A stretch of 64,000 bases of DNA from NCBI RefSeq assembly GCF_016887565.1, contig NZ_CP069396.1:3561001-3625000 (forward strand), in the 5' to 3' direction. The translations under genes and the position numbers were made by a program. The notes under the pieces are model-generated. The model had not been told where the DNA came from, ran no database searches, and saw only the letters and a list, made by a program, of their open reading frames with translations. This stretch comes from Archangium violaceum (GTDB taxonomy: Bacteria; Myxococcota; Myxococcia; Myxococcales; Myxococcaceae). Below are positions 1 through 64,000 of the stretch, one piece after another; positions within the stretch are counted from its first letter, which is position 1, and each line of letters begins with the position of its first letter.

Positions 1-339
1 GCCCAGCCCCACGGTGGCCACGCAGCGCGCCGAGAGCCCGCCGGACGTGAGACGCACGTCATCGAAGGTGGACACGTCTCGCGAGGTGAGCAGGCCCACC
101 GTCTCCTCCGGCGACTCCTCCCCGAGGCTGGCCGCGAGGAGTGCCACCGGGTCCACTCCCGGGACGAGCTCGTCATCGCGCACCTGCCGCCACACCACCG
201 CCCGCGCGCGCCGGCGGCCCCCGTTGATGACGGCCCAGGAGAGCACCGCGTGGGGACGGGCGAAGCGCACCACCAGCAGCCGCCCACCTCCCTCCATCGA
301 GGGCGCCTCCACCTCCGGCGCGGTGAGGGCGGCCGTCAT
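1..339 (-). CDS. cbiZ: Adenosylcobinamide amidohydrolase CbiZ, partial (C-terminus beyond left edge)
   Basis: CbiZ removes the aminopropanol tail of adenosylcobinamide to give adenosylcobyric acid, so that salvaged corrinoids can re-enter synthesis. The 113 visible N-terminal residues carry the family pattern: a WAVINGG stretch, the segment VDPVALLAASLG, then EETVGLLTSRDVS and the end of the visible part, RCVATVGLG. The gene runs off the left edge without a stop. The ATG overlaps the stop of cbiA (ATGA), so it is translationally coupled as the latest visible gene of the cobalamin operon. The assignment rests on motif recognition over about half the protein. Confidence 0.75.
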   Translation of the reverse strand, partial: MTAALTAPEVEAPSMEGGGRLLVVRFARPHAVLSWAVINGGRRRARAVVWRQVRDDELVPGVDPVALLAASLGEESPEETVGLLTSRDVSTFDDVRLTSGGLSARCVATVGLG

Positions 340-1727
340 GACCGCTGCTCCTTGAAGGCGCGCGCGGAAGCCACGAGTCCCTCGGCGACCAGGGGATTGG
401 AGGCCCAGTGGGCGTGGACGTAGGAGGCCAGCACGTTGGGTGGGCCGAAGCCCTCGCCATGGGTGGTGCCACCGCGCCGCTTGCGGATGCGCAGGGCGCC
501 ACCCTGGGCGGGGACTCCCTCCAGCGTGGAGTAGCGGAACTGGTGCCCGCGGAAGCGCAGCCCCGCTCCGCCCAGCACCGTACGCACCGTCGTCTCTACC
601 TCCACGTAGCCGAGCGCCTGGAGCTTGGGGGCCATCACCGCCACGCCGGGCACCAGCCCGACCATGGGGAAGTCCTGGCCGTCGAGGGTGCGCACGGCCT
701 GGGCGAGGTACATCATCCCGCCGCACTCGGCGTAGATGGGGCCGCCGCGAGCGGAGAAGTCGGTGATGGCGCGCCGTAGGGACTGGTTGTCCGCCAGCTG
801 CCGCGCGTGGAGCTCCGGGTAGCCTCCCCCAAGGTAGAGGGCATGCACGTCCGGCGGCAGGGCCGTGTCCGAGAGCGGAGAGAAAGGCACGCACTGCGCG
901 CCGAGCCGCTCGAGCCGCCGCAGGTTGTCCGCGTAATAGAAGTGGAAGGCGGCATCCTGGGCCACCGCGATGCGGCAGGTGACGGGGGCCTCGGAGAGCT
1001 GCTCGTCCGGTGCCTCCGGCAGGGCAGGGGCCTCGCGTGCGAGCCGCAGGAAGGTGGCCGCGTCGTTCCACTCGGAGAGGAGCGCGCCCCAGGCGTCGAG
1101 GCGCTGCGTGGGGATGCTGTCCTCGGAGGCGGTGAGGAGGCCCAGGTGGCGCCCGGGGAAGGCGAGTGCCTCCTGCTCGGGGAGCCCGCCCACCACGGGC
1201 ACCGCCGTGCCGAGCGCCGCGCGCTGGAGCAGCTCCAGGTGGTTGCGGCTGCCCACGCGGTTGGCGAAGAGGCCCGCCACCTTCAGCGCCGGGTCGAAGG
1301 CCGCCAGCCCGGTGCCGATGGCGGCGATGGTGCGCGCCATGCCCGAGGCGTCCACCACCGCGAGCACGGGCGCCGCGAGCCACTTCGCCACCTGTGCCGC
1401 CGAGCCCTCCTCCGAGTCCGGCGAGGCCCCGTCATAGAGCCCCATCACGCCCTCGATGAGGGCCACGTCACAGCCCTGGCTGGCGTGGCGGAAGGTGGAG
1501 ACGACGGCATCGCGGCCCATCAGCCAGCCGTCGAGGTTGTGGCACGGCGCCCGGGTGGTGCGCGCGTGGTAGCTCGGGTCGAGGTAGTCCGGGCCGCACT
1601 TGAAGGTGGCCACCTTCAGACCGCGCGCCTGGAGTGCCCGGGTGAGGGCCACCATGACGGTCGTCTTGCCCACGCCGCTGGCGGTGCCCGCCACCACCAG
1701 CCGGGGGATGAGGGGAGTGGCGTCCAT
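336..1727 (-). CDS. cbiA: Cobyrinate a,c-diamide synthase CbiA/CobB
   Basis: This 463-aa ATP- and glutamine-dependent enzyme amidates the a and c carboxylates of (cobalt-)cobyrinate. The N-terminal half is a dethiobiotin-synthetase-like P-loop domain (GTASGVGKTT near residue 11, then KCGPDYLDP). The C-terminal half is a class I glutamine amidotransferase domain with the nucleophile Cys in YAECGGMMYL and a late His in SYVHAHW. I chose the ATG at 1727 because it overlaps the stop of cobO and puts the P-loop at its normal place; an upstream in-frame ATG at 1784 would add 19 residues inside cobO. The length is normal for the family. Confidence 0.93.
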   Translation of the reverse strand: MDATPLIPRLVVAGTASGVGKTTVMVALTRALQARGLKVATFKCGPDYLDPSYHARTTRAPCHNLDGWLMGRDAVVSTFRHASQGCDVALIEGVMGLYDGASPDSEEGSAAQVAKWLAAPVLAVVDASGMARTIAAIGTGLAAFDPALKVAGLFANRVGSRNHLELLQRAALGTAVPVVGGLPEQEALAFPGRHLGLLTASEDSIPTQRLDAWGALLSEWNDAATFLRLAREAPALPEAPDEQLSEAPVTCRIAVAQDAAFHFYYADNLRRLERLGAQCVPFSPLSDTALPPDVHALYLGGGYPELHARQLADNQSLRRAITDFSARGGPIYAECGGMMYLAQAVRTLDGQDFPMVGLVPGVAVMAPKLQALGYVEVETTVRTVLGGAGLRFRGHQFRYSTLEGVPAQGGALRIRKRRGGTTHGEGFGPPNVLASYVHAHWASNPLVAEGLVASARAFKEQRS

Positions 1728-2257
1728 CAGAAGTCGAGCCCCACCTGGGCGGGAATGCCCTTCTCGAAGGGATGGCGCACGCACCGCATCTCGGTGACGA
1801 GCTCCGCGGCGGCCAGCAGGGGCTCCGGGGCGGAGCGGCCGGTGACGATGACGTGCACGTGGGGAGGACGCGCCGCCAGGGCCTCCAGTACCTCCTCCAT
1901 GGGGACGAAGCCGTAGTTGATGACGTACGTCAGCTCATCGAGCACCACCACCTCGTGCTCGCCGCTCGTCATCAGGCGCCGGGCCTCGGCCCAGGCCTCC
2001 TGGGCCGCCCTCTTGTCCCGGGACAGGTCCTCGCTCTCCCAGGTGAAGCCCCGGCCCATGGTGAGGAAGACGAGCCCGGGCAGGGTCTCCGCGTAGGTGC
2101 GCTCACCCGTCTTCCACTTGCCCTTGATGAACTGCACCACCGCGGGCTTCATGCCCCGGCCGAGCGCGCGGAACACCACCCCGAGCGCCGCGGTGGTCTT
2201 CCCCTTGCCATCTCCCGTGTAGACGACCAGCAGGCCCTTCGGCTGCTTCGCGCTCAT
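1727..2257 (-). CDS. cobO: Cob(I)yrinic acid a,c-diamide adenosyltransferase CobO/BtuR
   Basis: This 176-aa enzyme transfers the adenosyl group from ATP to the Co(I) corrinoid. It starts with the CobA-type P-loop (YTGDGKGKTTAALG, residues 13-26) and contains FIKGKWKTGE and the VVLDELTYVINYG block, all typical of the CobO/BtuR family, at the usual length. It overlaps the NTPase-CobA fusion gene upstream by 4 bp and cbiA downstream by about 3 bp. Its place just before cbiA fits the order of corrinoid adenosylation and amidation. Confidence 0.94.
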   Translation of the reverse strand: MSAKQPKGLLVVYTGDGKGKTTAALGVVFRALGRGMKPAVVQFIKGKWKTGERTYAETLPGLVFLTMGRGFTWESEDLSRDKRAAQEAWAEARRLMTSGEHEVVVLDELTYVINYGFVPMEEVLEALAARPPHVHVIVTGRSAPEPLLAAAELVTEMRCVRHPFEKGIPAQVGLDF

Positions 2258-3591
2258 GTTCCACTCCCGCGTGCGTGTCGTTCAAACCAGGCGAGGCGCT
2301 CGCGCAGCCGCACCACCTCGCCCACCACCACCAGTGCCGGCGGTCCCAGCGCGTTGCGCTCCCGCACCTGGGCGGCGAGCGTCTCCAGGGTCCCCACCAC
2401 CACCAGCTGCTCGGGCGTGGTGGCCGAGGCGATATAGGCGGCCGGCGTCTGGGGAGCGCGCCCGCACTCCACCAGCCGGGCCAGGTTGGCCTCCAGCTTC
2501 CGGGTGGCCATGAAGAGCACCAGCGTGCCTCCGGCCGCGCCGAGCTTCTCCCAGCAGGTGTGGCTCCGGGGCCCCTCGATGTCATGCCCGGTGACGAAGG
2601 AGACGTCGGAGGCGTGCTCCCGGTGCGTGAGCGGGATGCCAGCGTAGGCGGCGGCCCCGAGCGCGGCGGAGACGCCTGGAACCACCTCGTAGGGAATCCC
2701 CGCCTCGAGCAGCTCCTCCGCCTCCTCGCCGCCCCGGCCGAAGATGAACGGGTCTCCCTGCTTCAACCGCACCACGTGCCGCCCGGCACGGGCCCGCTCG
2801 AGCACCGCCGGGTGCAGCCGGTAGCCGGCCTGGGTGGCGCCCTGGTTGCGGTGGCCCACGAGGATGCGCTCCGCCCGGGGGCCGATCTCCGCGAGCACCG
2901 CCGGGGGGATGAGGGCGTCGTAGGCCACGACCTCCGCCTCTTGCAGCAGCGCCTTCGCGCGCACGGTGAGCAGCCCCGGGTCTCCGGGCCCCGCTCCGAC
3001 CAGGGACACGAAGCCGCCCCGGCGCTCGTCTTTGGGGTACCCGAGGCGCTCCTGGCAGAAGCGCACCCGGTCCTCCAGCGTGGTGAGGGCGTCCGGGACG
3101 AAGTGCAACCGCTCGGCGGGGACGGAGCGGCGCAGGAGCGATTCGAGCACGAGCTGGTAGCGCAGCTCGTCCACCGCGCTGTCTCCCCGGACACCGTCCC
3201 GCTCGTAGGGGAGGACACCCCAGGGGAGGACGAAGACGGCATCATAGTTCCGCACCGCGGCGGCCGAGTCCTCGAGCAGCTCCGGGACGAGCTCCGCGCA
3301 CCTGTGCTGGAGCGCATAGGCGGCGAAGTCCGAGGCGCAGTTGTCCGCGATGAAGCCCTCGCGCCGCTCCTCCTCGCGCAGCCGGCGCACGGCCCACAGC
3401 TCCCGGAGTGCCTTCGCACGCTCGGGGATGGGCAGCTGCTCCAGGCGCTTCCCGGTGCGCATGACGTGCTCCCGGGTCTCCTCGGGGACGAGGGGCAGCC
3501 CGAGGCGGCTTCCCAGTGCGTGCACCAGCGTCGTCTTTCCCACGCCGGCCGAGCCGGTGATGGCGATGCGCGGCGGCCGGTCAGCGTGCAT
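2254..3591 (-). CDS. cobA: Fusion: P-loop NTPase (NadR/AAA-like) + uroporphyrinogen-III C-methyltransferase (SUMT)
   Basis: This is a two-domain protein of 445 aa. Residues about 195-440 are a complete SUMT, which converts uroporphyrinogen III to precorrin-2: VGAGPGDPGLLTVRA, VAYDALI, KQGDPFIFGRGGEEAE, VVPGVSAALGAAAYAGIPLTHR and FVTGHD are all present. Residues 1-190 form a separate NTPase domain with Walker A GSAGVGKTT (residues 13-21), an EETRE segment and a later DAVFVLPWG segment, resembling the NadR-kinase/AAA_28 group. SUMT alone is normally about 250 aa, so the extra domain is real added sequence. Its role is unknown; a nucleotide kinase or regulatory switch for corrin synthesis is only speculation. 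It overlaps cbiF by 11 bp and cobO by 4 bp. Confidence 0.9.
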   Translation of the reverse strand: MHADRPPRIAITGSAGVGKTTLVHALGSRLGLPLVPEETREHVMRTGKRLEQLPIPERAKALRELWAVRRLREEERREGFIADNCASDFAAYALQHRCAELVPELLEDSAAAVRNYDAVFVLPWGVLPYERDGVRGDSAVDELRYQLVLESLLRRSVPAERLHFVPDALTTLEDRVRFCQERLGYPKDERRGGFVSLVGAGPGDPGLLTVRAKALLQEAEVVAYDALIPPAVLAEIGPRAERILVGHRNQGATQAGYRLHPAVLERARAGRHVVRLKQGDPFIFGRGGEEAEELLEAGIPYEVVPGVSAALGAAAYAGIPLTHREHASDVSFVTGHDIEGPRSHTCWEKLGAAGGTLVLFMATRKLEANLARLVECGRAPQTPAAYIASATTPEQLVVVGTLETLAAQVRERNALGPPALVVVGEVVRLRERLAWFERHARGSGT

Positions 3592-4348
3592 CGTCCGTCC
3601 CCCTTCGGAAGCGGTGGGTGAAGGAGGGGTCGTACAGGCGCGAGTTGGCGAAGTCCTTCGCCTCCAGCACCTCGCCCACGAGGATCATCGCGGTCGCGTT
3701 GATGCGCTCGGCGCGCACCTTGTCACCGATGTCCGCGAGGGTTCCGCGCACGATCTTCTGGTCCGGCCAGGTGGCCTTCTGCACCACCGCGACCGGGCAG
3801 TCCGGTCCATAGGAGGGCAGCAGCCGCTCCACGACGTCGCGGATGAGGCCCGCGCTGAGGAAGAGCGCCAGGGTGGCACGGTGGCGCGCCAGGTCCTCCA
3901 GCTTCTCCCCTTCCGGCATGAGGGTGCGGCCCTCGGCGCGGCTGATGATGACCGTCTGCGACAGCTCCGGCAGCGTCAGCTCCTTGCCCAGCACCGCGGC
4001 CGCGGCGGTGAACGAGGAGACGCCCGGGATGATCTCATAGGGGATGCCGAGCTCCTCCAACCTGCGGAGCTGCTCCGCGGTGGAGCCGAAGATGGACGGG
4101 TCTCCCGTGTGGACGCGCGCCACGTCCTGGTCCGCCGCCTGAGCCTCCTTGAAGACGTCGATGATCTGATCGAGCGTCATCGACGAGGAATCGAGCACCC
4201 GGGCCTCTGGACGGGCCCGCGCGATGACGGCCTTCGGCACGAGCGAGCCGGTATAGAGGACCACGGGGCACTGCTCGACGAGCTCGGCCCCGCGCAGGGT
4301 GATGAGCTTCGGATCTCCGGGTCCGGCACCGATGATGTAGACCTTCAT
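3581..4348 (-). CDS. cbiF: (Cobalt-)precorrin-4 C11-methyltransferase CobM/CbiF
   Basis: This 255-aa SAM-dependent tetrapyrrole methylase methylates C11 of (cobalt-)precorrin-4. It begins with MKVYIIGAGPGDPKLITLRG and shows VLYTGSLVP, the HTGDPSIFGS loop, IIPGVSSFTAAAA and the SRAEGRT region that separates CobM/CbiF from the other corrin methylases. A clear GAGGAGA ribosome-binding site precedes the ATG. It lies between the unknown 131-aa gene and the NTPase-SUMT fusion. Confidence 0.94.
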   Translation of the reverse strand: MKVYIIGAGPGDPKLITLRGAELVEQCPVVLYTGSLVPKAVIARARPEARVLDSSSMTLDQIIDVFKEAQAADQDVARVHTGDPSIFGSTAEQLRRLEELGIPYEIIPGVSSFTAAAAVLGKELTLPELSQTVIISRAEGRTLMPEGEKLEDLARHRATLALFLSAGLIRDVVERLLPSYGPDCPVAVVQKATWPDQKIVRGTLADIGDKVRAERINATAMILVGEVLEAKDFANSRLYDPSFTHRFRRGTDDAR

Positions 4349-4358
4349 TGTCTTCTCC

Positions 4359-4754
4359 TCAGGAGCAGCGCAGCACCGCTTCGCGGACCAGGTCCCAGAC
4401 GTGTCCGGGCATCTGCGCCAGCCAGCGCGCGTCCGTCTCCGGCTTCGCCTCGTGCTCGGTGACGAGCCGCCACAGCCGCTCCGACACCGAGCCGTTGCGG
4501 CGGATGACCAGGCGCTCGGAGAGCAGCCGCGCCAGGGCCTCGCCCTCGAGTTCCATCACCAACAACGGTCGAGCCACCTCCACCGTGCGCACCGGGGAGA
4601 GGCGCACATAGGGCAGCTCCACCCCTGGCAGCTGGGGAGGCGGCTCGAAGCCCGCCGCCGCCCAGTTACACGGCTCCTTGAGGTCTCCCACCAGGAAGAA
4701 CTCCCCTTCGGTGGAGGCAAGCAGCGCTCCGGCCAGACGTCCCACGAAGGCCAT
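4359..4754 (-). CDS. Hypothetical protein of the cobalamin operon (131 aa)
   Basis: I do not recognise this family. The 131-aa soluble protein has no signal peptide or membrane segment. The N-terminal half has a FFLVGDLKEPCNWAAAGFEP segment and a run of hydrophobic strands. The C-terminal third is more charged and probably helical (LLSERLVIRRNG, LWRLVTEHEAK) and ends in a Cys. It is 3 bp from cobJ and 10 bp from cbiF in the same direction, so it is certainly cotranscribed. Guesses such as a corrin chaperone or degenerate regulatory subunit cannot be supported. Coding reality is supported by tight spacing and by a frame without a stop between two known genes. Confidence 0.75.
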   Translation of the reverse strand: MAFVGRLAGALLASTEGEFFLVGDLKEPCNWAAAGFEPPPQLPGVELPYVRLSPVRTVEVARPLLVMELEGEALARLLSERLVIRRNGSVSERLWRLVTEHEAKPETDARWLAQMPGHVWDLVREAVLRCS

Positions 4755-4757
4755 GGC

Positions 4758-5585
4758 TCAGACCTCCTCCCCGCGCAGCACGAGGGAGCGGCCCGGCTGC
4801 TGTCCCGGCAGCACGTCTCCCTCCAGGGTGTACTTCCGTGTGTAGCCTCGTGGCGTGACCATGTAGCCCTCGAAGAGGAAGGTGTGCGAGTTGCCCACGA
4901 TGACGGTGGTGAGCATGCCGATCTCGTAGTCCAGGAAGTGGTCCAGGTCGGTCATGACGATCTTCTCCGCCTCGCGGTAGGCGCCCTTCACGAGCGCCAC
5001 CGGGGTGGTGCCCTCGCGGTAGCGGCGGATGATGGAGTGGGCCTCGACGATCTGCCGGGTGCGCCGCCCGCTCGCGGGGTTGTAGAGCGAGATGACGAAG
5101 TCGGCCGATGCGGCCGCCTCGATGCGCTTCGCGATGACGGGCCAGGGCGTGAGCAGGTCCGACAGGGAGATGGTGCAGCTGTCGTGGACCAGCGGGGCTC
5201 CCACGCGCGAGGCGCAGGAGTTGGCCGCGGTGATGCCGGGGATGAGCTGAAGGGTCGGGGGCTGCCCGCGCGTCCAGCCCAGGTCGCGCAGCACCTCGAA
5301 GACGAGCCCCGCCATGCCATAGACGCCGGCATCCCCGGAGGAGATGAGCGCCACGTTGGCACCGGCCCGAGCGCGCTCCACCGCCGAGCGGGCCCGGCCG
5401 ATCTCCTCCGTCATGCCCGTCTGCACGACTTCCTTGCCCTCGAGCAGGTGGCGCACGAGCTTCACGTAGGTGCGGTAGCCCACCACCACCTGCGCGGCGC
5501 GAATGGCCTCCAGGGCGGCGGGCGTGGCATGGGCTCCATCACCGGGCCCGATACCGACGACGGACAGGACTCCTCCGCTAGACAT
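4758..5585 (-). CDS. cobJ: Precorrin-3B C17-methyltransferase CobJ/CbiH
   Basis: This 275-aa tetrapyrrole methylase carries out C17 methylation and ring contraction. Visible motifs are VVGIGPGDGAHATPAA at the N-terminus, VGYRTYV, the SSGDAGVYGMAG loop, IPGITAANSCASRVGAPL and SLSDLLTPW. A long C-terminal part (YNPASGRRTRQI, TVIVGNSHTF) is typical of CobJ/CbiH. In the cobalt-early route the substrate is cobalt-precorrin-3, consistent with cbiX, cbiG and cbiD in the same operon. It overlaps cbiG by 8 bp. Confidence 0.94.
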   Translation of the reverse strand: MSSGGVLSVVGIGPGDGAHATPAALEAIRAAQVVVGYRTYVKLVRHLLEGKEVVQTGMTEEIGRARSAVERARAGANVALISSGDAGVYGMAGLVFEVLRDLGWTRGQPPTLQLIPGITAANSCASRVGAPLVHDSCTISLSDLLTPWPVIAKRIEAAASADFVISLYNPASGRRTRQIVEAHSIIRRYREGTTPVALVKGAYREAEKIVMTDLDHFLDYEIGMLTTVIVGNSHTFLFEGYMVTPRGYTRKYTLEGDVLPGQQPGRSLVLRGEEV

Positions 5586-6717
5586 GGACGAGCTCCTTTC
5601 GAGGCGAATGAGGAATGCGCGCGGCGGCGAACGTCATGGAACGTCCGGCGCCGGGCTCGGTGTAGATCTGCTTGCGGACGAGCAGCTCGGTGGCCCCGGA
5701 GGCGAGCAGCGCCGCTGGCTCCGCGACCCCCCGGGTGCCCACGTGCCGCTTCACCGTTTCGGAGGGAGTGGGGACGGGCACCGCGTCCAGCTCCGCGGCT
5801 GGATACGTCTGGAGCGCCCAGCCATGCTTCTGGCACAGCGCCAGCAGTGCCGGCTCGTCCGCCTTCAGGTCCACGGTGGCCACCGCCTTCACGGAGGCGG
5901 GTGACAGCAGGGCCTGTGCGAGCAGTTGGGCCACGCCCCGCTCGACCAGCTCCTCCGGGGTGCCCCGGTCGCAGCCGATCCCCAGCACCAGGCTGCGGGG
6001 CCGGTAGATGACGGCCTTCTCCCAGTGGGCGCGGTGGGTCTCGCGGAGGTCCCGGTCGGTGGCGATGAGGAGCATCTCCCACGCCCCCGGGTCCACTCCG
6101 TCGAGGCTCCGCGTGTACCGCACGCCGGGAGGCAGCGGCTTGTCCTCGGGCCACCAGGAGGGCTCGCCCGCTTCCTGGACGAAGAGCACCGGGGTCTCGT
6201 TCACCACGGCGGCACAGCCGCGCGTGACGTTGCGCTCCAGGTCATCCAGCCTCCAGCCCAGCTCGCGCCCGAGGATGTCCACCGTGAGGGTGCCCCGCAC
6301 ATCCGAGGCGGTGGTGACCACCGGGGTGGAGCCGAGCACTCCGGCGACCCGCTCGGTGAAGGCATTGCCCCGGCCCACGTGCCCCGACAGCACGCAGATG
6401 GAGAAGCGGGCGGCGTCGTCGACGCACACCACGGCCGGGTCCACCTTCTTGTCCTCGAGGAGCGGGGCGATCATCCGCACCACCGCCCCCACGCTGATGA
6501 TGAAGACGTGGCAGTCGTAGGCGGTGAAGGTGCGCGACAGGGTGGGCCCCATGGGCAGCGGCATGGGCAGGGCGCCCGCGGGGGCGCGGGCCATGAGCTT
6601 CTCGGAGACGTAGAGCTCCGCGCCGGGCAGCCCCGCGAGGAGCCGCTCGGCGATGGCCAGCCCGTGCAGGGTGATGGCGTAGACGGCGAAGGGCTTGCGA
6701 GCCGCGGGGAGACTCAC
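5578..6717 (-). CDS. cbiG: Cobalt-precorrin-5A hydrolase CbiG
   Basis: CbiG opens the delta-lactone of cobalt-precorrin-5A and releases acetaldehyde, the hallmark step of the cobalt-early pathway. At 379 aa the protein has the N-terminal and middle domains (FIISVGAVVRMIAPLLEDKK, VSVLSGHVGRGN-like CVLSGHVGRGNAFTERVA, TTASDVRGT) and the C-terminal CobE-like domain (VLGIGCDRGTPEELVE, ATVDLKADEPALLALC). I chose the GTG at 6717 because it makes a GTGA overlap with the stop of cobI; the frame stays open upstream for 30 codons inside cobI. Confidence 0.92.
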   Translation of the reverse strand: MSLPAARKPFAVYAITLHGLAIAERLLAGLPGAELYVSEKLMARAPAGALPMPLPMGPTLSRTFTAYDCHVFIISVGAVVRMIAPLLEDKKVDPAVVCVDDAARFSICVLSGHVGRGNAFTERVAGVLGSTPVVTTASDVRGTLTVDILGRELGWRLDDLERNVTRGCAAVVNETPVLFVQEAGEPSWWPEDKPLPPGVRYTRSLDGVDPGAWEMLLIATDRDLRETHRAHWEKAVIYRPRSLVLGIGCDRGTPEELVERGVAQLLAQALLSPASVKAVATVDLKADEPALLALCQKHGWALQTYPAAELDAVPVPTPSETVKRHVGTRGVAEPAALLASGATELLVRKQIYTEPGAGRSMTFAAARIPHSPRKELVHV

Positions 6718-7478
6718 CGGGCCACCTCCGCCGTCTGGGCGAAACGGCCAGCGAGCACGCCACTGCGATCCTTCTTCGCCACCACCACCATGGAGAAGTA
6801 GTCGCACTTGTCGTTGCGGATGCTGCGCAGGTCGCGCACCACCTTCTCCTGGCCCGTGGACGCGCGCGACACGTAGACGGCGCGCTCCAGCAGGCCCTCG
6901 CGCTCGAGCGCCTCCACCACCTGCGGCATGACGGAGCTCACCTTCATCAGCAGCACGGTGTCGAAGTCGCGCAGCACGCGGGCGAGGTCCTCCACGCCGT
7001 AGGTGGCGGGCAGGACGGCGATGCGCTCCTGTCCGTCGGCCACCGGCACCTGCACCGACGCGGGCACGGCGGTGATGGAGGAGACCGCGGGCACCACCTC
7101 GGTGCGCGCCCCGGGGAAGCGGTGGGGAGCCTCCGACAGGAGGTAGATGAAGGTGCTGTAGATGAGCGGATCTCCCTCCGTGATGAAGGCCACCCGCTTG
7201 CCCGCCGCCAGGCGCGGGGCCAGCTGCGCGTACGCCTCTTCCCAGGCGGGCCGCAGCCGCTCCGGATCCTTGGTCATCGGGAAGGTGAGGAAGAGGCGCT
7301 CCTGCCCGGGCACCTCGCCCACGTTGTCCTTGGCGATGCGCCAGGCGAACGACTCGTCATAGGCCGAGCGCCGGGGAATCGCGATGACGTCCGCCGTCCG
7401 GAGCGTGTTCACCGCCCGGAGCGTCATCAGGTCGGGAGCGCCGGGTCCCACGCCTACGCCAATCAACACGCCACTCAT
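6714..7478 (-). CDS. cobI: (Cobalt-)precorrin-2 C20-methyltransferase CobI/CbiL
   Basis: This 254-aa methylase acts at C20 of (cobalt-)precorrin-2. It shows VGVGPGAPDLMTLRAVN, an IAIPRRSAYDESFAWRI segment, FPMTKDPERLRPAW, ITEGDPLIYSTFIYLL and VPAVSSITAVPAS, which together are specific for CobI/CbiL. The ATG at 7478 forms an ATGA with the end of cobL. The same frame stays open for more than 240 codons upstream inside cobL, which is antisense-free GC-rich read-through and not coding. Confidence 0.94.
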   Translation of the reverse strand: MSGVLIGVGVGPGAPDLMTLRAVNTLRTADVIAIPRRSAYDESFAWRIAKDNVGEVPGQERLFLTFPMTKDPERLRPAWEEAYAQLAPRLAAGKRVAFITEGDPLIYSTFIYLLSEAPHRFPGARTEVVPAVSSITAVPASVQVPVADGQERIAVLPATYGVEDLARVLRDFDTVLLMKVSSVMPQVVEALEREGLLERAVYVSRASTGQEKVVRDLRSIRNDKCDYFSMVVVAKKDRSGVLAGRFAQTAEVAR

Positions 7479-8725
7479 GACTCGTCTCCCTTTGCCGCAG
7501 CCGGCCGGGTGGCCGCGAAGATGTGGATGGGGTTCTGCGCCTCGTACCGGAGGTAGTGCGCGAGCGGCTCGCCGCGAGACACGTTGAGCAGCGTCACCTC
7601 CGGCGTCGCTCCGTGCGCCCGGAAGGCCGCGTAGGCCTCGGCCACGTTGTCCAGGGTGATGGCGTTGACCACCAGCCGGCCGCCCTCGCGCAGGCGCGCG
7701 AACGCCACGTCGATGATGTCGCGCATGCTGCCCTTGCTGCCGCCGACGAAGACGGCGTCCGGCGTCTCCAGTCCCTCGAGGGCCTCCGGGGCGCGCCCCG
7801 CGATGACGCGCAGGTTGTCCACGCCGTGGGCGAGCGCGTTCTCCCGGCACAGGGCCACGCCCTCCGGGTCCACCTCGATGGCATGGACGCGTCCCCTCGG
7901 GGCGAGCAGCGCCGCCTCGATGCCCACCGAGCCCGAGCCCGCGCCGATGTCCCAGACCACGCTGTCGGGACGGATCTCCAATTGGGCCAGCGACAGCAGG
8001 CGCACCTCGCGCTTGGTGATGAGGCCCTTCTTGGGCATGCGCTTGGCGAAGGCGTCCTCGTGGAGGAAGGACAGGCGCGGCGGTGGACGCCAGCTCGGAT
8101 CCGTCCTCAGGAGCACGATGACGTTGAGGGGCCCGATGTCCGTGCACTCCGCGAGCGCCTCCAGGGAGAAGCAGCGGACCCGCTCCCCCGGGTTGCCGAG
8201 GCTCTCGCACACCCAGGCCGTGAAGCCGCGCTCGCCGTACTCCAGGAGGTGGCGCGCCAGCACCGGGGGCGTGTTCTCACCATCGGTGAGCAGGGCCACC
8301 TTGGCGAGGGGACGCAGCCGCGTGCACAGCCCCTCGCGCGAGCGGCCGTGCACGGAGATGACCTCCGCGTCGTCCCAGGACACGCCGATGCGGCCGAAGG
8401 CCCACTGCACGGAGGAGGGGTGGGGGATGAACTCGACGTGCTCGGCGCCCACCTTGTTGGCCACCTGCGCGCCGATGCCGAAGAAGAGCGGATCTCCCGA
8501 GGCGAGAACGCACACCTGATTCTCCTGGGCGAGCTCGGCCACGCGCTCCAGCGTGGGACCGATGCCCCCGCTGAACGAGAGGCGCTCCCCGGAGAACTGG
8601 GGGAAGAACTCCAGGTGGCGCTTGCCGCCGACCAGCACCCGGGCCTGCGCCACCGCGTTGGCCGCGCGCGCCGACAGGCCCAGACAGCCGTCATCCCCGA
8701 TGCCCACCACCACCACCGGCTTCAT
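7475..8725 (-). CDS. cobL: Fused precorrin-6Y C5,15-methyltransferase/decarboxylase CobL (CbiE-CbiT)
   Basis: This 416-aa bifunctional enzyme methylates C5 and C15 and decarboxylates the C12 acetate. Residues 1 to about 205 are the CbiE methylase (VVVGIGDDGCLGLSARA, LASGDPLFFGIGAQ, FIPHPSSVQWAFGRIG). Residues about 220-405 are the CbiT Rossmann methyltransferase (GLITKREVR, WDIGAGSGSVGIEAAL, FVGGSKG, LVVNAITLDN). The ATG at 8725 overlaps the stop of cobH. The length is close to the 400-430 aa usual for fused CobL. Confidence 0.94.
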   Translation of the reverse strand: MKPVVVVGIGDDGCLGLSARAANAVAQARVLVGGKRHLEFFPQFSGERLSFSGGIGPTLERVAELAQENQVCVLASGDPLFFGIGAQVANKVGAEHVEFIPHPSSVQWAFGRIGVSWDDAEVISVHGRSREGLCTRLRPLAKVALLTDGENTPPVLARHLLEYGERGFTAWVCESLGNPGERVRCFSLEALAECTDIGPLNVIVLLRTDPSWRPPPRLSFLHEDAFAKRMPKKGLITKREVRLLSLAQLEIRPDSVVWDIGAGSGSVGIEAALLAPRGRVHAIEVDPEGVALCRENALAHGVDNLRVIAGRAPEALEGLETPDAVFVGGSKGSMRDIIDVAFARLREGGRLVVNAITLDNVAEAYAAFRAHGATPEVTLLNVSRGEPLAHYLRYEAQNPIHIFAATRPAAAKGDES

Positions 8726-9375
8726 GTCCGCTCCCCGTCGGCGCTGAGCATCAGCAGCGCGTGGATGATGGACACGGCGATGGTGCTTCCCCCCTTGCGC
8801 CCCCGCACCACGATGTACGGCACCGGCAGCTCGAGCACGGCCTCCTTCGACTCCACCGCCGACACGAAGCCCACCGGCACGCCCACCACCAGCGCCGGGC
8901 GAGCCCCTTCCTCCTTCACCAGCCGGGCCACCTCCAGGAGCGCGGTGGGCGCGTTGCCCACCGCCACGATGGCCCCGTTCAGCAGCCCCAGCCGGTGCGC
9001 CTTGCGGATGGACTCGATGGCGCGGGTGGAGCCCGCCTCGCGGGCCGCGGCGATGACGTCCGCGTCCGAGATGAAGCAGTGCGTCCGGCAGCCATAGGCG
9101 GCGAGCCGCTCCTCGTTGAGCCCGGCGAGGATCATCTTCACGTCGGCCAGGACGGGGCTGCCGGCGCGCAGGGCGGCGATGCCCGCGGAGATGGCATCGG
9201 GAGAGAAGCGGGCCAGCTCCTTGAACTCGAAGTCCGCGGTGGCGTGGATGACGCGCCGGACCACCTGCCACTCGCCCGGGCCGTAGGAATGCGGACCGGC
9301 CTCGCTGTCGATGATGGAAAAGCTCTCGTCTTCGATGCGACGCCCGAGCGTCGTCATCTGCCGCATGTCGTTCAT
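8722..9375 (-). CDS. cobH: Precorrin-8X methylmutase CobH/CbiC
   Basis: This 217-aa isomerase moves the C11 methyl group to C12 to give (hydrogeno/cobalt-)cobyrinic acid. Family motifs are IEDESFSIIDSEAG, RRVIHATADFEF with the catalytic His, DVKMILAGLNEERL, an IVAVGNAPTALLE block and GVPVGFVSAVESKEAVL. The ATG at 9375 overlaps cbiD (ATGA). It follows cbiD and precedes cobL. Confidence 0.95.
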   Translation of the reverse strand: MNDMRQMTTLGRRIEDESFSIIDSEAGPHSYGPGEWQVVRRVIHATADFEFKELARFSPDAISAGIAALRAGSPVLADVKMILAGLNEERLAAYGCRTHCFISDADVIAAAREAGSTRAIESIRKAHRLGLLNGAIVAVGNAPTALLEVARLVKEEGARPALVVGVPVGFVSAVESKEAVLELPVPYIVVRGRKGGSTIAVSIIHALLMLSADGERT

Positions 9376-10481
9376 GCCGCGTTTCTCCTCTCGTCCGGGT
9401 ACTGCCCGAGCAGGGTTCCGTTGAAGTCGACCAGGGTGGCGCGGACCTCGAGCGGCCCCCCCGCGTGGCGGGTGCACTGCTCGACGACGCGCTGACACAC
9501 CAGGCCGGTGATGTGGGTGAGACCGTTGGCGGCGCACAGCTCGAGCACGTGGCGCGCGGTGTTGGCGGTCCGGATGTCGGCCACCAGCGTCTCCGGCGCA
9601 CCCGCCTCGGCGGCCAGGCTGGCCAGCAGCTCCATGTTCACCTCGGAGCCGGCCGCATGCGTCTGCATGCGCCCATCGGCCATCTTGGACAGCTTGCCCA
9701 TCATCCCCACCACGTGGACGCGGGCCGCCTGCTTCCTGGCCGCGTGGCGGATGGCCACGCCGATGAAGTCGCCCACCTGGATGAAGCACTCCTCCGCGAG
9801 GTGGGGCAGGAGGCCCATCGCGTACTTCTCCGACTTGCCTCCGGTGGTGAAGGCGAGCTCGGTGTGACCGCGCGCCCGGGCCACGTCGATGGCCTGCACC
9901 ACGCTCGCCTTGTAGGCGGCGGTGGAGTAGGGCCGGACGATGCCGCTGGTCCCCAGGATGGAGATGCCGCCGAGGATGCCCAGGCGCGCGTTGAGCGTCT
10001 GAAGGGCCATCTCCTCTCCTCGGGGGACATGAATGGTGACGATGGCGCCCCGGCCCTCGGGCAGCTCCTCCAGCACCATCTCGGTGATGTTGCGGCGCGG
10101 CACCGGGTTGATGGCCGGGCTGCCCACTTCCAGTCCCAGTCCGTCCTTGGTGACGATCCCCACTCCCTCGCCCCGCTCGAGCACCACCCGGCCGTCGTCC
10201 GTCAGCCGCACCTCGGCGATCAGCTCGGCGCCGTGCGTGCAGTCCGGATCATCCCCGGCGTCCTTGATGATGCCGCAGCGGGCCTTCTCCCCGTCCCATT
10301 CGCAGCGGTGCAGTTCGAACGTCACCTGCTGCCGGTTGGGCAGCGTCGTCTCCACGTGCGTGAGACGCTCGCCGCGCACCAGCACGCGCGTGGCGGCCTT
10401 GGCGGCCGCGGCGGCACAGGCCCCGGTGGTGAAGCCGGTGCGCGTGCCACGCTTGTCACGGGCGGGAGGCGCTTCGCTCAT
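9372..10481 (-). CDS. cbiD: Cobalt-precorrin-5B C1-methyltransferase CbiD
   Basis: CbiD methylates C1 of cobalt-precorrin-5B and belongs to the cobalt-early pathway; it is unrelated to the other corrin methylases. The 369-aa protein has the signature GTRTGFTTGACAAAAAKAA near the N-terminus, CGIIKDAGDDPDCTHGA, GVGIVTKDGLGLEVG, GISILGTSGIVRPYS and MMGKLSKMADG. The ATG at 10481 overlaps the stop of the reductase gene. Confidence 0.95.
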   Translation of the reverse strand: MSEAPPARDKRGTRTGFTTGACAAAAAKAATRVLVRGERLTHVETTLPNRQQVTFELHRCEWDGEKARCGIIKDAGDDPDCTHGAELIAEVRLTDDGRVVLERGEGVGIVTKDGLGLEVGSPAINPVPRRNITEMVLEELPEGRGAIVTIHVPRGEEMALQTLNARLGILGGISILGTSGIVRPYSTAAYKASVVQAIDVARARGHTELAFTTGGKSEKYAMGLLPHLAEECFIQVGDFIGVAIRHAARKQAARVHVVGMMGKLSKMADGRMQTHAAGSEVNMELLASLAAEAGAPETLVADIRTANTARHVLELCAANGLTHITGLVCQRVVEQCTRHAGGPLEVRATLVDFNGTLLGQYPDERRNAA

Positions 10482-11215
10482 GCCGCCGCCTTCCGGGCCG
10501 GGTTGTTGAAGAAGGACTCCAGCCGGATGGCACCCGCATCCAGTCCGGCCTCCACCAGGGACTGCCGCAGCGGGTGCAACACCGCCCCATCCCCGGCGAG
10601 GTAGACGCGCTCGGGCGCATGGGCCCGCGCGGCCTCCAGGGCCAGGGCCACGGCTGGCGCGGTGCGCTCCGGATGTCCCGGCGGCGGACAGTCGTGGTGC
10701 TGGAAGCGGCACCCCAGCGCCTCCACCTCCTCGCGGACCCGGTCGGCGGACAGGAACACCGTGGGCGACTCGGAGAACCACAGCAGCCGCGTGCGCGTCC
10801 GCTGCGGGGCGAAGGCGCGGCCGTGCACCAGTCCCAGCGCGGCGGTGATGCCACTGTCGGTGGCCACCACCAACGTGCTCCGGGGCGTGGCGTCGTCCGG
10901 GAGGAAGCTGCCCCAGGGCCCGCTGAACGGCAGCTCCGCGCCCACCGGTGCCTCGTGCAGCATGGCCGAGCCGGGCCCCTGGGCCAGCCGGTAGACACAG
11001 ATGCTGAAGGTGCGCTGGTCCTCGTCGCTCGACACCACCGAGTAGGCGCGCTTGTGCGCCTTGCCATCGGCGCGCGGCACGCCGGTGTTGAAGATGAGGT
11101 ACTGGCCGCCGGTGAAGCCGAGCTCCTCCTCGCCCTGCACCTGCAACTGGAGGAGCCGCCCGCGCTCGCCGACGGGCACGGTGGAGAGGATGCGCGCGGT
11201 GCGGGAGACGGCCAT
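10478..11215 (-). CDS. FAD/NAD(P)-binding oxidoreductase of the ferredoxin reductase family
   Basis: This 245-aa soluble flavoprotein of the ferredoxin-NADP+ reductase fold has an FAD-binding RAYSVVSS motif (RxYS type) near residue 56. An ATDSGITAALGLV segment follows in the position of the NAD(P) GxGxxP loop, then YLAGDGAVLHPL and a C-terminal ESFFNNP. It is translationally coupled to cbiD and 4 bp from the DUF3209-like gene. A likely role is supplying electrons to the corrin pathway, for example reducing Co(II) before adenosylation by CobO or feeding the CbiX ferredoxin domain; this is inferred from context. It lacks the extra iron-sulfur domain of larger reductases. Confidence 0.82.
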   Translation of the reverse strand: MAVSRTARILSTVPVGERGRLLQLQVQGEEELGFTGGQYLIFNTGVPRADGKAHKRAYSVVSSDEDQRTFSICVYRLAQGPGSAMLHEAPVGAELPFSGPWGSFLPDDATPRSTLVVATDSGITAALGLVHGRAFAPQRTRTRLLWFSESPTVFLSADRVREEVEALGCRFQHHDCPPPGHPERTAPAVALALEAARAHAPERVYLAGDGAVLHPLRQSLVEAGLDAGAIRLESFFNNPARKAAA

Positions 11216-11219
11216 GGCG

Positions 11220-11594
11220 CTAGTCCCTCGGGTAGATTTCGTGGGTGAAGTCGTGCACCTCCTCGAGGTCGCGCCACAGCTTCTGGAGCGACTCGTTCTG
11301 GCGCCGCAGCTCCAGCTCCACCGACTTGGTCAGCACGAGGAGCGAGCGCAGGTAGGGCATCTTCGGGTCATCCGCGCGGGTGGCGGAGACGCGCTCCTGC
11401 AGCTCCACCAGCGAGGCCTCGAAGAAGCGCTGCACGCCCGCCAGGTCGCGCGCCTGCATCAGCGAGCGCACCGGCCCCGGCTTCTCCGCCGCGCTCCCCA
11501 GCTCGGCCAGCTCGTGCTGCCGCTCAGCCGCATCGTCCACTCCCAGAACGTTCATCAGCGCCAGCCGCAGCGCCGCCAGCTCATGACAGGCCAT
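11220..11594 (-). CDS. DUF3209-like protein next to cbiX
   Basis: The 124-aa, probably all-helical protein begins MACHELAALRLALMNVLGVDD, which I recognise as the start of the DUF3209 family known mainly from haloarchaeal cobalamin clusters. It has a single Cys/His pair at residues 3-4 and charged helices after it (LVELQERVSA, SVELELRRQNESLQKLWR). It sits 9 bp after cbiX and 4 bp before the reductase gene. The function is unknown; the constant neighbour CbiX suggests help with cobalt chelation or metal delivery (inference). Confidence 0.75.
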   Translation of the reverse strand: MACHELAALRLALMNVLGVDDAAERQHELAELGSAAEKPGPVRSLMQARDLAGVQRFFEASLVELQERVSATRADDPKMPYLRSLLVLTKSVELELRRQNESLQKLWRDLEEVHDFTHEIYPRD

Positions 11595-11603
11595 AGGTCC
11601 TCC

Positions 11604-12812
11604 TCACTGCATGATGTTGTCGACAAGGCGGGACACGAGGCGGTCGCCCACCAGGTGCTCTTCCACGAGCTCCCGGGCGTCCGCCTCCGTCACCCCGCGG
11701 TACCAGATGCCATCCGGATAGACGGCCACGGTGGGTCCCTCGCCGCAGCGCCCCATGCAGGCGGTCCGGGTGATGCGCACCGTGCGCCCCGTGCCCGTCT
11801 CCTTGAGCTTGCGGCGCAGGGCCTCGATCAGCGCCACGCTGCCGCGATCGGCGCAGTCGGCGTTGCCGCAGACCAGCACGTGCTTCTCCAGCGCGCGGTG
11901 GGCGTGCGGGTGGGGCGCGGCCTGGGTGTGTGTCTCGCGGTGGCGGATGCTCCAGAGCAGCGCCTTGAGGCCTCCCACGTTCTTCTGCAGGCCCGCGAGC
12001 GGAACGCGGTACTGGCACCCGTCGCACGGCAGCGGCACGCCGCCCGCGAGTGCCTCCTCGATGCGCCGGTCCACGTGCTGGACGAGCGGTGCCATGCCGC
12101 CGTCGGCCAGGTGCGGTGCCACCTCGGCGCGCAGCCACGGGTAGCGCTCGGCGAAGAGCGCCACCTGGGCGTGGATCTTCTGCAGCAGCACCCCCGTGAA
12201 CAGCAGGTAGGGCATCACCAGGATGCGCTCCGGCCGTGCCCGGGCCACCCACTCCAGCGCCTCCTCCAGCGAGGGCTTCGCGATGCCGACGAAGGCCGGC
12301 TGTACCTGGGCGAAGCCCCGTCCCTCCGCGTAGAGGCGGGTCAGCTTGTAGAAATCGCCATTCGCGTCCGGGTCCGACGAGCCGCGCCCCAGCATCACCA
12401 CCACCGTGCGCGCGGCCTCCTGGGGCGAGAGGGGGCCGGTGCGGGCCCCGGTGCGCTCGAAGGCCAGCTGGGCGAGATCCGGATGCACGCCGAAGGCCTT
12501 CACCGCGAGGAAACGCACGCCCGGGTGCTTCTCTCGCGCCGTGGCGAGTGCCAGCGGAATGTCGTTCTTCACGTGCTTCGCGGTGAAGAGGAAGAGCGGA
12601 ACGACGAGCACCTCCTTCACCTCGGAGGCGAGGGCGTCCAGTGCCTCGGGGAGCGCTGGCGCGGTGAGCTCCACGAAGCCCAGGCCCACGCGCCGCTCCG
12701 GGTGGGCCTCGCGGTAGGCGTCCACGAAGCGGTGCACCTCGGCGATGGCCTGCGGATCGCGGCTACCGTGTCCGATGAAGAGGATGCCGTGCTCGTTACG
12801 AAGGGAGCTCAC
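11604..12812 (-). CDS. cbiX: Sirohydrochlorin cobaltochelatase CbiX with C-terminal 2Fe-2S ferredoxin domain
   Basis: The 402-aa protein contains two CbiX chelatase repeats and a ferredoxin tail. The first repeat has GHGSRDPQA and the metal-side His in LFLFTAKHVKND; the second is at about residues 140-255 (VMLGRGSSDPDANG). A linker with CDGCQYR and a His-rich stretch (HRETHTQAAPHPHAHR) follows, then a thioredoxin-like 2Fe-2S domain with CGNADC and CMGRC. It inserts Co2+ into sirohydrochlorin or a precorrin at the entry to the cobalt-early route. The start is GTG at 12812, overlapping the cbiO stop as GTGA. Confidence 0.92.
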   Translation of the reverse strand: MSSLRNEHGILFIGHGSRDPQAIAEVHRFVDAYREAHPERRVGLGFVELTAPALPEALDALASEVKEVLVVPLFLFTAKHVKNDIPLALATAREKHPGVRFLAVKAFGVHPDLAQLAFERTGARTGPLSPQEAARTVVVMLGRGSSDPDANGDFYKLTRLYAEGRGFAQVQPAFVGIAKPSLEEALEWVARARPERILVMPYLLFTGVLLQKIHAQVALFAERYPWLRAEVAPHLADGGMAPLVQHVDRRIEEALAGGVPLPCDGCQYRVPLAGLQKNVGGLKALLWSIRHRETHTQAAPHPHAHRALEKHVLVCGNADCADRGSVALIEALRRKLKETGTGRTVRITRTACMGRCGEGPTVAVYPDGIWYRGVTEADARELVEEHLVGDRLVSRLVDNIMQ

Positions 12813-13666
12813 GGGTGCACTTCCTGGTGGGAGGGGACGAGGAGGGGGAGCAGACGGCTGGCGGCCTCGGCGACCGTGAGGGGCGGGGCTGCTCCCAGTC
12901 CGGGAAGGAAGGGGGCGAGATGGGCCCAGAGCTCGGCGACGGCCGGTGCGCGCAGACGTGCCCGCGCCAGCAGCGCCGCGTCCCGGAAGACGTCGGCGGG
13001 GGACCCGAAGGCGAGCAGCCGCCCCTCGCCGAGGATGGCCACCCGGTCGGCGAAGAAGGGCACCTCGTCGGTGGCATGGGTGGACACGAGCAGGGCCACT
13101 TCGCGCTCGCGGGCCAGGCGCCGCAGCAGGCCCGCCGTCTCGCGCTCACCCACCGGATCCAACCCGGCGGTGGGCTCGTCGAGGAGCAGCACCGCCGGAT
13201 GCATCGCCAGCACGCCCGCGAGGCAGGCCCGCTTCTTCTCCCCGAAGCTGAGCGCCTCGATGGAGCGGCCCGCCAGGTGTGTCAGTCCAGTGGCCGCGAG
13301 CGCCTCGTCCACCCGCGCCCGCACCTCGCCCGGGGCGAGGCCCTGGTGCAGCGGACCGGTGGCCACGTCCTCCCCGACCGTCGCGCCGAACAGCTGGTCA
13401 TCCGGATTCTGGAAGGCGAGCGCCAGCCCCGCTTCGGCCCGCGCCACCGCCCCGCGCGGTGCCGCCTGGCCGAGCAACCGCACCCCTCCGGAGAGCGCCG
13501 GCACCAGTCCCGCGATGCTTCGCAGCAGCGTCGTCTTGCCACACCCATTGGCGCCGAGCAGCGCCACCACCTCTCCCGGCCGCACCTCGAACGAGAGGGC
13601 GGAGAGGATGGCGGGGCCGCCGGGGTTTCCCACCGAGAGCGCCTCGAGCGTGAGCGCCGCCTTCAT
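12809..13666 (-). CDS. cbiO: Cobalt ECF transporter ATPase CbiO
   Basis: This 285-aa ABC ATPase energises cobalt import with CbiM and CbiQ. Walker A is GANGCGKTT, the Q-loop is in AFQNPDDQLFG (typical of ECF ATPases), the signature is LSFGEKKRACLAGVL, Walker B is VLLLDEPTAGLDP, and the H-loop is in VSTHATDE. The ATG at 13666 overlaps the stop of cbiQ. The C-terminal 40 residues are an Ala/Leu-rich extension. Confidence 0.94.
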   Translation of the reverse strand: MKAALTLEALSVGNPGGPAILSALSFEVRPGEVVALLGANGCGKTTLLRSIAGLVPALSGGVRLLGQAAPRGAVARAEAGLALAFQNPDDQLFGATVGEDVATGPLHQGLAPGEVRARVDEALAATGLTHLAGRSIEALSFGEKKRACLAGVLAMHPAVLLLDEPTAGLDPVGERETAGLLRRLAREREVALLVSTHATDEVPFFADRVAILGEGRLLAFGSPADVFRDAALLARARLRAPAVAELWAHLAPFLPGLGAAPPLTVAEAASRLLPLLVPSHQEVHP

Positions 13667-14298
13667 GGATGCTCTCCAGGAGGGGGGACGATGGCGCCCC
13701 GGCAGCCACGGGCGGCCATGGCCTCGGCGGTGGCATGGGCCTGGTCGAAGGCGCGCACCAGGGTGAGTCCGCCGAGCGCCCCGAGTGAGTGCAGACTCCG
13801 GCGCACGTCCCGGTAGCCGAGGCGGAGCACCTGGGCCTCTCGCGCGCTCTGGGCCGAACGCTCGAGGACGGTGGCGTAGCGCACGGCGAGCGCGAGCACA
13901 TCGGCGAGCGGGGCCGGCACCCGCCACGCGCGCAGTGCGCCCACCAGGGCCCAGGGCGGGGTGAGCGCGGTGAGGAGCCCGAACACGGTGGCACCCGCGG
14001 CCACCCGTGTTCCCAGGACCAGGGCGGGTGCCCAGGCCCCGGTTGCCTCGGGTCGCAGCAGCCAGTGCAGGACCCAGACCGCCAGACCACTGAAGACGGC
14101 CACCCCGAGGCGGCGCACCAACACCCTGACCGGCTCGCCCACCGCGAGGGACGCGATGAGGGCCAACGCAGCGACCCCCGAGGCGGTGTGAGGCGCGGGC
14201 CCGGCGAGCGTCACCAGCAGGGCGAGCAGAGCGCTCGCCAGCTTGAGGCGCGCATCGAGCCCGACCACCCACTCGCGCAAGGGGGAGGTGCGGCTCAC
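13663..14298 (-). CDS. cbiQ: Cobalt ECF transporter membrane protein CbiQ
   Basis: This 211-aa integral membrane T component has several hydrophobic segments (LASALLALLVTLAG, VAVFSGLAVWVLHWL, VFGLLTALTPPWALV). The two cytoplasmic coupling motifs typical of CbiQ are visible as SAREAQVLRLGY and ATAEAMAARGCRG. The start is GTG at 14298, overlapping the preceding stop as GTGA. Confidence 0.9.
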   Translation of the reverse strand: MSRTSPLREWVVGLDARLKLASALLALLVTLAGPAPHTASGVAALALIASLAVGEPVRVLVRRLGVAVFSGLAVWVLHWLLRPEATGAWAPALVLGTRVAAGATVFGLLTALTPPWALVGALRAWRVPAPLADVLALAVRYATVLERSAQSAREAQVLRLGYRDVRRSLHSLGALGGLTLVRAFDQAHATAEAMAARGCRGAIVPPPGEHP

Positions 14299-14513
14299 GT
14301 CTGTCCTCCCGTCTCGACGAACAGCGCGCGGTAGAGATAGCCGAGGAAGAAGCCCCCCACGAGTCCGGCGCAGAGGAAGGCGAAGAGGAGCACATCCCCT
14401 TCCAGTGGGATGAGGGGCGGCTGGGGAGTGCGTCCCGCGGCCTCGGCGAACGGGAGCACGACGTGCTCGTCGACGCCCGGCCAGCTCTCGGTGGAGGCGA
14501 GAAGTGGCGTCAT
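14295..14513 (-). CDS. Small CbiN/PDGLE-like subunit of the cobalt transporter
   Basis: The 72-aa protein has one clear transmembrane helix (VLLFAFLCAGLVGGFFLGYL) and a short extracytoplasmic-type N-terminal part (TESWPGVDEHVVLPF). Its position exactly between cbiM and cbiQ, with 4-bp overlaps at both ends, is where cbiN or a PDGLE-domain gene sits in cobalt transporters. Classical CbiN is about 95-100 aa with two helices, so this is a reduced or different version; the family call is by position and general character. Confidence 0.65.
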   Translation of the reverse strand: MTPLLASTESWPGVDEHVVLPFAEAAGRTPQPPLIPLEGDVLLFAFLCAGLVGGFFLGYLYRALFVETGGQT

Positions 14514-15325
14514 GGCGTGGCGGGGGCGGGGAGGGCGTGGAAGTGCAGGAGCGCGGGCCGGCGGCGGGAGATGAAGACGATGGCGCCGGCGGTGAGGGCC
14601 CCCTCGAGGATGCCCAGGGGAAGCTGGGTGGGGAGGAAGGCCAGCAGCAGTGTTCCCAGCGTGCTGCCCAGTGGCTGGGACCCGTGCAGCGCCGAGGCCA
14701 GCTCGAAGGACGTCATGGCGTAGGTGGCCCAGTCGGACAGCATGCCGGCGGCGAAGGCCGCCACGCCGAGGGGGGCTCGCACCGCGCGCAGCCCGTGGAA
14801 GACGCCGTAGCCGACGAAGCCGCCCACCACGCCCATGGACCAGATGTCGGCGCCCAGGGTGGTGAGCCCGCCATGGGCGAGGAAGAGCGCCTGCAGCAGC
14901 AGCGCGACGAACGTCACCAGCACCGTCATCACCGGGCCGATGAGCACGGCCGCGAGCCCCGTGCCGCACGGGTGCGAGCAGGTGCCAGTGATGGGGACGG
15001 GCACCGGCATGCAGGAGATGACGAAGACGGCGGCGGCGAGCATCGCCACGAAGGGCGAGTAGAGCGGGCTCTGGGCCACGCGCTGCCGCAGCCGCATGAC
15101 ACCGAGCGCGAGCAGGGGCAGGACGGAGACGGTCCACCCCGCGGCCCAGCCGAACGGAAGGAGACCTTCCGCCAGGTGCATGGCGTGCGCCGGATGGGGG
15201 AGCAGCAGGAGGAGCGCCGCGAGCGGCCACGTCTCCTGACGGAGGGAGACGGACGCTGTCTGTACGAGGGCCTGGACGCGATGCCGCAGGGCGGCACCAC
15301 ACCCACGCCCGGAGATACCCGGCAT
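14510..15325 (-). CDS. cbiM: Cobalt ECF transporter substrate-binding membrane protein CbiM
   Basis: The 271-aa S component binds Co2+. The family N-terminal motif appears as MHLAEGLLP at residue 49, directly after a signal-like stretch WPLAALLLLLPHPAHA. In known CbiM proteins with leader peptides, cleavage frees the Met-His end that coordinates the metal, and the same is expected here. Further blocks are SCMPVPVPITGTCSHPCG, GGLTTLGADIWSMGVVGG and ILEGALTAG. The ATG at 15325 is favoured by a GAGG six bases upstream that lies inside a possible riboswitch-controlled hairpin. It is the first gene of the operon. Confidence 0.93.
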   Translation of the reverse strand: MPGISGRGCGAALRHRVQALVQTASVSLRQETWPLAALLLLLPHPAHAMHLAEGLLPFGWAAGWTVSVLPLLALGVMRLRQRVAQSPLYSPFVAMLAAAVFVISCMPVPVPITGTCSHPCGTGLAAVLIGPVMTVLVTFVALLLQALFLAHGGLTTLGADIWSMGVVGGFVGYGVFHGLRAVRAPLGVAAFAAGMLSDWATYAMTSFELASALHGSQPLGSTLGTLLLAFLPTQLPLGILEGALTAGAIVFISRRRPALLHFHALPAPATP

Positions 15326-15329
15326 GGAA

Positions 15330-15355
15330 ACCTCGCTCTCAGTCCACGGAGAGGT
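15330..15355 (-). promoter_or_regulatory. Hairpin that can sequester the cbiM ribosome-binding site
   Basis: On the transcribed strand ACCTC is followed 16 nt later by GAGGT, with extra CTCTC/GAGAG pairing possible. The 3' arm contains the GAGG Shine-Dalgarno element, six bases before the cbiM ATG. It lies between the riboswitch aptamer and the start codon. No terminator with a U-tract is seen there, so translational control of cbiM is more likely than transcription termination (inference). Confidence 0.55.
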
Positions 15356-15370
15356 GGGGTTGCAAGGCCT

Positions 15371-15545
15371 GGGTAGGTCTCCTGGCTCGTGGATTCAGAA
15401 CGCCTGACGGCGTTCAGCGCCGCCTCCACCTTCCCCGACGCGAAGGCGTCGAGTGGTTACGTCGGAGGCAGCTCCCCACTTACAGTGGCGGGACCGCGCC
15501 GGATTCACACCGGCTTCCCTGTTATGCCCGTGCTGGCGGGCACCC
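15371..15545 (-). promoter_or_regulatory. Cobalamin (AdoCbl) riboswitch
   Basis: The transcribed strand carries the conserved cobalamin aptamer elements in order: a 5' GGGT and GCCCG...CGGGC stem, AACAGGGAAGCCGGTG, GAATCCGGCGCGGTCCCGCC, ACTGTAAGTGGGGAGC, a variable hairpin arm, and the 3' B12 box GAGCCAGGAGACCTACCC. The ends were set where GGGT and ACCC can close stem P1. It precedes cbiM by 45 bp and should repress the whole operon when coenzyme B12 is plentiful. Confidence 0.95.
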
Positions 15546-15618
15546 ATGGCTGGAATTCAGTTGTCGCGCGCCAAGTACCGGAGGTGATGGGACGCTGTCA
15601 ACGGAATGCGCACATTCC

Positions 15619-17472
15619 TCACGGTGCGTTCGGGCCAACGTCCGCCAAAGACAGCGGCGCGTTGGCGATGGCGGCGGTGGAGTACTCATCCGCGCCGACA
15701 TCGTTGGTGGAGCGGATCTGCCCATCCACGTCTTCCGCGACATAGGCGTACGTGCCCACGGCCGTGTTGATGGCGGGGCTCGTGGAGGACAGCTTCTGCA
15801 GGCCGTTGCTCGTGGTCAGTGACGGATTCACGTTGCGGAGCTCACTGCTCGTCCGCGACCTGTTGTTCAGGGTGGCGCCGTACCCGATGTTGCCCTGGAA
15901 GAGCGTGTTGCTCGTCTTGGTCTCGTTGTAGAGCGTGCCCGTCGTGTTCCGGATGAGATTGTTGGCGACCTTCGAGTCCACCGGCGCGTACGTGTATTTC
16001 TTCCCGATGACGAGCCCCGTGGTGCTGTTGACGACCGTGTTGTTCACGACCTCGGCCCGGTAGACCTTCCAGTGCTTGCTCAGATCCGTGCTGGTGTAGC
16101 TGCTGGAGTTCGGCCCACCGTCGAAGTCGCCCCCGTCGATGAGGAGCGCATCGTCGGTCAGCTTCTCCAGGTAGTTGTTGTAGACCTTGTGGTCGGTTCC
16201 GTAGATGCGGATGCCTCCCACGCCGGTCTTGGTACCGTCACCCAGGATGAAGTTGCCGTAGATGCTGTTGTAGTTGCCGTGGCGCGCGGTGAGCTGTCCC
16301 TGCGAGTTGAGGACCGTGTTGTAACGGATCGTGTTGTGGCCGCTCTTGATCGAGATGAACTCCGGGTCCCCGTCGCAGCGCTCGAACAGGTTGTACTGCA
16401 CGGTGGCGTAGGCATCGAGCATCGACACGGCGGACAGGCCCATGCGGAGGGTCTCCAGCCCGTTGGCGAGGCGCGGTCCGATGTCGTGGAAATAGTTGTA
16501 CTCAATCACATCATACTGGGTCATCTGGGTGGAATAGTTGCCATCCATGGCGATGACCGGACCCGGGTCGCTCTTTCCTCCGAAGTCGTTGTGGTCGATC
16601 CGGTTGTGATGGCTTCCGCTCCCCTTGAGCATCAACCACTTCACCTCGGTACCGTTCTCGGTCAGGTCGAAGGTGTTCCGGGTGACCCGGACGTTGTTGG
16701 AGCCGTCGAGCACGATGGCGCTCGCGCCGGTGTTGGTGAACTTCAGGCCCTCGATGACGACGTAGGAGGAGCCGGACACGCTGATGGAGGCGTCGCCGGA
16801 GATGATGGCCTGGCCCCGGTTCGCGGCCTTGAGTGTGATGGGATTGGAGGCGGTCCCATTCTTGTTCTGGATGCTGAAGGCACCGCTCTTCGTGTAGGTG
16901 CCGTTCGCCAGGACGATGGTCGTGCCCGCGGTCGCGTTGGCGAGGGCCGTGATGAGCTGGGCGGCGGTGGCAACGTTCACGACGTTGCCCGGCGCCTCCG
17001 CGGCGCTGCCGTGGATCTCCACTTCGAGGTAGCTGTTCCAGGCATTGGAGGTATTGCCATACCCCACGAGCCTCACGTAGCGCGCGGACGCCACATCCGT
17101 GAAGTCGAAGGTCTGAAGGCTACCCGTCAGGCTGCTCGTCACGTTCGAGCGCACCGTGGAGAACGTGGTGCCATCCGTGGAGGTCTGGATGTCGAAGGTG
17201 AACGTCCGGGATGCGCCGTTCAGGAAGGCGATCTTCACATAGGCCACCTTCTTGTTGGCGCCCAGGTCGAACCGGATCCACTGCCCATCACCCTCCGCCG
17301 ACCAGCGGGTGGTCAAATCCCCGTCGACGGTATAGGCCGGGAGGTTGCCGTCATCCGAGCTCGCGGTGACGGAGGTTCCCGGGATGGAGAACTTCTCATC
17401 CGCCGCGAATCCCAGGGAAGGAGCCAGTGTCAGGAGCAGGCTCGAGCCAATCACAAGCTTCCGATGTGCCAT
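15619..17472 (-). CDS. Secreted polysaccharide lyase (PL6, chondroitinase-B/alginate-lyase type) with F5/8-C carbohydrate-binding domain
   Basis: The 617-aa exported protein has a Sec signal peptide (LVIGSSLLLTLAPSLGFAA), a discoidin/F5-8 type C domain at about 30-160 (YTVDGDLTTRWSAEGDGQWI, SARYVRLVGYG), and a right-handed beta-helix PL6-like domain from about 165 to the end. The lyase core motifs ISIKSGHNTIRYNT and GQLTARHGN hold the Lys and Arg expected for catalysis in chondroitinase-B-like lyases. The likely substrate is a uronic-acid polysaccharide. ATG 17472 is preferred because GAGAGGA is suitably spaced; ATG 17478 and GTG 17487 are alternatives. It is not part of the B12 operon, which begins downstream with its own leader. 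Confidence 0.88.
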   Translation of the reverse strand: MAHRKLVIGSSLLLTLAPSLGFAADEKFSIPGTSVTASSDDGNLPAYTVDGDLTTRWSAEGDGQWIRFDLGANKKVAYVKIAFLNGASRTFTFDIQTSTDGTTFSTVRSNVTSSLTGSLQTFDFTDVASARYVRLVGYGNTSNAWNSYLEVEIHGSAAEAPGNVVNVATAAQLITALANATAGTTIVLANGTYTKSGAFSIQNKNGTASNPITLKAANRGQAIISGDASISVSGSSYVVIEGLKFTNTGASAIVLDGSNNVRVTRNTFDLTENGTEVKWLMLKGSGSHHNRIDHNDFGGKSDPGPVIAMDGNYSTQMTQYDVIEYNYFHDIGPRLANGLETLRMGLSAVSMLDAYATVQYNLFERCDGDPEFISIKSGHNTIRYNTVLNSQGQLTARHGNYNSIYGNFILGDGTKTGVGGIRIYGTDHKVYNNYLEKLTDDALLIDGGDFDGGPNSSSYTSTDLSKHWKVYRAEVVNNTVVNSTTGLVIGKKYTYAPVDSKVANNLIRNTTGTLYNETKTSNTLFQGNIGYGATLNNRSRTSSELRNVNPSLTTSNGLQKLSSTSPAINTAVGTYAYVAEDVDGQIRSTNDVGADEYSTAAIANAPLSLADVGPNAP

Positions 17473-17675
17473 TCGCATTCCTCTCACCCTCTTCGGGGTT
17501 CCGTGCTTGCTGGTGATGAACCACTGTGCTTCACCGTGTCGGGCGGCTATCCCTTATTCTCATGATTTCCATGGTTGCGGCAGGAATTTAATCTTCCTGG
17601 GAGTATGAGCGGTTTGCACTCCGGCTCTGGGTTGATGCATCATTCAGGTTCCCCCCCCCTTGTAAGGAGTTCCGC

Positions 17676-18011
17676 ATGAACCTGGAGAGGCTGAAGCTCG
17701 TTTCGGGACTGGTGCTGGCGCTGACCGTCGCGGTGGCGGTGCCGCTGGCCACGAATGCTCAGGTGGAGCAGTCCCCCGTGGCGCCGGCCGTATCGCAGCC
17801 GAGCTCCGACCACAGTGCCTGCAAGGCCGACAAGGAGAAGCTCCTCATGTCGCGGGCGAAGAACGGCATCGCCGCCGATGCTCCCGTGCCGCTCTTCTCC
17901 GAGGAGCCGGTGGGCCTGTTGGGTTACTGCTCCTACGACTGTTCCTCGTGCTCCAGCTCCAGGGAGTGTGCCGCTCGCGGTGCGGGGTCCTGCTACTCCA
18001 TCTGTCCGTAG
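17676..18011 (+). CDS. Small secreted cysteine-rich protein
   Basis: The 111-aa protein has a strong Shine-Dalgarno (AAGGAG) before its ATG and a Sec signal peptide (residues 1 to about 29, ending ATNAQ). A polar middle part follows (SSDHSACKADKEKLLMSRAK). The last 30 residues hold six cysteines in the pattern C-x3-C-x2-C-x5-C-x7-C-x3-C, plus one Cys near residue 49. This looks like an exported peptide with a pro-region and a disulfide-rich or modified C-terminal end. I do not recognise a family; a bacteriocin-like role is possible, but no maturation or export gene is adjacent. Confidence 0.75.
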   Translation: MNLERLKLVSGLVLALTVAVAVPLATNAQVEQSPVAPAVSQPSSDHSACKADKEKLLMSRAKNGIAADAPVPLFSEEPVGLLGYCSYDCSSCSSSRECAARGAGSCYSICP

Positions 18012-18130
18012 CCGGTCCGGTGCACGGGGGCTGCCGAGCCGAAGCAAGGGCTCGGCGGCCCGTGTGGCACTGGCCCTCGTCCCCTCCACGTCTCCATCTT
18101 CCTGGGGAGATGCTCGCGAGGAGGACGCTC

Positions 18131-18742
18131 ATGACGCACGACGAACTCTTGTCCCATGTTGCCGAACACGCCGGGCTCCCTGGCCTGGAAGCGGCGGAGC
18201 GGACCGTTCGCGCGGTACTCGAGGTCATCGGTGAGCGCCTGGCCTGGCCCGTCGTCCAGTCCCTGGCGGAGGATCTCCCGGAGCCGCTAGCCGCGGGCTT
18301 GCGCGGCGTAACCCCCCATCAGGTCTTCAACCTCGCGGAACTCCATGCGCGCGTCGCGAGCCGGCTCGAGGTGCGACTCGGACTCGCCATGGAGTACACC
18401 GGCGTCGTCTGTCAGTTCCTCGCGGAGACCCTGTCTCCCGGGACGCTGCACCAGCTCCGTGAGGCACTGCCCGAGCCGATGAGCGCCCTCTTCACTCCTC
18501 GTGAGCCTGGCGAGCCCTTCGAGTACGTCCACCTCGACCCTGGCCGCCGCACACTCGCCGAGGGCCGGCCGGGGAGCCAGCACCCCGTGTCCGAGTTCCA
18601 TGCCGACACGGCGCACACGCACTCCGTGGCTCGGGAGGACAACCCGCACGAGGACACGAAGCTCTCCAGTTCCAGCGGGCTCACCCAGGAGCGGGAGCAG
18701 GAGACGCTCGCGGCCGGACACCCGGGCCCGAATCATTCCTGA
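18131..18742 (+). CDS. DUF2267-family protein with acidic/polar tail
   Basis: The 203-aa protein contains a DUF2267 domain at about 1-125: MTHDELLSHVAEHAGLP, AERTVRAVLEVIGERL, LAEDLPEPLAAGLRG and a second repeat ending PMSALFTPR. The rest is a low-complexity polar tail with HADTAHTH and SSSSGLTQ. The ATG at 18131 is preceded by GAGGAGG. It is 120 bp after the cysteine-rich gene and may share its promoter. The biochemical role of DUF2267 is unknown. Confidence 0.8.
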   Translation: MTHDELLSHVAEHAGLPGLEAAERTVRAVLEVIGERLAWPVVQSLAEDLPEPLAAGLRGVTPHQVFNLAELHARVASRLEVRLGLAMEYTGVVCQFLAETLSPGTLHQLREALPEPMSALFTPREPGEPFEYVHLDPGRRTLAEGRPGSQHPVSEFHADTAHTHSVAREDNPHEDTKLSSSSGLTQEREQETLAAGHPGPNHS

Positions 18743-19043
18743 CAACCCCCGCGAGCCCCGGGTGCCTCTCCCAAAGCACCCAGGGCCCGCGGGCCCGTCG
18801 ACGACCGTTACACTCCGCTCTCGCGGAGGGGCCATCGAGCCACGAGCACCGATGCCCGCCAGAGACCGGGCCCGTGGTGCGCCTGCCAACCGACGGTCCC
18901 CTTCCATGTAACTGATGGGTCTGACATGCCCGCGTGGCCCTCTCCCGTCGGGGGCACGCCAACGGGCTGTCACCGTCCCATGTATCGTTCGAGCCAGGCC
19001 GCGGCCGCGGCGGCTCCTACACACACCATACGAGGGCAGAGAC
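18743..19043. other. Intergenic region between the DUF2267 gene and the SDR gene
   Basis: This 301-bp stretch has no convincing gene. It holds the terminator-like palindromes listed separately at 18760-18796. The last part must contain the promoter of the dehydrogenase gene, but no clear -35/-10 or sigma-54 element is visible. Confidence 0.5.
18760..18796 (+). terminator. Possible terminator after the DUF2267 gene
   Basis: GGGTGC and GCACCC are separated by 10 nt (18760-18781) and followed at once by the perfect palindrome GGGCCCGCGGGCCC (18783-18796). It is 18 bp past the stop codon. There is no U-tract, so efficiency is uncertain. Confidence 0.4.
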
Positions 19044-19835
19044 ATGGGCATGCTGAAGGACAAGGTGGTTCTGGTGACGGGGGCGAGCTCGGGCATTGGC
19101 TGGGCCACGGCCATCGCGCTCGCGGCGGAGGGCGCCCGGGTCGTCGCGAGCGCGCGGCGCGAGGCCAGGGGCCGTGAGCTCGTCGCGCTCATCCAGGAGC
19201 GCGGCGGAGAGGCCACCTGGGTCTGCGCCGACATGCAGGTCGAGCGGGACATCGAGGCGCTCGTCCAGGCGGCCGTCTCGAAGTACGGCCGCATCGACGC
19301 CGCCTTCAACAACGCCGGGAGCGGCATGATGAAGCCGCTCGCCGAGATGACCAACGAGGACTACGAGCTCCTCATGAACATCAACCTGCGCGGCACGTTC
19401 TGGTGCGTGAAGCATCAGATCAACGCGATGCTCGCGACGGGGGGCGGGTCCATCGTCAACTGCGCCTCCGTGGGGGCGGCGCGGGCCCTGCCGGGGCTCT
19501 CCGTCTACAGCGCCACCAAGGCGGGCATCGCCGCGCTCTCGCGTGGCGCGGCGATCGACTACGCGCAGAAGGGCATCCGGGTGAACTCGGTGAGCCCCGG
19601 GGTCATCGAGTCGGAGATGGCCACCGACGGCTGGCGCCTGAATGAGCCTCAGGGCCGCGCCTTCGCCGCCTCGCTCCACCCGATGAACCGCGTGGGGACT
19701 CCCGACGAGGTGGCCTCGCTCGTCGTCTTCCTGTGCGGCGACAAGTCCTCGTTCATCACCGGCGAGGACTTCGCGGTCGACGGCGGCCTGTGCGCGTCGG
19801 GAATGTCAGCCGGCATGCTGTCGCGTGCGAGCTGA
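19044..19835 (+). CDS. Short-chain dehydrogenase/reductase (SDR)
   Basis: This 263-aa classical SDR has the cofactor motif TGASSGIG (from about residue 12), an NNAG block, catalytic Ser in NCASVGA, YSATKAG with the Tyr and Lys, and a C-terminal [18 protein letters not shown] after the second strand has Arg residues that suggest NADP(H), although this is only a guess. The substrate is unknown. The ATG at 19044 follows GAGGGCAGAG. The gene is convergent with mltG, with 26 bp between the ends. Confidence 0.9.
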
Positions 19836-19861
19836 CACCCCGGCACGTCTCTGGCTGGCGT

Positions 19862-20878
19862 TCAGTACACGTTGTACTTGCGGCGAAGCGCCTCGTGCTC
19901 CTCGGCGTTGCGCGAGGGGTGCAGGCGCCGCTCGGCGTCGTGGAGGTAGTACCAGAACTCGCTCGGCTTGGGCGCGAGCGCGGCCTGGAGCGACTCCACC
20001 GAGGGGGCGCCGATGGGACCCGGCGGCAGCCCCTTGCGGTGGCGCGAGTTCCACGGGTCCGAGGTGTCGCGCAGGCGCTGGAGGAACGCCAGGCGGTCGT
20101 TCCACTCGGCCAGCTCGTAGCGGGAGGTCGCGTCCACCCCCAGGGGGAAGCCCTTGTCCACGCGCTTCCAGAGGATGCCCGCCACCAGCGGACGCTGGGC
20201 CGGCACGGGCTCCTCGCGCTCCAGCATCGAGGCCATCACCACCACCTCGTGGAGGCTGCGCCCGCTGCGCTCGATGGCCGCCTTCTGGGGGGCGTAGAAG
20301 CGCTCGGTGAAGGTGTCCAGCTGGCGCTGGATGAGCTCCTCCACCTTGAAGGCGCCGGGCACCACCCGGTAGGTCTCCGGGTAGAGGTAGCCCTCGAGCG
20401 TGGCCCGGGGCAGGGTGAAGGGCGCGGTGAAACGCGCGGGCTGGCTGGCGGCGGCGATGTAGGCGCCGGGCTTGATGAGGCCCGCCGTGACCAGGGCCGC
20501 GTCGGTGTCGCGCAGACGCCAGCCCTCGACGATGACGAAGGGGACGTCATCGGGGATGGGGTTGCCCTCGAGCGCGGTGGCGATCTCCGCCATCGTCATC
20601 GACGGGCTCACCGCGTGACGACCCGCCTTGGGGGCGAACGAGCCGCGGCGGAAGAGGTGCCAGCGCCAGAGCCGGGCATCGCGAATCAGGCCCTGTGACG
20701 CGAGCTGGGGGCCCAGGCCGCGTCCGGTGACTCCCTTGGACACGGTGAACTCCACGGTGGGGGCGCCCGGCGGAGCCGCGGCCTGCTTCACCTGGCTCTC
20801 CGCCCAGAAGAAGGTGCCGGCGACCCCGCCCGCGGCGAGGACGACGAGGACCAGGAGGACGAGAAGAATGCGCTTCAT
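19862..20878 (-). CDS. mltG: Endolytic murein transglycosylase MltG (YceG-like)
   Basis: This membrane-anchored enzyme cuts nascent peptidoglycan strands. The 338-aa protein has one N-terminal transmembrane helix (ILLVLLVLVVLAAGGVAG), a LysM-like region (VTGRGLGPQLASQGLI), LEGYLYPETYRV, the catalytic Glu in VMASMLEREE, and the C-terminal PLGVDATSRYEL and GLPPGPIGAPS blocks of the family. ATG 20878 is used; a GTG directly before it (20881) is an alternative. The gene stands alone. Confidence 0.92.
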   Translation of the reverse strand: MKRILLVLLVLVVLAAGGVAGTFFWAESQVKQAAAPPGAPTVEFTVSKGVTGRGLGPQLASQGLIRDARLWRWHLFRRGSFAPKAGRHAVSPSMTMAEIATALEGNPIPDDVPFVIVEGWRLRDTDAALVTAGLIKPGAYIAAASQPARFTAPFTLPRATLEGYLYPETYRVVPGAFKVEELIQRQLDTFTERFYAPQKAAIERSGRSLHEVVVMASMLEREEPVPAQRPLVAGILWKRVDKGFPLGVDATSRYELAEWNDRLAFLQRLRDTSDPWNSRHRKGLPPGPIGAPSVESLQAALAPKPSEFWYYLHDAERRLHPSRNAEEHEALRRKYNVY

Positions 20879-21124
20879 CACCTACGCAGGTTAGCACCCG
20901 CGCGCGTCCGCGAGGCCCAAAGTGCAAGGCTCTCTTCTCTTCCTGGACAGCAGGCGGGCTGAAGAGGGCACGGGTCAACGCCTCGCCTGGCCGCCGGGGA
21001 CAAAGTGTCGCCGGGCCCGCGTACAACCGGACATTCCGGCGGGCCCCCGCGCTCTCCGCCCTGGACAGGTTCTCGGGACAGGCGCGGCATGGCGGTTGCT
21101 CGGATGCACGGCAGGAGGGACATC

Positions 21125-22393
21125 GTGGGATTGGAATCCTTCATCCGGCTCGCCCGGGAACAGGGGGCGAGCGACATCCACCTCGAGGGGGAGATGCCCC
21201 TGGCGCTCCGGGTGCGAGGTGCGCTGCGGCTCGTCGGCGAGCCGGTGTCGTCCTCCGTGCTCACCGCCATGGCCCGCGACATCATCGGTGACGCCGGCTG
21301 GCCCGACTTCATCGAGCGCTGCTCGTATGACGTCTCGCGCACGGTGATGGGGCAGCGCTGCCGCATCAACATCCTGCGCAGCGCGCGCGGCGTGGGCTTC
21401 GCCATCCGCTTGCTGGCTTCCGCCCAGGCCACGCTGAGGAAGCTCAACCTCCACCCCGACCTGCGCCGCTTCGTCGAGCCGGCCCATGGCCTGCTCCTGG
21501 TGAGTGGACCCACCGGCTCGGGCAAGACGTCCACGCTCGCGGCGCTGCTGCAGGAGATCAACCTGAGCGAGGCCCGCCACATCATCACGGTGGAGAGCCC
21601 CATCGAGTACGCGCTGGTGCCGCGCCTGTCCTTCATCCGCCAGCGCGAGGTGGGCAGGGACACGCCCTCCTTCGAGCAGGCGCTCATCGACGCGCTCCGG
21701 GAGGATCCGGATGTCCTCATGGTGGGGGAGATGCGCGAGCCGGAGGTGATGCGCCTGACGCTGAGCGCGGCGGAGACGGGGCACCTCGTGCTCGCGACCG
21801 TGCACTCGGCGAGCGCCGCCGAGGCCCTCCAGCGCGTGGTGTTGGCCTTCCCTCCGGAGGTGCAGGGCGCGGTGTGCGCCCAGCTCGCGGATTGCCTCGT
21901 CGGAGTGGTGTGTCAGCGGCTGCGCTACCGGCCGGACCTCGGCATCCGCGTGCCCGAGTGCGAGGTGCTCCCGGGCAGCACCCCGGTGAAGAGCCTCGTG
22001 CGCCAGGGGCACTTCTTCAAGCTCCCCTCCGCCATCGAGACGGGCGCAGCGGACGGCTCCTGGACGTTCACCCGCTACGCGGAGTGGCTGGAGCGGAAGA
22101 CGGACTGGCACCAGCCCTCCACCGCCGAGGAAGCCCCGGCCGAGCCGCATTCCGAGCCGGCTCCGCGGCTTCGCGCTCCGCCGCCGGCCCGGCCCACCGA
22201 GCCCCTCTCCCGCCCGCCGCCTCCGCCCAGGCCGAAGCGCGTCGCGCGGGAGGACGCGCGGCCCGCGCCTTCCTCCTCCGAGGAGGGTGTCTTCGTCCTC
22301 GACGAGGAGGCGCAGGACGATCTGTCGGCGCTCGTCCGCGAGCTGGAGCGGGGTGGCTCCGGCTCCCGAGGTGGTTCCGGCTCCAAGGAGTAG
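21125..22393 (+). CDS. PilT-like type IV pilus retraction ATPase with Pro-rich C-terminal tail
   Basis: The 422-aa hexameric-type secretion ATPase has an N-terminal PAS-like domain (QGASDIHLEGEMPLALRVRG), Walker A GPTGSGKTST, the Asp/His boxes (DALREDPDVLMVGEMREPE, AAETGHLVLATVHSASAAE) and a PilT-type C-terminal domain. Residues from about 345 on form a Pro/Ala/Glu-rich tail (PPPARPTEPLSRPPPPP) absent from standard PilT of about 345 aa. The GTG at 21125 is chosen because GCAGGAGG lies 6-8 bases upstream; ATGs at 21089 and 21104 are possible. No other pilus gene is adjacent. Confidence 0.88.
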   Translation: MGLESFIRLAREQGASDIHLEGEMPLALRVRGALRLVGEPVSSSVLTAMARDIIGDAGWPDFIERCSYDVSRTVMGQRCRINILRSARGVGFAIRLLASAQATLRKLNLHPDLRRFVEPAHGLLLVSGPTGSGKTSTLAALLQEINLSEARHIITVESPIEYALVPRLSFIRQREVGRDTPSFEQALIDALREDPDVLMVGEMREPEVMRLTLSAAETGHLVLATVHSASAAEALQRVVLAFPPEVQGAVCAQLADCLVGVVCQRLRYRPDLGIRVPECEVLPGSTPVKSLVRQGHFFKLPSAIETGAADGSWTFTRYAEWLERKTDWHQPSTAEEAPAEPHSEPAPRLRAPPPARPTEPLSRPPPPPRPKRVAREDARPAPSSSEEGVFVLDEEAQDDLSALVRELERGGSGSRGGSGSKE

Positions 22394-22401
22394 TCGCTCC
22401 T

Positions 22402-22431
22402 CCTTCTCCCCGAGCATTCAAGGGGAGGGGA
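22402..22431. terminator. Possible bidirectional hairpin between convergent genes
   Basis: CTCCCC and GGGGAG pair around a 10-nt loop, in the gap between the PilT-like gene and the convergent exported EEP gene; the 3' arm overlaps the stop of the latter. No U-tract is present. Confidence 0.35.
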
Positions 22432-23725
22432 CGAAGCGCACGTCCATCCAGTAGTTGGCGTCCTTGTAGGAGGACGAGGGGAAGCCGCCGCCCGTCCGAT
22501 AGACATAGACACCATTGCCTCCCACGCTCGCGCTGCCCGGCGCCGTCAGGTTGCCGCTGACGACGGCGCTCGCGAGCCCGGACACATCGCGCGCGAACTG
22601 CCCGTTCGACGAGTAGTAGGACGCCACGTAGGTGGTGCCGGCGGTGAGGGGGACGGGCGTGGGGAGCGCCACCTCCTGCCAGCCGGGAATGCGGCCATCC
22701 TTCACGGGCACCTCGGCCAGGAGCGCTCCACCGCTGCTCCACAGGCGGGCCACGTAGCCGCTGGCGTTGGCCTTTCCCCGGTAGAAGCGGAGCGCGGTGA
22801 CGGTGCCGGCGACATTGGCGCGGAACCTCACGCCGATCTCCACGGCCCGGGTGTCCGGCTCCACGGCGGCGCCCGGGACGCGGTCGCCGAAGAGGGTCTG
22901 GCTCCAGGGGAGGATGAGGGTGGCCACCACCGGGCGGTGATCCGACTGCGAGCTGGCGCCGACGACGCTCGCCGAGACGGGCGACGTCCACGCGGAGCCG
23001 AGCATCACGTAGTCGATGCGCCGCGTCGGAAAGCTCGCGTCGTGGGTGTAGCCGTTGCCCGAGCCGCCACGGGTCCAGGCATCGGTGAGCTGCTGCTGCA
23101 GGCTGGTGATGCCAGACTCGGAGGGCGAGGCATTGAGATCTCCCCCGAGCAGCGCCCAGGGCTTGCCGGCGAGGGCGGCCTTGACGTCCTCGGCCTGGTT
23201 CAACCGCTCGGTGGCGCCGGTGGTGCCGAAGTGGGTGATGGCCACGGGGATGACGTGCGCGGCGTCCAGCTCCACCTCCATCACCGCCAGGATGCGCTGC
23301 TCCGCGGCGGAGCGGAGCGGGATGCGCTGCGAGGTGCGGATGGGGTAGCGGGACAGCAGCGTCAGCCCGTACTGGCCCCCGTCATAGCTGAGCAGCGAGG
23401 GCTGGAACGAGGCGTACATCCCCGTCAGCGCGGCGAGCCTCGCGGGCTGGTCCACCTTGCCCGAGCGGTTGGTGAGGACGTCGACCTCCTGGAGCACCAC
23501 GAGGTCCGGCGCCTGGGCGTTGATGACGCTGGCGATGCTCTCCAGGCTGCTCTGCTCGCCGTGTTTGATGTTGTAGGTCATGAACCGCAGACCCCCACCG
23601 GGAGTGAGGGCCTGGGTGCTCTCACCGGAGAGGGTGCGTGCATCAGGAGAGGACTCGGGTGGTGCGCAGCGGACGAGCGCGGCGGCCAACGCGAGGGCGA
23701 GGACGAAGAGGGTGGGGCGGCGCAT
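22418..23725 (-). CDS. Exported endonuclease/exonuclease/phosphatase-family protein with DUF4082 domain
   Basis: The 435-aa protein has an N-terminal export signal that may be a lipoprotein signal (AAALVRCAPP). The EEP hydrolase domain covers about 45-275: FMTYNIKHGE, VVLQEVDVLTNR, PVAITHFG, LLGGDLNASPSE, RIDYVML and SDHRPVVATL contain the expected Asn, Glu, Asp and His metal/catalytic residues. A C-terminal DUF4082-type beta-sandwich (about 285-430) carries VEIGVRFRANVAGTVTALRF and PVPLTAGTTYVASYYS. It could be an extracellular nuclease or phosphodiesterase; the substrate is not evident. Confidence 0.88.
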   Translation of the reverse strand: MRRPTLFVLALALAAALVRCAPPESSPDARTLSGESTQALTPGGGLRFMTYNIKHGEQSSLESIASVINAQAPDLVVLQEVDVLTNRSGKVDQPARLAALTGMYASFQPSLLSYDGGQYGLTLLSRYPIRTSQRIPLRSAAEQRILAVMEVELDAAHVIPVAITHFGTTGATERLNQAEDVKAALAGKPWALLGGDLNASPSESGITSLQQQLTDAWTRGGSGNGYTHDASFPTRRIDYVMLGSAWTSPVSASVVGASSQSDHRPVVATLILPWSQTLFGDRVPGAAVEPDTRAVEIGVRFRANVAGTVTALRFYRGKANASGYVARLWSSGGALLAEVPVKDGRIPGWQEVALPTPVPLTAGTTYVASYYSSNGQFARDVSGLASAVVSGNLTAPGSASVGGNGVYVYRTGGGFPSSSYKDANYWMDVRFVPSP

Positions 23726-23819
23726 GAGGGGCTCCTGGGGAAGGGCCGGAGGTTACCCCCGCCGGAGTGGTATACCCACCCTCCATGACGGGCCATGAGC
23801 CCGGGGAGGTTTCTTCCAC

Positions 23820-24686
23820 ATGTTTCGCATCGGAATCACCCTGGCCATCCTCCTGATGGGAACACGCGGTGCCGCGCAGCAGCATGAGCATGAGCAGCAC
23901 CCGCAGGCGCCTTCCAAGTCGGAGGCATTCTTCGGCAAGGAGGAGCTGTCGCGCCAGGTGGGCATCCACGAGAAGGGTTGCAAGAAGGGCGATGCCCAGG
24001 AGTGCTTCAACCTGGCCCTGGCCTACGCGCAGGGGCTCGCGGTGCCCAAGGATGATGCGCGCGCGGCCACCCTCTACAAGAAGGCGTGTGACAAGGGGTT
24101 CCTGGCCGCGTGCAACAACCTCGGCATCGCCTACGCGGAAGGTGTGGGGGTGAAGAAGGATCCGAAGCAGGCGCTGACCTTCTTCGAGAAGACGTGCAAG
24201 GCGGAGGATGGGAAGGGGTGCTTCAACGTCGGCCTGGCCCACGCGTCGGGCCTGGGTGTCCCGAAGGAGCCGGAGCGCGCCGCCACCTTCTTCGACAAGG
24301 CCTGCGGTCAGGGTCATGCGGAGGGCTGCTTCAGCCTCGGTGTCGCCCACGCGCAGGGCAATGGCGTGAAGAAGGACCCGGAGCGCGCCGCGGCGCTCTT
24401 CACGAAGGCGTGCGACGCGGGGCACATGACCGCCTGCAACACCCTCGGCGTGTCCTATCTGGCTGGCAACGGCGTGAAGCAGGACAAGAAGCAGGCCTTC
24501 GCCCTCTTCACGAAGGCGTGCGACGCGGAGCTGCCGGGAGGCTGTTTCAACCTCGGCCTCTCCTACCGGTATGGCAATGGGGTGGCGAAGGATCCGGCGC
24601 GCACCAAGGCGCTCCTCGAGAAGGCCTGCCAGCTCCAATTCCCTCCCGCCTGCGAGGCGCTCGGGGCCTCCTCCCGAGTACCGTAG
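23820..24686 (+). CDS. Secreted Sel1-repeat protein
   Basis: The 288-aa protein has a short signal peptide (IGITLAILLMGTRGAAQ), a His/Gln-rich linker (QQHEHEQHPQ) and about six Sel1/TPR-like helical repeats of about 36 residues. Each has the pattern C-x(7)-A/G-x(2)-YAxGxGVxKDxxxAxxxxxKAC. The cysteines recur at fixed positions (for example KKACDKGFLAACNNLG), a design seen in disulfide-stapled Sel1 (Hcp-like) proteins. The function is probably protein binding in the envelope. Confidence 0.87.
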   Translation: MFRIGITLAILLMGTRGAAQQHEHEQHPQAPSKSEAFFGKEELSRQVGIHEKGCKKGDAQECFNLALAYAQGLAVPKDDARAATLYKKACDKGFLAACNNLGIAYAEGVGVKKDPKQALTFFEKTCKAEDGKGCFNVGLAHASGLGVPKEPERAATFFDKACGQGHAEGCFSLGVAHAQGNGVKKDPERAAALFTKACDAGHMTACNTLGVSYLAGNGVKQDKKQAFALFTKACDAELPGGCFNLGLSYRYGNGVAKDPARTKALLEKACQLQFPPACEALGASSRVP

Positions 24687-24733
24687 TGGAGTGTCCACGA
24701 AGTCATTGGACCGTGTCCGAGGGCCCGTGGATG

Positions 24734-24861
24734 TCCCCTCTCCCTCTGGGAGAGGGCTAGGGTGAGGGTCTTCCGGCAACAGTGTGCCGCGATATGAGGT
24801 CGGGACGCGGATCACGCGGGTGAAGACCCTCACCCCCCGCCCTCTCCCAGAGGGAGAGGGA
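24734..24861. repeat. 128-bp inverted repeat (REP/MITE-like)
   Basis: The left arm TCCCCTCTCCCTCTGGGAGA (24734 on) continues through GGGCTAGGGTGAGGGTCTTC. The right arm ends CCTCTCCCAGAGGGAGAGGG at 24860 and mirrors it across a 48-bp centre. Each arm also has its own small hairpin (CCCTCTGGGAGAGGG type). The element fills the gap between a plus-strand and a minus-strand gene and could act as a bidirectional terminator. Similar CTCTCCC...GGGAGAGGG repeats are dispersed in many GC-rich genomes. Confidence 0.75.
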
Positions 24862-24886
24862 GCATGCGCAACACAAGAGCCGGGGC

Positions 24887-25975
24887 TCACGGCCCGCGGG
24901 GCAGGCCCCTGCCGGTGACGAGGTACACGGCGAAGCTGCCCAGCCAGTGTCCGCCCTCGTAGTGCGCGCCCGTCACGGCCTGGAGCCCCGCCTCGCGGTG
25001 GAGCTTCGCCGTGGCCCGGAGCGCGCGCAGCCGCTTGTCCTGGGGCGGCAGGCCCGCGGCGATCCCCTCCAGCATCCACGCCCGGCTCAGGTTCAATCCG
25101 TCCAGGTGCGCCAGCTTCGGATCCGTCGGATCCGTCACCACCGCCGGCGCGAGCCAGGCCGTCGAGCCGTTGGAGGGAATCTCCGGCAGGAAGTCCCGCA
25201 GCCACGTGGCGAAGCGCTCCGGGGGGAGGATGCGCCTCATCAGGTCCGCCTCGGCGATGCACGGCGAGAGGAAGTCCTGGCCGCCGGGCTCGTACGCGAG
25301 CGGGCACCGGCGGTCCTTCCCGTAGAACGCCTCCACCCGCGTCTTCAGCAACTGCTCCATGTCGCTGTCCCGGGCCTGCCGCGCCCAGTCCAGGATGAGC
25401 CCGAAGGCGAAGGCCGTCTGGTCGTGCTCCCCCACGCGGATGGGCCGCGACAGCTTGGGGAGCCACTCGCGGATCCGCCCGGCCGCGCGCTCCTCCAGGG
25501 GCCTGAGCGTGGTGGCCCACTCGCGCGCCTGGGGATCGTCCCACTCCCTCAGCTCCGCCGAGAGCTGGAGCAGCCACGCCAGACCATAGGGGCGCTCGAA
25601 GGAGACCCGGCCCGGTCCGCTCAGGTAGCGCGTCTCCGCCTCGATGTTCGCGGGCGTCAGGCTCCTGGCCACCGCCTCGCGGGCACGCGGAGCGAAGGGC
25701 GCCTCCGGAAACGTCCGCGCCAGCCGCACCAGCAGCCAGTGCCCGTGGACGGAGGAGTGCCAGTCGTAGCAGCCGTAGAAGGCGGGGGTGAGCTCCCGGG
25801 GCGGGCGCGCATCCGCGTCACCACTCAGCACGTGGGCGATCTTGTTCGGGTACTCCCGATGGACGCACGAGAGCGCGAGCTCCGCGAAGCGCGCGGCGGC
25901 GTCGGCACCGAACTCCGGGGGCGGGGGCGTGCTGGCGGTGACCATGCCGTAGCTCAGCAGGAGAGAAAGGAGCAT
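24887..25975 (-). CDS. DUF2891-family exported protein
   Basis: The 362-aa protein has a short signal-like start (MLLSLLLSYGMVTAST) and DUF2891 features: FAELALSCVHREYPNKIAH, FYGCYDWHSSVHGHW, VGEHDQTAFAFGL, GGQDFLSPCIAEADLM and a late GAHYEGGHWLGSFAVYL. The conserved His/Trp/Glu residues resemble an alpha-alpha barrel enzyme, but no activity is known to me. ATG 25975 is chosen because the signal follows it; the frame remains open upstream without coding features. Confidence 0.85.
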   Translation of the reverse strand: MLLSLLLSYGMVTASTPPPPEFGADAAARFAELALSCVHREYPNKIAHVLSGDADARPPRELTPAFYGCYDWHSSVHGHWLLVRLARTFPEAPFAPRAREAVARSLTPANIEAETRYLSGPGRVSFERPYGLAWLLQLSAELREWDDPQAREWATTLRPLEERAAGRIREWLPKLSRPIRVGEHDQTAFAFGLILDWARQARDSDMEQLLKTRVEAFYGKDRRCPLAYEPGGQDFLSPCIAEADLMRRILPPERFATWLRDFLPEIPSNGSTAWLAPAVVTDPTDPKLAHLDGLNLSRAWMLEGIAAGLPPQDKRLRALRATAKLHREAGLQAVTGAHYEGGHWLGSFAVYLVTGRGLPRGP

Positions 25976-26019
25976 GCGGCGAATGTAGCACCGCGCCCGG
26001 GGCCGGCCGGCTCCCGCCG

Positions 26020-27846
26020 CTACCGCACCAGCTTGAGCCCGAGCGTGAGCGGCCACAGCGGCCCGGACTCGCGGGCCCTCAAGGCATACGCCAGGAGATC
26101 CTCCGCCATGCCGACGAAGCTGGTGTTGACCTCGTCCACGAGCGACAGGGCCCGCTGCTCCTCCTCCGGCGTCCACGCGTGCGAGGCGATCAGCGCCCGG
26201 ATTCCCTTCTCCATCAGCTGCTCGTGCGCGTCCTCCAGATCCTGGTGGGGCTGGCCGAAGTAGAAGAGCGGCTTGCCCGTCCGGGCCGTGAACTCCTGGC
26301 CCGCCTGCCGGAACCGGCTGAAGCCCACGTCCGAGGCGGCCTCGACGGCCTCCAGGATGACCAGACGCTGGATGGGGTTCGCCTCGCGCACCATGCTCAT
26401 GAGCTTGTTGATGAGCTGGCGCGTCTTCGCGCAGTGGTCTCCCCAGAGCAGGCTCAGCGAGTCCACCAGGTCCACGCGCCCGTTGATCCCCAGGGTCTCC
26501 ACGTCCCGCATGAAGAACTCCCAGTGCTGCTCGTCCACGGTGGTGTGCGCGTTGAGGATCCGTTGGATCTCATCCCGCGAGGAGAGATCCCTCAGGCCGA
26601 ACCTCATCAGGTCCGAGAAGCCCATGGTCATGGGCGCCAGGCAGGGCGCGAAGCCCAGCCGGTGCCGGGGATCGATGCTGCGATCCTCGACGAAGGCGAA
26701 CAGGGGCAGCCGGGCCAGTTCTTGCTTCTTCGTCTCGATGTACTCCAGGACCCGATTCATGTGCGGCCTCGTCGTCGCGGCTCCGTATGCCTCCGGGGCC
26801 AGATAGAAGGTGGTACGCGCCTGGCCCCGCTGGTGTCGCAGGGATGCCCACTGGACGAGGCCCCGCCCCGCTTCGAGCGGGCGGTCCGTGATGGACGCCA
26901 ACACCTGTTCGAAGAGGCCCCGATCCCGTGGAGCGAGGACGTGGCGGATGGCTCGTACCGACTGCAGATCATCCTCCACATAGGCACGCAGGGGGAAGTG
27001 GAGGGTGGAGCTGAAGGGGCGCCCGGCGTCGTCCGAGGTGAAGGCGAAGCAGGTCAACGGGGGCCGGGCCGTGAAGGGCCCCTCTCCCCCGCTCAGCGAC
27101 CGGCAGAACGTGCGCGGCTCACCCGGCACGTACTCTCCTCCCCGGGACAGCACCCCCTCGAGCTCCTCCACGGTGGCGTCCTGGTGCGCCACGTACAGCT
27201 TCACGCGCGCCGCCGGGCCCGCCGACAGGTCCAGCGAGAAGTAGACGAGCCGGTCCTTCGCGCCGCGGCGCATCACCTCCTGGGTGATGAATCGCCAGGA
27301 GCCCGTGAAGCCGAGCCGGCCCAGTGCCTCCTGGATCAGCGCGGACTCCTGCCCGTCTCCCCGTGCCCTCGGATTCAGGTACACCTTGAAATCCGGTTTG
27401 CCGCCTGCCTTCAGGCCGAACGCGTGCCACAGGGAGAAGCTCGCCTCGGGGTTGCGCGGCTCGAACAGCTCCCTCACTCGCTCGAGCCGCTCCAGGGTGA
27501 TGTGGGCCGCGCGTTGCAGTCGCTCGCACAGCGCCAGCCCATCCACCCAGCTCGACTGGAGCGTGGTGGGTTGTCCTTGCGCCTCCACCAGGAAGCGCAC
27601 CTCGGGGGTGCGGCCATCCAGCGCGAGTGACAACTCATAGGGCGAGTGGTCATCGGTGATGTCGGAGGCCCAGGAGGGCTCCGTTCCAATGCGCCGCTGT
27701 CCCCAGGGGCTCGTCAGCAGGTCGAAGAACTTCAGGACCGTTCGCGTATCCGCTTCCGCGAAGCCGACGGCGCGACACATCGCCGTGAGCTTCGCCGAAC
27801 CAAACGCATGGAACGTTTGTGACGCAATGCGCGCTCGCGCCTGCAT
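26020..27846 (-). CDS. Fusion: DMATS-type aromatic prenyltransferase domain + putative heme-oxygenase-like metal domain
   Basis: This 608-aa protein has no signal peptide. Residues about 45-365 resemble ABBA-fold indole prenyltransferases of the tryptophan dimethylallyltransferase family: EPSWASDITDDHSPYELSL with Glu71 at the place of the indole-binding Glu, PDFKVYLNPRARG, VKLYVAHQDAT and RTTFYLAPEAYG give the basic/Tyr shield for the prenyl diphosphate. Residues about 370-595 are all-helical and resemble the heme-oxygenase-like oxidase/TenA group, with candidate ligands Glu439, His441, Glu499/Glu502, His534, Glu538 and His541 (VDEQHW, HQDLEDAHEQ). The ATG has an AGGGAG site. It lies 111 bp after the 2OG oxygenase gene on the same strand. 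The domain calls are by eye; the C-terminal one is less certain. Confidence 0.75.
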   Translation of the reverse strand: MQARARIASQTFHAFGSAKLTAMCRAVGFAEADTRTVLKFFDLLTSPWGQRRIGTEPSWASDITDDHSPYELSLALDGRTPEVRFLVEAQGQPTTLQSSWVDGLALCERLQRAAHITLERLERVRELFEPRNPEASFSLWHAFGLKAGGKPDFKVYLNPRARGDGQESALIQEALGRLGFTGSWRFITQEVMRRGAKDRLVYFSLDLSAGPAARVKLYVAHQDATVEELEGVLSRGGEYVPGEPRTFCRSLSGGEGPFTARPPLTCFAFTSDDAGRPFSSTLHFPLRAYVEDDLQSVRAIRHVLAPRDRGLFEQVLASITDRPLEAGRGLVQWASLRHQRGQARTTFYLAPEAYGAATTRPHMNRVLEYIETKKQELARLPLFAFVEDRSIDPRHRLGFAPCLAPMTMGFSDLMRFGLRDLSSRDEIQRILNAHTTVDEQHWEFFMRDVETLGINGRVDLVDSLSLLWGDHCAKTRQLINKLMSMVREANPIQRLVILEAVEAASDVGFSRFRQAGQEFTARTGKPLFYFGQPHQDLEDAHEQLMEKGIRALIASHAWTPEEEQRALSLVDEVNTSFVGMAEDLLAYALRARESGPLWPLTLGLKLVR

Positions 27847-27957
27847 GGGTCACTCCCTGCGAACGATTTCGGAGACGTAAGGCCCGCAACCGGACGCGGA
27901 ACTATCCTTACATCAGAAATGGTTTTCGGGGAGTGGGTTCGTGCTCATGCGCCCGGT

Positions 27958-29070
27958 CTACTTCTCCGAGCCCTCCGCGCGCATGCGGTTGAGCCGATCG
28001 TAGTGACGGTAGCCCAGCTGGGAGAGTGCGCTCTGGGGCGCCAGTCCAATGTCCACCAACGTCTTGATGTCGTAGGTGCCCGCGAGCACCGGCGGCGCGT
28101 AGTCGCGGACCGCATCAGGCGTACGGAACTTTTCCAATGGGAAGAGTATGTGACTGGTGTGCACGTGCATGAAGTGGGCGGCGGACTGACGAGACCAGGC
28201 CGGCACGCCGGGGGCGGTGATGACGTGCGGCGTCGCGAGAAACGTACCGCCTGTGAGGATTTCCAACTGCTGGCCCACCTGCGCGACGATGCAGCCGGCT
28301 GGAGCCGTGCCGCGAACCATGTGTCCTTTGGGATCTTCCGGCGTCGCGCGCGTGCGGAGGTAGAGCCCGCTCTTGTCATCGGGCCTCGGGGCCGGGCGCC
28401 CGCTCGGATCGAGGAAGCGCCCACCGGGCAGGAGCGTGAGCAGGTTGAAGTCGGTGTGCTCCTCACCCCAGACGATGTCTGTGTTCACCTGGGAGGCATT
28501 GAGGGGCAGGTAGTGCAGCGCGCGCGTGACGTGGGGGCCGCGCTGGCACAGGTTGGCGAAGGTCGGCTCCGGCAGCCCGAGCGCCACCGCCGCGCCGCGC
28601 AGCAGCTGGAGCCCCGCCTCGTGGAGTGAGCGGCCGAGCGTGAGGAAGCCCTCCTGGAAGTACGGGGGCGCATCGGAGGGCCACACGTTCTCCGGGTAGA
28701 TCTGGGGGAACTCGAGCGCGGACGTCTCGTCGGCCGGGTAGGGGGCGACGAAGTAGCACTCCTTGAAGTCCGGCTGGCCCTTGCCGGCGACGGCCACCTC
28801 GGTGTTCGGAGGCGTCCAGCCGCGCTGGTACCAGATGTCCGCACGGCCATAGGGCCGCTTGGCGGCCTCCGGGCGAGCGACGAAGGCGCTGAACGCGTCA
28901 TAGAAGCGCTCGAGTGCCTGGGGGTCGATGCCGTGGTTCTTCACGTACACGAGGCCGAAGACGCCGAAGGCCTCGCGGAGCGCCGCCGCGCCGCGCTCGA
29001 CGCGGGCGGGATCGCCTGAAGAGAGATCGGTGAGGTCGACAGTGGGGATGTTCATCGGGGTCTCAGCCAT
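27958..29070 (-). CDS. 2-oxoglutarate/Fe(II) oxygenase of the isopenicillin N synthase family
   Basis: The 370-aa cytosolic enzyme has the DIOX_N-type start IPTVDLTDLSSGDP and FGLVYVKNHGID, followed by the jelly-roll core. Iron ligands are His205 and Asp207 (EEHTDFNLL) and His282 (ATPHVI). The 2-oxoglutarate-binding RxS motif is Arg294-Gln-Ser296, so it should use 2-oxoglutarate rather than act as an IPNS. The substrate is unknown. It is the first gene of a likely two-gene unit with the prenyltransferase fusion downstream. Confidence 0.88.
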   Translation of the reverse strand: MAETPMNIPTVDLTDLSSGDPARVERGAAALREAFGVFGLVYVKNHGIDPQALERFYDAFSAFVARPEAAKRPYGRADIWYQRGWTPPNTEVAVAGKGQPDFKECYFVAPYPADETSALEFPQIYPENVWPSDAPPYFQEGFLTLGRSLHEAGLQLLRGAAVALGLPEPTFANLCQRGPHVTRALHYLPLNASQVNTDIVWGEEHTDFNLLTLLPGGRFLDPSGRPAPRPDDKSGLYLRTRATPEDPKGHMVRGTAPAGCIVAQVGQQLEILTGGTFLATPHVITAPGVPAWSRQSAAHFMHVHTSHILFPLEKFRTPDAVRDYAPPVLAGTYDIKTLVDIGLAPQSALSQLGYRHYDRLNRMRAEGSEK

Positions 29071-29153
29071 GGAGTCCCTGGTGTACCTCGCCTGCCCCTC
29101 GGGAGGAACATGCTCTCAGTGGAGAGGCCCGCGAGGGGGGCCGGCCCGGGTGC

Positions 29154-30158
29154 TCACTTCGGCCAGAACGTCACCGCCCGCGCGCCCTCCGAGCTCCAGA
29201 CGAGCTTCCTGCCCCGGTAGAGGCGCGGATGCCCGCCGGAGTCGGCGAGGGACACCAGCAGGAAGGGCCCTCGGACCTGGATGCTGACCAGGTCGTTCTC
29301 GCGGAAGGTGTGGCCGGGGAGGGCGAGCGCCTTGCCCTTCTCCACCTTCCGGAGCAGGCCGGTCGCCAGCAGCTCGTCGCCAAAGGGCGTGCCCCAGAGC
29401 GCCAGCGTGTAGCCACCGCGCTCGAGCGAGGTCCACTCGCCATCGGGTTGCTCCGGGGTGAGCTGGTACAGCTGGTCGAGCAGCAGGTCGTCGTCGATCT
29501 CCTCGGGGGTGAAGCGCGGATCGAGCGCGCGGTTGGAGCGCTCGCCGAGCTGCTTGCGGAGCGCCAGCACGCCGGTTCCGGAGGACTCGGTGGTCGCCTT
29601 GGAGTCGAGCCGTGACCACGCTCCGTCCTGGTAGGCGAAGGCGTGGGCCATCAGTGGAGGGCCCGAGCCGTCCGTGACCTTCTGCATGGAGAGCCCGAGC
29701 AGCCGGCCCCCGGCATCGAATCCGAACTCGATGAGCTCGCCCAACGGAGGAAGGGGAATCTCCTCGACGGCGCCCGTCGCCAGCTCCACGAGGAACAAGC
29801 GATCCCGGAACGCGGGGGAGGGGAACTTCTCGGGGAAGGTGGGCCTGCCCACCACGGGCGCGCTGACGCCGCCGCGCCAGAACCGCGCCGCGCCGCGCTT
29901 GCCGTCCCGGCTCAGCGCGGTTGCTCCGCCCTGACAGTCCACCGCGAGCTTCGCGAGGACCTGGCGAGCCGCCGAGAGGGGCTCGAACCGGGCCCACTCG
30001 CAGCCGTCGCCGGAGGGCTCGAGCAACGAGACGGTGGACTCCGTCACGCGGAGGACGGGCGCCTCTGGTTTCGTCTGCTTGGGGGCTCCTTCCTCCGCGT
30101 GAGCCGGAGCCAGGGGCACGAGCAGGAGCAAGGCGAGCAGGGGGAGTCCTGGTGACAT
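29154..30158 (-). CDS. Secreted hypothetical protein
   Basis: The 334-aa protein has a clear Sec signal peptide (LPLLALLLLVPLAPAHAEE) and then mostly beta-rich sequence with regularly spaced segments such as DGKRGAARFWRGG, LFLVELATGAVEEIPLPPLGE and GGYTLALWGTPFGDELLA, as in beta-propeller or WD-like proteins. No family was recognised. It lies 83 bp upstream of the 2OG gene on the same strand. Confidence 0.75.
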   Translation of the reverse strand: MSPGLPLLALLLLVPLAPAHAEEGAPKQTKPEAPVLRVTESTVSLLEPSGDGCEWARFEPLSAARQVLAKLAVDCQGGATALSRDGKRGAARFWRGGVSAPVVGRPTFPEKFPSPAFRDRLFLVELATGAVEEIPLPPLGELIEFGFDAGGRLLGLSMQKVTDGSGPPLMAHAFAYQDGAWSRLDSKATTESSGTGVLALRKQLGERSNRALDPRFTPEEIDDDLLLDQLYQLTPEQPDGEWTSLERGGYTLALWGTPFGDELLATGLLRKVEKGKALALPGHTFRENDLVSIQVRGPFLLVSLADSGGHPRLYRGRKLVWSSEGARAVTFWPK

Positions 30159-30319
30159 GGGGTCTCGGGCGTTTCGGATTCGAGCATTACCCTACTCGGG
30201 ATGGAGCCACGAGGTGCGGAGACGGTCCGTTGAACACGCCGGATGCTCCCTCGCATGTCCAGGGAATTCAGCCAGCGTCAGGTGCTCCCTCGAGCCGGGT
30301 GTACTAGAGTCGTGGTCAC

Positions 30320-31624
30320 GTGAGGTCATCCGTCCTCAGAGGTGTGAGTACCATTCCGGGAAGGAGGGCCCTGCTGTTCGCGGCGGTGCTTCCTCCGTTG
30401 ACCTTGCTGGACGTATTCGCCTTGCCCTCCTTCAGCCTGGGCGCGTTCCTGACGCGAGTGGCCTGGGGCCTGGGGCTGGTGGTCTTCGCCCTGCTGTTCG
30501 AGCGGGGATCCGAGACGCGGCGGCGCCTGCTCCTGCTGTTCAATGGCGCGGCGGGCAGCCTGTTCTATCTGGCCCTCGTCTATTTCACGGGGAGCCTCGC
30601 GAGCCCGTACGTTCTGCTCGTGCCCACCCTGCCGCTGCTGGCCGCCTTCGTCTACCCGGAGGAGTCGGGCTCCGCGGTGGCCAGCGGTGTCGCATGCACG
30701 CTGGGCATCGGGGTGTACGTGCTGATGGGCAAGGGCTCCGTCGAGCAGGCCGCCGGGTGGGCGGGGATGGTGGGCTCGTCCACGTTTTTCGGGTTGGTGG
30801 GCTCGGGCCAGTACCGCAAGACCGCGGCGGCACTGAACGAGGCACGCGTGGAGCGGGCCCGCCGGGAGGCGTTGGAGAAGCTGGCCGTGGCCGAGCTCCA
30901 GCGCGTCCAGTCCGAGCGGCTGGCCACGGTGGGCCGCCTGGCCGCCAGTGTGATGCATGAGATCAACAACCCGCTGGCCTTCGTTCGCGCCAACCTGAAC
31001 TTCATCCAGACCGAGGTGTTCACCCAGCCGCTGGCGCCCGCGCTCCGCGAGGAGTTGAAGGAGGTGTTCGGCGAGACGCGCCTGGGCATGGAGCGCATCC
31101 AGCAGATCGTCCAGGACCTGAAGGGCTTCTCCCACAGCATGGACGCGGAGGCGGCGTGCGAGTGCGCGCTGGTGGACGTGGTGGAAGACGCGGCGCGGCT
31201 GGCGTCGATCCGGCTCAAGAGCGTGGGGGAGTTGAAGATCGAGGTGTCCCCGGAGCTGCCCAAGGTGTTCATCATGCCCCGGCGGCTGGCGCAGGTGCTG
31301 CTCAACCTGCTCGTCAATGCCGGTGACGCGCTGGAGGAGGCGAAGGTACCCCGGGGAGAGGTCCGCGTGCACGGTGCGGTGCGAGGGCAGCGCGTGATGC
31401 TGGTGGTGGAGGACAACGGCCCGGGCTTCTCTCCGGAGGTGTTGCCACGCCTCTTCGAGGCCTTCTTCACCACCAAGGGTACCGACAAGGGGACGGGCCT
31501 GGGTCTGTCCATCTCTCGCGAGCTGGTGGAGCGCTTCGGCGGCACCCTCGTGGCGGAGAACCGCCAGGAGGGGGGCGCTCGCCTGCGCATCGAGCTGCCC
31601 ATCTACGCTCCACCCGCCGGCTGA
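30320..31624 (+). CDS. Membrane sensor histidine kinase
   Basis: The 434-aa protein has about five to six N-terminal transmembrane helices (residues about 15-160), a coiled linker (ALNEARVERARREALEKLAVAELQ), a HisKA domain with phosphorylated His213 in ASVMHEINNPLAF, and an HATPase with the N box (LLNLLVNAGDAL), VEDNGPGFSPE, FFTTKGTDKGTGLGLSIS and a final GGARLRIELP. No response regulator is adjacent, so it is an orphan kinase. The GTG at 30320 lacks a good ribosome site; the GTG at 30344 is an alternative. Confidence 0.88.
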   Translation: MRSSVLRGVSTIPGRRALLFAAVLPPLTLLDVFALPSFSLGAFLTRVAWGLGLVVFALLFERGSETRRRLLLLFNGAAGSLFYLALVYFTGSLASPYVLLVPTLPLLAAFVYPEESGSAVASGVACTLGIGVYVLMGKGSVEQAAGWAGMVGSSTFFGLVGSGQYRKTAAALNEARVERARREALEKLAVAELQRVQSERLATVGRLAASVMHEINNPLAFVRANLNFIQTEVFTQPLAPALREELKEVFGETRLGMERIQQIVQDLKGFSHSMDAEAACECALVDVVEDAARLASIRLKSVGELKIEVSPELPKVFIMPRRLAQVLLNLLVNAGDALEEAKVPRGEVRVHGAVRGQRVMLVVEDNGPGFSPEVLPRLFEAFFTTKGTDKGTGLGLSISRELVERFGGTLVAENRQEGGARLRIELPIYAPPAG

Positions 31625-31631
31625 GGGCCAC

Positions 31632-33374
31632 TCAGTCCAGGTGGACGACCACGTCGGTGAAGTACTGGCTGGAGGACGACGCGTCCTTGCAGACCGTCCC
31701 GCTGATCAGGTGTGAGCCCATGTCGAACAGGATCCGCACGTCCTTCGTGCCGGGATATGGGAGCAGCACCTCCGGAGCGGAGTCCGAGGGCGCGGTCAGG
31801 TCCAGCGCCTTCACCGGCGCGCTGCTCACGTCGCCGCTCCACTTCCAGAGCGCGAACGGTCCGTTGCTCTCGTCATGCGGCCCGCTGAGGATGAGCACCG
31901 CCTGGTGGGCCTCCGACCACACCATGCCCCGGATGCCATAACCACCCAGGTTGACCAGGATGGCCTGGCCGAACCTGGCCCTGGCTCCGCCGATCACCTC
32001 GTCCGGATTGGTCAGCGTGACCATCAGCGCACTCGAACCGGACTTCGGGTTGCGGAAGCCGAGCACCAGTCCACCCGTGGGCAGCGCCGCCAGCCCCTCG
32101 AGGTTGGTTCCATTCACCTTCGGGGCCAGCTCCGCGACCGTGGCCTCCGTCAGCCGCGAGCGCTCATTCAGCAGCGAGATGACCGAGGTGTTCGGGTTGA
32201 CCCAGTTGGACGCATCCAGCATGTCCTTCAGCAGGTTCGAGGACGTCCCCGCGACCTGAAGCGAGGCATTGGGCACCGTGCCCGAGAGGTCGATGGCGAA
32301 GAACTTGTATCGCGATGTCTCGAGCTCCCCGTCCTTGTTGCGAGCGTGCGAGCTGGTCACGTAGATGCGGTTCCCCACGCGTGCGGCGTCCTCGAAGTCC
32401 GCCTCGTCCGAGGAGGAGATGCCAATCGCGCTGCTCAGCTCCTTGCTCTGGACCGGGGAGGCGCTCTTGCCCTGGGCGAAGATGCGCGCGGTCTGGGACT
32501 CATCGTTGAAGTTCAGGAAATGGGAGGTGTCGATCCACACTCCGCCCGAGCCATCGCAGGTGCTTCGGTACGTCCCCGCGGTCTGTACGCCACCGTCCGT
32601 CCCAGCGTCGACGCCCCCATCGCCACCACCCGTTCCCGCATCCGTGCCGGGCAGCTCCCAGGTCACCGTCAGCTTCGGACGGGAGGAGCGGGTCGAATAC
32701 TCGCTGGAGCGGATCTCCAACCGGTTGTCGTTGTCCTTGTTGGCGAGGATGACACCGTGGTTGCTGGAAGGCGTGGTCAGCCACTTCCGCACCACCTCGA
32801 GCCCCCTGGCATTGAGTGTCACGGTGTACGTCCCCGTCGCGGCGGCCCGGATGGAGCCCAGCGAGGTCGTGTCCCGGTCGCCCGTGCCGTCCGCGCCATT
32901 CGAGGCCCAGTCATGGCTGCTGTCCGCCTGTTCCCAGGTGACCTGGCTCTCGGTCCAGGCGCGCGTCAGCTCGTAGAAGTCGTAGGTCTGATCCGCCTTG
33001 TCGGACACCGTGACGACGATCGAGGCCGCGCGGACGATCGCATTCGCCGGGATGCTCGACACGTCCCACTGCAGCAGGATGTAGTTCTCGTTGCCGCTAC
33101 CTGCGGGCGTGTCGCCGCTCGCCGAGATGCTGGTGTCGCCGCCGTGGTTGTCGTCTGGATTCTCCTCTTCGATCATCGAGTCGCGGGTGCCCGCGTAGCT
33201 CGAGGACGGAGACACGCCGTCCTGGAACGAGGTGCTCTGCGTGCCCAGCCCCTGGGCGCTGGCGAAGAACCCGGGCTCCGCGCCGCTCTCGTCGGATTCC
33301 CACGGCTCGCACCCCGCGGCGAGCAGGAAGCCCGCCGCCATCGCTCCAATGACTGAAACCTTCAATCCGCGCAT
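31632..33374 (-). CDS. Lipoprotein with DNRLEIRSSE-type beta-sandwich (CBM96/DUF7594-like) and DUF3616 domain
   Basis: The 580-aa protein has a lipoprotein signal (AMAAGFLLAAGCEPWES). A domain at about 40-235 has LQWDVSSIPANAIVRAASI, YDFYELTRAWTESQVTW and LEIRSSEYSTRSSRPKLTVTW, typical of DNRLRE/CBM96-like wall domains of myxobacterial exported proteins. After a Gly/Asp/Thr linker (DAGTGGGDGGVDAG) comes a DUF3616 beta-propeller-like domain (about 280-570) with GLAALPTGGLVLGFRNP and EDAARVGNRIYVTSSHARN. GAGGGAGAGG precedes the ATG at 33374. The function is unknown and it is probably surface-exposed. Confidence 0.84.
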   Translation of the reverse strand: MRGLKVSVIGAMAAGFLLAAGCEPWESDESGAEPGFFASAQGLGTQSTSFQDGVSPSSSYAGTRDSMIEEENPDDNHGGDTSISASGDTPAGSGNENYILLQWDVSSIPANAIVRAASIVVTVSDKADQTYDFYELTRAWTESQVTWEQADSSHDWASNGADGTGDRDTTSLGSIRAAATGTYTVTLNARGLEVVRKWLTTPSSNHGVILANKDNDNRLEIRSSEYSTRSSRPKLTVTWELPGTDAGTGGGDGGVDAGTDGGVQTAGTYRSTCDGSGGVWIDTSHFLNFNDESQTARIFAQGKSASPVQSKELSSAIGISSSDEADFEDAARVGNRIYVTSSHARNKDGELETSRYKFFAIDLSGTVPNASLQVAGTSSNLLKDMLDASNWVNPNTSVISLLNERSRLTEATVAELAPKVNGTNLEGLAALPTGGLVLGFRNPKSGSSALMVTLTNPDEVIGGARARFGQAILVNLGGYGIRGMVWSEAHQAVLILSGPHDESNGPFALWKWSGDVSSAPVKALDLTAPSDSAPEVLLPYPGTKDVRILFDMGSHLISGTVCKDASSSSQYFTDVVVHLD

Positions 33375-33506
33375 GTCCTCTCCCTCGCGCCAGCGAACGC
33401 GGGGGCGGACCGTTGCCCATCCAGGTTCACGCGAGTCGTCACGATTCGGTCGAGATTCCGTGGCGTGATGTTGGCACTTCCCGCTCTTTCTGTTTCCAAT
33501 CCACCC

Positions 33507-34697
33507 ATGCGAGAGACGAACTGGACACGTCGCGAGCTCATGCGGCTCACGGGCCTGGGCGCGGTGGGAATGGGTCTGGCCTGCACCCGGAGCGCATGGA
33601 CCGGGGCTCCCCAGCCCCCCAAGGAACTCTGGGTCTACGTTGGCACGTACACCTCGGGTCAAGGCGAGGGCATCTATCTCTGCCGGTTGGACCTGGCGAC
33701 GGGGGCCCTCCAGCAGGTGGGCCTCACCCGGGGCGTGGTCGAGCCGTCCTTCCTGGCCATGGACCCGATGGGACGCTACCTCTATGCCGTCAATGAATTG
33801 ACGGAGTTCGAGGGCAAGCCCGGTGGCTTCGTGAGTGCCTTCCGCATCCATCCCCAGACACGGGAGCTGACCTTCATCAATCAGCAACCCACACAGGGCG
33901 GTGCGCCCTGCCACCTGGACGTGGCCGCGAACGGCAGGTTCGTGCTGGTCGCCAATTACGTCGGTGGAACCGTCTCCGTCCTTCCGGTCCTGCCGGAGGG
34001 AGGGCTGGGCGCCGCGGTCGACGTGAGACGACACGAGGGCTCGGGGCCCAACACCCGGCGTCAGGAAGGCCCGCACGCCCACCAGGTCGTATTGGATGCC
34101 GACAATCGCCACGCGCTCGTGTCGGACCTGGGGCTGGACAAGATCATGCTCTACCGGTTCGACGGCGAACAGGGACGCTTGACCCCCGCGGAGCCGGCCT
34201 GGGTGTCCACCCAGCCCGGGTCGGGACCGCGTCACCTCACCTTCCATCCCAACGGAAGGTTCGCCTTCGGCATCCACGAGCTGAGCTCGACGATCACCGC
34301 TTTCGCCTACGACCCGCGGCTCGGTGCCCTGGAGGCGCTACAGACCGTCTCGGCTCTGCCAGGAGGCTTCACCGGGACGAGCTACGGGGCGGACATCCAC
34401 GTCAGCCCCGATGGCCGCTTCCTCTATGGCTCCAACCGCGGTCACGACAGCATCGTCGTGCATGCCATTGATTCCTCGGGCCGGCTGACCTACGTGGAGC
34501 ACGTTCCCACACGAGGACGGTGGCCGCGCCACTTCACCCTCGAGCCCACCGGCAGGTACCTGCTCGTGGCCAATCAGCGCACCCACGACATCTTCTGCTT
34601 CCAAAGAGACCTCGAGACCGGAAGGCTGACACCCGTGGGCGAGGCGCTGAAGATCCCCGCCCCCGTGTGTCTGCTGGTGGCTCCACCCCCGGTCTGA
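33507..34697 (+). CDS. Lactonase-family (6-phosphogluconolactonase-like) seven-bladed beta-propeller, exported
   Basis: The 396-aa protein starts with TRRELMRLTGLGAVGMGLACT, which has the twin-arginine pattern and a Cys that could be lipidated. The mature part is a lactonase (YbhE/Pgl-type) propeller: YVGTYTSGQGEGIYLCRLD, AMDPMGRYLYAVNE, APCHLDVAANGRFVLVANY, GPHAHQVVLDADNRHAL, GSGPRHLTFHPNGRFAF, DIHVSPDGRFLYGSNRG and PRHFTLEPTGRYLLVANQ. The His residues of HLDV, HAHQ and RHLTFHP are family hallmarks. ATG 33507 is chosen to begin with the Tat signal; ATG 33465 is further upstream. Confidence 0.88.
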   Translation: MRETNWTRRELMRLTGLGAVGMGLACTRSAWTGAPQPPKELWVYVGTYTSGQGEGIYLCRLDLATGALQQVGLTRGVVEPSFLAMDPMGRYLYAVNELTEFEGKPGGFVSAFRIHPQTRELTFINQQPTQGGAPCHLDVAANGRFVLVANYVGGTVSVLPVLPEGGLGAAVDVRRHEGSGPNTRRQEGPHAHQVVLDADNRHALVSDLGLDKIMLYRFDGEQGRLTPAEPAWVSTQPGSGPRHLTFHPNGRFAFGIHELSSTITAFAYDPRLGALEALQTVSALPGGFTGTSYGADIHVSPDGRFLYGSNRGHDSIVVHAIDSSGRLTYVEHVPTRGRWPRHFTLEPTGRYLLVANQRTHDIFCFQRDLETGRLTPVGEALKIPAPVCLLVAPPPV

Positions 34698-34703
34698 CGA
34701 GGA

Positions 34704-36215
34704 TCAGGGCAGGTTCGCCGCGTTCTGCATCTGGCTCAGGTAGGCGGCGCGCATCTTCGGGTTGCTGTTCTCCAATGGCGAGAACAGCGAGTTGTTGACG
34801 TTGCCGTCCGCGTCGTCCTGGAAGTACTGCTCGTAGACGATGTCGTTCTTGTGCGCCCGGATCCAATCGAACATGAAGTTGATGAACGCGGCGTTGTCAT
34901 CACCATTCACACTCGCCTGGCTGCCCGTCAGGGCGTGATGACCTCCCCACTCCTCGATCGCGAACGGCTTGTTGTGGGTGTCCGCGAAAGCGAAGGTCTG
35001 ATTGAGGATGTACCCGACGTGGTACTGCGAGTTGAACGAGGCGAGCGTCGTGGAGCCGGGGGAGTCGTAGACATCGACTCCCACGATGTCCACATAGGCA
35101 TCCCCGGGGTAGAGATCCTGGAAGTTGTAACCCGCCGAGGTATCCGTGCCCGACAGGCTCCAGCTGATCAGCACCCGGTTGGCGGCGGAGCCCGCACCGG
35201 CCTTGATGTTGTTGTAGGCCCGCTGCCAAGCGGTCTTGAACTGCGTGTTGTTGGCCTTCCAGGTGCCGTTGCAGTCCTTGCCCGCCGTCCAGTGATACCA
35301 GCAGCCGTTGAACTCCCAGGCGAAGCGGAGGATCACTTCCTGCCCCGCGCGGTTGGCGTAGTTCGCGGCGTTGGTGCCCATCGCGCGGTAGTAGGCATCA
35401 TAGGCTCCGGACGCGGCCTCGGCCCAGCTTCCCTGCACGGACGCCCCGCTTCCACCCGGGAAGGGCGGCGCGTCGACGACGGAGGTCAGGTTCGGGTTCA
35501 TGAACGACAGGACATAGAGGTCCTTCACGTCGTTCCAATTGGTATGCCACTGCGCCGCCTGCTCGATGTCACAGAAGCGACCACGGCCGCTCTCGACGGT
35601 CGACAGCGCCGACGCGTAGGAGCTCGCCGAGCCGGTCCGGTTGAGCGGGAACATGCAGGAGTTCCAGGCCAGACCCGAACGGGCCCCCACCGAGCCCAGC
35701 AGGCCTCCCGCCGGAGGGTTCGTGGTCGTGCCGCCGGTGTAGACCTCGGCCTTGTCGATGGAGATCGTGGTGCCCGTGGCCGCGCTGTTCTTCCGGCCCG
35801 TCACCGTCACGGTGAGCGTATGGGCCGTGTCCGTCAGGACGGGGCTGGTGTAGATGAGCGCGAACCCCTTGGTGATGGAGTAGGTGTCCGCGTCCACGGG
35901 TGCACCACCGTCAATGGAGATGCTGGCGATTCCGCCCACCAACTCCTTGTAACCAAACAGCTTGACCTGGCTCCCGGTGAACCGGAACGTCGCCTTGTCA
36001 CCCGTGGTGTACGCGTACCGGAAGGACCCACCGTTGCAGCCGCAATTGACCCACGTGCCGGTGTACTGGAACTGATTGTTTCCGGTCCCGATGACACCGT
36101 CGTCAACGGTCGCGCTCAGGGTCGGGCTGGCCGCCCGGGCCGGTGTGGTGGCGAGACCCAAACCCACTGCAGCCAGGACGACCGCGATGATGCCGGAGAT
36201 CTTTCGCTTGCTCAT
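34704..36215 (-). CDS. Secreted GH26-like beta-mannanase with N-terminal carbohydrate-binding domain
   Basis: The 503-aa exported protein has a signal peptide (IIAVVLAAVGLGLATTPARAA), then a CBM-like beta-sandwich (about 30-165; VDDGVIGTGNNQFQYTGTW, KATFRFTGSQVKLFG). After a TTTNPPAGG linker comes the glycosidase domain. EVILRFAWEFNGCWYHW carries the probable acid/base Glu and KPFAIEEWG the probable nucleophile Glu, as in GH26 endo-mannanases and relatives. The ATG at 36215 fits the signal peptide. The gene ends 6 bp from the convergent lactonase gene. Confidence 0.85.
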   Translation of the reverse strand: MSKRKISGIIAVVLAAVGLGLATTPARAASPTLSATVDDGVIGTGNNQFQYTGTWVNCGCNGGSFRYAYTTGDKATFRFTGSQVKLFGYKELVGGIASISIDGGAPVDADTYSITKGFALIYTSPVLTDTAHTLTVTVTGRKNSAATGTTISIDKAEVYTGGTTTNPPAGGLLGSVGARSGLAWNSCMFPLNRTGSASSYASALSTVESGRGRFCDIEQAAQWHTNWNDVKDLYVLSFMNPNLTSVVDAPPFPGGSGASVQGSWAEAASGAYDAYYRAMGTNAANYANRAGQEVILRFAWEFNGCWYHWTAGKDCNGTWKANNTQFKTAWQRAYNNIKAGAGSAANRVLISWSLSGTDTSAGYNFQDLYPGDAYVDIVGVDVYDSPGSTTLASFNSQYHVGYILNQTFAFADTHNKPFAIEEWGGHHALTGSQASVNGDDNAAFINFMFDWIRAHKNDIVYEQYFQDDADGNVNNSLFSPLENSNPKMRAAYLSQMQNAANLP

Positions 36216-36364
36216 GATTGGCTTTCTTGTTGGTAGGGATTTCTCGGAAAGGGAGAATCCACGCCCCCCGAGAAAAGCCTCACGGATCCGGGCTTGTACA
36301 GAAAGAGCCGCGCTCTCGGCAAGTCCAGAAAGCGATGTGAGCAGACCCTGAAGGGAGGAGACGC

Positions 36365-37156
36365 TCAGCAGACCGCGTCGCGCGTCCAATCGTCACGGCC
36401 ATAGCGCTCCGCGACGAGCGCCTCGGCGCGGGCGCGCACGTGAGGCGCGAGCGGGACCCTGGCCCAGCTCGCACCGAGCCGCTCGATGAAGCCTTGCTCT
36501 AGGGCCTGCGCCGCCTCGGCGTGGCTCACCTCGCGGCCCGCCGCCCCGGTCAGGTCCACCATCGCCTCGCGCAGCCGCTCCGGCGTCAGGCCGAACAGCC
36601 GTGCGTGCAGGGCGTAGTCCGTCGTGAGCGGCAGCGCGCCGTGTTGCAGGAAGGCGCCCTTCTGCCGCCGCTGCGCGCTGCCCACGAGCTTGCGGCCTTC
36701 CACCTTCAGTTCCTTGAGCGCGGGCGTGAGGAAGCATGCGCCACTGGCCAGGTTGCGCTCGGGCCGCGAGGGCTCCAGCTCGGCCCGCACGCCGAACCTT
36801 CGCGCCAGTCCCGCGGAAATGGACTCTGATAGCAGCGTGTAGTTCTGCTCGATGTTGTCGGTGAATGGCGGCGCGACGCGGGCCACGAAGCTGTACGTGA
36901 GCTCCCCGTGATGCAGCACTCCGGAGCCACCGGTCACCCGGCGGACCACGTCGAGGCCCTCGGCTCGTGCCGCCTCGGCATCGACGCTGCCGTAGGCCTG
37001 GGTGCGTCCGAGGCTCAGGCAGCCTGGTCGGAAGACGTAGAGCCGCAGGGTGGGGACGAAGTCCTCCCTCGTGCTCGCCTCATCGAGCAGCGCCTCGTCC
37101 AGTGCCATCTGCCAGACCCCGGGCGCCGCTTCCAACGGTTCGATGAGATTCCACAT
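36365..37156 (-). CDS. Octanoyltransferase LipM-like / lipoate-protein ligase A family
   Basis: The 263-aa protein belongs to the biotin/lipoate transferase fold. It has LYVFRPGCLSLGRTQ, RRVTGGSGVLHHGELTYS, a Cys in ASGACFLTP that matches the acyl-carrying Cys of LipM octanoyltransferases, and GRKLVGSAQRRQKGAFLQHG, where the Lys and His contact the lipoyl adenylate or acyl chain. LipM transfers octanoate from acyl carrier protein to GcvH; a lipoate ligase role cannot be excluded. It lies alone. Confidence 0.88.
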   Translation of the reverse strand: MWNLIEPLEAAPGVWQMALDEALLDEASTREDFVPTLRLYVFRPGCLSLGRTQAYGSVDAEAARAEGLDVVRRVTGGSGVLHHGELTYSFVARVAPPFTDNIEQNYTLLSESISAGLARRFGVRAELEPSRPERNLASGACFLTPALKELKVEGRKLVGSAQRRQKGAFLQHGALPLTTDYALHARLFGLTPERLREAMVDLTGAAGREVSHAEAAQALEQGFIERLGASWARVPLAPHVRARAEALVAERYGRDDWTRDAVC

Positions 37157-37246
37157 GCGGCCATCCTCTCCCTCTCCTTCCGGAACGCAATGACCCGCTT
37201 CCGATACCTCCTGGCCTCCCGCTCACCCCTTGGATGATGGGGTGTG

Positions 37247-37268
37247 TTCGTTCTCCATTCGTTCTCCA
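37247..37268. repeat. Perfect tandem repeat of TTCGTTCTCCA
   Basis: Two adjacent identical 11-bp units occupy 37247-37257 and 37258-37268, about one helical turn each. They lie 150-170 bp upstream of the sigma-54 promoter and could be a protein-binding site or simple slippage. Confidence 0.6.
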
Positions 37269-37289
37269 AAGGTTGGAGGCGGAACGAGG

Positions 37290-37382
37290 CATTCTGCCAC
37301 GGGAGTGCGGGGCGGAATGCCCCATCTCCGCACGACGCGAGGCGTCATGCCCCATGTCGTCGAAGTCGAGTTCCATTCCGCC
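37290..37382. promoter_or_regulatory. Three copies of CATTC(C/T)GCC: candidate enhancer-binding sites
   Basis: CATTCTGCC is at 37290-37298, its complement GGCGGAATG at 37311-37319, and CATTCCGCC at 37374-37382. The first two form an inverted repeat with centres 21 bp apart. All lie 36-130 bp upstream of the sigma-54 -24 element, the normal place for bacterial enhancer-binding protein sites. Confidence 0.5.
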
Positions 37383-37417
37383 CCAACCTTTCCCTCTGAG
37401 TGTGTCTTCACAAATCC

Positions 37418-37433
37418 TGGCACATGCCTTGCT
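37418..37433 (+). promoter_or_regulatory. Sigma-54 (RpoN) promoter for the dab genes
   Basis: TGGCACATGCCTTGCT matches the -24/-12 consensus TGGCAC-N5-TTGCW at every defining position. The invariant GG (37419-37420) and GC (37431-37432) are separated by exactly 10 bp. It points toward the small gene and dabA; transcription would start near 37445, leaving a leader of about 175 nt before the small gene. Confidence 0.75.
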
Positions 37434-37619
37434 CCAAGGAAGGCGCAAGGAATCTCCATCATGTGCCAGCGGTCACTCGCCCCCTTGCTCCGTCCTCCCT
37501 GGGTGCCTCGGGGTCGGCTCCGATAGCTCAATCCCTATCAATGGAGCCGATGAAGCGCCCCCTTGCCTCCCCGCTGGGTGCACGGAGCTTTCGTGCTTTG
37601 TCACAAAAGGAAAAAACAC

Positions 37620-37760
37620 ATGGGGTCGAAGTCATCGCTGTCGAAGGACGTGCCCGCTTCATTGATGAAGATCAAGGAGCCGCCGAACGTGTCTCGGGGC
37701 GGGCTCCGGCCGCTGACGAATTCCTTCGTGGACTCCCCCGCTGCCTCCGCCGCTGTCTGA
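37620..37760 (+). CDS. Possible small protein upstream of dabA (46 aa)
   Basis: An ATG at 37620, with AAAGGAA about 8 bases upstream, opens a 46-codon frame: MGSKSSLSKDVPASLMKIKE, then PPNVSRGGLRPLTNSFVDSP and a short Ala/Ser/Val end. It ends 10 bp before the dabA start, the spacing of an operon gene. The product is basic and soluble with no known motif. It might be a real leader peptide, a regulator or an assembly factor, or chance. Confidence 0.4.
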   Translation: MGSKSSLSKDVPASLMKIKEPPNVSRGGLRPLTNSFVDSPAASAAV

Positions 37761-37770
37761 GGCAGACGAA

Positions 37771-40320
37771 ATGAGTCAATGTCATATGGATACCAACGCC
37801 CTCGTGGACGGGTGGCTCGACGAGTGCCGCCCAAAGCTGCCCATCCAGAATCCCCTCTGGGCCTATATCCACAACAACATCCTGCTCAACCTCGAGGACC
37901 GTCCGTTCCAGGAGGCAGTGCGGGAAGCGGCCGCGCTGTATCGGGCACGGCCGTATGAGACCGAGTCCTTCTACCGCTCGGAGCTGGAGCGCGGCCGTAT
38001 CCGTCGCGACTGCCTCGATGCGGTGCTCGCGTCGGCCCTGCCGGGAAGTGGGAAGGACCGGGTGGAGTGCTTCCTGTCGGACACGTCCGTCGGCAACGTC
38101 GTCCCACCGGCCTCCCTGTTGCGGCTCGCCCCGCGCCTGGATGCCGAGTACCACGCGTCCTATGACCGGCAGCTCCAGGACTTCATCGTGCCGGTCATCG
38201 CCTCGTTCCTGGATCAGGGCATGGCGCACTGGACCAACCCCTACCGCAACGGGGCGCTCTGGGGCTTCTTCCTGGCGAGCGTGCATGCCACGCCGGGGTG
38301 GGGCTTCGACTGGGCGGGAACGCTGAAGGCACGGCTGGAGGCGCACGAGCGGGCCGGCCGGTCGGTGGAGCAGATCATCGAGGCCGAGGTGCGTGAGTCG
38401 GCTCCGACGGGGCGCGAGGCCGCGTACTGCCTGGAGACGCTCTTCGCGCTGAAGGGCTGGTCGGGGATGATCCTCCGGCTCGAATCCGAGCCGGCGGTCG
38501 CGCCCGTGGAGGCGCCGCCCGCGTCGCTGAAGGACTGGCTCGCGGTGATGCTCGTCGCCACGCACGCGCTCGATGCGTGGCTCCTGGAGCGGAATGGCCG
38601 CACCCGGAACGAGCTGTGCGCCCGTCCGTTCCTCGCGCCCGAGACCTTCAACCTGGGGCGCCTGCACCTGTGGCAGGAGGCCTATGAGCGCTCCTTCGCC
38701 GGTGACTTCCTCGCGCACATCGAGCGCGGGCTCCTCCCCGAGGTGAAGGAGCCCCAGCGCCGCGCCCCGCGCTTCCAGGCGTTGATGTGCATGGACGACC
38801 GGGAGGAGTCCTTCCGGCGGGCGCTCGAGTCCGAGGCGTGCGGGGTGGAGACCTGGGGGGGCCTGGGCTTCTTCAGCGTCGACATGCGCTTCGAGGCGGT
38901 GGGCGCCGCCCGGCCGACGCGCCAGTGCCCGCCCGTCATCGAGCCGTCGCGGACCATCTCGGAGGTGCCGGTCGACGGCGAGGCCCGGCGGTTGGATCGG
39001 GCGCGCCGCGCGGGCCGCGCCGAGGGCAGGGCCCTGCTCTCCGGCTTCTATCACTCGCGCACGCTCATCCGCGGCTTCTTCATCTCGCTCGCGCTCGGGT
39101 TGCTGAGCTTCCTCCCGCTCGTGATGAAGGTGTTGATGCCGAGCCGGATGACCCGGCTGCGCCGCGCCATCCACAAGCGCGCCTTCCCCCACCCGAAGAC
39201 GCACATCGCGCTGGACGCGGCGGGGGGATACTCGCTGGACGAGCAGGCCAGCATCGTCGAGGGCGTGCTCCGCACGGCGGGCCTCACGCGGGAGTTCGCC
39301 CCCCTGGTGGCGATCATCGCCCACGGCTCGACGAACACGAACAACCCTTTCCGGCAGGCGTACGGGTGTGGCGCGTGCTCGGGCAATCCGGGCGCGCCCA
39401 ACTCGCGCTCCTTCACGCAGATGGCCAACCGCCCCGAGGTGCGTGAGCGGCTCGCGGCGCGCGGGCTCGAGCTGCCGGCCACCACGCTCTTCGTGCCCTG
39501 CTACCACGACACCACCACCGACGTGGTCGAGGTGCTCGACCGCGACCGCCTCCCGGCCGAGCGCCTGGAGGAGGTGCGGGAGCTGGCGGCGCGGCTGGGG
39601 CGCGCCGCGCGGATGAACGCGGTGGAGCGGTGCCTGCGCTTCGGCCAGGCGCCGCGTGGTGGCGAGGAGGCGGCGGCCCAGCACGTGCTGGACCGCGGCC
39701 ATGACCTGGCGCAGCCGAGGCCCGAGTACGGCCACAACCGCGTGGCGGCCTGCATCGTCGGGCGGCGGAGCCTGACGGAGCGCACGTCGCTCGACCGCCG
39801 GGCCTTCCTCGTGTCCTACGACCCGAGGCTGGACGAGGGGGGCGCGCTGCTGCGCTCGGCCGTGCTCGGCTCGGTGCCCGTCGCGGTGAACATCGCCATG
39901 GACTACTACTTCTCGCGCGTGGACTGCGAGGGGTTCGGCGCCGGGTCCAAGCTCCCGCTGAACGTCGTGTCCCTGCTGGGCGTCGTCACCGGCTCCAAGA
40001 GCGACCTGCGCATCGGCATGGCCCGGCAGATGGTCGAGCTGCACGAGCCCATGCGCATCCTCGTGCTCATCGAGGCGGAGACGAAGGACCTGCTCGAGCT
40101 GATCGAAACGCACCCGCGCATGCGCCGCATGGTGCGGGGCGGATGGATGCGGCTGGGGCGGGTCGACCCCTCGTCCCGTGCCATCGAGCTCTGGAACGGG
40201 GACGGCTTCACGCCCTGGCGCGCGTTGTGGCCCGAGTTCCACACGACGGCGGGTGATGCCGCCACGCTTCCGGCGGTGTTGGACCCCCGGCGAGACCGTC
40301 TGGTCGAGGTGTACGCATGA
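37771..40320 (+). CDS. dabA: DabA: zinc-dependent, beta-carbonic-anhydrase-like subunit of the inorganic-carbon accumulation complex (DUF2309)
   Basis: The 849-aa peripheral subunit of the Dab complex is thought to hydrate CO2 vectorially when coupled to a cation-driven membrane partner. The four residues that form the zinc/catalytic site in the characterised DabA proteins are found with the same spacing: Cys340 and Asp342 (CMDDREES), His518 (AHGSTNTNNPF) and Cys533 (AYGCGACSGNPGAPNSRS). Other family blocks are IQNPLWAYIHNNIL near residue 30, AHWTNPYRNGALWGF and NVVSLLGVVTGSKSDLRIG. It overlaps the next gene by 4 bp. ATG 37771 is used; ATG 37786 is possible. Confidence 0.93.
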   Translation: MSQCHMDTNALVDGWLDECRPKLPIQNPLWAYIHNNILLNLEDRPFQEAVREAAALYRARPYETESFYRSELERGRIRRDCLDAVLASALPGSGKDRVECFLSDTSVGNVVPPASLLRLAPRLDAEYHASYDRQLQDFIVPVIASFLDQGMAHWTNPYRNGALWGFFLASVHATPGWGFDWAGTLKARLEAHERAGRSVEQIIEAEVRESAPTGREAAYCLETLFALKGWSGMILRLESEPAVAPVEAPPASLKDWLAVMLVATHALDAWLLERNGRTRNELCARPFLAPETFNLGRLHLWQEAYERSFAGDFLAHIERGLLPEVKEPQRRAPRFQALMCMDDREESFRRALESEACGVETWGGLGFFSVDMRFEAVGAARPTRQCPPVIEPSRTISEVPVDGEARRLDRARRAGRAEGRALLSGFYHSRTLIRGFFISLALGLLSFLPLVMKVLMPSRMTRLRRAIHKRAFPHPKTHIALDAAGGYSLDEQASIVEGVLRTAGLTREFAPLVAIIAHGSTNTNNPFRQAYGCGACSGNPGAPNSRSFTQMANRPEVRERLAARGLELPATTLFVPCYHDTTTDVVEVLDRDRLPAERLEEVRELAARLGRAARMNAVERCLRFGQAPRGGEEAAAQHVLDRGHDLAQPRPEYGHNRVAACIVGRRSLTERTSLDRRAFLVSYDPRLDEGGALLRSAVLGSVPVAVNIAMDYYFSRVDCEGFGAGSKLPLNVVSLLGVVTGSKSDLRIGMARQMVELHEPMRILVLIEAETKDLLELIETHPRMRRMVRGGWMRLGRVDPSSRAIELWNGDGFTPWRALWPEFHTTAGDAATLPAVLDPRRDRLVEVYA

Positions 40321-41618
40321 CTCTCCAGTTCCTCTCCCTGTTCATCCTCGCCTGGGCCGCGCTGATTCCGCTGCTGCTCGGGGCGGCCCAGCTCTTCGGG
40401 CGCGGGTTGTCCGAGCGGCTCGTGCAGGGGCTCGCGGTGGCGCACGCCACGGGCGTGCTCCTCGCCACCTTCGTGCTCTGTATCGCATTCGCCGCGGGGC
40501 CCTCGTCGATGGTGGAGGTATCCACGCCTCCGCTGCTCGTCACGCATGGCTACGAGTGGCGGGCGGTGCTGCTCATCGACCGGCTCTCCGTGACGTACCT
40601 GGCGCTCGTCGCCCTCATCTACCCCGTCATCGTCCACTTCTCCCGGCCCTTCTTCCACCGGGAGGAGGGCTCCCAGCGCTACTGGTTCCTGGTGACGCTG
40701 CTGGCGTTCGCGCTCGCGGCGGTGTCGCTCGCGGGGAACGTCGACGTGCTCTACCTGGGCTGGGAGCTGGTGGGCGTGTCGTCGGTGATGCTCATCTCGT
40801 TCTTCCGGCGCAACCTGCGCAGCACCCAGAACAGCCTCCGCGCGCTCATCTACTACCGCCTGTGCGACCTGGGGGTGCTCGGCGCGGCGATGTGGATCCA
40901 CCACGCATTCCCCAGCTCGGAGTTCACGCACTTCGCGGAGGACGCGGTGGTGCCCACGGCATTGGTGGTGGCGTTCGCGTTGCTGTTCGGCACGCTGGCC
41001 AAGTCCGCCCAGCTCCCCATGTCGCCCTGGCTGCACCGCGCGATGGAGGGCCCCGCGGCCTCGAGCGCCATCTTCTACGGCGCGCTCTCCGTCCACCTGG
41101 GGCCGTTGCTGCTGCTGCGCACGAGCGCGCTGTGGATGCCGCACACCTCGGTCCGGATCGTCATGGCCTGCATCGGGCTGCTGACGGCGATCTTCGCGGC
41201 GTTCGTGGGGCGCACGCGGCCCGATGCGAAGACCTCGCTCGCGTACGCGACCATGGCGCAGCTCGGCATCCTGTACGTGGAGATCGCCGCCGGGCTGCAC
41301 ACGCTCGCGCTCGTCCACCTGTGCGCGAACGCGGGGCTGAGGACGTGGCAGTTCCTGCGCTCCTCGTCCCTCATCCAGGACTTCCAGGACAACCCCATCG
41401 TGGGCACGGGCGTGCGGTTGCAGCGGCAGTCGAATCTGGAGCGCCTGCTCCCGGCCTCGGTGCGAGGCCGGCTCTACCTGGCCGCTTCGAGGCTCTTCTG
41501 GCTGGACAGCATCCAGTGGAGCTTCGTCGCGCGGCCCTTCCTGGGTCTCTTCTCGCGGCTCGCCGCGATGGAGGACCGTCTGCTCGAGGACTCCCCGAGC
41601 GAGCAACGGAGTCATTAG
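40317..41618 (+). CDS. dabB: DabB-like NuoL/MrpA-type membrane subunit
   Basis: The 433-aa protein has about ten to twelve transmembrane helices of the proton-conducting transporter family. Key charged residues of antiporter-like subunits are present: the Glu in LYLGWELVGVSSVMLISFF, the Lys in LFGTLAKSAQLPMSPWLHRA and MEGPAASSAIFYGA. It lacks the long C-terminal half of NuoL. Coupling by a 4-bp overlap with dabA makes it the ion-conducting partner that energises DabA. Its C-terminal part (residues about 345-425) is amphipathic. Confidence 0.86.
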   Translation: MTLQFLSLFILAWAALIPLLLGAAQLFGRGLSERLVQGLAVAHATGVLLATFVLCIAFAAGPSSMVEVSTPPLLVTHGYEWRAVLLIDRLSVTYLALVALIYPVIVHFSRPFFHREEGSQRYWFLVTLLAFALAAVSLAGNVDVLYLGWELVGVSSVMLISFFRRNLRSTQNSLRALIYYRLCDLGVLGAAMWIHHAFPSSEFTHFAEDAVVPTALVVAFALLFGTLAKSAQLPMSPWLHRAMEGPAASSAIFYGALSVHLGPLLLLRTSALWMPHTSVRIVMACIGLLTAIFAAFVGRTRPDAKTSLAYATMAQLGILYVEIAAGLHTLALVHLCANAGLRTWQFLRSSSLIQDFQDNPIVGTGVRLQRQSNLERLLPASVRGRLYLAASRLFWLDSIQWSFVARPFLGLFSRLAAMEDRLLEDSPSEQRSH

Positions 41619-42692
41619 ATGGTCGACACCTACCTGAATCTCGAGGGCCCGCGGGCGGAAGCGCCCGTGGCCGTGCCGGTGCGTTCCACCAACTGGTGGT
41701 CCCTGGCGGTGGGGCTCATCGCCGCGGTGGGCATCTGGGTGGCACCGACGCGCCCGCTCTTCGTCGCGTCATGGGTCCTGCTGTTCGCGTGGGCGTGCGT
41801 GCGGGCCGGTAGGGGCGGGCGCGGGAAGGCGGCGAAGTTCCCCGTCCTCCCGGTGCTGGCGGGGCTGCTGACCACGGGGCTCGCCCTCTGGGGCACCCCC
41901 TCGCAGCCGTTCGCCGCGCTCGGGGCCGCCGTCGCCGGTGGCGTCATGCCGTTCCACCTGTGGCTCGAGGGCCTGCGCCGGCGGCTCAAGCACACGGAGT
42001 TCCTGCTGCTCCTGCTGTGCCAGCCGGGGGTGGTGTGGCTGCACCGCTTCGTGGAGGGCAACCCCACGCTCCTGCACGGCGGCCTGGGGAACGTGCTGCT
42101 CGTGCTCTTCGTGGTGAGCGCGCTGCTGCAATCCGGCCTGGGCCTGGTGCGGCGTGAGCCGGCACGGGCGATCATCGCCATCACCCTGTCACAGTCGTGC
42201 CTGCTGATGGCGGGCGCCTTCTCCGGGCACGTCGGCTGGCAGGCGGCCCGGATGCTCCTCATCGCGACGGTGGCGGGCTCCCTCGTCCTTCTCTCCGTCG
42301 TGGGTCTGGCGCGGGATGCGTACGGCATCGAGCGGCTCGCCCCGGACAACGGGCTCGCGGACGTGGCGCCGGACCTCCACCGGTTGTTCCTCGCGATGGG
42401 CTGGTTCTTCGTCGGGCTCCCCGGAGGCATTGCCTTCTTCGCCGAGGACCTGCTCTTCCACGCGCTCCTGGAGGAGTCCACGGCGGCGACGCTGGGGTTC
42501 CTGTTCGCCTCGGGGTTGAACGCGATCGTGTTCTACCGGGTGTACGCGGGCCTCTTCTGTGGCACCGCCCGGTTGGAGCTCCGGGAGGCGCGCACGCCGC
42601 GCACGGCGTCACGCCGCCGGCGCGTGGTGCTGCTGACGGTGGTGACGGCGCTGGTCATCCTCGGCGGCATCGCGCCGACGCTCTTCGTGTAG
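41619..42692 (+). CDS. Second NuoM/NuoN-like membrane subunit of the dab locus
   Basis: The 357-aa polytopic protein begins directly after the stop of the dabB-like gene. It has antiporter-like segments: AAVAGGVMPFHLWLEGLRRR, LLLLLCQPGVVWLHRFVEG and GGIAFFAEDLLFHALLEES with the acidic residue of the family, and a final basic loop before the last helix. It has fewer conserved residues than the 433-aa protein and is shorter than NuoM. A second, diverged ion-pathway subunit of the Dab complex is the simplest reading. Confidence 0.72.
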   Translation: MVDTYLNLEGPRAEAPVAVPVRSTNWWSLAVGLIAAVGIWVAPTRPLFVASWVLLFAWACVRAGRGGRGKAAKFPVLPVLAGLLTTGLALWGTPSQPFAALGAAVAGGVMPFHLWLEGLRRRLKHTEFLLLLLCQPGVVWLHRFVEGNPTLLHGGLGNVLLVLFVVSALLQSGLGLVRREPARAIIAITLSQSCLLMAGAFSGHVGWQAARMLLIATVAGSLVLLSVVGLARDAYGIERLAPDNGLADVAPDLHRLFLAMGWFFVGLPGGIAFFAEDLLFHALLEESTAATLGFLFASGLNAIVFYRVYAGLFCGTARLELREARTPRTASRRRRVVLLTVVTALVILGGIAPTLFV

Positions 42693-42729
42693 CGAGGGCG
42701 GTGGAGCGATGGCGGCTTCGAAACAACGA

Positions 42730-42759
42730 GCCCCACGGCACCGGATGGGACCGTGGGGC
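42730..42759. terminator. Strong hairpin between convergent dab and sulP genes
   Basis: GCCCCACGG and CCGTGGGGC form a perfect 9-bp stem around a 12-nt loop between the end of the last dab gene and the end of the convergent sulP. A U-tract is missing, but the position and stem strength fit a bidirectional terminator. Confidence 0.6.
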
Positions 42760-42783
42760 CTGGTGACGCGTCAGGCAATGGCT

Positions 42784-44427
42784 TCAGGAAGAGTGGCTCA
42801 GGGAACCCCCGAGCACCTTCTTGCGCGCGGAGAGCGGATGCGAGGAGAAACTGCGGTGCTGGTCGAGTCCACTGATGTGCAGCTGGCGGCCCTGGCGGGA
42901 GAACTCACCCTCCAGCTCGTGCAGCCGCTCCATCACCGTGTGGTCCACCAGCCGGGCGTCCGTCAGGTCCACCTCGACCCGCTGGACCTGGGCGTGCCGC
43001 TCGATGTGCTTCTTGATCCTGAGGAAGTTGGTGAAGACGGCGGCGTGCCGCACGCGCAGCACCACCCGGCCGTCCTCCATGCGCTCCTCGATCTCCGGCC
43101 GGAAGAGGCCGGCCAGCCGCGCGCCGTTGATGAGGTGCACCACCATCTTCAGGACGATGCCCGAGGCCACGCCCACCAGCAGGTCCGTCGCCAGCGTCAC
43201 GCCCAGCGTGAAGCTGAAGATGAGGAACTGCTCGGCGCCGATGCGGAACGTCTTCACGAACTCGCCCGGAGAGGCCAGGCGGACGCCGGTGAAGATGAGC
43301 ATGGCGGCCAGCGCGGCCAGCGGAATGCGGTGGATGAGCATGGGCACGAACGCCACGAACAGCAGCAGGAACAGGCCATGGAAGAAGTTGGACAGCCGGC
43401 TCTTCGCTCCGTAGCCGATGTTGGCGGAGCTGCGGACGACCTCGGAGATCATCGGCAGGCCACCCAGCAATCCGGCGATGAGGTTGCCCGTGCCCGTGGC
43501 GAGCAGATCCTTGTCCAGGTTCGAGCGGCGCTTCTCGGGGTCCAGCATGTCCACCGCCTTGGCGGTCAGCAGCGACTCGATGCTGCCCACCAGGGCGAAC
43601 ATGGCGATGTACTTGATGGAGACCGCCGAGAAGACGGCGGAGAAGTCCGGGAAGGTGATGGCGGACAGCAGGTTGCCCGGCAGGTTGACGAGGAACTTGG
43701 GGCCCACCGAGAAGGCCTGCTGCGAGAAGGTGAAGGTGTGCTCGTGGTCCAGGTCGAAGTAGATGCCCAGGGGCACCGCGACGAGCAGCACCAGCAGGGG
43801 GGCCGGCACGCGCTTGAGGAGCGGCACGCGCCTGGCGAGCGCCGCGTGCCCGAAGAGGATGACGAGGCCGAGGAAGCCGATGAGGGCGATCTCCGGGTTC
43901 AGCTGGCCCAGGCTGTGGGGAATCTCGGCCAGCAGCGGCAGCGGGGCCGTCGCCTTGGGCGTCACGCCCATCAGCGTGTGGATCTGCTTCGAGCAGATGA
44001 TGACGCCGATGGCCGCGAGCATTCCGTGCACCACCGCGGACGGGAAGAAGTCCCCCAGCTTCCCGGTGCGCAGGACCGCGAAGAGGATCTGCAGCACGGC
44101 GGCCACCACGATGGTCGCCAGGGCGCGGCGGTAGCCGAGCTTCATGTCGCCCCCTCCCAGCTCCGTCACCGCGCCGAGCGCGATGACGATGAGGCCCGCG
44201 GCGGGTCCCTTGATGGTCAGCCGGGCGCTCCCCAGCCAGGTGGAGACGACGCCGCCCACCACCGCGGTGAGGATGCCGGCCACGGGTGGGAATCCGCTTG
44301 CCATGGCGATGCCCAGGCACAGGGGCAGGGCGATGAGGAAGACGAGGAAGCCCGAGACGATGTCGCTCTTCCACGTGGAGCCGCCAGTCGGCTCGGAGGG
44401 GGAGACGGGCTGCTTTTGAGGATGCAT
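42784..44427 (-). CDS. SulP-family anion transporter (probably bicarbonate or sulfate) with C-terminal STAS-like domain
   Basis: The 547-aa inner-membrane protein has the SulP core: SDIVSGFLVFLIALPLCLGIAM, TIKGPAAGLIVIALGAV, FPSAVVHGMLAAIGVIICSKQ, SIKYIAMFALVGSIESLLTAKAVD and GNLIAGLLGGLPMISEVVRSS, about 12-14 helices. The last 110 residues are STAS-like (VVLRVRHAAVFTNFLRIKKH, VDLTDARLVDHTVMERLHEL). The convergent dab genes make bicarbonate uptake the more attractive role. Start ATG 44427 has CAGGAGAGAG upstream; 18 codons further upstream is another ATG without such a site. Confidence 0.88.
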   Translation of the reverse strand: MHPQKQPVSPSEPTGGSTWKSDIVSGFLVFLIALPLCLGIAMASGFPPVAGILTAVVGGVVSTWLGSARLTIKGPAAGLIVIALGAVTELGGGDMKLGYRRALATIVVAAVLQILFAVLRTGKLGDFFPSAVVHGMLAAIGVIICSKQIHTLMGVTPKATAPLPLLAEIPHSLGQLNPEIALIGFLGLVILFGHAALARRVPLLKRVPAPLLVLLVAVPLGIYFDLDHEHTFTFSQQAFSVGPKFLVNLPGNLLSAITFPDFSAVFSAVSIKYIAMFALVGSIESLLTAKAVDMLDPEKRRSNLDKDLLATGTGNLIAGLLGGLPMISEVVRSSANIGYGAKSRLSNFFHGLFLLLFVAFVPMLIHRIPLAALAAMLIFTGVRLASPGEFVKTFRIGAEQFLIFSFTLGVTLATDLLVGVASGIVLKMVVHLINGARLAGLFRPEIEERMEDGRVVLRVRHAAVFTNFLRIKKHIERHAQVQRVEVDLTDARLVDHTVMERLHELEGEFSRQGRQLHISGLDQHRSFSSHPLSARKKVLGGSLSHSS

Positions 44428-44672
44428 GAGAACTCTCTCCTGATTGCGGAGGCGGGCCGACGGCTTTGGAGGCCGGGGCATGCCTTACGAAGGCAGAGGG
44501 ATGCAACGACTCTCGATTCGGTTCCGGAAATGGGTTTCCTCCTTTTTTTCCAGGCTTTTCCAGTTGCAGTCCATACGAGCGGACAAGCCGTGGGGCTGAT
44601 GCTTGCATCCCCAAGGGGATGCGTTCGTTTGAAAGTGAAGGAAGAGCATTCCCCGCGGGGGAGGGGCGGACG

Positions 44673-45269
44673 ATGACGGGCGGGATGCGTCGTACGGACG
44701 ACGAGCGGGCTCGTTTCGAGGCCGAGGTGGATTCTCTCGTGCCCCGGTTGCATCGGTTCTGTCTGACATTGTGTCGTGACAGACAAGAGGCGGAGGATTT
44801 GCTGCAGGAGGCCCTGATTCGTGCCTACCTCCACCGGGAGAGCTACCGGCAACGGGGCTCATTCTTCGGTTGGTTGTGCGGCATCGCGCGCCATCAATTC
44901 ATCGAGACGCGGCGCGCGAGCGCGCGCCGCCGCTCGTTGTTGGACTCGGTGCTCGAGGGGGCCACGTCGGTGCTCGGCTCGCTCTTCGCCGGAGGGGTGG
45001 ATCAGCCGGATCCCGAGACACGGGTGTGTCAATCCCAGGAGGCGGAGCTGTTGCTGCGCTGCCTGCACGCGCTCCCCGAGAAATTCCGGCTGGTGGTCCT
45101 CCTGTGTGACGTGGAGGAGCTTGGGTACGAGGAGGTCGCGCAAGTGCTCGGCCTCCCGGTGGGAACGGTCAAGAGCCGGCATTTCCGGGGCCGCGCCCTG
45201 CTGGGCGCCGCCTACAAGTCCTCGCTGACCCACCCGCCTTCCCTGGTTGGCGCGGGAGGTTGTCCGTGA
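44673..45269 (+). CDS. ECF-type RNA polymerase sigma factor
   Basis: The 198-aa protein has sigma region 2 (LCRDRQEAEDLLQEALIRAYLHRESYRQRGSFFGWLCGIARHQFI, read as consecutive parts) and region 4 with the helix-turn-helix (YEEVAQVLGLPVGTVKSRHFRGR). The linker of about 50 residues contains a hydrophobic piece (SVLEGATSVLGSLFAGG). No anti-sigma gene is adjacent; the next gene is convergent. It is divergent from sulP across 245 bp, so it may control that promoter or its own. ATG 44673 follows GAGGGGCGG. Confidence 0.88.
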   Translation: MTGGMRRTDDERARFEAEVDSLVPRLHRFCLTLCRDRQEAEDLLQEALIRAYLHRESYRQRGSFFGWLCGIARHQFIETRRASARRRSLLDSVLEGATSVLGSLFAGGVDQPDPETRVCQSQEAELLLRCLHALPEKFRLVVLLCDVEELGYEEVAQVLGLPVGTVKSRHFRGRALLGAAYKSSLTHPPSLVGAGGCP

Positions 45270-45273
45270 GGTC

Positions 45274-46137
45274 TCAGGCGGTGGCCCTGGGCCGGGCGTC
45301 CGCCGGTACGTGCGAGAGGACGAACTCCTCCACCAGCTGGAGCACCTGCTCGTAGCCGGCATCGCTGTGGGGCTCGTGGTAGCCGCCCGGGACCAGGTGC
45401 ATCTTCTTGTCCGGGTAGGTGATCTTGTCGAAGACCTTGCGGGCGCCACGGGACGGGTTGACGGAGTCCTTCTCGCCGTGGAGCAGCAGCAGCGGGACGC
45501 GCCAGTCCGAGAGGTGGGAGTTGATCCACCCGCCCACCTTGAGGGCCGCGAAGGCCCAGCCCGCCGTGCATTGACGGTGGACCAGCGGATCCGCGAGGTA
45601 GGCGGCGACCACCGCCGGATCATTGCACATCGCCTCGGGCACCAGGTTCACCTTGAGCGGGTGCAGCGGACGGAGCTTGCCGAGCAGCAGCGAGGAGAGC
45701 ACCAGGGTCGGTGTCACCACGGCGGACTCGAAGGGCGGGCCGCTGATGATCACCCCGCTCAACCCTTCCGGGTAGCGCAGGACGTACTCCATCCCGATGA
45801 GCCCGCCCATGCTGTGGGCATAGAGGAAGAGGGGCCGGCCGGACTCCCTCGAGGAGATCAGCGCCAGGAAGGCCTTCACGTCCTCGATGTACTCCGACCA
45901 CGACATCAGGTGCCCACGCGGCCCCGGGGAGCGGCCGTGGCCCCGGAGGTCGAGCGCGTACACCGCATGCCCCCGGGCGACGAAGTGGTTGACGATGTTC
46001 TGGAAACGGCCACTGTGCTCGCCAATCCCGTGGACGATGGCGAGCGCCGTCCGGGGCTCCCCATGGGTGGGGAGCCACCGCTGGTAGTACAGCTTCAACC
46101 CACCCGCGCTCTCGAAGGTACCCTCTGCGTGATTCAT
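45274..46137 (-). CDS. Alpha/beta-hydrolase, monoacylglycerol lipase type
   Basis: The 287-aa cytosolic protein has ALAIVHGIGEHSGRFQNIV (oxyanion HG), YALDLRGHGRSPGPRGH, the nucleophile in LYAHSMGGLIGM, an Asp in LLLLHGEKDSVNPS and His in VPGGYHEPHSD. This is the monoacylglycerol lipase/lysophospholipase (Hydrolase_4) pattern. ATG 46137 is used; ATG 46146 is 9 bases upstream. The gene ends 4 bp from the convergent sigma factor. Confidence 0.9.
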   Translation of the reverse strand: MNHAEGTFESAGGLKLYYQRWLPTHGEPRTALAIVHGIGEHSGRFQNIVNHFVARGHAVYALDLRGHGRSPGPRGHLMSWSEYIEDVKAFLALISSRESGRPLFLYAHSMGGLIGMEYVLRYPEGLSGVIISGPPFESAVVTPTLVLSSLLLGKLRPLHPLKVNLVPEAMCNDPAVVAAYLADPLVHRQCTAGWAFAALKVGGWINSHLSDWRVPLLLLHGEKDSVNPSRGARKVFDKITYPDKKMHLVPGGYHEPHSDAGYEQVLQLVEEFVLSHVPADARPRATA

Positions 46138-46201
46138 GCGGGGCATCCTAGGCGGAGGGGTTCCTCCCCGGGAATGGGCGGCCAGGCGCCTCCCGGGCCC
46201 C

Positions 46202-47029
46202 TCACGTCGCGGGTTTCACTCCGCGAATCACCAGACCCGTCATCACCCCGAAGAAGCACCCGGTACGCTCGGCCTCCTCCATGAACCGGAGCCACTCCTC
46301 GACCTCCGAGCGCGTCGCCACGCCCGCCTGGATGGCCTTGTCAAGCACCGCGCGCAGCCCGAACGTCTCCAGGTGGGGGAGGAACCAGGAGGCGGACACC
46401 GGGGTGACCGTCACGTCGGTGAGGCCCTGGGCGTGGAACAGGCTCGGCAGCTGCCGGCCGATCCAGGGGTTGCGGAGCTGATCGGTCCAGAAGTGGATCA
46501 GCTTGCGGACCACGGCGCGGTCGGGCCCGTTGAGGATCCAGCTGTCGAACTCCGGCTCGAAGAGCAGCACCGTCCCGCCCGGCCGCGTCAGCCGCACCAG
46601 CTCGCTGAGCGCCTGGCAGGGATCATCCAGGTACATGAAGACCCGGGAGCTGCGGCACGCGTCGAAGCTCCAGTCCGGGAAGTCCAGATGGTGGATGTCT
46701 CCCACCCGGAATTCCACTGGGAGTGCGGGGTCCTCCGTGCGCCGACGGGACTCGGCCACCATGCTCTCGCTCAGGTCGACCCCCACCACCCGACCCGTCT
46801 TGCCCACCAGCTTCGCCACCTCCCGGGTGACCTCTCCCAGACCACAACCGGCATCAAGGACTTGAGACCCTTCGCTCACACCCAGAAGTCGATGGGTGAG
46901 CCGTTGGATCTCCTGCACCTGCTGGGTGTTGTTCAATCCATCCAGGAAGCGGACCGCGCTCTTGGGGGCCTCGGTGCGATCGATGTTGTGGAAACTCAGG
47001 GCCAGGTTCGAGTTCTCTCCCACGGGCAC
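46202..47029 (-). CDS. SAM-dependent class I methyltransferase
   Basis: The 275-aa protein has motif I VLDAGCGLGEVTREVA, motif II VVGVDLSESM, a DIHHLDFPDWSFDACRSS segment with motif IV and LTRPGGTVLLFEPEFDSW as post-motif III, like UbiE/arsenite-type or small-molecule methyltransferases. The C-terminal half (WFLPHLETFGLRAVLDKAI) fits a substrate cap. The substrate is unknown. The GTG start has AAGGAGTGA upstream. Confidence 0.87.
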   Translation of the reverse strand: MPVGENSNLALSFHNIDRTEAPKSAVRFLDGLNNTQQVQEIQRLTHRLLGVSEGSQVLDAGCGLGEVTREVAKLVGKTGRVVGVDLSESMVAESRRRTEDPALPVEFRVGDIHHLDFPDWSFDACRSSRVFMYLDDPCQALSELVRLTRPGGTVLLFEPEFDSWILNGPDRAVVRKLIHFWTDQLRNPWIGRQLPSLFHAQGLTDVTVTPVSASWFLPHLETFGLRAVLDKAIQAGVATRSEVEEWLRFMEEAERTGCFFGVMTGLVIRGVKPAT

Positions 47030-47346
47030 TCACTCCTTGTGCTCTTGTGTCTTCCGCGCCCGTCAGGGTCGAGCCCCCCTGCCAGGGACCTCCTCGTTGG
47101 GAGTGTCCTGGCGTCTCGTACGCCGCCGCGGTTGAGTTGGATTGTCATCACAGACCGCCGCTGGATCATTTCAGCCTCAACGAGATTCCAGCGAGCCGTG
47201 AAACATGGCGAAGAAATAAGGAATTTTTTCAGGACCGCTCGCCTGCTTCGCACGAGCGCCAGGGAAACGATCTGAAGCGTTGATTGGAGGACTGAGGACT
47301 GCTTCTGCTCTGTGAAGTGGGCAATATGGTAGTGCGGGGTACACCC
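47030..47346. other. Intergenic region, divergent promoters expected
   Basis: The 317-bp gap lies between the divergent methyltransferase and AlkB-like genes. It is less GC-rich in its middle (for example GAAGAAATAAGGAATTTTTT near 47210), which suits promoters. No clear consensus element, RNA gene or ORF was found. Confidence 0.5.
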
Positions 47347-48228
47347 ATGGCCCACCCTCCTCGCTTCGGCCGCTCGCTGGCCCACAAGGCCCGCCAGCGC
47401 ACGCCGGGCCACCACTACAACGCGAGCTTCCTGTCGGCGGCGGATCGCGCGGAGATCCTCGCCTGGCTCAGTACCCTGCACCCCCTGTGGGAGGAGCGCT
47501 ACTCCAAGCATTTCCCGCCTCCACCCGGGCAGTCGCAGCGACGGCTGCTGCGCCCGGTGTACTGGCTGGGCAACTGGCAGTTCGCCTGCCTCGACTACTA
47601 CCGACCCCCGAAGGGAGTGAAGGATCGCTGCGTGAAGGCCGAGCCCTTCCCGGCGGTGCTCCAGCGCCAGGTGGTGAAGGTGGAGGAGCTGGCGCGCCGC
47701 ATGTTCCGCGGACCGGACATGCCCTCCGGCTGGCACCTCAACACGTGCCTGGTGAACTTCTACGGCAGCCGCCTCGAGGGCGATCGCTGGGTGGACACCG
47801 CGAGGGTGGGGGAGCACAAGGACTTCGAGCCGGGGCCGGTGGCCTCGCTGTCCTTCGGCGAGCGCGCGCTCATCCAGTTCGTCACCTCCACCCGCCCCGG
47901 TGAGCGCGACGAGGTGGTGCTGGAGCAGTGGCTCGATGATGGCGCGCTGCAGCTCTTCGGCGGCGCGCGCTGGAAGGAGCAGACGTTCCACCGCGTGCAG
48001 CGGGTGGACACCCGCGCCGGCCACCTGCTGCCGCCCGAGATGCCGGACTTCCGCACCCGGCGCATCAACCTCACCTTCCGCTACGTGCCGGATGAGCACG
48101 TGACGCCCTTCGCGCTGCTCTCCCCGGAGGCCCGCGAGGACGTGCGTCCTTATATGGAGAAGCTCGCCGAGGGCCGTGCCTTCTTCCGGGCGGAGCTCGA
48201 GCGGGAGCGCGCGGCGGCGGGGAGCTGA
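47347..48228 (+). CDS. AlkB-like 2-oxoglutarate/Fe(II) oxygenase
   Basis: The 293-aa protein carries the AlkB-family core: NTCLVNFYGSRLEGD, the HxD iron ligands in GEHKDFEPG, SLSFGERALIQF, a GALQLFGGARWKEQTFHRVQ segment with the distal His, and the RRINLTFR end with the 2-oxoglutarate-binding Arg residues. AlkB enzymes repair alkylated DNA/RNA or modify proteins. The N-terminal 70 residues are family-atypical. ATG 47347 is tentative: no strong ribosome site, with in-frame ATG 47326 and GTG 47317 upstream. Confidence 0.85.
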   Translation: MAHPPRFGRSLAHKARQRTPGHHYNASFLSAADRAEILAWLSTLHPLWEERYSKHFPPPPGQSQRRLLRPVYWLGNWQFACLDYYRPPKGVKDRCVKAEPFPAVLQRQVVKVEELARRMFRGPDMPSGWHLNTCLVNFYGSRLEGDRWVDTARVGEHKDFEPGPVASLSFGERALIQFVTSTRPGERDEVVLEQWLDDGALQLFGGARWKEQTFHRVQRVDTRAGHLLPPEMPDFRTRRINLTFRYVPDEHVTPFALLSPEAREDVRPYMEKLAEGRAFFRAELERERAAAGS

Positions 48229-48231
48229 CGC

Positions 48232-49530
48232 TCACCACAGCCCGTGGGCGCGCAGCAGCGCCCCGAGCGGGGCGTCTCCCCGCTGGTAGGCACCGAAGAG
48301 CTTCGCGGCCGCCTCCAGCGTGGGGTTGGACCAGGCCTTCCACTCGCGGCCCTCGCGCAGCACGGTTCCACAGTGGACGAGCGAGGCGCGGACCTCCTCG
48401 GCGGACCCGAGCGGGACATGGTCGAAGGGGAGCGGGTTCTGGCTGGAGAGGAAGACCTGCCGGGCGCCGAGTCCGCGCAGGCACGCCTCGACGAGGCGCG
48501 GGTGCAGGCCGTTGGCCAGCTCGTCGGCGATGACGAAGTCCTCGTTGACGTCCAGGTAGTACAGGAAGGACAGCAGCCGCTTGTGGCCGAAGCCCAGCCG
48601 CTCCTGCGGCAGCTCCGTGCCGTCCTTCCCGGTGAAGGAGAAGCCGAAGCGGCCGAACTCCAGCCGCCCTCCGTCCTGGTAGCTCCGTTTCTCCAGCAGC
48701 TCCACGCGGAACCTCCCCGTGGCGAACCCCGTCAGGGTGACGAAGCGCGCCAGGAAGCCGCGCTCCACGTCCTCGGGGCGGATGTCGACGGCGCCGGCCA
48801 CGGCCTCGCGCTCCACCCGCTCCCGGAGCAGTCCCGGCAGCCACGTGGGAAGCGCCATCAGCCCCAGGGGGAACACCTCGTCGCCCCGCACCGCCATGCC
48901 GTACTGCAGCTTGCCGATCCGCTCGAACATCCCGAGCGTCTCGTCGAAGCGCGCGGGCGCCAGCAGGAAGGTGCGGCGCAGCAGCTCCTTGAGCCGATCC
49001 TTCACCTCGGGCTCGAGCCGCTGGGCCGTCATGAAGAGGACGATCCACACGGTGCGGTCCAACAGCGACCACCCCATGGACTGCGCGTAGGCGGGTTGCC
49101 CGTCCACCTCCCAGGCCACGCCCGAGGCATCGGCGCGCATCACCAGCACGGAGGCGGGCGCGTCGAGCTGGACGACCAGCTCCATGAAGGGCTCCAGCCG
49201 CGTCTCCTCCTTCGGGATGTGCAGCGGCAGGAGCGCCGAGGCGTCACTCGGCTCCTCCTCCATCAGGCGCCGGGGATAGGCGGAGAGCGGCTCGTTGCGC
49301 ACGCGGATGCGCAGCTCCATGCCGGGGAAGGCGAGCGCGTATTCGACGGAGAACTCCTCGTGGATGAGCTCGGAGAAGTCCGTGGAGAGGGCACGGGAGA
49401 TCAGGTCCAGCAGCAGCGTCCTGCCGGTGCCGTTCTCGCCCAGCACCAGGTTGAACGACGGGCTGAACACCAGCTCGGTGCCGGGCGCGACGTTCCGATA
49501 CCTGTGGACCTTGAGCTTCGTGAGCTTCAT
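48232..49530 (-). CDS. AAA/OLD-like ATPase with Arg in place of the Walker A Lys
   Basis: The 432-aa protein begins MKLTKLKVHRYRNVAPGTEL, the RecF/OLD/SMC-type start, and then LGENGTGRTLLLDLI, a Walker A loop in which the normally invariant Lys is Arg37. The C-terminal half has GFGHKRLLSFLYYLDV (signature-like), FVIADELANGLHPRL (Walker B) and FLSSQNPLPFD (the switch region). The middle (about 120-290) is a family-specific helical insertion. It may be a myxobacterial single-gene AAA ATPase. Whether Arg37 still supports ATP hydrolysis is unknown. ATG 49530 puts the start at the usual place. Confidence 0.84.
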   Translation of the reverse strand: MKLTKLKVHRYRNVAPGTELVFSPSFNLVLGENGTGRTLLLDLISRALSTDFSELIHEEFSVEYALAFPGMELRIRVRNEPLSAYPRRLMEEEPSDASALLPLHIPKEETRLEPFMELVVQLDAPASVLVMRADASGVAWEVDGQPAYAQSMGWSLLDRTVWIVLFMTAQRLEPEVKDRLKELLRRTFLLAPARFDETLGMFERIGKLQYGMAVRGDEVFPLGLMALPTWLPGLLRERVEREAVAGAVDIRPEDVERGFLARFVTLTGFATGRFRVELLEKRSYQDGGRLEFGRFGFSFTGKDGTELPQERLGFGHKRLLSFLYYLDVNEDFVIADELANGLHPRLVEACLRGLGARQVFLSSQNPLPFDHVPLGSAEEVRASLVHCGTVLREGREWKAWSNPTLEAAAKLFGAYQRGDAPLGALLRAHGLW

Positions 49531-49721
49531 GGCGGGCTCCCTGGAGGGGCTCAAGAGAAAATCGCGCACCGTGCCACCCCGCCTCCAACGAGCCAAGTGA
49601 CACTTCGCCGGGATTTACAGTCCGCAATCAGAAAAAATCCTGAAAAACATAAAACCGCCTTGAATGTGAACCAATCGGTATGCCAAGAAAGCTCCCTCTT
49701 CTTCTAGAGAGAGGTGTCGCA

Positions 49722-51935
49722 GTGGGTAACCGTTTCTCGAAGACGTTCTGTGTGGTGTGGCTGGGCGCGAGTCTGGCCGCCTGCGGGTCGATGCAGGAGG
49801 GCGAGGCGCCCATGGGTACGGGCGATGATTCGGACATCCAGTCCGCGCTGGCGCGCATCAAGGGCGCGCAGGTGCTGGGCACCGAGGACGGGGTTCCCTA
49901 CGCCCTCCGGGGTGAGTTCGGCCAGGCGACCCAGGTATCGGGCGCGCTGCGCGCGGGGACGGAGCTGGACGTGCGCTCGTCGCTGAGCCTCGTGGCCCCG
50001 GTGTTCCGGCTCAACGAGAACGATCTGGTGCTCGCGCGGACGTCGGTGGACGCGAGCGGCCACCGGCACCTGCGCTTCCAGCAGACGAAGAACGGCCTGA
50101 AGGTGGTGGGTGGCGAGCTGGTGCTGCACGTGGACGCGGCGGGCAAGGTCTACGCGGCCAACGGCTCGGCCCGGGATGGCGCGACGGTGTCCGCCGAGGC
50201 GAAGGTGGCGCCCGAGGCCGCGCTGAAGGCGGCCGCGGAGGGCTCGTCGGCGCGCTTCGCCGCCGCCCAGGGTGGGGCGAAGCTGGTCTACCTGCGCTCC
50301 GAGGGCAGCCAGGAGCCGCGGCTGGCCTACGAGGTGCGCGTGAAGGGCGAGCGCGAGGGCATGCCCGCCGATGACCTCGTCTACGTGGACGCGCAGCGCG
50401 GTGGCATCCTGCTGGTCAACCCGCTCATCCACTCCGCGCTCAACCGCAAGGTGTACTCGGCCAACAACGGCTCGAGCACGCCGGGCACCCTCAAGCGCAG
50501 CGAGGGCCAGGCCGCCATCGGCGACAACCACGTCGACACCAACTACGACAAGCTGGGCGACACCTACAACTGCTACAGCACGCTGTTCGGCCGCAACTCG
50601 TACGACAACGCGGGCGCCACGCTCATCAGCACCGTCCACTACGGCTCCAACTACGTCAACGCCTACTGGGACGGCACCCAGATGGTGTACGGCGATGGCA
50701 ACGGCACGGACTCCATCGAGCTGGGCCTGGACCTGGACGTGACCGTCCACGAGCTGACCCACGCGGTGACCGACAGCGAGTCGGACCTCGTGTACTCGGG
50801 TGAGTCCGGCGGCCTCAACGAGTCCATGTCCGACATCTTCGCCGGTGTGTGCGAGAGCTGGTCGCGCAACTGGGCCGTGGACGCGGACGTCTTCAAGATT
50901 GGCGAGGACATCTGGACGCCGGCCACCGCGGGTGACGCGCTCCGCTACATGGACGACCCGGCCAAGGACGGCGTGTCGCTCGACTCGTACGCGGACTACG
51001 CCGGCCAGGACGTGCACTACAGCTCGGGCATCAGCAACCTGGTGTTCTCGCTGCTGTCCAAGGGTGGCACGCACCCGCGCGGCAAGACGACCAACACGGT
51101 GCCGGCCATCGGCCCGGAGAAGGCCGGCCGCATCTTCTACAAGGCCAACACGGACCTGTTCACCTCCAGCACCACCTTCGAGCAGGCCAAGACGTACACG
51201 GTGCAGGCCGCCGAGGCGCTCTACGGCGCGGGCTCGGCCGAGGCCGCCGCGGTGACCGAGGCCTGGAAGGCCGTGGGCGTGCCGCCGCCTCCGCCGGTGG
51301 TGGACCCGCTGACCAACAACGTGCCGGTGAGCAGCCTGTCGGGCAGCTCCGGCAACAAGAAGTACTACGCGCTCGAGGTGCCCGCGGGCCAGCCCAGCCT
51401 GTCGTTCGAGATCAGCGGCGGCACGGGTGACGCGGACCTGTACGTGCGCTACGGCTCGGTGCCGAGCTCCAGCACCTACGACTGCCGTCCGTACGCGAGC
51501 GGCAACGCGGAGGTCTGCACCTTCACCAACCCGGCCGCGGGCACCTGGTACGTGATGCTCAACGCCTACTCGGCGTACTCCGGCGTGACGCTCAAGGGCG
51601 CCTACAGCACGGGCGGCGGTGGTGGCACCGGCACGCCGGTGACCGAGACGGCCAGCGGCTCCGTGGCCAGGCGTGAGGCGGACAACTTCGGTCCGTACAG
51701 CGTGCTGGCGGGCTCCACCTTCAAGGTGACCATGACGGGCACGGGCAACCCCGACCTGTACGTCCGCTTCGGCTCGGCGCCCACCACCAGCAAGTACGAC
51801 TGCCGTCCGGCCGCCTCCGGCGCCTCCGAGACGTGCACGGTGACGGTGCCGGCGGGCCAGAGCAGCGCGTACGTCATGGTGCGCGGTACCGCCGCGGGTA
51901 CCTACAACCTGACCATCAACTACACCAAGCCGTAG
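49722..51935 (+). CDS. Secreted thermolysin-like M4 metalloprotease with two C-terminal PPC domains
   Basis: The 737-aa preproenzyme has a lipoprotein-like signal (VVWLGASLAACGS), FTP and PepSY propeptide domains (about 40-235; LRFQQTKNGLKVVGGELVLHV), the M4 catalytic domain with HELTH (His343, Glu344, His347) and Glu367 in GGLNES, and the later DVHYSSGISN His. Two PPC (pre-peptidase C-terminal) domains follow, each with a DADLYVRYGS/NPDLYVRFGS type block and the sequence YDCRP. The start GTG 49722 has GAGAGAGG upstream; ATG 49680 would add 14 residues. It probably acts in extracellular protein digestion. Confidence 0.92.
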   Translation: MGNRFSKTFCVVWLGASLAACGSMQEGEAPMGTGDDSDIQSALARIKGAQVLGTEDGVPYALRGEFGQATQVSGALRAGTELDVRSSLSLVAPVFRLNENDLVLARTSVDASGHRHLRFQQTKNGLKVVGGELVLHVDAAGKVYAANGSARDGATVSAEAKVAPEAALKAAAEGSSARFAAAQGGAKLVYLRSEGSQEPRLAYEVRVKGEREGMPADDLVYVDAQRGGILLVNPLIHSALNRKVYSANNGSSTPGTLKRSEGQAAIGDNHVDTNYDKLGDTYNCYSTLFGRNSYDNAGATLISTVHYGSNYVNAYWDGTQMVYGDGNGTDSIELGLDLDVTVHELTHAVTDSESDLVYSGESGGLNESMSDIFAGVCESWSRNWAVDADVFKIGEDIWTPATAGDALRYMDDPAKDGVSLDSYADYAGQDVHYSSGISNLVFSLLSKGGTHPRGKTTNTVPAIGPEKAGRIFYKANTDLFTSSTTFEQAKTYTVQAAEALYGAGSAEAAAVTEAWKAVGVPPPPPVVDPLTNNVPVSSLSGSSGNKKYYALEVPAGQPSLSFEISGGTGDADLYVRYGSVPSSSTYDCRPYASGNAEVCTFTNPAAGTWYVMLNAYSAYSGVTLKGAYSTGGGGGTGTPVTETASGSVARREADNFGPYSVLAGSTFKVTMTGTGNPDLYVRFGSAPTTSKYDCRPAASGASETCTVTVPAGQSSAYVMVRGTAAGTYNLTINYTKP

Positions 51936-51963
51936 TCCCGGCTGGCGGTAGTCGAGATTGAGC

Positions 51964-51996
51964 GGCGGGCGGCTCTCCGGAAGGGGGCCGCCCGTC
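51964..51996. terminator. Bidirectional terminator after the M4 protease gene
   Basis: GGGCGGC (51967-51973) and GCCGCCC (51987-51993) form a perfect stem with a 13-nt loop, 30 bp after the protease stop and just before the stop of the convergent UPF0489 gene. A short T-containing stretch follows. Confidence 0.6.
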
Positions 51997-52003
51997 GTGC
52001 TTT

Positions 52004-52993
52004 CTACCCGGCGCGCTGGAGCCGCACGTTGCCAGGGAGCTGGCGCAGCAGGTTCATCAGCCGGAGCGACGAGTGGAGGCTGCCCTGGGTCTCCCAGGGG
52101 TCGATCTTGTCTCCGCCGTTGGTGAACTGGGGCGAGAGCACGAAGACGCGCACCCGGGCGCCTCCCATCATCGTATGGAAGCGCGGGTCGCGCAGCAGGC
52201 CGCCGCTCAGCCGCAGCTGGGGCGCGGGCTGGAAGTAGTCCAGGTCCAGGGAGAGCCAATCCGCGCCGGTGACGCCGGGCCTGTCGAGCACCCGCCGCCA
52301 ATCCAGCTCCGTGGTGTCCACGAACCAGGGCACCAGGGTGGAGAACCCCACGTCCCGGCCGGTCATCGTGGACGTCTGCTCGGCCTTCGCGGTGGTGAAG
52401 AAGACGTCCTCTTCCGTCAGGACGGGGGCCGAGCCGTCCGGCCGTTTCAGTCCCTCGATGAGCTTCCACCAGGTGGCCGCCTGCTGCGGCGTGCGCGCCT
52501 CCAGGAAGCTGTCCTTGCACCAGTCCGAGTGCCGATCCGCGTGGAAGAGGGCTCGCGGCAGCTCACCCGTTGCCCGGTAGTGGTAGAGGGCCACGTCGAG
52601 CATGTGGTGGTCGCGCAGCACGTAGTCGGCCTGTCCGGAGCGGTCCCGCATCACCAGGACGGTGCCCCGCATCACCAGGTCCACGTCGCTCATCGTGAGC
52701 GTCCCGCGCCACGCGCGCTCCTCGAAGGAGAGCTGCTGTCCCTCGTAGGGCTTCTGGCCCGCGTCTCCGACCACCTCTTCCGGACCGGACCAGCGGTTCA
52801 CCTTGCGCTCGAAGCGCTCCGCCTCTCCGTCCTCGAGGACCTGGCGGGCCACCTCCCGGATGTCACTCCGGAGGCCGGGGCCGGGAATCTCCGGCGAGAA
52901 GCCGCCCGTCCGGCCAGGGCCCGCCAGCGCGCGGAGCTGGAACGCGTAGGCCGCGTCGGTGGGCTTCTTCCACTCGGAATACCGGATGAGCAC
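52004..52993 (-). CDS. UPF0489-family protein
   Basis: The 329-aa protein has RDHHMLDVALYHY, FHADRHSDWCKDSFLE and ADWLSLDLDYFQPAP, the Asp/His pattern of the UPF0489 (C5orf22-like) family, which looks like a metal-binding hydrolase related to arginase-like folds. GTG 52993 is preferred because GAGGGA lies seven bases upstream and the family region begins just after. The reading frame is open further upstream into the thioesterase gene without family features. The function is unknown. Confidence 0.78.
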   Translation of the reverse strand: MLIRYSEWKKPTDAAYAFQLRALAGPGRTGGFSPEIPGPGLRSDIREVARQVLEDGEAERFERKVNRWSGPEEVVGDAGQKPYEGQQLSFEERAWRGTLTMSDVDLVMRGTVLVMRDRSGQADYVLRDHHMLDVALYHYRATGELPRALFHADRHSDWCKDSFLEARTPQQAATWWKLIEGLKRPDGSAPVLTEEDVFFTTAKAEQTSTMTGRDVGFSTLVPWFVDTTELDWRRVLDRPGVTGADWLSLDLDYFQPAPQLRLSGGLLRDPRFHTMMGGARVRVFVLSPQFTNGGDKIDPWETQGSLHSSLRLMNLLRQLPGNVRLQRAG

Positions 52994-53106
52994 GCGAGGT
53001 CCCTCGAGGAGGCCGCCTGCCTGGTGGCCAGAGGGGCTCGGCGGCTCGGGCGGTAGATGACCGGGAACACCGGCGCCGTCACGGAAATTGCGCGGCTCCG
53101 CCGCCT

Positions 53107-53913
53107 CTAACCCGCCAGACCCTGGAGGTCCTCGATGATGCCCTGGTGCAGCCGGCGCCGCTCCGTCGAGACGAAGAAGTGATCGTTGCTCGGGAGCATG
53201 CGCAGACGGAAGCCGACGTTGGTCTCCCGGCACCACGCCTGGGCCTCCGCGGGGCTGACCTCCGGGTCTCCCTCGGCGCCGAAGGCCGAGATGGGCACTT
53301 CCAGCGGGGCCTCCCGGGTGTAGTGGTAGCTCTCGGCGACACTCATGTCCGCTCGCAGCGCGGGCAGCACCTCCTGCTGGAAGTCCTCACTGGCGAGCAC
53401 CTCCTGGGGCAGGCGATACCGGGAGCCGATCCGCTCCAGGAACTCCGAGTCCGGCAGGTGGCTGACGGGAGGCGGGAGCTGCGGCCGGACGAACAGCGCC
53501 GGGCTGGCCGCGAGGAAGAGGCGCAGCGGCATCGGCTCCCCGGTGCGGCGCAGCAGGCGCGTCAGCTCGAAAGCGATGTTGCCGCCGAAGCTGTGCCCGA
53601 AGAAGGCGGCGGGCAGCTGGTTGAGGAAGGGGCGCATCATGCCCGACAGCTTCTCGATCAGCTCGGTGAAGTGGGTGATGGGGGCCTCACCCCGGCGGGT
53701 GGCCCGTCCCGGCAGCTCAATGGGGCAGACCTCGATGAACGAGGGCAGCTGGGTGGTCCACAGGCGGAAGATGGAGGCGTCTCCACCCGCGAAGTGGAAA
53801 CAGAAAAGACGCAGGCTCGCCTGGGGGCGCGGCTCGGGACAGGTGACCCAGCGGCGGTAGACGGGGGGAACGCGCATGCGGGTAGTGCCATGCTCCGCAG
53901 TGCGAGCCGACAC
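53107..53913 (-). CDS. Type II thioesterase (NRPS/PKS-type alpha/beta-hydrolase)
   Basis: The 268-aa protein has LFCFHFAGGDASIFRLW, CPIELPGRATR, FFGHSFGGNIAFELTR with the nucleophile Ser, the GAEGDPEV acid-containing loop and SNDHFFVSTER with the His. It is a classical external thioesterase that removes stalled or wrong acyl groups from carrier proteins. No NRPS or PKS gene is in the window, so it is an orphan editing enzyme. The GTG at 53913 has AGGGG upstream; ATG 53877 is the alternative. Confidence 0.88.
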   Translation of the reverse strand: MSARTAEHGTTRMRVPPVYRRWVTCPEPRPQASLRLFCFHFAGGDASIFRLWTTQLPSFIEVCPIELPGRATRRGEAPITHFTELIEKLSGMMRPFLNQLPAAFFGHSFGGNIAFELTRLLRRTGEPMPLRLFLAASPALFVRPQLPPPVSHLPDSEFLERIGSRYRLPQEVLASEDFQQEVLPALRADMSVAESYHYTREAPLEVPISAFGAEGDPEVSPAEAQAWCRETNVGFRLRMLPSNDHFFVSTERRRLHQGIIEDLQGLAG

Positions 53914-54113
53914 GTCAATCCCCTGGTGGGGATCATCGGAGCACGACTTCCCGGGTTATCAGAGGTCTCCTGGGCTCGGGTGTCGTCTGGTCCACGGAGC
54001 GAGGGTCAAAGGCCCGCGGAAGGTCCCTGGGAGGACTCACGGGGTGTGTGGCAACCCATGTTCTTCTCAAGATCTGAGGATCTTCGCTCCCCGACACGGC
54101 TCCGTCGCGTGCG

Positions 54114-56480
54114 TCAGTCCTCCACCACCACCGTGACGGGCTGGCTCACCTGGGCACGGTGCACCATGGCCGCGGTGATGACGTGCTGGCCGGGCCTCGG
54201 GCTCCAGCGGAACTCGTGCGGGTACGTCACCGTGGCCACCGGCACTCCGTCCACCAGCCACACGATGGGCTCCGTGCTCGGCGTCACGTCCGCCGCCAGC
54301 CGCAGCGTCGACGCCGACGCGGGCGTGTCCGGGTCGTAGAGCAGCCGCACCGTGCCCTTCGGCTCGCGGATGGCCACCTTCGGCTCTAATTCCTCGGGCC
54401 GGCTCGGGCACAGCGGGCTCTCCCGCAGTGGCGCGATGTCCAGGTGCTGCCGCCGCGCCCATTGCTCGTACTCCTCCGGCAGCGCCAGCATCACCCGCGT
54501 CACCACCTCGCGCTCCGGGCAGGTGGGGCCCGCCCGCATCCCGTTGCGCCGGTCCAACCGGACGCGCGCATGGAAGGGGCAGCTCTCGGCCGGCACCGTG
54601 CCCGGGACGAACCACTCGCTCTTGCGGTGGGGGCAGTCCGGCCCCGCCAGCCGGCCCGATAGCGGGCACACGTCGATGGCCAGCGCGCCCGCGGGCGGTG
54701 GGAAGGTGTCCAGCACGGGCCGGTACGGACGCCACCCGGGCATCACCGCGTCGAGAATCTCGTGCACCGCACCGGCCGCGCCGAGCAGTCCGCCCAGGCC
54801 GTTCATCCGGCGCCAGTCATGGTTGCCCACCCAGACGGCCACGAGCAGCCGATCGCTGAAGGCCACCGCCCAGGCGTCGCGATAGCCCTGGCTGGTGCCC
54901 GTCTTCACCGCCACGGCATACGGGTAGTCCAGCGCGCTGCCCACGGGGAACGTCGGCCTCCGGGCCAGCGGGTCCGCGAGGATGTGGCGCACCAGCCGCG
55001 CCGCCTCGCGCGTCATCAGCCGGCGCGAGGGCACCACCGGCTCGTCGACGAAGCGCCGCGGCGAGCGCGTCTCTCCCTCGTGGGCGAGCACCAGGTACAG
55101 CTTCGTCAACTCCTCCAGGGTGACGTGCAGGTTGCCTACCGCGAGCCCCAGGCCGTAGTGGTCCGGCTCGTAGGAGATGCCTCCCACGTCCGCCTTCTCG
55201 AAGAAGCGCAGCGCGGGCTCCACTCCCACCTGCTCCAGCACCCGCAGGGCGGGGATGTTGCGCGAGTTGCCCAGGGCCTCGCGCAGCAGCATGGGCCCCA
55301 GGTAGGTGTGATTGACGTTCTCCGGTAGATAGGACCGGCCGCTCTCCGTCCGCATGTCCATGGGCGTATCCGCCAGCTCGGTGGCGGCGGTGACGATGCC
55401 CTTCTCCAACGCCAGCCCGTAGAGGAAGGGCTTGAGCGTGGAGCCCGGCGAGCGCCGCTGCTTCACGAAGTCGATGGCCCCCCGGTGCTCCTCGCTGAAG
55501 AAGTCCCGCGAGCCTACGTAGGCGAGGATGTCCCCCGTCTCCGTGTCCAGCACCAACGCGGCGGTGTTGCCCGCCCCCGCGCCATCGAGCCGATCCAGGT
55601 TCCGCTGGAGGATGCGCGCCACCTTCGATTGGATCTCCAGATCCAACGTGGCCGTGGAGATGGGCTGGGAACGGGCCCGGGCCAGCTCGCTCCACTCCAG
55701 CACCGCGTGCAGCGCCTCCGGCATGCGCTGGGGGCGGGGTACCAGACCCAGGTCCGCTTGCAGCGCCTGCTCCAACTCCTCGCGTGAGAAGGCTCGCTGC
55801 GCGTGCAGGGCGCGGAGGATGCGGTGGCTGCGCCTGCGGGCCCGTCGCAGACCGTCCTCGGTGTACGGGTTCATCCGCCCGGGCAGCTGTGGCAGGCCCG
55901 CGAGGAAGGCGGCCTGGGCCCAGGACAGGTCCTCCACCGGCTTGTCGAAGTAGAGGCGCGCGGCGCGCACCACGCCATGCACCCGGTTTCCGTAGGGCGC
56001 GATGGCCAGGTACTGGCGCAGCACCTTCTCATGGCCGTGCTCGCGCACGAGCAGCAGCGCTTCCACGGCCTCGCGCGCCTTGCGCCAGAGGTGGCGCCCC
56101 CCGGGCGTCTGCATCCGCGCCACCTGCATGGCCAGCGTGGACGCTCCGGAGATGACGCGCACGTTGCGCGCGTTCTGCAGCAGGGCGCGTCCCACCGACG
56201 GGAGGTACACGCCCGGGTGCTCGTAGAAGTGCCGGTCCTCCGTGACGAGCGTGGCCTGGACGATGCGCTCGGGCAGCACGTAGGGCACCGGCCAGTAGCC
56301 GAGCTCCCCGCCCGCTCCGGGCACCTCGCCCAGGTACGCGCCCCGCCGGTCCAGCACGAGGCGCGAGGGCTCGTAGGTGAGCAGCCCATCCTGGAGGCTG
56401 GAGGCGAACCAGATGCCCGCCCCCAGCACCACCAGGACGAGCGCCGCCACCACCCGCCCGCGTGTCCACCTACTTCTCAT
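54114..56480 (-). CDS. pbpC: Penicillin-binding protein 1C
   Basis: The 788-aa bitopic enzyme has one N-terminal membrane helix and a GT51 transglycosylase domain (ATLVTEDRHFYEHPG with the catalytic Glu, RVISGASTLAMQVARM). The transpeptidase domain has SPGSTLKP as SxxK, NSRNIPALR as SxN-like and KTGTSQGYRDAW as KTG, and a C-terminal BiPBP_C domain (about 700-788; LRLAADVTPSTEPIVWLVDG) is present. It follows the alpha-2-macroglobulin gene with an 11-bp overlap, the arrangement seen in many bacteria (PBP1C with YfhM-type A2M). Confidence 0.94.
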   Translation of the reverse strand: MRSRWTRGRVVAALVLVVLGAGIWFASSLQDGLLTYEPSRLVLDRRGAYLGEVPGAGGELGYWPVPYVLPERIVQATLVTEDRHFYEHPGVYLPSVGRALLQNARNVRVISGASTLAMQVARMQTPGGRHLWRKAREAVEALLLVREHGHEKVLRQYLAIAPYGNRVHGVVRAARLYFDKPVEDLSWAQAAFLAGLPQLPGRMNPYTEDGLRRARRRSHRILRALHAQRAFSREELEQALQADLGLVPRPQRMPEALHAVLEWSELARARSQPISTATLDLEIQSKVARILQRNLDRLDGAGAGNTAALVLDTETGDILAYVGSRDFFSEEHRGAIDFVKQRRSPGSTLKPFLYGLALEKGIVTAATELADTPMDMRTESGRSYLPENVNHTYLGPMLLREALGNSRNIPALRVLEQVGVEPALRFFEKADVGGISYEPDHYGLGLAVGNLHVTLEELTKLYLVLAHEGETRSPRRFVDEPVVPSRRLMTREAARLVRHILADPLARRPTFPVGSALDYPYAVAVKTGTSQGYRDAWAVAFSDRLLVAVWVGNHDWRRMNGLGGLLGAAGAVHEILDAVMPGWRPYRPVLDTFPPPAGALAIDVCPLSGRLAGPDCPHRKSEWFVPGTVPAESCPFHARVRLDRRNGMRAGPTCPEREVVTRVMLALPEEYEQWARRQHLDIAPLRESPLCPSRPEELEPKVAIREPKGTVRLLYDPDTPASASTLRLAADVTPSTEPIVWLVDGVPVATVTYPHEFRWSPRPGQHVITAAMVHRAQVSQPVTVVVED

Positions 56481-59400
56481 GCTCTCCCTTCACCAGGATG
56501 CGCAGGCCCTCGCCGCGGCCACGCACCGACTCGCGGTACATCAGCTCGGCCCAGGGGGCGGGGTGCACGAAGGAGCCCTCGGTGGCGGCGCGCACCCGGA
56601 AGTGGAAGGTGTGCGTGCCGCGCGGCATCCGCAGGAAGTAGTAGCGCACCTCGTGGTCCAGCCGCTGCACGTAGGCCGGCGTGAGTGAGTCCGCTTGCGA
56701 CGGCTTCGCGTCCGACGAGGCGTTCGCCAGCTCCGGGTTGAGCGGCTCGAGGCCCGCGGCGAAGGGCACCACCAGCGCCACGTGGTTGCGCTCCTCCTCG
56801 GTGACGACGCGCGCGTGCAGCTCCAGGATGTCTCCCACCTTCAGGTCCTTCGCGTCGCCGGCCTTGTCGTCGAAGTGCGTCTGCTCGGAGCCGTCCGCGT
56901 GCAGCCAGGTGGCGCCGCGCGAGACGATGAAGCCCTGCTTGAGCGGCGTCACCTTGTCCCCCGGCGTGGCCGGTACGTACTGGGCCTCGACGCGCATGCC
57001 CACCGGGCCGCCCTTCACCGTGGCGGACAGCTGCGCGTCACTGGCCACCTCCGCCCGGGCCGTCTTCGTGTCCTTGCTCACCTGGAGCGAGGCCCCCGAG
57101 GACAGCGTCACGGTGGTGTCCGGCACCGAGGGCTTCGCCTTCTCCATGTACAGCGCCAGCGCGGCGATGGCCCGGCGGTTCTCGAAGGTGCTGCCGAAGC
57201 CCACCTCCGCGTTCGCGTAGGAGAGGAGCGCGTCGCGCAGCTGGTCGAGCCGTTGCTCGGCCGGGTCGAGCCGCACCAGCGCCTCGAAGACGGACGCCAC
57301 GCTGGAGGGCCGCGAGCTGAGGAAGCCGTAGTCGCCCCACGAGGCGCGGCGCCAGTTGAGCCCCTCGAAGACGGGCTTGCCCTTGCTCAGCTTGATGATG
57401 ACGCTGTCCCACAGCTCCTTGCGCAGCACCTCCAGGTTGTTGCGGTACACCATGGGCTGCGTGGCCATGGTGGAGGCCAGGTCCGCGAGGCTCTGGATGT
57501 CCAGGCGCTCGCGCAGCTGGAAGAGGTCGATGAGGTAGTGCTCGTCCAGCGCGCCCACGCGGGTGAGGGCGCGCAGCGAGGCGATCTGCTGGCTGTAGCG
57601 CCACTCCTGCACGAGCCCCGGGTAGTCGCTGCGCAGCACGCGCTTGAGGCCCTCCACCGCGCGCGTCTGCAGCTTCTCGTCCACCTTCAGGCCCGCGCGC
57701 CGCGCCGCGTCCAGGAACTCCACCGCCTGCGCCGTCACCTGCACGTCGCCCGGTCCACCCGGCCAGAAGGCGAAGAGGCCCTGCTCGTCCTGGTACTGGC
57801 CCATCTCCTCCTGGATGCGCTGGACGTGCCCGGAGATCTGCTTGCCGAAGGGCGTCTTCACCGCCAACTCGCGCAGCACCGCGGCCTGCGCCACGTCCGG
57901 GTAGAGCTGCGACAGCTTCTGCTCGAGGCAGCCGTGCGGGTACTCGGCCAGATACTCCAGGCCGGAGACCAGCTCCAGGACTCCGGGGATGGAGGTGATG
58001 AAGACCTCCTGGGAGGCGGTTCCCGGACGCGCCGGCTCGGGCAGCGCCTTGAGCTGCGTGGTGCCGGCCTTCAGCGTGTCGAAGTACGCGAAGTGCTCCA
58101 CCGTGCGGTCCGGCAGCACGGGCAGCTGCACCTCGAAGGCGTCTCCGGCCTTGTCCGACTTGCGCTCGATGTCCACCCGCACCTTGAGACTCTGCTGCTC
58201 GGACACGTCCGCGCTCTTCACGGTGATGGGCGTGACGAAGCTCATGGCCCTGTTGGCCTGCAGCTCCACGTTCTGGGCGAGGGGCTGGAGGTCCGCCGGG
58301 CCCGACACCTTCACCGCCACCGAGCCGGGGCCACCGCTGCCCTCGACCACGCGGCCCACCGCGCCACCCCAGAAGCGGTCGCCCTGGCGCACGAAGCGGG
58401 GCAGCTGCGGCTGCACCAGCACCGGCAACCGCACGCGCAGCACCGTCTGCTTGTAGCCGAAGCGCTGCAGCCCGGAGATGGCCACCGCGCGCACGCGGAA
58501 GTTGGTGAGGTCGTCCGACAGCGGCACCTGCACCGTCAGCTTGCCGGACGCCGGCACCTGCAGCGTGGCCTGGTAGTACGGCACCGTCTGGAAGTTCTTG
58601 CGCACCACGCGCTTGCTTCCCCCCTCCATCTCTTCTTCCTCGCTGCCGTCACCGCCGGGCTCCTCCTCCTGCTCGAAGAGCTTGCCCACCAGGCTGTTGC
58701 GCGTGTCTCGCAGCGTGGTGCCGCGCGTGTTCTCCTTGATGAGCTCGTCGAGCGGGTTGAGCGTCCCCTCCGGCGCGAGCGACAGCACGGCCTCGTCCAC
58801 CAGCCACAGCGTCACCTCGCCGGCCAGCGGCTTGCCCTGGTCGTCCTTGAGGGTCAGCTCCACGGGAACGGTGGCCCCCGGGCGCGCCGTCTCGGGGTGC
58901 TTGAGCTCCACCGCCACCTGGTTGCGCACCGGCTCCACCTTCACGTCTACCGAGGCACCGAGCGTCTGCGGCCGGTAACGCGCGTCATCCTTGTCGCCCT
59001 CGCCGAGGCGGCCTCGCATCAGCGCCACGTGCACCGGCACGTTGGGCACGTGCTGCGCGCGGATGGGCAGCTCGTGCACCGCCTTTCCGCCGGACACCTC
59101 GTGCCACGTGTACGTGTTGCCGCCCGGCTCCTCCACCACCACCAGCGCACGGCCTTCCTGGAAGGGGCTCTGGATGATGATGCGGGCCGTCTCGCCCGGC
59201 TTGTACGCGTCCTTGTCCGGGGTGAGCCCGAAGACGCCCTGGCGCGACTTCTGCCAGGCGATCGGCGTCTGGCCTCCCACGTACAGGTCCGCCGACAGCG
59301 TCTGCACCCGGCCCAGCTTGTCGCGCGCCACCAGCTCCACCACGTACACGCCGGACTCCTTCAGCTCGAAGGGCGGCGAGACGGGCTTCTCCTCGGTGGT

Positions 59401-62223
59401 GATGAGCTTCTCCGCGAGCTTCACGTCCTCCTGCTCGGTGACGTACTTCGCCTCGCCGGTGGCGAAGTGTGTCTCGCGCAGCTGGCTGTGCCAGATGCGC
59501 TTGTAGAGGCGCACCGTCACCTCCTGGCCCTTCACCGCCTTGTCGTCCACGCCCACCGCGAGGATGTCCGGCGTCAGCGTGAACGGCTTGTCCGAGTAGC
59601 GCGGCAGCTTCATGCCCAGCACGAAGGGCGGCAGCGCACGCACCTCCTGCGCCGACGACACGGGCTGGTTGTCCGCGCCGGTGACGGTGGCCTCGAAGCG
59701 GTAGACGCGCGCCGAGCCGTCCAGATCCAACGCCGGGTTGACGCTCATCTCGTCCGCGCCGTTGTCGTCCAGCGTCGCGTTGCGCGTCATCGTCTCGGGG
59801 GCGCGGCTCTGTCCCTCGCGAGCGAACTGGGTGCTGGAGGCGAAGAGGAAGCCCTCACGCCCCTTGGGCACGTAGTAGTAGGGGCGCCGCGTGACGGTCC
59901 ACGCGATGGGCTGCCCGGCCACGTTGCCGCCCGCGTAGTAGCGTGCCACCGCCTTCACCTTGAAGGGCCCGTCCAGGCGCACCGTGGCGGGACTGGAGAG
60001 CTGCACCTCGAAGGTGGGAATGCGGTAGGCCTCCACCTTGAAGCCCCGGCGCGCGAGCACCCGCTCCGTGCGCAATTCCGTGAGCACCACCTGGAAGTCG
60101 CCGGTGGGCACGTCCTTCTCCTGGAATTCGGCGGAGAAGCCATACAGCGCGGTGAAGGCCAGCGGCAGTGGCCATTGCCGTTCACCCGGGCCCTCGACGC
60201 GCAGGGCGTACTGCTTCGCGTCACCGGGGGCCACGAAGTCCCCGCCCACCTCGTTGCGCAGGAAGCCCTTGATGTAGACCTTCTCGCCCGGCCGGTAGAT
60301 GGGGCGCTCGGTGAAGAGGAAGCCGCGCAGCCCATCGTTCGGCGGCGGCGGCGTCTGCTGCGTCAGCCATCCCAGCCAGCCCGAGGACGCCGACCAGTGG
60401 TTGTTGGCGAAGGACGCCGGAGCCTCGCGCGGGTCCAACACGAGCACGTCCTCGCCGTTACGCACGGAGATACGGTCGATGCTCTCCCAGCTCGGCTGGG
60501 GGCCGAGGTTCGCCCGGCCCGCCGCATCCGTGGTGAGCTCCAGCGTGAAGGGCTCCACTCGCGTTGCGCCCTGCTGCTTCGGATCCGGGACGCGATGCTG
60601 ACCCTCCAGCACGATGCGCGCGCCGCGCACCTCCTTCGCCTCATCCAGCGTGCGCACGAAGAAGGCGGCCTCGTCCCGCTCCTCCACCGTGGTGAGCGAG
60701 AGGTTGGTGACTTGTACCCGGACATAGGCACGCTCGGGGGCGCCGGTGAGCCGCCGCAGGCCCACCAGGTACGTGCCGGGCCGGGCCTTGCCCACCACCG
60801 GGTTGATCAGCGGCGCCAGGTCCAGGCCGAACGTGGTGGTGCCTCCGCGCTTGGGCAGGGGCAGATCCACCAGCGTGGAGACGAGCGGCGAGCCCAGCAG
60901 CCGGATGTTCGCCTTCAGCTCGTCCTCGCCGATGTAGGCGGGGTTCGACCGCGTCGCGGGCTCCTCGCCGGGGAAGGGGGGCGCGCTCTCCTCGTTGATG
61001 ACGAGGGCGCGGTTGGGGAAGGGCCACAAGCCGGGGTGGAGCGGATCCACCCGGTAGATGCGCACGTCCGCGCGCGCGTCGCCGTAGCCCTGCAGCGGCA
61101 ACATGCGCGGGCCCTTGGCCTCCAGCAGGGCGGTGGACTGCATCCAGCGCAGGAAGGGCTTCTTGAAGTCCAGGTGGAAGAAGACCTGGAGATCGCCCGG
61201 GTCCCTCAAGGGCCGATCGCTGTCGTCACGGATGGGCGCGGCGCCGATGCGCATCCGGTACAGCGTGTCCGGCACGAACTTCCCGCGCAGCGCCACGCGC
61301 GTGCCGTACGTCTGGAAGTGCAGATCCGGCACCGCGGGCTCCAGCCGCACCAGCTTCTTCAGCGCCGTGAGCGAGAGGCCCGCCACCGGCGCGGAGAAGA
61401 CGAGCTGTGGCAGGTCTCCCTGGTTGCCGCACGAGAGCGCCATGTCCCGGGGCGTGGAGGCTCCACCCGTCAGCGAGAACTGGCTCCCGCCGCACTGCAC
61501 CTGCTGCAGGTGGAAGGCGGGCCGCGTGGACAGCCGGCCCACCCAGAGCACCTTGTCCTCGTCGCCCAGCGCGAGGCTCACGTTGACGCGCAGTTGCTTG
61601 CCCTCGGGCACGTCCTCCTCGAGGGTGATGGCGTAGACGGCCCGCTCGCGCTGGCTGCCGCGCGGCAGCTGCGACAGCGTCCAGTCCTTCAACACCCGCG
61701 TGGGCGAGTCCGCCAGGCCGGGCAGGTCGCGCACCTCCAACCGCAGCATCTTCTTGAGCGCATCGAGCGGCAGCGACTGGGGGAAGGTGAGGGTGAAGGT
61801 CCGGAAGGGCCGCAGGTCCGAGCTGTCGGGCGACGGTGACATCTCCGAGGGCGCCGACATCATCGTGGTGAGAATCTTGCGCGCGCCACCCGCCTCGAAG
61901 GAGAAGCGCGCCAGCGCGGGCCAGGGCTCGGCGGGGCGGAACTGGAGCGTCTTGCGATCCGCCCAGAACCACTGGCCGGGCCACGAGGGCAGCACCTTGA
62001 GCAGCTTCGCGCCATCGTCGGCGCTCTGCTTGCCGGGCCCCACGTTGTCGGGGAAGTAGACGGTGACCGGATCGAACCCGCGCAGGAACTGGTCGGGGAG
62101 GATTCTCACCCCCCCGCCTTCGGGGCGCTGGCTCTCGTCGGCCGGACGGAACTCCTGCGCCCGCGCGGGGGCGGCCGCGAGCAGCAGGAGCAGGCAGAGG
62201 ACGGAGTTCAGGAGCGGCTTCAC
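56470..62223 (-). CDS. Bacterial alpha-2-macroglobulin with intact thioester motif
   Basis: The 1917-aa secreted protein has an N-terminal Sec signal (SVLCLLLLLAAAPARAQ). It contains MG-type domains, including TERPIYRPGEKVYIKG (MG1/MG2-like) and PDKDAYKPGETARIIIQSPF, an A2M core segment with a bait-like region around TRGTTLRDTRNSLVG, and the thioester motif GCLEQ (Cys1432 to Gln1435) in the complement-like helical domain. It should trap foreign proteases in the periplasm. The GTG start overlaps the preceding gene as GTGA. It is longer than the 1650-aa proteobacterial class. Confidence 0.93.
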   Translation of the reverse strand: MKPLLNSVLCLLLLLAAAPARAQEFRPADESQRPEGGGVRILPDQFLRGFDPVTVYFPDNVGPGKQSADDGAKLLKVLPSWPGQWFWADRKTLQFRPAEPWPALARFSFEAGGARKILTTMMSAPSEMSPSPDSSDLRPFRTFTLTFPQSLPLDALKKMLRLEVRDLPGLADSPTRVLKDWTLSQLPRGSQRERAVYAITLEEDVPEGKQLRVNVSLALGDEDKVLWVGRLSTRPAFHLQQVQCGGSQFSLTGGASTPRDMALSCGNQGDLPQLVFSAPVAGLSLTALKKLVRLEPAVPDLHFQTYGTRVALRGKFVPDTLYRMRIGAAPIRDDSDRPLRDPGDLQVFFHLDFKKPFLRWMQSTALLEAKGPRMLPLQGYGDARADVRIYRVDPLHPGLWPFPNRALVINEESAPPFPGEEPATRSNPAYIGEDELKANIRLLGSPLVSTLVDLPLPKRGGTTTFGLDLAPLINPVVGKARPGTYLVGLRRLTGAPERAYVRVQVTNLSLTTVEERDEAAFFVRTLDEAKEVRGARIVLEGQHRVPDPKQQGATRVEPFTLELTTDAAGRANLGPQPSWESIDRISVRNGEDVLVLDPREAPASFANNHWSASSGWLGWLTQQTPPPPNDGLRGFLFTERPIYRPGEKVYIKGFLRNEVGGDFVAPGDAKQYALRVEGPGERQWPLPLAFTALYGFSAEFQEKDVPTGDFQVVLTELRTERVLARRGFKVEAYRIPTFEVQLSSPATVRLDGPFKVKAVARYYAGGNVAGQPIAWTVTRRPYYYVPKGREGFLFASSTQFAREGQSRAPETMTRNATLDDNGADEMSVNPALDLDGSARVYRFEATVTGADNQPVSSAQEVRALPPFVLGMKLPRYSDKPFTLTPDILAVGVDDKAVKGQEVTVRLYKRIWHSQLRETHFATGEAKYVTEQEDVKLAEKLITTEEKPVSPPFELKESGVYVVELVARDKLGRVQTLSADLYVGGQTPIAWQKSRQGVFGLTPDKDAYKPGETARIIIQSPFQEGRALVVVEEPGGNTYTWHEVSGGKAVHELPIRAQHVPNVPVHVALMRGRLGEGDKDDARYRPQTLGASVDVKVEPVRNQVAVELKHPETARPGATVPVELTLKDDQGKPLAGEVTLWLVDEAVLSLAPEGTLNPLDELIKENTRGTTLRDTRNSLVGKLFEQEEEPGGDGSEEEEMEGGSKRVVRKNFQTVPYYQATLQVPASGKLTVQVPLSDDLTNFRVRAVAISGLQRFGYKQTVLRVRLPVLVQPQLPRFVRQGDRFWGGAVGRVVEGSGGPGSVAVKVSGPADLQPLAQNVELQANRAMSFVTPITVKSADVSEQQSLKVRVDIERKSDKAGDAFEVQLPVLPDRTVEHFAYFDTLKAGTTQLKALPEPARPGTASQEVFITSIPGVLELVSGLEYLAEYPHGCLEQKLSQLYPDVAQAAVLRELAVKTPFGKQISGHVQRIQEEMGQYQDEQGLFAFWPGGPGDVQVTAQAVEFLDAARRAGLKVDEKLQTRAVEGLKRVLRSDYPGLVQEWRYSQQIASLRALTRVGALDEHYLIDLFQLRERLDIQSLADLASTMATQPMVYRNNLEVLRKELWDSVIIKLSKGKPVFEGLNWRRASWGDYGFLSSRPSSVASVFEALVRLDPAEQRLDQLRDALLSYANAEVGFGSTFENRRAIAALALYMEKAKPSVPDTTVTLSSGASLQVSKDTKTARAEVASDAQLSATVKGGPVGMRVEAQYVPATPGDKVTPLKQGFIVSRGATWLHADGSEQTHFDDKAGDAKDLKVGDILELHARVVTEEERNHVALVVPFAAGLEPLNPELANASSDAKPSQADSLTPAYVQRLDHEVRYYFLRMPRGTHTFHFRVRAATEGSFVHPAPWAELMYRESVRGRGEGLRILVKGEHEK

Positions 62224-64000
62224 GGGTTGGCTCCGATGCGATTGAAGAAGTCGCGCAGGTACTCCTCGGGGACGTCCGTCTTGGCGCCGGCGAGTCCCAC
62301 GAGGACGGGCTTGAAGGGGAGGGGACGCTCCAGCGTGCTGGGCGCGCGGATGGCGAGCAGGTACGTGCCCTTATCCAGGGCGAGGAACTGCTGGCAGCCC
62401 TCGCCCAGCACCCTCTGGGTGGTGTCGAGCACGGTGCACTCGAGCCGCTCGGCGGGCACCTGCAACCCGAGGCCGACGTGGCCGGCGGAGGCGGTGCTGA
62501 AGCGGAAGTAGCGCGTCTGTCCCGGCGCCACCCAGCCGTCCTCCTTGGAGACGCCCTCGGTCAGCTCCTTCACCGGCTCGTGCGTCCAGGTGAGGTTGCC
62601 GGAGAGGGGCTGGCCGGCGAAGCCGCGCACCACCAGGCGGTAGGTGCCGGCTGGCAGCAGCCGGTCGATGGCGAAGCCGCGCTCCAGGCCCGCCACCGCG
62701 ATGACGGTGTTGTCCCGGGTGAGGCCGAAGACGCCCGAGTCACCCCGGAGGTGCACGACGGCGTCGGCGGGCACGGTGAAGGTGCGCTCCACCGTTTCTC
62801 CCGAGAGGCGCAGGGCGCGTGCGGCGGGCAGCTCGGAGGCCTTCCCCTTGGAGGTAGGAGGCAGCAGGGCCGTGTTCAGCTCGGCCGGCGGAGCGAGCAC
62901 CACGCGCAGGCCACCCGGGTTCGTCTCCAGCAACAGACTGCCTCGGCGGCCCGGCGGCACCTGGGCGTTGCAGCCCTCCAGCCGCGTCCCATCCTCCAGC
63001 GTGGCCACGCACCGCGCCGCGCCCGTCACCAGGTAATCGCGAGCGCCGTTCGCCGCGTCGAAGGACAGCAGCTGCTGGCCGGGCACCCGGTTGATGGTCT
63101 CGAAGAGGCGCGCGAGGGGCACGGCCGGCTTCGCCGCCTCCACCCCGAGGACCTCCGTCTGCACACGGGACTCGGTGGGAGACCAGACGAACACCGCGCC
63201 GCCCGAGCCGCTCAGGACGCAGCGGGAGAGCGTGTCGCCGGGCGAGCACAGGTCCACCGCCGTGCCCTTGCCGTCCACCAGCACGGCCCAGGCCTCCTGG
63301 GGGAGCGAGAGCTGCACACGCGTCGGCTCGCCGGGCATCACCAGGCGGACAGACGGGCCGCCGCTCCAGGTCAGATCCTGCAGGCCGGGCGTCAGCGTCA
63401 TGGAGGAACCCGGAACCGGAATGGCGAGCCGCGCGACGGTGGCCTCGCCCCTGTCTCCCGCGGGCGTCCACCAGCGCGCGAGCGACTCTTCCGTCGGACC
63501 GGTGGCCGCGAAGCACGTGGAGCTCCGCTGGTGCGACACGCCGCCGTCCAGCCGGCAGGCCGGATAGGCAGGGTCTCCAAACGGCACGCTCACGCGCAGG
63601 AAGTGCAGGGACTCCTTCCTCGTGCGCTGGCGCAGCAGCGTCACGTCCCGGCTCAGCGAGGCGCGTTCCTCCTCGGACTTCTCCAACGCGTCCACGCGCT
63701 CCTTCAGGGAGGGTTTCGTCTCGCCAGTGGCACCCGGTACGCCGAACACCCAGGCTCCGGCCTCCAACGAGGACTCGGGGCCGCATGGCCGCAGCGGACC
63801 CTGCTGCGACGCGGGCAGGCAGAAGACACCCTTGCCCGTCTCGTAGCGGCCCGGTTTGGACACCTGCGCGCTCGTGGCCGGCCGCGCCGCCACGCTGGTG
63901 GTCACCTTGGTGGGCTGGCCCAGCGTCCAGATGCGCACGCGCCAGGGCGAGGTGCCCGGCTTCAGCAGCATGAGGCACTCGCGGACGTCCATGCGCCGCG
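62220..64000 (-). CDS. Unknown protein upstream of alpha-2-macroglobulin, partial (N-terminus beyond right edge)
   Basis: The frame is open to the right edge, so the true start is outside or at ATG 63992; about 590 residues are visible. A coiled-coil-like piece (ERVDALEKSEEERASLSRDVTLLRQR) is followed by repeated beta-rich units, several with paired cysteines (CRLDGG...CFAATG; DLCSPGDTLSRC; CVATLEDGTRLEGC) and PPC-like segments (TRYFRFSTASAGHVGLGL). It ends in DVPEEYLRDFFNRIG. The family is not recognised. The 4-bp overlap with the A2M gene implies a shared job, perhaps a periplasmic partner or substrate adapter of A2M. Confidence 0.75.
   Translation of the reverse strand, partial: RRMDVRECLMLLKPGTSPWRVRIWTLGQPTKVTTSVAARPATSAQVSKPGRYETGKGVFCLPASQQGPLRPCGPESSLEAGAWVFGVPGATGETKPSLKERVDALEKSEEERASLSRDVTLLRQRTRKESLHFLRVSVPFGDPAYPACRLDGGVSHQRSSTCFAATGPTEESLARWWTPAGDRGEATVARLAIPVPGSSMTLTPGLQDLTWSGGPSVRLVMPGEPTRVQLSLPQEAWAVLVDGKGTAVDLCSPGDTLSRCVLSGSGGAVFVWSPTESRVQTEVLGVEAAKPAVPLARLFETINRVPGQQLLSFDAANGARDYLVTGAARCVATLEDGTRLEGCNAQVPPGRRGSLLLETNPGGLRVVLAPPAELNTALLPPTSKGKASELPAARALRLSGETVERTFTVPADAVVHLRGDSGVFGLTRDNTVIAVAGLERGFAIDRLLPAGTYRLVVRGFAGQPLSGNLTWTHEPVKELTEGVSKEDGWVAPGQTRYFRFSTASAGHVGLGLQVPAERLECTVLDTTQRVLGEGCQQFLALDKGTYLLAIRAPSTLERPLPFKPVLVGLAGAKTDVPEEYLRDFFNRIGANP

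What the first reader, a model, noticed from the sequence alone, without database searches (positions are those of the whole stretch)
26020..27846. DMATS-type indole prenyltransferase fused to a heme-oxygenase-like putative metal domain
Both halves are recognisable by motif: a Glu71-centred indole site with basic/Tyr shield, then a helical domain with Glu/His ligands as in diiron heme-oxygenase-like oxidases. I know of no described enzyme with this pairing. It could prenylate an aromatic substrate and then oxidise it (N-oxygenation, C-C cleavage or desaturation).
Basis: partly seen in the sequence, partly recalled or inferred. Interest (0 to 1): 0.8.

Follow-up and report, generated by a model that had tools for sequence, protein, structure and literature searches.

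The report
Tryptophan prenyltransferase fused to nitrile-synthase-like oxidase
A soil bacterium carries one protein that joins an enzyme which hangs a prenyl group on tryptophan to an iron enzyme closely related to AetD, which rebuilds tryptophan's side chain into a nitrile, so a single protein may make a prenylated indole nitrile, a route not described in the papers searched.

Summary
Residues about 1-350 are a bacterial DMATS-type tryptophan prenyltransferase. Residues about 364-608 are a haem-oxygenase-like diiron oxidase (HDO) whose one close relative of known structure is AetD, which turns (bromo)tryptophan into indole-3-carbonitrile. All six AetD iron ligands and the substrate-contacting tyrosine are present; the predicted fold superposes on AetD at 1.5 A. 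The fusion is conserved in a second species; in two other genomes of the genus the halves are separate genes overlapping by ATGA. Active-site position 142 is Ala/Gly in 6 of 6 AetD-like domains linked to a DMATS, against 1 of 88 others, as expected if they take ring-prenylated tryptophan. Best reading: Trp + DMAPP -> 5- or 6-prenyl-Trp -> prenylated indole-3-carbonitrile; SktA-type skatole-plus-cyanide chemistry is the main rival. Relatives include reversed fusions whose AetD-like domain has lost its ligand set, and a different DMATS-HDO fusion in the same genome. No paper describing a prenyltransferase-HDO enzyme was found. Product chemistry is inferred.

The parts
26020..27846 (-). Whole fused gene, 608 aa, ATG to stop
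   Evidence: translated; 90% identical ortholog with the same architecture
27851..27858 (-). AGGGAGTG, ribosome-binding-like site ending 4 nt before the ATG
   Evidence: read; inference from sequence
26797..27846 (-). DMATS-type tryptophan prenyltransferase domain, residues 1-350; ten predicted strands
27634..27636 (-). Glu71, aligned with the indole N1 glutamate of indole prenyltransferases (Glu106 TleC / Glu89 MpnD)
   Evidence: motif; role from PMC4786772 passages
26758..26796 (-). Linker residues 351-363 (PEAYGAATTRPHM), pLDDT under 50 in the model; Met363 corresponds to the start codon of the separate AetD-like gene in G043 and G046
26023..26757 (-). AetD-like haem-oxygenase-like diiron oxidase domain, residues 364-608
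26524..26535 (-). Ligands D438 and H441 (AetD D76, H79)
26323..26343 (-). Ligand E502 (AetD E140) with active-site residues A504 (A142) and G508 (I146)
26224..26262 (-). Y529 (AetD Y167, carboxylate contact) and ligands H534, E538, H541 (HX3EX2H)
   Evidence: roles from PMC11611611 passages

Best explanation
A bifunctional biosynthetic enzyme. The N-terminal barrel transfers a dimethylallyl group from DMAPP to the benzene ring of L-tryptophan, most likely C6 or C5. The C-terminal AetD-type diiron domain then binds the prenyl-tryptophan through its amine and carboxylate on Fe1, activates O2, attacks the beta-carbon and rearranges the aminopropionate side chain to a nitrile, giving a prenylated indole-3-carbonitrile. 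Shown by computation: both domains, the full ligand set, the fold, conservation as a fusion, and repeated pairing of DMATS with AetD-like proteins. Inferred: the substrate (prenyl-Trp), the order, the ring position and the nitrile product.
For: C half: AetD is the only close solved relative (6.1e-38; Z 30.9, 1.5 A over 232 residues, next family BesC at 16.3). All six AetD ligands plus Y167, F48 and H72 are kept. N half: best structural matches are Trp 6-DMATS (6zry, 6zrx, PriB, IptA) and Trp 5-DMATS (6zs0). Pairing: one-gene fusion in two genomes, ATGA-overlapping gene pair in two more; in G083 an intact AetD-like gene lies 1.3 kb from a DMATS (itself a reversed fusion), in G080 4.4 kb from a stand-alone DMATS. 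Order: in AetD the indole is clamped by F44 and I146 (PMC10654658 passages), and A142 is one of the active-site differences from SktA named in a review (PMC13108848 passages). In DMATS-linked AetD-like domains 142 is A/G in 6 of 6, against 1 of 88 not seen linked (the one, L041, lies near a contig end in a genome that also has DMATS genes of this clade). Position 146 is G/A in 6 of 6 linked rows, while the 83 rows outside the family f1 have mostly L, M or F (64 of 83): a roomier pocket. Position 142 is Ala also in the nitrile synthase AetD itself but Thr in SktA.
Against: AetD and SktA, which give different products from nearly the same substrate, both fall in the cyanobacterial part of the tree, and the window domain lies outside both, so the product cannot be read from kinship. 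Position 214 is Phe as in SktA, not Ser as in AetD; position 139 is Val, matching neither. The position-142 pattern rests on few evolutionary events (two clades). Position 146 is also small (Ala) in the six unlinked rows of the same bacterial family and small in 10 of 83 others (A 8, S 1, G 1), so it separates less well. The DMATS of G080 belongs to the other DMATS group. No exporter or tailoring gene is evidently part of a cluster. The full-length model is of modest confidence (pLDDT 73.1) and says nothing firm about domain contacts.
Confidence: 0.5

Rival explanations
1. Same prenylation, but the diiron domain works like SktA: it cuts the side chain, releasing cyanide (and bicarbonate, as I recall), and leaves a prenylated skatole.
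For: SktA is of the same family with a predicted identical ligand set (PMC13108848 passages; cyanide from the title of the SktA paper in its reference list). Position 214 is Phe as in SktA. The probable SktA locus L064 carries T139/T142/F214, though other cyanobacterial rows carry the same three.
Against: Position 142 is Ala as in AetD, not Thr as in SktA and most of the family (82 of the 89 rows not linked and not at a contig edge).
Confidence: 0.17
2. Same prenylation, but the main product is another oxidised side chain: prenyl-indole-3-carbaldehyde (a shunt product of AetD), an oxime, or an N-oxygenated amino acid.
For: AetD itself releases 5,7-dibromo-indole-3-carbaldehyde as a shunt product (PMC11611611 passages). 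HDOs are chemically versatile (PMC13108848 passages).
Against: No specific sequence evidence for it.
Confidence: 0.15
3. The two domains act on separate substrates: the diiron domain uses plain Trp or another amino acid, or works first, and the prenyltransferase takes the oxidised indole.
For: AetD converts unsubstituted L-Trp, less well (PMC10654658 passages). Many DMATS enzymes are broad in acceptor (PMC4786772 passages).
Against: Small residues at 142 and 146 accompany DMATS linkage. The nearest DMATS structures are tryptophan enzymes.
Confidence: 0.12
4. The diiron half is only a scaffold (dimerisation or docking), as may be the case in the reversed relatives where it has lost its ligand set.
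For: None of the six N-terminal AetD-like domains of the reversed fusions L037-L040, L042 and L043 keeps the full ligand set, yet they stay fused to the DMATS.
Against: All six ligands are intact here and in the ortholog, and the domain is under purifying selection, dN/dS 0.36.
Confidence: 0.04
5. Frame-shifted or mis-assembled neighbours read as one protein.
For: In G043 and G046 the same pair are separate genes.
Against: Same continuous frame in two genomes at 92% DNA identity; window from a one-contig genome.
Confidence: 0.02

Closest known systems
AetD, diiron nitrile synthase of aetokthonotoxin biosynthesis (PDB 8twn, 8tww, 8ji2-8ji7)
   Same: Fold (Z 30.9, 1.5 A), six diiron ligands, Y167, F48, A142; about 30% identity over about 230 residues
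   Different: Here fused behind a prenyltransferase; indole clamp I146 and F44 replaced by Gly and Met, S214 by Phe; myxobacterial, not cyanobacterial; product not tested
SktA, diiron skatole synthase (residues described in PMC13108848 passages; sequence not in hand by name)
   Same: Same family and predicted ligands; Phe at 214
   Different: Ala instead of Thr at 142, Val instead of Thr at 139; here fused to a DMATS
Bacterial tryptophan DMATS: 6-DMATS of Micromonospora olivasterospora (6zrx), PriB (5inj), IptA (7w8u), 5-DMATS of Streptomyces coelicolor (6zs0)
   Same: 30-32% identity over about 350 columns, barrel fold, catalytic Glu and KxYLNP / RxKxY motifs
   Different: Those are solved as single prenyltransferases; here a C-terminal diiron domain follows after a short linker
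DMATS-Haem_oxygenas_2 fusion of the same genome (L052: 6459-8456 -) and of G045 and G078, with a like sequence in G081
   Same: DMATS first, HDO second; HX3EX2H motif looks intact by eye in L052
   Different: Its HDO is of another HDO branch (Pfam PF14518, 1.1e-15 in L052), not AetD-like; its DMATS is about 39% identical

Membership tests
AetD/SktA family of HDO enzymes | Sequence kinship over the whole domain | tested here: met
   phmmer 6.1e-38 to AetD; the A1 alignment finds relatives in cyanobacteria, proteobacteria and others
AetD/SktA family of HDO enzymes | Diiron ligands D76, H79, E140, H172, E176, H179 | tested here: met
   all six present as D438, H441, E502, H534, E538, H541
AetD/SktA family of HDO enzymes | Helical haem-oxygenase-like fold | tested here: met
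   model pLDDT 92.9, AetD Z 30.9
Nitrile synthase (AetD function) | Converts a Trp derivative to indole-3-carbonitrile | not testable with these tools
   needs an enzyme assay
Nitrile synthase (AetD function) | Active-site residues M139, A142, S214 that differ from SktA | tested here: inconclusive
   V, A, F: one of three matches AetD, one matches SktA, one neither
DMATS-type aromatic prenyltransferase | Family profile | tested here: met
   Pfam PF11991 63.8 bits against cut-off 25; but NCBIfam TIGR03429 117.2 bits, below its cut-off 163.85
DMATS-type aromatic prenyltransferase | Ten-stranded alpha-beta-beta-alpha barrel | tested here: met
   ten strands in the model, E70-76 to E342-350; top Foldseek hits are DMATS enzymes; confidence moderate
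DMATS-type aromatic prenyltransferase | Catalytic Glu and basic/tyrosine pyrophosphate site | tested here: met
   E71, R84, K154, R214, K216, Y218, R344, Y348 by motif and alignment; assignment of roles partly recalled
DMATS-type aromatic prenyltransferase | Prenylates L-Trp at C5 or C6 | not testable with these tools
   nearest structures are Trp 6- and 5-DMATS

The most novel reading that the evidence does not exclude
One polypeptide converts free L-tryptophan into a ring-prenylated indole-3-carbonitrile by coupling a Friedel-Crafts prenyltransferase to AetD-type diiron chemistry: a one-gene nitrile pathway. In sister lineages the AetD-like domain was instead turned into a ligand-less scaffold fused in front of the prenyltransferase, possibly to dock a separate active copy (AetD itself is a dimer).
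Probability: 0.42. Interest if true: 0.82.

Novelty: new variant of a known kind. Interest (0 to 1): 0.72.

Why it matters
In the papers I saw, AetD-type nitrile chemistry is known from one cyanobacterial toxin pathway, and what decides nitrile against skatole in this family is open. A natural DMATS-AetD fusion names its own likely substrate (prenyl-Trp), is testable with one expressed gene, carries an active-site mark (small residue at 142, with 146) that goes with prenyltransferase linkage, and offers a one-protein biocatalyst for prenylated indole nitriles. The family also shows gene pair, fusion, and reversed fusion with a ligand-less domain side by side.

Tried and rejected
Neighbouring 2-oxoglutarate oxygenase (27958-29070 -) as a pathway partner: rejected. 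It is held at 79% identity or more by 55 of 145 genomes of the order (hand count of the rows), of which 4 (G000, G043, G045, G046) show a DMATS match. In the stretches fetched from G043, G044 and G047 (which show the sel1-repeat gene, the 2OG gene and g29154) and from G046 (sel1 and 2OG), no match to the DMATS, the AetD-like half or DUF2891 was found. So the fusion sits in a variable slot.

Frame artefact: rejected. That script stopped with an error after the fusion numbers, at a comparison with the neighbour gene; that comparison was not obtained.

Reading the product from the tree: fails, since AetD and SktA both lie in the cyanobacterial part; the tool flags AetD as a long branch.

Link to indiacens, prenyl indoles of the myxobacterium Sandaracinus (listing, passages): no genetic link found. 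All 26 genomes with a match, of 195 of the phylum searched, carry the window's own family label f1.

DMATS-HDO fusions outside Myxococcota: not tested (one search failed). Only AetD-like neighbourhoods were scanned there. Of the 80 loci kept of 101 confirmed, a DMATS within the fetched flank was seen in one, L054 (Archangium violaceum); some flanks are cut by contig ends.

Position 218 (G/A in 6 of 6 linked rows, F in six of six unlinked rows of family f1) was not used as evidence: L041 has Trp there, no passage I read names it as a pocket residue, and the alignment near 214-221 is less sure (phmmer put a three-residue gap there).

Rows dropped before counts: rows scoring under 190 bits to the AetD profile (the reversed-fusion domains and the L004-type HDOs), L069 (ligand 179 is Tyr) and one fragment of L072; identical sequences were counted once; 'linked' means same gene or DMATS seen in the fetched flank. 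In one search one fragment was dropped. The structure alignment A2 used 64 of the 85 eligible rows. A3 was discarded because the DMATS row misaligned.

Full report
WHAT IS THERE. The gene is on the minus strand, 27846..26020, 608 aa from ATG, with AGGGAGTG ending 4 nt before the ATG. The genome is a single 13.2-Mb contig.

N-TERMINAL HALF. Pfam Trp_DMAT 2.3e-17; PDB 6-DMATS 6zrx 1.3e-52 over residues 19-363. NCBIfam's DMATS model scores 117.2 bits, under its curated cut-off of 163.85, so it is a divergent member. The full-length model (pLDDT 73.1, six rows) has ten strands in the DMATS half. Foldseek ranks Trp 6-DMATS (6zry, 6zrx, PriB, IptA) and 5-DMATS (6zs0) on top at TM 0.76-0.81 by target length. 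E71 and the basic/tyrosine motifs are present (roles from PMC4786772, passages read, motif mapping partly recalled).

C-TERMINAL HALF. phmmer finds AetD at 6.1e-38; the only other hits listed are two at E 0.025 and 0.49. The AlphaFold2 model from 65 rows has pLDDT 92.9. AetD entries score Z 29.6-30.9 (8tww: 1.5 A over 232 residues); the next family, BesC, scores 16.3. AetD ligands (D76, H79, E140, H172, E176, H179; PMC11611611 and PMC10654658, passages read) correspond to D438, H441, E502, H534, E538 and H541, and Y167 to Y529. F48, the non-ligand residue typical of substrate-triggered HDOs, is F410.

THE FUSION IS REAL AND THE PAIRING RECURS. In 145 genomes of the order (26 with any match), G045 has the same fusion at 90% identity, with linker PEAYGATTTRPHM against PEAYGAATTRPHM here, and dN/dS 0.25 and 0.36 for the halves. 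In G043 and G046 the DMATS stop and the AetD-like start overlap as ATGA, and that start Met aligns with Met363 here (G046 row). In G083 an intact AetD-like gene lies 1.3 kb from a reversed-fusion DMATS, and in G080 4.4 kb from a stand-alone DMATS on the other strand; the latter DMATS groups with the Haem_oxygenas_2 kind, not with the window's. In G081, G082 and G083 six genes have the reverse order, AetD-like then DMATS; none of the six keeps the full ligand set, and HX3EX2H is broken in all six. Their DMATS domains group with the window's and the overlapping pairs' (99/99). A further class, DMATS followed by a Pfam Haem_oxygenas_2 domain, occurs in the window's own genome and in others.

WHO IS THE SUBSTRATE. 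AetD's indole is clamped by F44 and I146 (PMC10654658, passage). A review names M139/A142/S214 against T139/T142/F214 as active-site differences between AetD and a model of SktA (PMC13108848, passage). Among family members with all ligands, 142 is A or G in 6 of 6 linked to a DMATS and in 1 of 88 not seen linked (AetD itself left out of the count). The exception, L041, lies near a contig end in G081, which has DMATS genes of the same clade. Position 146 is G/A in all six linked rows, but also A in the six unlinked rows of family f1; in the other 83 rows it is L, M or F in 64. The Fisher value (8.6e-9) ignores relatedness and should not be taken at face value: the linked rows fall in two clades (L001, L005, L038, L044 with L041; and L009, L010), and L044 is a long branch. 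Still, residue 142 is small where a prenyltransferase is attached, which fits a prenyl-Trp substrate.

WHAT PRODUCT. AetD gives the nitrile with an aldehyde shunt; SktA gives bromoskatole. The window has A142 as AetD, F214 as SktA and V139 as neither, and the tree puts both characterised enzymes in the cyanobacterial part, away from the window. I take the nitrile as most likely, at about one half. The SktA locus is probably L064 (Nostoc punctiforme NIES-2108; organism recalled), which carries T139/T142/F214, as do some other cyanobacterial rows.

SURROUNDINGS. The upstream 2OG oxygenase is a conserved gene of the wider group (55 of 145 genomes at 79% or more), and the syntenic stretches of four other genomes of the genus lack the fusion. 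The downstream DUF2891 gene is of unknown function. So this looks like a one-gene unit in a variable slot, not a cluster.

LITERATURE. No paper held has DMATS and AetD together, none has prenyltransferase, heme oxygenase-like, fusion, tryptophan and diiron together, and the one with AetD and prenyltransferase is a cyanotoxin review seen as a listing only. Two wider searches listed nothing on this pairing, judged by title and abstract start. Searches cover open-licence PMC papers only. Papers cited were seen as passages, none as whole text.

VERDICT. A real, conserved and, as far as searched, undescribed fusion of two known enzyme kinds; mechanism strongly suggested, product not shown.

Noticed in passing
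L037 7765-9693 -, L038 7940-9784 +, L039 7111-8922 -, L040 7073-8923 -, L042 8161-10065 -, L043 8325-10190 +: Reversed fusions: an AetD-derived N-terminal domain without the full diiron ligand set in front of a DMATS. A retained pseudo-enzyme domain, perhaps a docking or dimerisation module for a separate intact AetD-like protein (one is 1.3 kb away in L038).
   Followed up: partly
L052 6459-8456 - (same genome as the window), L045 5898-7814 -, L048 7297-9180 +, and by sequence likeness L047 7599-9365 +: Second kind of DMATS-HDO fusion, with a Haem_oxygenas_2 domain whose HX3EX2H motif looks intact by eye in L052. The same genome thus holds two unlike DMATS-HDO fusions.
   Followed up: partly
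L046 2725-4518 + (G083): Another reversed HDO-DMATS gene, whose HDO is of the L004 branch and keeps all six ligand residues in the alignment.
   Followed up: no
e.g. L003 728-1417 +, L051 6291-6884 +, L038 10338-10934 -: A roughly 200-aa family (no Pfam or NCBIfam match for the two members tried) lies near stand-alone AetD-like and L004-type HDO genes of the window's bacterial family: 20 of 21 loci in hand by hand count (three of them supplied the queries; the miss, L041, is near a contig end). No match in L034-L036, the ortholog fusion and the overlapping pairs; the window itself was not in that search beyond L001.
   Followed up: partly
L039 1439-2638 - and 5637-7064 +, L043 12532-13731 + and 13728-15245 -, L038 11901-13289 -: Some reversed fusions sit near a tryptophanase-like lyase, a styrene-monooxygenase-like flavoenzyme and a P450: perhaps a fuller indole cluster.
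   Followed up: no
L003 1429-2298 - (G000:C1:6027945-6028628): Stand-alone AetD-like gene of the window's genome with Thr at position 142 and no DMATS in the fetched 16 kb.
   Followed up: partly
window 24887-25975 -: DUF2891 protein just downstream of the fusion, with a signal-peptide-like start by eye; no match in the syntenic stretches of four other genomes of the genus. Function unknown.
   Followed up: no
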